A stretch of 10,907 bases of DNA from an uncultured Porticoccus sp. (GTDB lineage: Bacteria > Pseudomonadota > Gammaproteobacteria > Pseudomonadales > Porticoccaceae), in contig CATLZI010000053.1 of the NCBI GenBank assembly GCA_950063125.1, forward strand, positions 1-10,907, read 5' to 3'. Of this stretch, positions 1-10,907 are shown piece by piece. The notes under the pieces are model-generated. The model saw only the letters and a program-made list of their open reading frames with translations, made no database searches and was not told the origin of the DNA. The translations under genes and the position numbers were made by a program. How positions within the stretch are numbered: the first letter of the stretch is position 1; each line of letters opens with the position of its first letter.

Positions 1-75
1 TTGATTCATGGGCATTTTCGGCGCTCGGGCGGTGCAGCTGGCGGGCTGGAACAGCTCGACGGCAAGGTCAGCCGG

Positions 76-828
76 TTAATTTTCCAGCGGCGTTCGTGCC
101 AGACACCAAACATCGACCCTGACCGCCCCCGCGCTCATCAGCAAATCACTCAGTTCCCCGACGGTGGTGCCTGTGGTCATCACATCATCCACCAGGCCAA
201 TGTACTTCCCGTTCACCGGTGCATTGAGCTGAAAGGCACCCCTGATGTTAGTCAGTCGCTCTTTGCGGGATTGCCCCTGCTGGTGTGGCGTGTGTCGGTG
301 GCGACTCAATAGCCGTTGACTAACCGGAATGGCAAGTCGTCTGCTCAAATAGCGGGACAGCCAGCCCGCCTGATTGAAGCCCCGTGTAAATTGCCGACGC
401 CAGTGCAATGGTACTGGTACAAGCAAGTCCGGCAACGAGGACCCAGCGCTGTTTTGAGGCGCCTCAATCGCGGCCACCAGTAGTTCGGCCAGTAATGTGC
501 CGCGGTTGAAGTGGCCCCGGTGTTTGAAACTATTGACCAGTCGATCCACCGGATACGCATAACGTAAAGGGGCAATGCAGTGATTAAAAGCGGGTGGCTT
601 AACCAGACATCGGCCGCAAATGGCCTGAGTGGTGAGGGGTAGGGCACACCGGGTGCAGGCTGGCCGATTAAACGGCAGGGCTGCCTGGCAGTCAGTGCAC
701 AGATCCTGTCTCCGCCCGGAAGCAATGCCACACAGCAGGCATTGCCCCGGTAGCAGCCCATAGCTGGCCCGGTGCAACAGTCGTGTCCATCGAACACGGT
801 CAAATACAGCTTTGACTGATGGGAACAT
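76..828 (-). CDS. comF: ComF family protein (amidophosphoribosyltransferase-like)
   Basis: A 250-residue protein with the ComF/GntX layout. The N-terminus has a probable zinc finger of four CxxC-type pairs (Cys30/33, 44/47, 58/61, 71/74). A type I phosphoribosyltransferase domain follows, with the PRPP-binding loop LVDDVMTTGTT near residues 212-222. Family members take part in DNA uptake in competent bacteria (ComFC) or use of extracellular DNA (GntX); the substrate is not known here. The length is normal for the family. The gene is divergent from bioB, an arrangement also seen in pseudomonads. The ATG start leaves only a weak Shine-Dalgarno (AGG of AGGTTAAC), and that AGG lies in the left arm of the BirA operator, so biotin status could also affect this gene. 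The family call is firm; the physiological role is inferred. Confidence 0.93.
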   Translation of the reverse strand: MFPSVKAVFDRVRWTRLLHRASYGLLPGQCLLCGIASGRRQDLCTDCQAALPFNRPACTRCALPLTTQAICGRCLVKPPAFNHCIAPLRYAYPVDRLVNSFKHRGHFNRGTLLAELLVAAIEAPQNSAGSSLPDLLVPVPLHWRRQFTRGFNQAGWLSRYLSRRLAIPVSQRLLSRHRHTPHQQGQSRKERLTNIRGAFQLNAPVNGKYIGLVDDVMTTGTTVGELSDLLMSAGAVRVDVWCLARTPLEN

Positions 829-831
829 CGC

Positions 832-863
832 TTGTTAACCTAAAATCCATTTATGGTTGACAG
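832..863. promoter_or_regulatory. BirA (biotin repressor) operator
   Basis: The left arm TTGTTAACC (832-840) and right arm GGTTGACAG (855-863) are separated by 14 nt. The arms are inverted copies with seven of nine positions matching. This fits the known BirA operator (TTGTAAACC, 14-16 nt spacer, GGTTTACAA), and the AACCTAAA at the left arm matches the E. coli bio operator as I recall it. The right arm contains the TTGACA -35 box of the bioB promoter, so bound biotinyl-AMP-BirA would block RNA polymerase when biotin is plentiful. The left arm ends 4 nt from the comF start codon. Confidence 0.88.
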
Positions 864-884
864 TGGTGTTGGCTCACCTATCAT
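857..884 (+). promoter_or_regulatory. sigma70-type promoter of bioB
   Basis: A perfect -35 box TTGACA (857-862) and a -10 box TATCAT (879-884) are separated by 16 nt. Transcription should start near 890, giving a short leader of about 30 nt before the bioB ATG. The -35 box lies inside the right arm of the BirA operator, which explains biotin-responsive repression. The -10 segment reads CTATCATAG and on the other strand gives TATGAT, which could serve comF, but no good -35 box is visible for that direction. Confidence 0.75.
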
Positions 885-919
885 AGCGAGCTGTCACTGC
901 ACTATATGAGAGATAGCCG

Positions 920-1978
920 ATGTCCGCCAGCCACACCACAGATATCCGCCATGACTGGAGCCGTAAGGAGGTCTTGGCGCTGTTCAATCAGCCCTTTAAT
1001 GACCTGATGTTTCAGGCGCAGGTGGTGCACCGTCAGCATTTCAATCCCAACGAAGTGCAACTCAGCACATTGCTCTCGATCAAAACCGGTGCCTGCCCGG
1101 AGGACTGTAAATATTGTCCGCAAAGTGCCCGCTACGATACGGGTCTCGAGAAGGAGAAACTGCTGGCTGTAGAGCAGGTGATCGAGGAGGCAAAAGCCGC
1201 CCGGGCGAGCGGGGCCACCCGTTTCTGTATGGGGGCTGCCTGGCGATCGCCAAAAGACAAGGATATGCCCGTGGTGGCCGAGATGGTTCGTCAGGTCAAG
1301 GCGCTCGGTCTGGAAACCTGCATGACCCTGGGTATGCTGGAGGCAGAGCAGGCCCGGCTACTGGCCGACGCAGGTCTGGATTATTACAACCACAACCTTG
1401 ATACGTCTCCGGAATATTACGGCGAAATCATCACCACGCGCACCTATGAGGATCGTCTGAACACTCTGGACAATGTGCGCCAGGCAGGCATGAAAGTCTG
1501 TGCAGGGGGCATCGTCGGTATGGGTGAGGGGGAAAAAGACCGGGCGGGACTGTTGATGCAGTTGGCCAATCTTTCCCATCATCCGGAGTCGGTGCCTATC
1601 AATATGCTGGTGAAAGTGGCGGGTACTCCTCTGGACAGTCAGGAGGACCTGGATCCCTTCGATTTTCTTCGCACGATTGCGGTAGCCCGTATCCTGATGC
1701 CCAAATCCCACGTGCGGCTGTCCGCTGGCCGCGAGGAGATGAATGACCAGATGCAGGCGCTCGCCTTTATGGCGGGTGCCAACTCCATTTTCTACTGCGA
1801 AAAGTTGCTCACCACCCCCAACCCCAAGGCCAACAGTGACATGCAGCTGCTCAGCCGTCTCGGTATCCAGCCTGAAACACACCGGGTTGAGCGGGACAGC
1901 CTCGAGGAAGAGCGGGCTTTGCAGCGGGCAATAGCCGAGGTGGAGACAGACCACCTGTTCTACAACGCCGTGAATTAG
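920..1978 (+). CDS. bioB: Biotin synthase
   Basis: Radical-SAM enzyme that inserts sulfur into dethiobiotin, the last step of biotin synthesis. It has 352 residues. The 4Fe-4S/SAM motif CPEDCKYC gives Cys59, Cys63 and Cys66. The auxiliary 2Fe-2S ligands are also present: Cys103 (RFCMGAAW), Cys134 (LETCMTLGM), Cys194 (VCAGG) and Arg266 (VRLSAGRE). Each lies six positions after its E. coli counterpart, so the enzyme looks complete and active. The ATG follows a weak GAGAG ribosome binding site. It is the first gene after the BirA-controlled promoter, with bioF 79 nt downstream and probably on the same transcript. The BioB N-terminus varies, so the start is likely but not proven. Confidence 0.98.
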
Positions 1979-2057
1979 ACGCTCTCTACATCCGCAGTAT
2001 TTTTATCACAGATCATCGCCGGAGCAGTGGATTCGCTTACCCGGAGGGAAGGGTCAG

Positions 2058-3248
2058 ATGACATCATCCATGGACCAGGTGTTACAGGCGCGACTGGATC
2101 AGCGTCAGATTGACAACCTGTATCGCCGTCGACACCTGTTGCAGTCGGCTCAAAACAGTATTGTGCAGGTGGACGGCAAAACCTGCGTGGCCTTTTGCAG
2201 CAATGATTATCTGGGACTGGCCAGTCACCCGGCTGTGATCGACAGCATGCGACGCGGTGTCGAAACCTACGGGGTCGGCAGTGGTGCCTCGCATCTGGTT
2301 TACGGCCACTCCCAGGAGCATCATGCCCTGGAGGAAGAACTGGCTGCGTTTACCGGCCGGCCCCGGGCGCTGTTGTTTTCCACCGGCTACATGGCCAATC
2401 TGGGTGCTATCCGGGCTTTGGTAGACAAGGGCGATCACGTCTACCAGGATCGCCTTAACCACGCGTCCCTGCTGGATGGCGGATTGGCCAGCAATGCCCC
2501 CTGTCAGCGCTATCGACATGCCGATGTCGGCGACCTCACCCGGCGACTTTGCAAGGCAGAACAGGGCCGAAAACTGGTGGTTACCGATGGTGTGTTCAGC
2601 ATGGATGGGGATCTGGCGCCGCTGCCAGCGTTGGCCCGGGCCTGCGCCGAACAGGGTGGCTGGCTGATGGTGGATGATGCTCACGGTTTTGGTGTGCTGG
2701 GAAAAAACGGCGGTGGTCTGGCAGAGTATTATGGGCTTGATGTCACCGATGTGCCGGTGCTGATAGGAACGCTGGGCAAAGCGTTTGGTACCTTCGGTGC
2801 TTTTGTGGCCGGTTCCGATGCCCTGATCGAAACCCTGATCCAGTATGCCCGCACCTACATTTATACCCCCGCATTGCCTCCCTCCGTGGCAGCGGCCACT
2901 CGCATCAGTCTGAAAATACTGCGCCGGGAAACCTGGCGCCGGGAAAGACTGATCAGCCTGATCGAACGGTTCAGGGCGGGGATCGGCGAACTCGGGCTGG
3001 AGTTGTTGAATTCACCGACGCCCATCCAACCGGTCATGTTGCATGATGACGCGCTCTGTTACCGGGTGGGCGAGGGGCTGCGTGCCAGGGGTTTTCTGGT
3101 GGGTGCGATCCGTTCTCCCACTGTTCCTGTGGGCAGTGCAAGATTGCGCATAACCCTCTGTGCCGAGCACACCGACGATCAGGTGGATGCGCTGGTTGAG
3201 GCGATTGGTAAGACTGTGGCGGAAGTCGGGGAAATTCACAGGGAATAG
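2058..3248 (+). CDS. bioF: 8-amino-7-oxononanoate synthase
   Basis: PLP-dependent alpha-oxoamine synthase that condenses pimeloyl-ACP (or pimeloyl-CoA) with L-alanine to give 8-amino-7-oxononanoate, the first step of biotin ring assembly. The 396 residues match the family length. Visible motifs are SNDYLGLA (48-55), [11 protein letters not shown] (74-84), the PLP-contacting VDDAHGFG with Asp206 and His209, and the PLP-Schiff-base lysine Lys241 in [13 protein letters not shown]. The ATG at 2058 has a strong purine-rich ribosome binding site (GGAGGGAAGGG); a second in-frame ATG four codons in is less well placed. In many pseudomonads bioH and bioC follow bioF, but here the next gene is bioD. 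Confidence 0.98.
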
Positions 3249-3340
3249 GTTGTGTTTTCTCGCAGCCTGTAAAAATGTCTGGGAAGTGCAAGTTCAATGG
3301 CGGGCAACCCGGGAGATCGTTTAGGTTGGTACAACGTGCA

Positions 3341-4051
3341 ATGGTTAAACGATTTTTTGTGACAGGCACCAATACCGGTGTTGGCAAAACCCTGATCAGT
3401 ACCGCGTTGCTGGCTACGGCCCGCGACAGCGGATTGACTACTGTCGGGTTGAAACCGGTGGCTGCCGGGTGTGAGGTCACAGATGAGGGGCTCCGCAATG
3501 CCGATGCCCTTTCGTTGCTGGCCCAGTCGAGTCTGCCGTTGTCCTATGAAGAGGTAAACCCGGTGGCACTGGCGCCTGCGATTGCACCGCACATTGCCGC
3601 TGCAGAAGCCGGTCGTCGGCTGAGTGCCGAGCGGCTGGCGGGGTTCTGCCGGGGCATTATGCTGCAACCGGTGGACCTTTTGCTGATTGAGGGTGCGGGT
3701 GGTTGGCGAGTGCCCCTGAACGAGCGGGAAACGTTCGCTGACCTGGCCAAAACTCTGCAGTTGCCGGTGATTCTGGTGGTGGCGATGGAGCTGGGCTGTA
3801 TCAATCACGCATTGCTTTCGGCTGAGGCGATCCAGCGTGACGGGCTGAAGATGGCAGGTTGGGTCGCCAACCAGGTTTGTCCTGAGCAAATGGGCCGCTA
3901 CCATGAGACCCTAGCGAGCTTGCAAGCGCGATTGCCATGCCCCATGATCGGTGCAGTACCATGGTTGTCGAACCCGACCCCGGAACAGGCAAAGCCATTC
4001 CTGAAACCGGAGTTTTTGACGGCAAAAAACCAATTAACCAGTGGTGAATAA
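3341..4051 (+). CDS. bioD: Dethiobiotin synthetase
   Basis: ATP-dependent enzyme that closes the ureido ring of 7,8-diaminononanoate with CO2 to make dethiobiotin, the substrate of BioB. From this start it has 236 residues. It begins with the P-loop GTNTGVGKT (9-17), then the substrate lysine Lys38 in GLKPVAAG, the metal-binding Asp55 in RNADAL, and EGAGG (117-121). The frame stays open back to an ATG at 3275, which would add 22 residues. I chose 3341 because BioD proteins normally begin a few residues before FFVTGT, and neither start has a strong ribosome binding site. bioA is not in the window. The gene stops 3 nt before the next one, so the two are probably co-translated. Confidence 0.96.
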   Translation: MVKRFFVTGTNTGVGKTLISTALLATARDSGLTTVGLKPVAAGCEVTDEGLRNADALSLLAQSSLPLSYEEVNPVALAPAIAPHIAAAEAGRRLSAERLAGFCRGIMLQPVDLLLIEGAGGWRVPLNERETFADLAKTLQLPVILVVAMELGCINHALLSAEAIQRDGLKMAGWVANQVCPEQMGRYHETLASLQARLPCPMIGAVPWLSNPTPEQAKPFLKPEFLTAKNQLTSGE

Positions 4052-4054
4052 TTT

Positions 4055-4243
4055 ATGGGCATGAGAAGCGAAGAAGAGTATTCAGAGGAAGATCTGGAGC
4101 GAATCCGCCAGGTGGTCAACTCGGGCATCCATTCTGTGGAACGAAAACCGTTTCGCTTCAGCCTGTTGTTCCTGTGGTGGATTGTGGTGGCGGCCATGGG
4201 TGGCGTCGCCTGGTTTTTCGCTAGAATGATCGGTGCGGTTTAA
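4055..4243 (+). CDS. Small single-pass membrane protein, DUF3094-like
   Basis: A 62-residue protein with an acidic, charged N-terminal half (residues 1-30), a short conserved-looking HSVERKPFR segment (26-34), and one hydrophobic helix at about 35-57, followed by a short tail. The HxVERKPFRP-like stretch before a single helix resembles DUF3094, a short gammaproteobacterial family of unknown function; this match is from memory. By the positive-inside rule the N-terminus is probably cytoplasmic. The gene starts 3 nt after bioD and is likely cotranscribed with it. An alternative ATG lies two codons in. Its stop codon overlaps that of the convergent EVE gene. No role in biotin synthesis is established. 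Confidence 0.82.
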   Translation: MGMRSEEEYSEEDLERIRQVVNSGIHSVERKPFRFSLLFLWWIVVAAMGGVAWFFARMIGAV

Positions 4244-4698
4244 TCGGCCAGACACAAAATTGCCTGCCATTCCTTGTCCGTGACAGGGACGATGGATAAT
4301 CTCCCCTGTCTGAACAGCACCATGTCCTGCAGGGTCCTCTGTTGTTTCAACTCCGACAGTGGTATCAACCGCGCGAATTTTCTGGCCAGTTTTACATCCA
4401 CACAGAACCAGCGCGGTTTGTCGGCCGTGCTGGCCGGGTCATAGCCGTCGCTCGCCGCATCAAACTGGTCGGGGTCAGGATAACCTGCGCTGGTGATGAC
4501 CATGATCCCTGCAATTCCCACAGCCTTGCAGCTCGAATGATAGAACAGCGCCCGGTCTCCCGGTTTGACCCGGTCGCGTAGATGATTCCGTGCCTGATAG
4601 TTGCGAATGCCATCCCACCGGCATTGCTGGTCCGGTTCGGCAGCCAGATGATCGATGCTGAAAACGTCGGGTTCGGATTTGAACAGCCAGCAGGCCAT
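4240..4698 (-). CDS. EVE domain-containing protein (thymocyte nuclear protein 1-like)
   Basis: A 152-residue single-domain protein covering the whole EVE fold. Family signatures are WLFKSEPDVFSIDHL (4-18), WDGIRNYQARNHLRD (28-42), KPGDRALFYHSSCK (45-58), GYPDP (72-76), KPRWFCVDVK (94-103) and LFRQGRLSIVPVT (128-140). EVE domains are PUA-like and thought to bind modified bases in DNA or RNA; some are fused to or sit near restriction and defence genes. Nothing around this copy suggests a defence setting, so a housekeeping RNA-related role is equally possible. It is convergent with the small membrane protein gene. The ATG follows an AGGGA-type ribosome binding site. Confidence 0.93.
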   Translation of the reverse strand: MACWLFKSEPDVFSIDHLAAEPDQQCRWDGIRNYQARNHLRDRVKPGDRALFYHSSCKAVGIAGIMVITSAGYPDPDQFDAASDGYDPASTADKPRWFCVDVKLARKFARLIPLSELKQQRTLQDMVLFRQGRLSIVPVTDKEWQAILCLAD

Positions 4699-4807
4699 GA
4701 TGGCATCCCTGGATAATCAGTCGAGGAAAATCAATCAAGGTGTCCGGGGGTGCCGGGCCGCCTCAACAGCAGCCCGGTTTGTTTGTCCCGGAAAGTAAAA
4801 AGGCCGA

Positions 4808-5821
4808 TCAGACGTCTTTGACCCGGACCATCAGTTTGCCGGTATTTTCACCGGTATACAGTTTCTTGACGGCCTGCAGGGCGGTTTCCAGACCCTCGGA
4901 CACATCCAGGCGAGCCTTGAGTCTGCCTTCCTTCATCCAGCCAATCAGTGCCTCGGTCGCTTCCGGGTAGCGATCCATGTAGTCCAGGATGATGAAGCCC
5001 TGAATCTTCAGGCGATGCATCAGAATCAGGTCATAGTTGTAAGGGCCGGGTACCGATTCAGTGGCATTGTACTGGGAGATCAGGCCGCAGGTGGGGATAC
5101 GGCCATGCAGGTTCATCTGCTTGAGACATTCGTCGAGGATCTTGCCACCGACGTTGTCAAAATAGACGTCGATGCCGTTTGGGCAAGTCTTGGCGAGCGC
5201 CTCTGCGACATTTTCGGTTTTGTAGTTAATGGCCGCATCAAAGCCGAGCTCTCGGGTAATCCACTGACATTTCTCATCTGAGCCGGTCAGTCCAACCACA
5301 TGGCATCCCTTGATCTTGGCGATCTGACCAACGAGGCATCCGACAGCGCCTGCCGCCGTGGAGACGACCACGGTTTCACCGGGTTGTGGGTCGCCGATCT
5401 CCAGCAGACAGAAATAGGCGGTGGGGCCAACCAGCGCCAGTGTGCCAAAAGCATCAATGACTGGCACATCGCCAACTTCGCCCAGCAGGCCAACGGTGGC
5501 TGGTGAGCCGATCTGGTAATCCGCCCAGCTGCCGATGCCGCTGACAATATCGCCGGCCTTGAACTCGGGGGTATTACTTTTGATGACGGTGCCGCAGACC
5601 ACGCCGCGCATCGGGGCGTTGATCGCCACCGGTTCCATATACTGCTCCATGTCGCTCATCCAGATCCGATTGGTGGGATCCAGTGACAGGTAGTTGAGAC
5701 GAAACAGGCACTCGCCCTCACCGGGCTCCGGAATGGCTTCCTGCTCAAGGCTCAATACATCATCGGTAATCTCTCCGACAGGACGCTTGCGCAAACGCCA
5801 TACTCGATTGGTGTCTGACAT
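4808..5821 (-). CDS. NADPH-dependent zinc-independent MDR oxidoreductase (CurA/LTB4DH-like)
   Basis: A 337-residue medium-chain reductase of the prostaglandin reductase/LTB4 12-hydroxydehydrogenase group, which reduces the C=C bond of alpha,beta-unsaturated aldehydes and ketones with NADPH. Features are LSLDPTNR (46-53), GPTAYFCLLEIG (132-143), the cofactor-binding AAGAVGCLVGQIAK (156-169) and DVYFDNVGG (218-226). The catalytic zinc ligands of alcohol dehydrogenases are absent, as is normal for this group. The frame stays open eight codons further upstream, but I chose the internal ATG because AAGGAG lies 9-10 nt before it. The gene stands alone, with about 100 nt on each side. A detoxifying role is inferred from the family; the physiological substrate is unknown. 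Confidence 0.93.
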   Translation of the reverse strand: MSDTNRVWRLRKRPVGEITDDVLSLEQEAIPEPGEGECLFRLNYLSLDPTNRIWMSDMEQYMEPVAINAPMRGVVCGTVIKSNTPEFKAGDIVSGIGSWADYQIGSPATVGLLGEVGDVPVIDAFGTLALVGPTAYFCLLEIGDPQPGETVVVSTAAGAVGCLVGQIAKIKGCHVVGLTGSDEKCQWITRELGFDAAINYKTENVAEALAKTCPNGIDVYFDNVGGKILDECLKQMNLHGRIPTCGLISQYNATESVPGPYNYDLILMHRLKIQGFIILDYMDRYPEATEALIGWMKEGRLKARLDVSEGLETALQAVKKLYTGENTGKLMVRVKDV

Positions 5822-5920
5822 GGTGTTGTTCTCCTTATTTGTCATCGTGAAGTGGATCGGCTCTGCGTTTCTTGCTATGGATTTTTAGGCCCGGCCTGCT
5901 GGTTGTAGGCAGCCCCAAGG

Positions 5921-6412
5921 TTAGCTGATAAAAAAAACATCGTACTTGACGTATCCTTCGGGTCCAAACTGGATTTCCGTCATCTTGTTAATGCACTGAA
6001 TATCGTTGAGCCAGGCGTATTTCTCCGCCGAGGTCTGAAAGGTGGGCGCGGCGATAAAGTAGGGGATATCCTTATCAGTCAGCAACTCGCCATTGCTGAG
6101 CCGCTCTGCACTCTCGGAGGAGTTTTTGATAATACCGTTGTAGCTCATATAAATATGGGCACCATCATCTGTTTCGATCAGTCCCCTCACATCCAGCCGG
6201 AAAGTACCACTTGGCATAATGCGCAGCCAGTCGGCACCGGGCGCAATGAACTGGCCATTGATGTCAGGGCCCCTGACCCAGCCGCCGGGACGCACATTGA
6301 CAACCATCAGTCCCGTATCAATCGATACGGGCGGATCGAGCGGTGCCAGATAGGTCATGATGTATTGGGTGGTCAGGTGGGTACTGGGTTGCGGATTGTC
6401 GTGCAGGGCCAT
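5921..6412 (-). CDS. DUF3237 domain-containing protein
   Basis: A 163-residue protein matching the small beta-barrel-like DUF3237 family (UPF0311) along its length. Recognisable stretches are VRGPDINGQFIAPGADWLRI (46-65), FRLDVRGLIETDDGAHIYMSYNG (71-93), YFIAAPTFQTSAEKYAWLND (118-137) and YVKYDVFFIS at the C-terminus. The function of the family is unknown. There is no signal peptide, so it is presumably cytoplasmic. I chose the ATG at 6412, behind a purine-rich AGAGAGAG; a GTG 15 codons upstream has no ribosome binding site and adds residues not expected for the family. It points the same way as the reductase but is about 100 nt away, so co-transcription is uncertain. Confidence 0.88.
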   Translation of the reverse strand: MALHDNPQPSTHLTTQYIMTYLAPLDPPVSIDTGLMVVNVRPGGWVRGPDINGQFIAPGADWLRIMPSGTFRLDVRGLIETDDGAHIYMSYNGIIKNSSESAERLSNGELLTDKDIPYFIAAPTFQTSAEKYAWLNDIQCINKMTEIQFGPEGYVKYDVFFIS

Positions 6413-6470
6413 CAGTAAACTCTCTCTCTGACAATGCAGTTTATTGGTATCGGTCACCGCCGTGATGTTG

Positions 6471-6632
6471 CTTCAGGCCACTTTTTCTGTCGATAGGCGG
6501 CCGAAGTTAACGCACGGATAACCATTCAATGCTTTCGCGGGACGGTGCCTGAGCATTCAGCATCCTAGCGGTTTTTGAATGCTTAGTACAGTAAGTCGCC
6601 GTGCTGGTTGAGCAGTGCTCTGGACCGGCGAC
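6471..6632. repeat. Intergenic region with three inverted repeats
   Basis: The 248 nt between the 62-codon gene and the DUF3237 gene hold no convincing coding sequence. Three hairpins can be drawn. The first pairs CTTCAGGCC with GGCCGAAG (6471-6479/6499-6506; one bulged A, 19-nt loop). The second pairs CTGAGCATTCA with TGAATGCTTAG (6549-6559/6576-6586; ten Watson-Crick pairs and one G-U as + strand RNA, 16-nt loop). The third pairs GTCGCCG with CGGCGAC (6595-6601/6626-6632), enclosing a smaller GAGC/GCTC stem. None has a following T run, so they are not textbook terminators. They may end the upstream operon in a factor-dependent way, control the DUF3237 gene, or be remnants of a repeat. Confidence 0.5.
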
Positions 6633-6660
6633 AGAGGCGTGCCTAGAGAAAGAGATGGGC

Positions 6661-6849
6661 CTAGAAAAAATCGAGATCACTGTTCAAGACAATTTGTTCC
6701 AGACAAATAGTCTGGTCGTCAGTCTCCGGGTGATCTGTCTGCCACTGGCGGGGGATAGGTGTGTAGTGAATCACTTCCGGTGATGCAGTGTGTTTGGGAA
6801 TCGCCGGTTTTGGCAATATTCTGATAGGTTCTCTGTGGTTCAGGTTCAT
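6661..6849 (-). CDS. Small hypothetical protein (62 aa)
   Basis: I do not recognise this 62-residue product. It begins MNLNHREPIRIL, is rich in proline, histidine and threonine, has no membrane segment or signal peptide, and ends in the acidic/aromatic tail SDLDFF. The coding call rests mainly on the start: AAGGAGG lies 5 nt before the ATG, the best ribosome binding site in the window. The frame is open further upstream, to 7005, but that extension would overlap the metalloprotease gene and is unlikely. It sits 79 nt after the M48 gene on the same strand, so it may be the last gene of that operon. It looks less GC-rich than its neighbours. An opposite-strand frame here lacks a ribosome binding site. 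Confidence 0.6.
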   Translation of the reverse strand: MNLNHREPIRILPKPAIPKHTASPEVIHYTPIPRQWQTDHPETDDQTICLEQIVLNSDLDFF

Positions 6850-6928
6850 GGCTACCTCCTTGATGACCAGTCCAGTGTGACGGCTCAGCATGAAAGTGTG
6901 ATGGCAGTAACATGACAACGAGCCAGTT

Positions 6929-8356
6929 CTAACGAATGATTTTGATCCACTCGCCGGGCTTCGGTTCCCCAACCGGGTAATAATTATTGATGATGCGCAA
7001 CTCATCCTCCCCGTACTGCCCCAGTTTCAGGTGTTGGGCCAGCAGGGCAAACGTGCTGTTTTTGGTGGCTTTTACGTAGTGAATATTCTTTGTTTCAGTG
7101 GCCTGCAGGCTGCGTTTTGAGACGGGTCGAAAGCTGCCAATAATGTCCATGAATTGCCGGTTGCCCAGTGACTGGTCGGCACGGGGCTCCAGTGTTCCCC
7201 GGAAGACAAAGGCGTGGTAACCGTAGTAGATCACCGCCAGTCTTTGGTCCGGTTGTCCCTGTGTGCCCGGTATCAGGCCGGTATGACCCTGAAGGCGGAA
7301 CTGGGTGAGGGGCTCAGACTGTTTGAGCAGGGTAATCCCCAGCTGTTGTTTGATGAACCGGTCCGGGCTGGCTCTGGTGCGATTCATCGCCGTTACCGCG
7401 AGTTTGGCATTGCCGGAGTCGTTGCGGGCGTTGACCAGTGGCGATTGTTCGCTGAATTGCCAGTCTTTGGGGAAATACATCATAAAGGCCAGCTCTTCAT
7501 TCAGGTAGGCGTTCTCCGGCAGTCGTCGCGTTGCAACATTTTCACCCCAGACCATGCCATCAGTGGCAATACGAAAGGGCGTGACATTGTGTTCAACCTT
7601 CATGCCATTCGGCATCGATCCTGCGTTGCTGACCACTTCCCGCAGTCTCTGATCATTCCGGGGATGGGTGGCAAACAGGCCGTGGTAGGTTTGTGGTTCC
7701 CGGCCCGACTCCAGGGCACGTTTTTTTTCCAGCCGTTCGTGATCTTTCAGCATGGTGATCACCTCAATCATGGCCTGGGGGTCATAACCGGACTTGTACA
7801 GGTAGCGGCTACCGATTTCATCAGCTTCAAGCTCCATATCCCGCCCGTAACCACTGACCATGGACGCGCCCCACATTGCACTGGCCTGCCCCACTTCCAT
7901 ACTCCGGGTGAGAATGGCGAGCAGTCCCGCAACGAATTTTGAGCCGGTCTGGGCCCGCTTCTGGCGAGCGTGATGTCCGGCGGTGACGTGGCCGATTTCA
8001 TGGGCCAGCACGGCTGCCAGCTGGGCTTCGGAGTTGAGGTAGCCAATCAGGCCGCGGTGGATATAAATATAGCCGTCCGGCAGGGCAAATGCATTGATAT
8101 CGGGGTTGTCGATGACGGTGAACGTGAATGACTCCCCGGCCTGATCCGAGTGGCGGACAATGCGCTGACCAATCTGGTCGACATAGTCAGCCAGTTTGCC
8201 CTCCACCAGTGGCATATTGGCGATGATCTCGCTGTGCATTTCCTCGGGCGTTTCCGGGGGCTTGCCCGCAGCCATCGCAGCGCAACAGCAACTCAGCAGT
8301 GCTATCAACAGCAGCACTCGGTATTGCGGTAAACCCTGTGGCATGGCAAAGATCAC
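6929..8356 (-). CDS. Exported M48 family zinc metalloprotease with LysM-like C-terminus
   Basis: A 475-residue BepA/YfgC-type peptidase. Residues 10-30 are a hydrophobic export signal; either signal peptidase I cuts after Ala27-Met28-Ala29, or LLSC (20-23) serves as an imperfect lipobox. The catalytic motif HEIGH (119-123) supplies two zinc ligands and Glu120. ELEADEIG (175-182) gives the third ligand, Glu175, and FATHPRNDQR (228-237) holds the conserved His231. Instead of BepA's TPR region there is a mixed domain and a LysM-like tail (about 425-475), including LRIINNYYPVGEPKPGEWIKII. It should act in the periplasm, probably on misassembled envelope proteins. The GTG start overlaps the upstream stop as GTGA; an ATG four codons in is possible. 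Confidence 0.93.
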   Translation of the reverse strand: MIFAMPQGLPQYRVLLLIALLSCCCAAMAAGKPPETPEEMHSEIIANMPLVEGKLADYVDQIGQRIVRHSDQAGESFTFTVIDNPDINAFALPDGYIYIHRGLIGYLNSEAQLAAVLAHEIGHVTAGHHARQKRAQTGSKFVAGLLAILTRSMEVGQASAMWGASMVSGYGRDMELEADEIGSRYLYKSGYDPQAMIEVITMLKDHERLEKKRALESGREPQTYHGLFATHPRNDQRLREVVSNAGSMPNGMKVEHNVTPFRIATDGMVWGENVATRRLPENAYLNEELAFMMYFPKDWQFSEQSPLVNARNDSGNAKLAVTAMNRTRASPDRFIKQQLGITLLKQSEPLTQFRLQGHTGLIPGTQGQPDQRLAVIYYGYHAFVFRGTLEPRADQSLGNRQFMDIIGSFRPVSKRSLQATETKNIHYVKATKNSTFALLAQHLKLGQYGEDELRIINNYYPVGEPKPGEWIKIIR

Positions 8357-9027
8357 GGGCTGCCAGGACCCGCCGGGGCAAAAAAGCTCTGGAGTCGGGT
8401 GCCGATCCCTTCGCAGGCCTCACCCTGAACCCTGGCGATAAAGGGGATTGGTGCACCCACCGCCAGCAAATACGATGAACCCTTGCTGTCTACCTGCACC
8501 CGCCCCTTTTCTCCCAGTTTGCCGAGGTCCCAGATAATCGCTTCATAATTGGCGGCCTTGTCCCAAGAGGAAAAACCAAAGCAGCCACCGCCCCCGGGGG
8601 CGACAGCGCAGCTGATGGCACCACTTTTTTCTGTGGTCTCGATATTGCCGTCCACCCAGATCATGTAGCGAATACCCAGTTCGCGAACCCGCTTGCCGAT
8701 CAGTGGATCCTCCAGCATGCCACCCATACGTTTTAGCCCGAGTGGTGCCATGCGCGGTTCAAACCAGGGGTAGAAACTGTCGAGAAACTGTTGCTCCGGC
8801 ATGACTGACAACTGCCCCCGAGTGGCGAGTTTGTTACCGATACAGTTGATGAAGTCCGGATCGGTTTCATAGGCGCCGCTGTGTCGTCGCCCGACCACCA
8901 CCACTTTCTCGTCGCTATTCAGCGGCAACAGGGTACTGGATGGACGAAATTCGTCGACCCGGGTGGACGTGCCACAGGCACTGGTCGCGAGCATGCACAA
9001 CAGGAGCCATGGGAGCGCACCTCTCAC
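8353..9027 (-). CDS. Putative lipoprotein, unknown family
   Basis: A 224-residue product I cannot assign to a named family. From the GTG at 9027 it opens with a compact lipoprotein signal (MRGALPWLLLCMLATSAC), with the lipidated cysteine at residue 18 in TSAC. A longer frame back to 9078 would add 17 charged residues before the signal, so I prefer the GTG, which has GAGG 8 nt upstream and overlaps the previous stop as GTGA. Four other cysteines (62, 140, 149, 205) could form two disulfides in the periplasm. A glycine-rich patch APGGGGCFGF (143-152) lies next to one pair. The +2 residue is glycine, so outer-membrane sorting is expected. The stop overlaps the M48 start, indicating translational coupling and a shared process. 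Confidence 0.82.
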   Translation of the reverse strand: MRGALPWLLLCMLATSACGTSTRVDEFRPSSTLLPLNSDEKVVVVGRRHSGAYETDPDFINCIGNKLATRGQLSVMPEQQFLDSFYPWFEPRMAPLGLKRMGGMLEDPLIGKRVRELGIRYMIWVDGNIETTEKSGAISCAVAPGGGGCFGFSSWDKAANYEAIIWDLGKLGEKGRVQVDSKGSSYLLAVGAPIPFIARVQGEACEGIGTRLQSFFAPAGPGSP

Positions 9028-9704
9028 CGTTCTGTCCTCTGGCTCAATTTGGCGGGCGCTTGACGGTTGGCCAGCCACTGGCGAATTTCCGGTATTTGCT
9101 GAAAGCCGGTCAACAGCCGTGCCCCCGCATCTCGCAGGGCCATCACGGTGGCCTGATTGAGTGCCTCTTCATCCGACTTGAGGAAGCGGCTCTGGGTTTT
9201 ACCATAGGCGCTCATCATCCAGTCTGCGACAGGCTGGCCATTGCCGTCGTAGACTTTCAGGTTGTATTTCAGCCACACCTCGTAGACGTTCAACTGGGTC
9301 TCCATGGGTGTGGCCAGCTGTACTTCTGTGATTTCGGGTACGATCATCAAATCCAGGGTGTTCTGGCCGGTGGGCAGGGTTTTCAGGGTCGCGCTGCTCT
9401 GAAACATATCGGTGAACACCCGATTGAAGAGTTGTACCTGGGATTCCCCCAATGCCATGGTGACCGGTTGCCGGTTATCTTTCTCACTGGTAAAACGATA
9501 ACTGTTGAAGCTGTCATTGAGAACCAGGCCCACGCTGAGGGGCTGTCGGGCAACCAGCGCGGAGGGGTAATCACCATTGACCGTGACATTGGTGCTGCAA
9601 CCGATCAACAGGGTGATTACCGCGACAATTGGCAGTAGACGCAGATGGCTCAGTAGCTGCGAAGTCCGGCAATACGCATTAATTGACACTTGGGGTTTGG
9701 TCAT
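9024..9704 (-). CDS. Putative outer-membrane lipoprotein, unknown family
   Basis: A 226-residue protein with a basic N-terminus, a hydrophobic stretch at 22-35 and a perfect lipobox LIGC (33-36). The mature protein starts CSTNVTVNGDYPS, and serine at +2 predicts transfer to the outer membrane by Lol. The body alternates beta-like segments (PLSVGLVLNDSF, DLMIVPEITEVQL, VWLKYNLKVYDGNG) with a helix around FNRVFTDMF and a helical C-terminus. This broadly recalls YajG- or DUF330-type auxiliary lipoproteins, but I cannot confirm a family. The ATG lies 3 nt after the stop of the VWA gene, and the TGA overlaps the GTG of the next lipoprotein gene. It probably anchors or scaffolds the operon's envelope complex. 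Confidence 0.82.
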   Translation of the reverse strand: MTKPQVSINAYCRTSQLLSHLRLLPIVAVITLLIGCSTNVTVNGDYPSALVARQPLSVGLVLNDSFNSYRFTSEKDNRQPVTMALGESQVQLFNRVFTDMFQSSATLKTLPTGQNTLDLMIVPEITEVQLATPMETQLNVYEVWLKYNLKVYDGNGQPVADWMMSAYGKTQSRFLKSDEEALNQATVMALRDAGARLLTGFQQIPEIRQWLANRQAPAKLSQRTER

Positions 9705-9707
9705 AGA

Positions 9708-10715
9708 TCACTCAGGTTTGAGGCCGTTCAGCCCGACAAAAGTTCCTCCGTTACGATAGCTCAGGTCGCGCATCAGCGCAGCAAATCTCGACGCCGTCTG
9801 CAGATTGCCACCCTTGACCATGAAATGTACCGGGAAACCGATCGTATGGATACGAACCAGTTGCTGTCCACTGCGCCCCTCCCGGTTGATTTTCTCGACA
9901 CTGCTCAGGACCTCCGCTATGGACTGCCCGGTGAAATCGTCACCCAGCACATAGAGACTGATCTTCCGGTCCGGCGCATAGAACCGGCGAATCGCATGCT
10001 GCACGCCCTCCACCGGGCTAGAGTTGCTGAAGGGCGTCCAGCTGGCCAGCCGGTCGATAATCGCCTTGCGCCGGGCCGGTGTGTCGGGAATCCATTTGTC
10101 GCGATAGGTGGAGAACATGTAGCCCCCCATGTCGTTCATCACCTGGATGCCTTTTACCCTCGGATAGATATTGAGAATGTTGATCATTTCCTGGCGCAGT
10201 CGTGGCCAGGCAAAATTGAACATGCTGCCAGAGGTGTCGATGATGAAAACGATGTATTCGCTGTCCACCGGTATACCGCCAATCAATGATCGTTTATCGG
10301 GCGTCTGTCGGGCTTTTAAGCGTGCCATTTCCTCCGTAAGCACCTGCAGGGCCAGTGTCAGCTTATCCTGTTCGGTGGTATCCGATTGTGCCACGGCATC
10401 CCGCTGTCGGCGAACGCTGGCCAGCTCGGACTGCAACCGGGCGATGCGTTGGCGAATATCGGAGAGTTGTTCCTCCTTGGATAGCAGATCGCGATTCAAA
10501 ATGCGGGCTTCTCCGCGTATCTCGAAGACCTGCTGCTGTAATTCGGCCACGCTGCCTTCCGCCGGTTGCACCGAGTCCTCAAAAGCCGTCGAGTCGACGG
10601 TTTTGGCGATCAGCAATAACAGCACAATCGCGCCGAACCCGCAGCTGATGACATCCAGGAAGGAAATGCTGATCTCGGCTGTATTACCCCGCTCTTTGCG
10701 CCGGCGGATACTCAT
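9708..10715 (-). CDS. Membrane-anchored VWA domain protein with ExbD/TolR-like N-terminal helix
   Basis: A 335-residue protein with a short basic cytoplasmic N-terminus, one membrane helix (about 18-37), a coiled coil (about 54-138) and a periplasmic von Willebrand A domain (about 152-330). The MIDAS metal site is visible: DTSGS (160-164), a serine-rich second loop NSSPVEG (231-237) and LGDDFTG (257-263) for the third. The segment EISISFLDVISCG aligns by eye with the EINVTPFIDVM region of ExbD, placing Asp21 at the position of the proton-conducting aspartate of ExbD/TolR/MotB. This suggests work with an ExbB/MotA-type channel, not seen in the window. The ATG has GAGGGA about 8 nt upstream and overlaps the previous gene as ATGA. 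Confidence 0.88.
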   Translation of the reverse strand: MSIRRRKERGNTAEISISFLDVISCGFGAIVLLLLIAKTVDSTAFEDSVQPAEGSVAELQQQVFEIRGEARILNRDLLSKEEQLSDIRQRIARLQSELASVRRQRDAVAQSDTTEQDKLTLALQVLTEEMARLKARQTPDKRSLIGGIPVDSEYIVFIIDTSGSMFNFAWPRLRQEMINILNIYPRVKGIQVMNDMGGYMFSTYRDKWIPDTPARRKAIIDRLASWTPFSNSSPVEGVQHAIRRFYAPDRKISLYVLGDDFTGQSIAEVLSSVEKINREGRSGQQLVRIHTIGFPVHFMVKGGNLQTASRFAALMRDLSYRNGGTFVGLNGLKPE

Positions 10716-10907
10716 GGCCAGTCCCTCGAAGGGCTCATGAAAGAGCCCTGGCTGGACAGGGCCAGTTGCCAGAAACTGGCAGCCGCCATGGGGTCACCTT
10801 CCATCGGAAACAGCAGAATATTGACCGGCAGGCGACGGGGTAACATCTGTGTGGCCTCGGCAAACAGCTTCAGGCGATCCCGCCCAGTGATGGTTTTGAA
10901 CCCCGAG
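10712..10907 (-). CDS. C-terminus of a probable VWA domain protein (partial)
   Basis: Only the last 64 codons lie in the window; the gene continues past the right edge. The frame ends in TGA overlapping the ATG of the next gene (ATGA). The segment includes GFKTITGRDRLKLFAEA, RLPVNILLFPMEGDP, ASFWQLALSSQGSF and the tail SPSRDWP. The order hydrophobic strand, FP, small spacer, A..F..LA, G-[ST]-F also occurs at the end of the neighbouring VWA protein (IHTIGFPV, SRFAALMRD, NGGTFVGLN). I therefore infer a second VWA protein, probably a tandem paralogue. The reading frame is certain from the context; the family call is an inference from a short segment. Confidence 0.72.
   Translation of the reverse strand, partial: SGFKTITGRDRLKLFAEATQMLPRRLPVNILLFPMEGDPMAAASFWQLALSSQGSFMSPSRDWP

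Follow-up and report, generated by a model that had tools for sequence, protein, structure and literature searches.

Conserved VWA-pair, lipoprotein and M48 protease genes of a Porticoccus genome form the downstream end of a 13-gene operon that appears to encode a proton-powered trans-envelope machine

The window analysed here, a stretch of 10,907 nucleotides of an uncultured Porticoccus sp., carries towards its right-hand end five longer genes on the reverse strand, followed by a small open reading frame. The features are:

10712..10907, reverse strand: VWA1, C-terminal 64 residues only, the gene being broken at the contig end
9708..10715, reverse strand: VWA2, 335 aa, with an ExbD/TolR-like trans-pore helix, a coiled coil and a periplasmic VWA domain
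10605..10664, reverse strand: VWA2 membrane helix with the motif SFLDxxxCGFGA, helix limits set by eye
10655-10653, reverse strand: codon of the conserved VWA2 Asp21, candidate proton carrier
10224..10238, reverse strand: VWA2 DxSxS, MIDAS-type metal-site motif of invariant residues, Asp160-Ser164
9024..9704, reverse strand: LP1, outer-membrane-type lipoprotein with a predicted PqiC/HpaA/LptE/CsgG-class fold
8353..9027, reverse strand: LP2, outer-membrane-type lipoprotein with a predicted PelC/TolB-N/CsgG-class fold
6929..8356, reverse strand: exported M48 metalloprotease, 475 aa, accessory (Pfam PF01435; export signal by eye)
7988..8002, reverse strand: M48 protease, zinc-binding HExxH (here HEIGH), conserved residues
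6661..6849, reverse strand: 62-aa ORF, doubtful gene, starting 79 nt after the M48 stop

The junctions, read from the sequence, are those described in the original prediction: an ATGA overlap between VWA1 and VWA2 (10715-10712), a 3-nt spacer between VWA2 and LP1 (9707-9705), two GTGA overlaps, between LP1 and LP2 (9027-9024) and between LP2 and M48 (8356-8353), and the 79-nt gap before the small ORF. For LP2 the GTG at 9027 was taken as the start and a longer ORF start at 9078 was set aside. Counts of promoter-like (4 vs. 2.5 +/- 1.7 in shuffles) and terminator-like (3 vs. 4.7 +/- 2.5) sequences on 6400-10907 showed no excess; being near the shuffled level, they neither back nor contradict a single transcript. 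VWA1 is interrupted at position 10907, the end of contig C53, in a genome of 330 contigs. The five longer genes make up the 3' end of an operon of 13 genes, which measures ca. 14.4 kb in a close Porticoccus relative (G435); in that relative a gene for a MoxR-type AAA ATPase lies near the operon, with two opposite-strand ORFs in between.

The gene order in a close relative is g0 (TPR plus TonB_C domain, with an N-terminus that by eye is signal-like), g1 (a low-complexity lipoprotein-like protein), LP0 (a lipoprotein), a membrane-anchored TPR protein, g4 (a PEGA plus pseudo-FGE protein with, by eye, an inner-membrane-type anchor), g5 (a small exported protein), a TolQ/ExbB-like motor subunit, the cytoplasmic g7, VWA1, VWA2, LP1, LP2 and M48. 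The ExbB/MotA/TolQ-type gene that was to be sought beyond the contig end is thus found upstream in relatives and also in the genome of the window itself, on contig C268, where the motor gene and g7 are followed by a VWA1-like N-terminal part at the contig end; judging from the locus L004, C268 and C53 probably adjoin. Within the order, a TolQ/ExbB-like gene lies beside the vWA genes in 40 of 43 fetched loci, the other three being broken by contig ends. Residues T189 and T222 of the motor subunit are conserved in 99/99 sequences (52/52 in a smaller alignment). In public data, 8000 or more protein clusters (90% identity) match this subunit at E 1e-30, and the open-licence literature searched yielded no experiment on it. 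No tolR or exbD was seen by eye within the operons of three loci (L004, L016, and L028). The protein g7 resembles the Hsp70 SSB1 weakly (whole-chain E 0.0019; best stretch alone, 0.12). A catalytic FGE function of g4 was rejected, and the domain is called pseudo-FGE, because no Cys is invariant among 19 aligned g4 members, out of 50 detected; PMC5915273 describes extended bacterial FGE-domain proteins as lacking the catalytic cysteines.

VWA1 and VWA2 (30% identity, E 2e-15) are, as judged from their sequences, paralogues. The full VWA1 homologue of L004 (354 aa) consists of an N-terminal ExbD-like helix, a coiled coil and a VWA domain. Pfam VWA scores stay below the cut-off, both for VWA2 (E 0.065) and for this full VWA1 (26.9 bits vs. 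27), yet the DxSxS metal-site motif occurs in both proteins and its D, S, and S are each invariant in VWA2 (113/113; 61/61 in a smaller alignment), in keeping with the predicted VWA pair. With VWA1, profile searches of solved structures gave no VWA chain at E 0.01; with VWA2, integrins matched weakly at best (E 0.46 and 0.5), and coiled coils dominate both match lists. The Asp of the membrane helix is near-invariant (VWA1, 107/107; VWA2, 111/112 distinct sequences, or 59/60 in a smaller alignment). Since comparison of the VWA2 profile with one TolR profile gave a probability of just 1%, the ExbD likeness of the anchor, also predicted originally, is based on helix motif, position and a published model.

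At E 1, neither Pfam nor NCBIfam matched LP1 or LP2, and solved-structure profile searches with LP0, LP1, and LP2 returned nothing useful. The Cys at the lipobox position is invariant in LP1 (72/72 distinct sequences) and LP2 (70/70), in line with the claim of two lipoproteins; we base these calls on such column counts since those of a lipobox regular expression are crude (g1, 8/63; LP0, 56/78; LP1, 65/72; LP2, 60/69; M48, 23/56). In LP2 a long beta hairpin is predicted, and four more Cys are invariant. An hhalign comparison of LP1 with LP2 gave a probability of 41% (E 0.00028) over 51 columns; what we take the two to share is the predicted fold class. In predicted fold and lipid anchor both resemble the PelC/PqiC/CsgG/TraT/TolB-N lipoproteins, although without a useful sequence match to that class.

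The protease identification is confirmed by Pfam Peptidase_M48 (PF01435, 8.8e-36), and the H, E, and H of the zinc site and a downstream Glu are conserved in 57/57 sequences. The catalytic domain is shared with BepA and LoiP, but scores lie far under the family cut-offs (BepA equivalog, 129.2 bits vs. 570; LoiP, 43.5 bits vs. 365). M48 adjoins LP2 in 34 of 41 LP2-positive genomes (28 of 35 loci, five moved pairs and the window) and is missing beside LP2 in the other seven, where 5.5 to 6.1 kb of contig remains. The assignment of the protease to the machine therefore stands as a frequent association, not as an obligate one. The 62-aa ORF, originally counted as a sixth gene, reaches its full length in none but the closest Porticoccus loci (L003, L004/L089, L005, and L019), with at most a C-terminal remnant in L006/L007, and offers few substitutions among relatives for judging its coding status; it was rejected as a part of the system and probably lies outside it.

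The possibility that these genes rarely occur together elsewhere is contradicted by their distribution. Among 194 genomes of the order, LP1 is present in all 44 VWA2-positive genomes and LP2 in 41 of them, and the remaining 150 yielded neither at the thresholds applied. In five genomes LP2 is located elsewhere with M48 adjoining it. The genes present keep a single order and strand in 43/43 fetched loci of the order, so that their grouping is more than chance. Among the 14 VWA2-positive (core-positive) genomes of a broader gammaproteobacterial sample, 10 have neither LP1 nor LP2. Weaker matches to both LP1 and LP2 without VWA2 occur in G164 (87% complete), the sole such case in 229 genomes, and G084 has a weak LP2 match alone.

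The core of the operon corresponds to a known prediction. A TolQ protein with a heterologous TPH-vWA pair has been proposed as a motor (Mol Biol Evol 2025, Fig. 4c,d; PMC12204202), including an AF3 model of the axle helices inside the pentamer. As in that description, we found a TolQ/ExbB-like gene neighbouring the vWA genes, two different vWA proteins with, by motif, a TolR-like helix carrying the conserved Asp and lacking the SHLS motif, and the conserved Thr residues of a putative Thr ring. The Idiomarina genes of that paper are likened to the operon by description. Section 8 of PMC12204202 does not list lipoproteins, PEGA-FGE, TonB_C-TPR or Hsp70-like proteins or M48 for this motor family, and its parts covered here mention a TPR gene for the other vWA family only. 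The original view that no named system has this make-up consequently holds only in part, the motor having already been proposed; what is new here is the whole operon with its outer-membrane and protease module. ExbBD-TonB and TolQR-TolA share with it the motor superfamily, a TonB_C-type domain (in g0) and the expected drive by proton motive force, but in the operon VWA domains replace the periplasmic domain of ExbD/TolR, the two axle proteins differ from each other, and g0 has TPRs behind an N-terminus that looks signal-like by eye. In the AglRQS gliding motor, too, a single TolQ-like subunit is combined with a pair of unlike axle-type subunits (PMC9389320). Its partner genes differ from those of the operon. 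AglQ and AglS are not known to carry a VWA domain. The vWA-MoxR conflict systems have PEGA and FGE-like domains in common with the operon and were rejected as being of another make-up since the words TolQ, MotA, and M48 are absent from the parts of PMC7159879 covered here.

We consider it likely (probability about 0.72) that the region forms the downstream end of a 13-gene operon encoding a trans-envelope machine that is driven by proton motive force and has an outer-membrane client. The observed gene content, conservation and co-occurrence support the single-machine reading proposed originally, and the set appears to build a proton-powered inner-to-outer-membrane machine in many marine bacteria. 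From these data we infer a topology (by eye), stoichiometry, rotation, contacts and client as follows. A TolQ-like pentamer would enclose two different N-terminal helices, one of VWA1 and one of VWA2, and protons passing the helix Asp residues would turn or pull the heterodimeric axle. Its coiled coils would pass the motion to the two periplasmic MIDAS-type VWA domains, which may grip the TPR protein, the PEGA-FGE protein and g0 and, at the far end, the PelC/PqiC-type lipoproteins LP1 and LP2 assembled at the outer membrane, while M48 would clear or trim the client. That client would belong to the outer membrane, with envelope proteins being assembled, secreted or turned over, and protein quality control is a conceivable role. 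A more specific version, which we rate as less likely than not, is a distinct unnamed rotary class in Pseudomonadota of type IX-like architecture, with a TolQ-like pentamer, an obligate VWA heterodimer as axle, an LP1/LP2 ring, a dedicated protease, and coupling via the TPR, PEGA-pseudoFGE, and TonB_C proteins. A proton-driven machine whose two axle subunits differ and whose grips are VWA domains would extend the list of 5:2 motors and offer a test case for whether the force of such motors serves to assemble, secrete or remove proteins of the outer membrane. The lipoproteins and protease inherited with it point to a specific outer-membrane end.

Several other explanations were weighed. The operon could encode a type IX-secretion-like or gliding machine, in which surface proteins are secreted or moved by a motor-driven ring in the outer membrane, much as GldLM is proposed to turn the GldK/N ring (GldM/GldNK are described in PMC9389320); this overlaps with the trans-envelope reading as one specific version of it. 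Motor, dimeric axle and an FGE-fold protein with the fold of GldK/PorK are indeed shared with the GldKLMN/PorKLMN core, the lipoprotein folds come from a class that includes rings, and GldK is the best NCBIfam match of g4 (9.3e-31), with PorK at ca. 1e-26 in the PDB. We nevertheless regard it as unlikely: the GldK score (107.5 bits) is far from the cut-off of 350, true FGE enzymes (7e-32) surpass PorK, and the FGE domain sits on a PEGA protein whose anchor looks inner-membrane-type by eye, not on a lipoprotein. The motor subunit's NCBIfam matches did not include a GldL model, and GldLM is given as confined to Bacteroidetes in the part of PMC9389320 covered here. That LP1, LP2, and M48 serve general upkeep of the outer membrane and are merely co-transcribed with a motor operon would fit the relation of M48 to BepA/LoiP-type proteases, the many core operons that lack LP1 and LP2, and the ability of LP2 and M48 to relocate. 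It is rendered improbable by the agreement of LP1 and VWA2 presence in 194/194 genomes and by the retention of LP2 in the same genomes even where it is located elsewhere.

A Zorya-like anti-phage system, with a motor and a MotB-like protein, would belong to the same motor superfamily, and the motor subunit has weak ZorA matches in NCBIfam (12.2 bits) and PADLOC (13.8 bits). The former is negligible against a cut-off of 500 bits, the ten proteins scanned with PADLOC gave no convincing match (best E 0.0039, in a coiled-coil region), and the make-up of the operon is constant within the order, whereas that of typical defence islands is not, so that we give this explanation almost no credence. Scarcely more plausible is that the operon is the Tol-Pal version of this lineage, as the TolQ-like motor, the TonB_C domain, the TPR proteins and the TolB-N-like lipoprotein folds might suggest: the operon proteins scanned with Pfam include no TolB beta-propeller or Pal, and TolB coexists with the operon (186/194 genomes of the order; 40/44 carriers of the VWA operon), which largely refutes it. 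The four carriers without TolB are drafts (G000, 78.5% complete; G468, 83%; G537, 88%; G443, 95%). In G143 (L063), ORFs resembling a normal tolQRA cluster lie ca. 4 kb downstream of M48.

The envelope genes of the window are part of an operon that extends beyond them. Within the window the following block is present:

10907-6929, minus strand: VWA1 (cut), VWA2, the lipoproteins LP1 and LP2, and an M48 metalloprotease

The original prediction had these five genes joined by an ATGA overlap, a 3-nt spacer and two GTGA overlaps, which agrees with the junctions as read from the sequence. It had also counted a sixth small gene, a 62-aa ORF starting 79 nt past M48, which we left out of the system, as it is full-length in few close loci only (L003, L005, L019, and L004, of which L089 is the same contig). 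The window is C53 (10,907 bases), one of the 330 contigs of a draft genome that is 78.5% complete; the nearest named relatives are the Porticoccus MAGs L003 and L004 (VWA2 identity 100% after rounding). In L004 and in the more distant L016 (Exilibacterium) and L028 (Pseudohongiella), a complete VWA1, g7, a MotA/TolQ/ExbB protein (the motor gene) and the small g5 lie upstream on the same strand, followed farther upstream by a PEGA(x4)+FGE protein (g4), a membrane TPR protein and the lipoprotein LP0, with a low-complexity g1 upstream of LP0 in L004 and L028. In the window’s own genome these genes are spread over two other contigs, which split PEGA-FGE between them: C191 holds its residues 1-463 together with TPR, LP0 and the end of g1, and C268 its last 38 residues along with the motor gene, g7 and the N-terminal part of a VWA1-like protein. 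The ExbB/MotA/TolQ-type gene that had been sought beyond the contig end is present upstream in the three relatives and on C268. In the relative G435 there are thirteen genes (767-15175 of reversed L089), preceded by an opposite-strand ORF and spaced by overlaps or gaps of up to some 20 bases, except that g5 and the motor gene are ~70 nt apart.

The outermost gene, g0, was found by a search for further conserved neighbours, as a 33-locus cluster of which the L069 member was regarded as a spurious, opposite-strand ORF. It encodes a TPR protein with, by eye, a signal-like N-terminus and a C-terminal TonB-like domain: the 31-member profile matched TonB (2k9k) with an E-value of 2.5e-13, and 22 of the 31 members had a Pfam TonB_C match (best 9.3e-12), the member of G435 falling below the cut-off (22.1 vs 24.6 bits). 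The g1 product at L087 759-2303 contains very long Ser/Gln runs, yet has a conserved C-terminus (DDDxVARQIREAA). The g7 protein shows weak likeness to Hsp70. The HExxH motif and Glu of the M48 protease are intact in 57/57; by cut-off it is neither BepA nor LoiP.

The motor subunit matched Pfam MotA_ExbB (3.1e-15) and, weakly, solved TolQ (0.02); two Thr at channel positions are conserved in 52/52 members, and in 99/99 of an enlarged set of distinct sequences. Judged by their sequences, VWA1 is a paralogue of VWA2: the two share 30% identity over 176 columns (E 2e-15). In each, a short N-terminus leads into an SFLD..CGFGA helix, which is followed by a coiled coil and then by a VWA domain; the helix Asp (107/107 in VWA1 and 111/112 in VWA2) and DxSxS (108/108 and 113/113) are conserved. 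The motif and position of this helix and a published AF3 model (PMC12204202) suggest that it would correspond to that of ExbD/TolR; comparing profiles with one TolR gave a probability of 1%, which is not significant. PDB profile searches with both proteins chiefly returned coiled coils, and for VWA2 also weak integrin matches (E 0.46 and 0.5). Two genomes of one genus (G459:C60 and G509:C5) contain a second, divergent VWA2 (E 1.7e-79 and 1.1e-78), each directly preceded by a VWA1-type match.

Among 194 evenly drawn genomes of the Pseudomonadales, 44 were positive for VWA2 (E 1e-10), 44 for LP1 (E 1e-6) and 41 for LP2 (E 1e-10), with scoring in each genome confined to the top 14 or 15 candidates of the first look, by which weak lipoproteins in negatives could be hidden. 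The VWA2 and LP1 genome sets are identical and contain the LP2 set (Fisher p for VWA2 with LP1 and LP2, uncorrected for descent: 1e-44 and 7e-39 by genome, 4e-22 and 1e-18 by genus). In the VWA2 genomes without LP2 (G468, G530, and G537) the contig stops 87, 2, and 441 bases past LP1, and G537 belongs to the genus whose LP2 lies elsewhere: in five genomes of that genus (L126-L130) LP2 is on a contig separate from the operon, with M48 adjoining in 5/5. Across the 43 loci fetched, i.e., every carrier except the window, the genes present never depart from a single order and strand: VWA1, VWA2 and LP1 occur in 43, the motor gene and g7 in 40, TPR and PEGA-FGE in 38, g5 in 36, LP2 in 35, g1 and LP0 in 33, and M48 in 28, the core gaps being contig ends save in L125, which lacks g7 and g5, and in L117, which lacks g5. 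LP1 lies <900 nt from VWA2 (ORF limits) in 41/43 loci, LP2 follows LP1 in 36/41, window included, and M48 adjoins LP2 in 34/41, with 5.5-6.1 kb of sequence remaining in the seven without it.

Of 229 gammaproteobacterial genomes, 14 contained a full-length VWA2 and 16 only VWA1-type matches. LP1 and LP2 were both found in 4 of these 14 and neither in 10; the pair is on a different contig in G167, and G017 has its LP2 upstream of g1. G164 lacks VWA2, yet gave weaker matches to LP1 (E 1.2e-10) and LP2 (6.2e-34), and G084 a weak LP2 alone. VWA2 occurred in 9 of 150 genomes of the Pseudomonadota, 7 of them from one family. Over 60 VWA2-homologue loci, truncated contigs kept in, the motor gene was present in 52, LP1 in 29, LP2 in 28 and M48 in 23. 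Judging by these counts and the co-occurrence, the core (motor and VWA part) has a broad and patchy distribution, and LP1/LP2/M48 appears to be a lineage module dependent on it. The order differs in L045, L046, L050, and L057, where VWA2 precedes the motor gene, which is not upstream of g7.

The best reading of the operon is a machine driven by PMF with a client in the outer membrane. It is distinct from Tol-Pal, as TolB occurs in 186/194 genomes, including 40/44 carriers, and it does not classify as Zorya in PADLOC or NCBIfam. A role in secretion or motility of the type IX kind may apply. The best match of the g4 FGE domain is true FGE (7e-32), PorK/GldK (~1e-26) ranking next within the lipoproteins, and no invariant Cys was found among 19 aligned members. 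The closest description is a motor of TolQ with a heterologous vWA pair, proposed from Idiomarina homologues with no function assigned (PMC12204202), which we liken to the present operon by description and whose genes may be of the same family. We found no description of the whole operon (PEGA, ExbB/TolQ, VWA, and FGE together) in the mainly open-licence journal papers searched, nor an account of it in the parts consulted of PMC9389320, PMC12505986, PMC5915273, and PMC7159879.

Several observations concern the surroundings of the operon. VWA proteins are frequent targets of MoxR proteins, and in G435 an ORF that by eye encodes a MoxR-type AAA ATPase is found upstream of the operon at L131 2436-3644 (minus strand), beyond two opposite-strand ORFs. 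Following the operon, window 4808-6457 (minus strand) holds a DUF3237 gene and an oxidoreductase-like ORF, each with relatives in 11 loci. By eye, bioB, bioF, and bioD are located at 920-4051; an alpha/beta-hydrolase-like ORF (six-locus cluster), placed near the bio genes in related loci, is absent from this interval. In the close Porticoccus relative L019 (9001-10115) the VWA2 gene is ~110 bases longer and its match is split over two open frames, which is an interruption or an assembly error. In G143 the M48 gene is followed ~4 kb downstream by tolQRA-like ORFs (L063 546-2731, minus strand), identified by eye.
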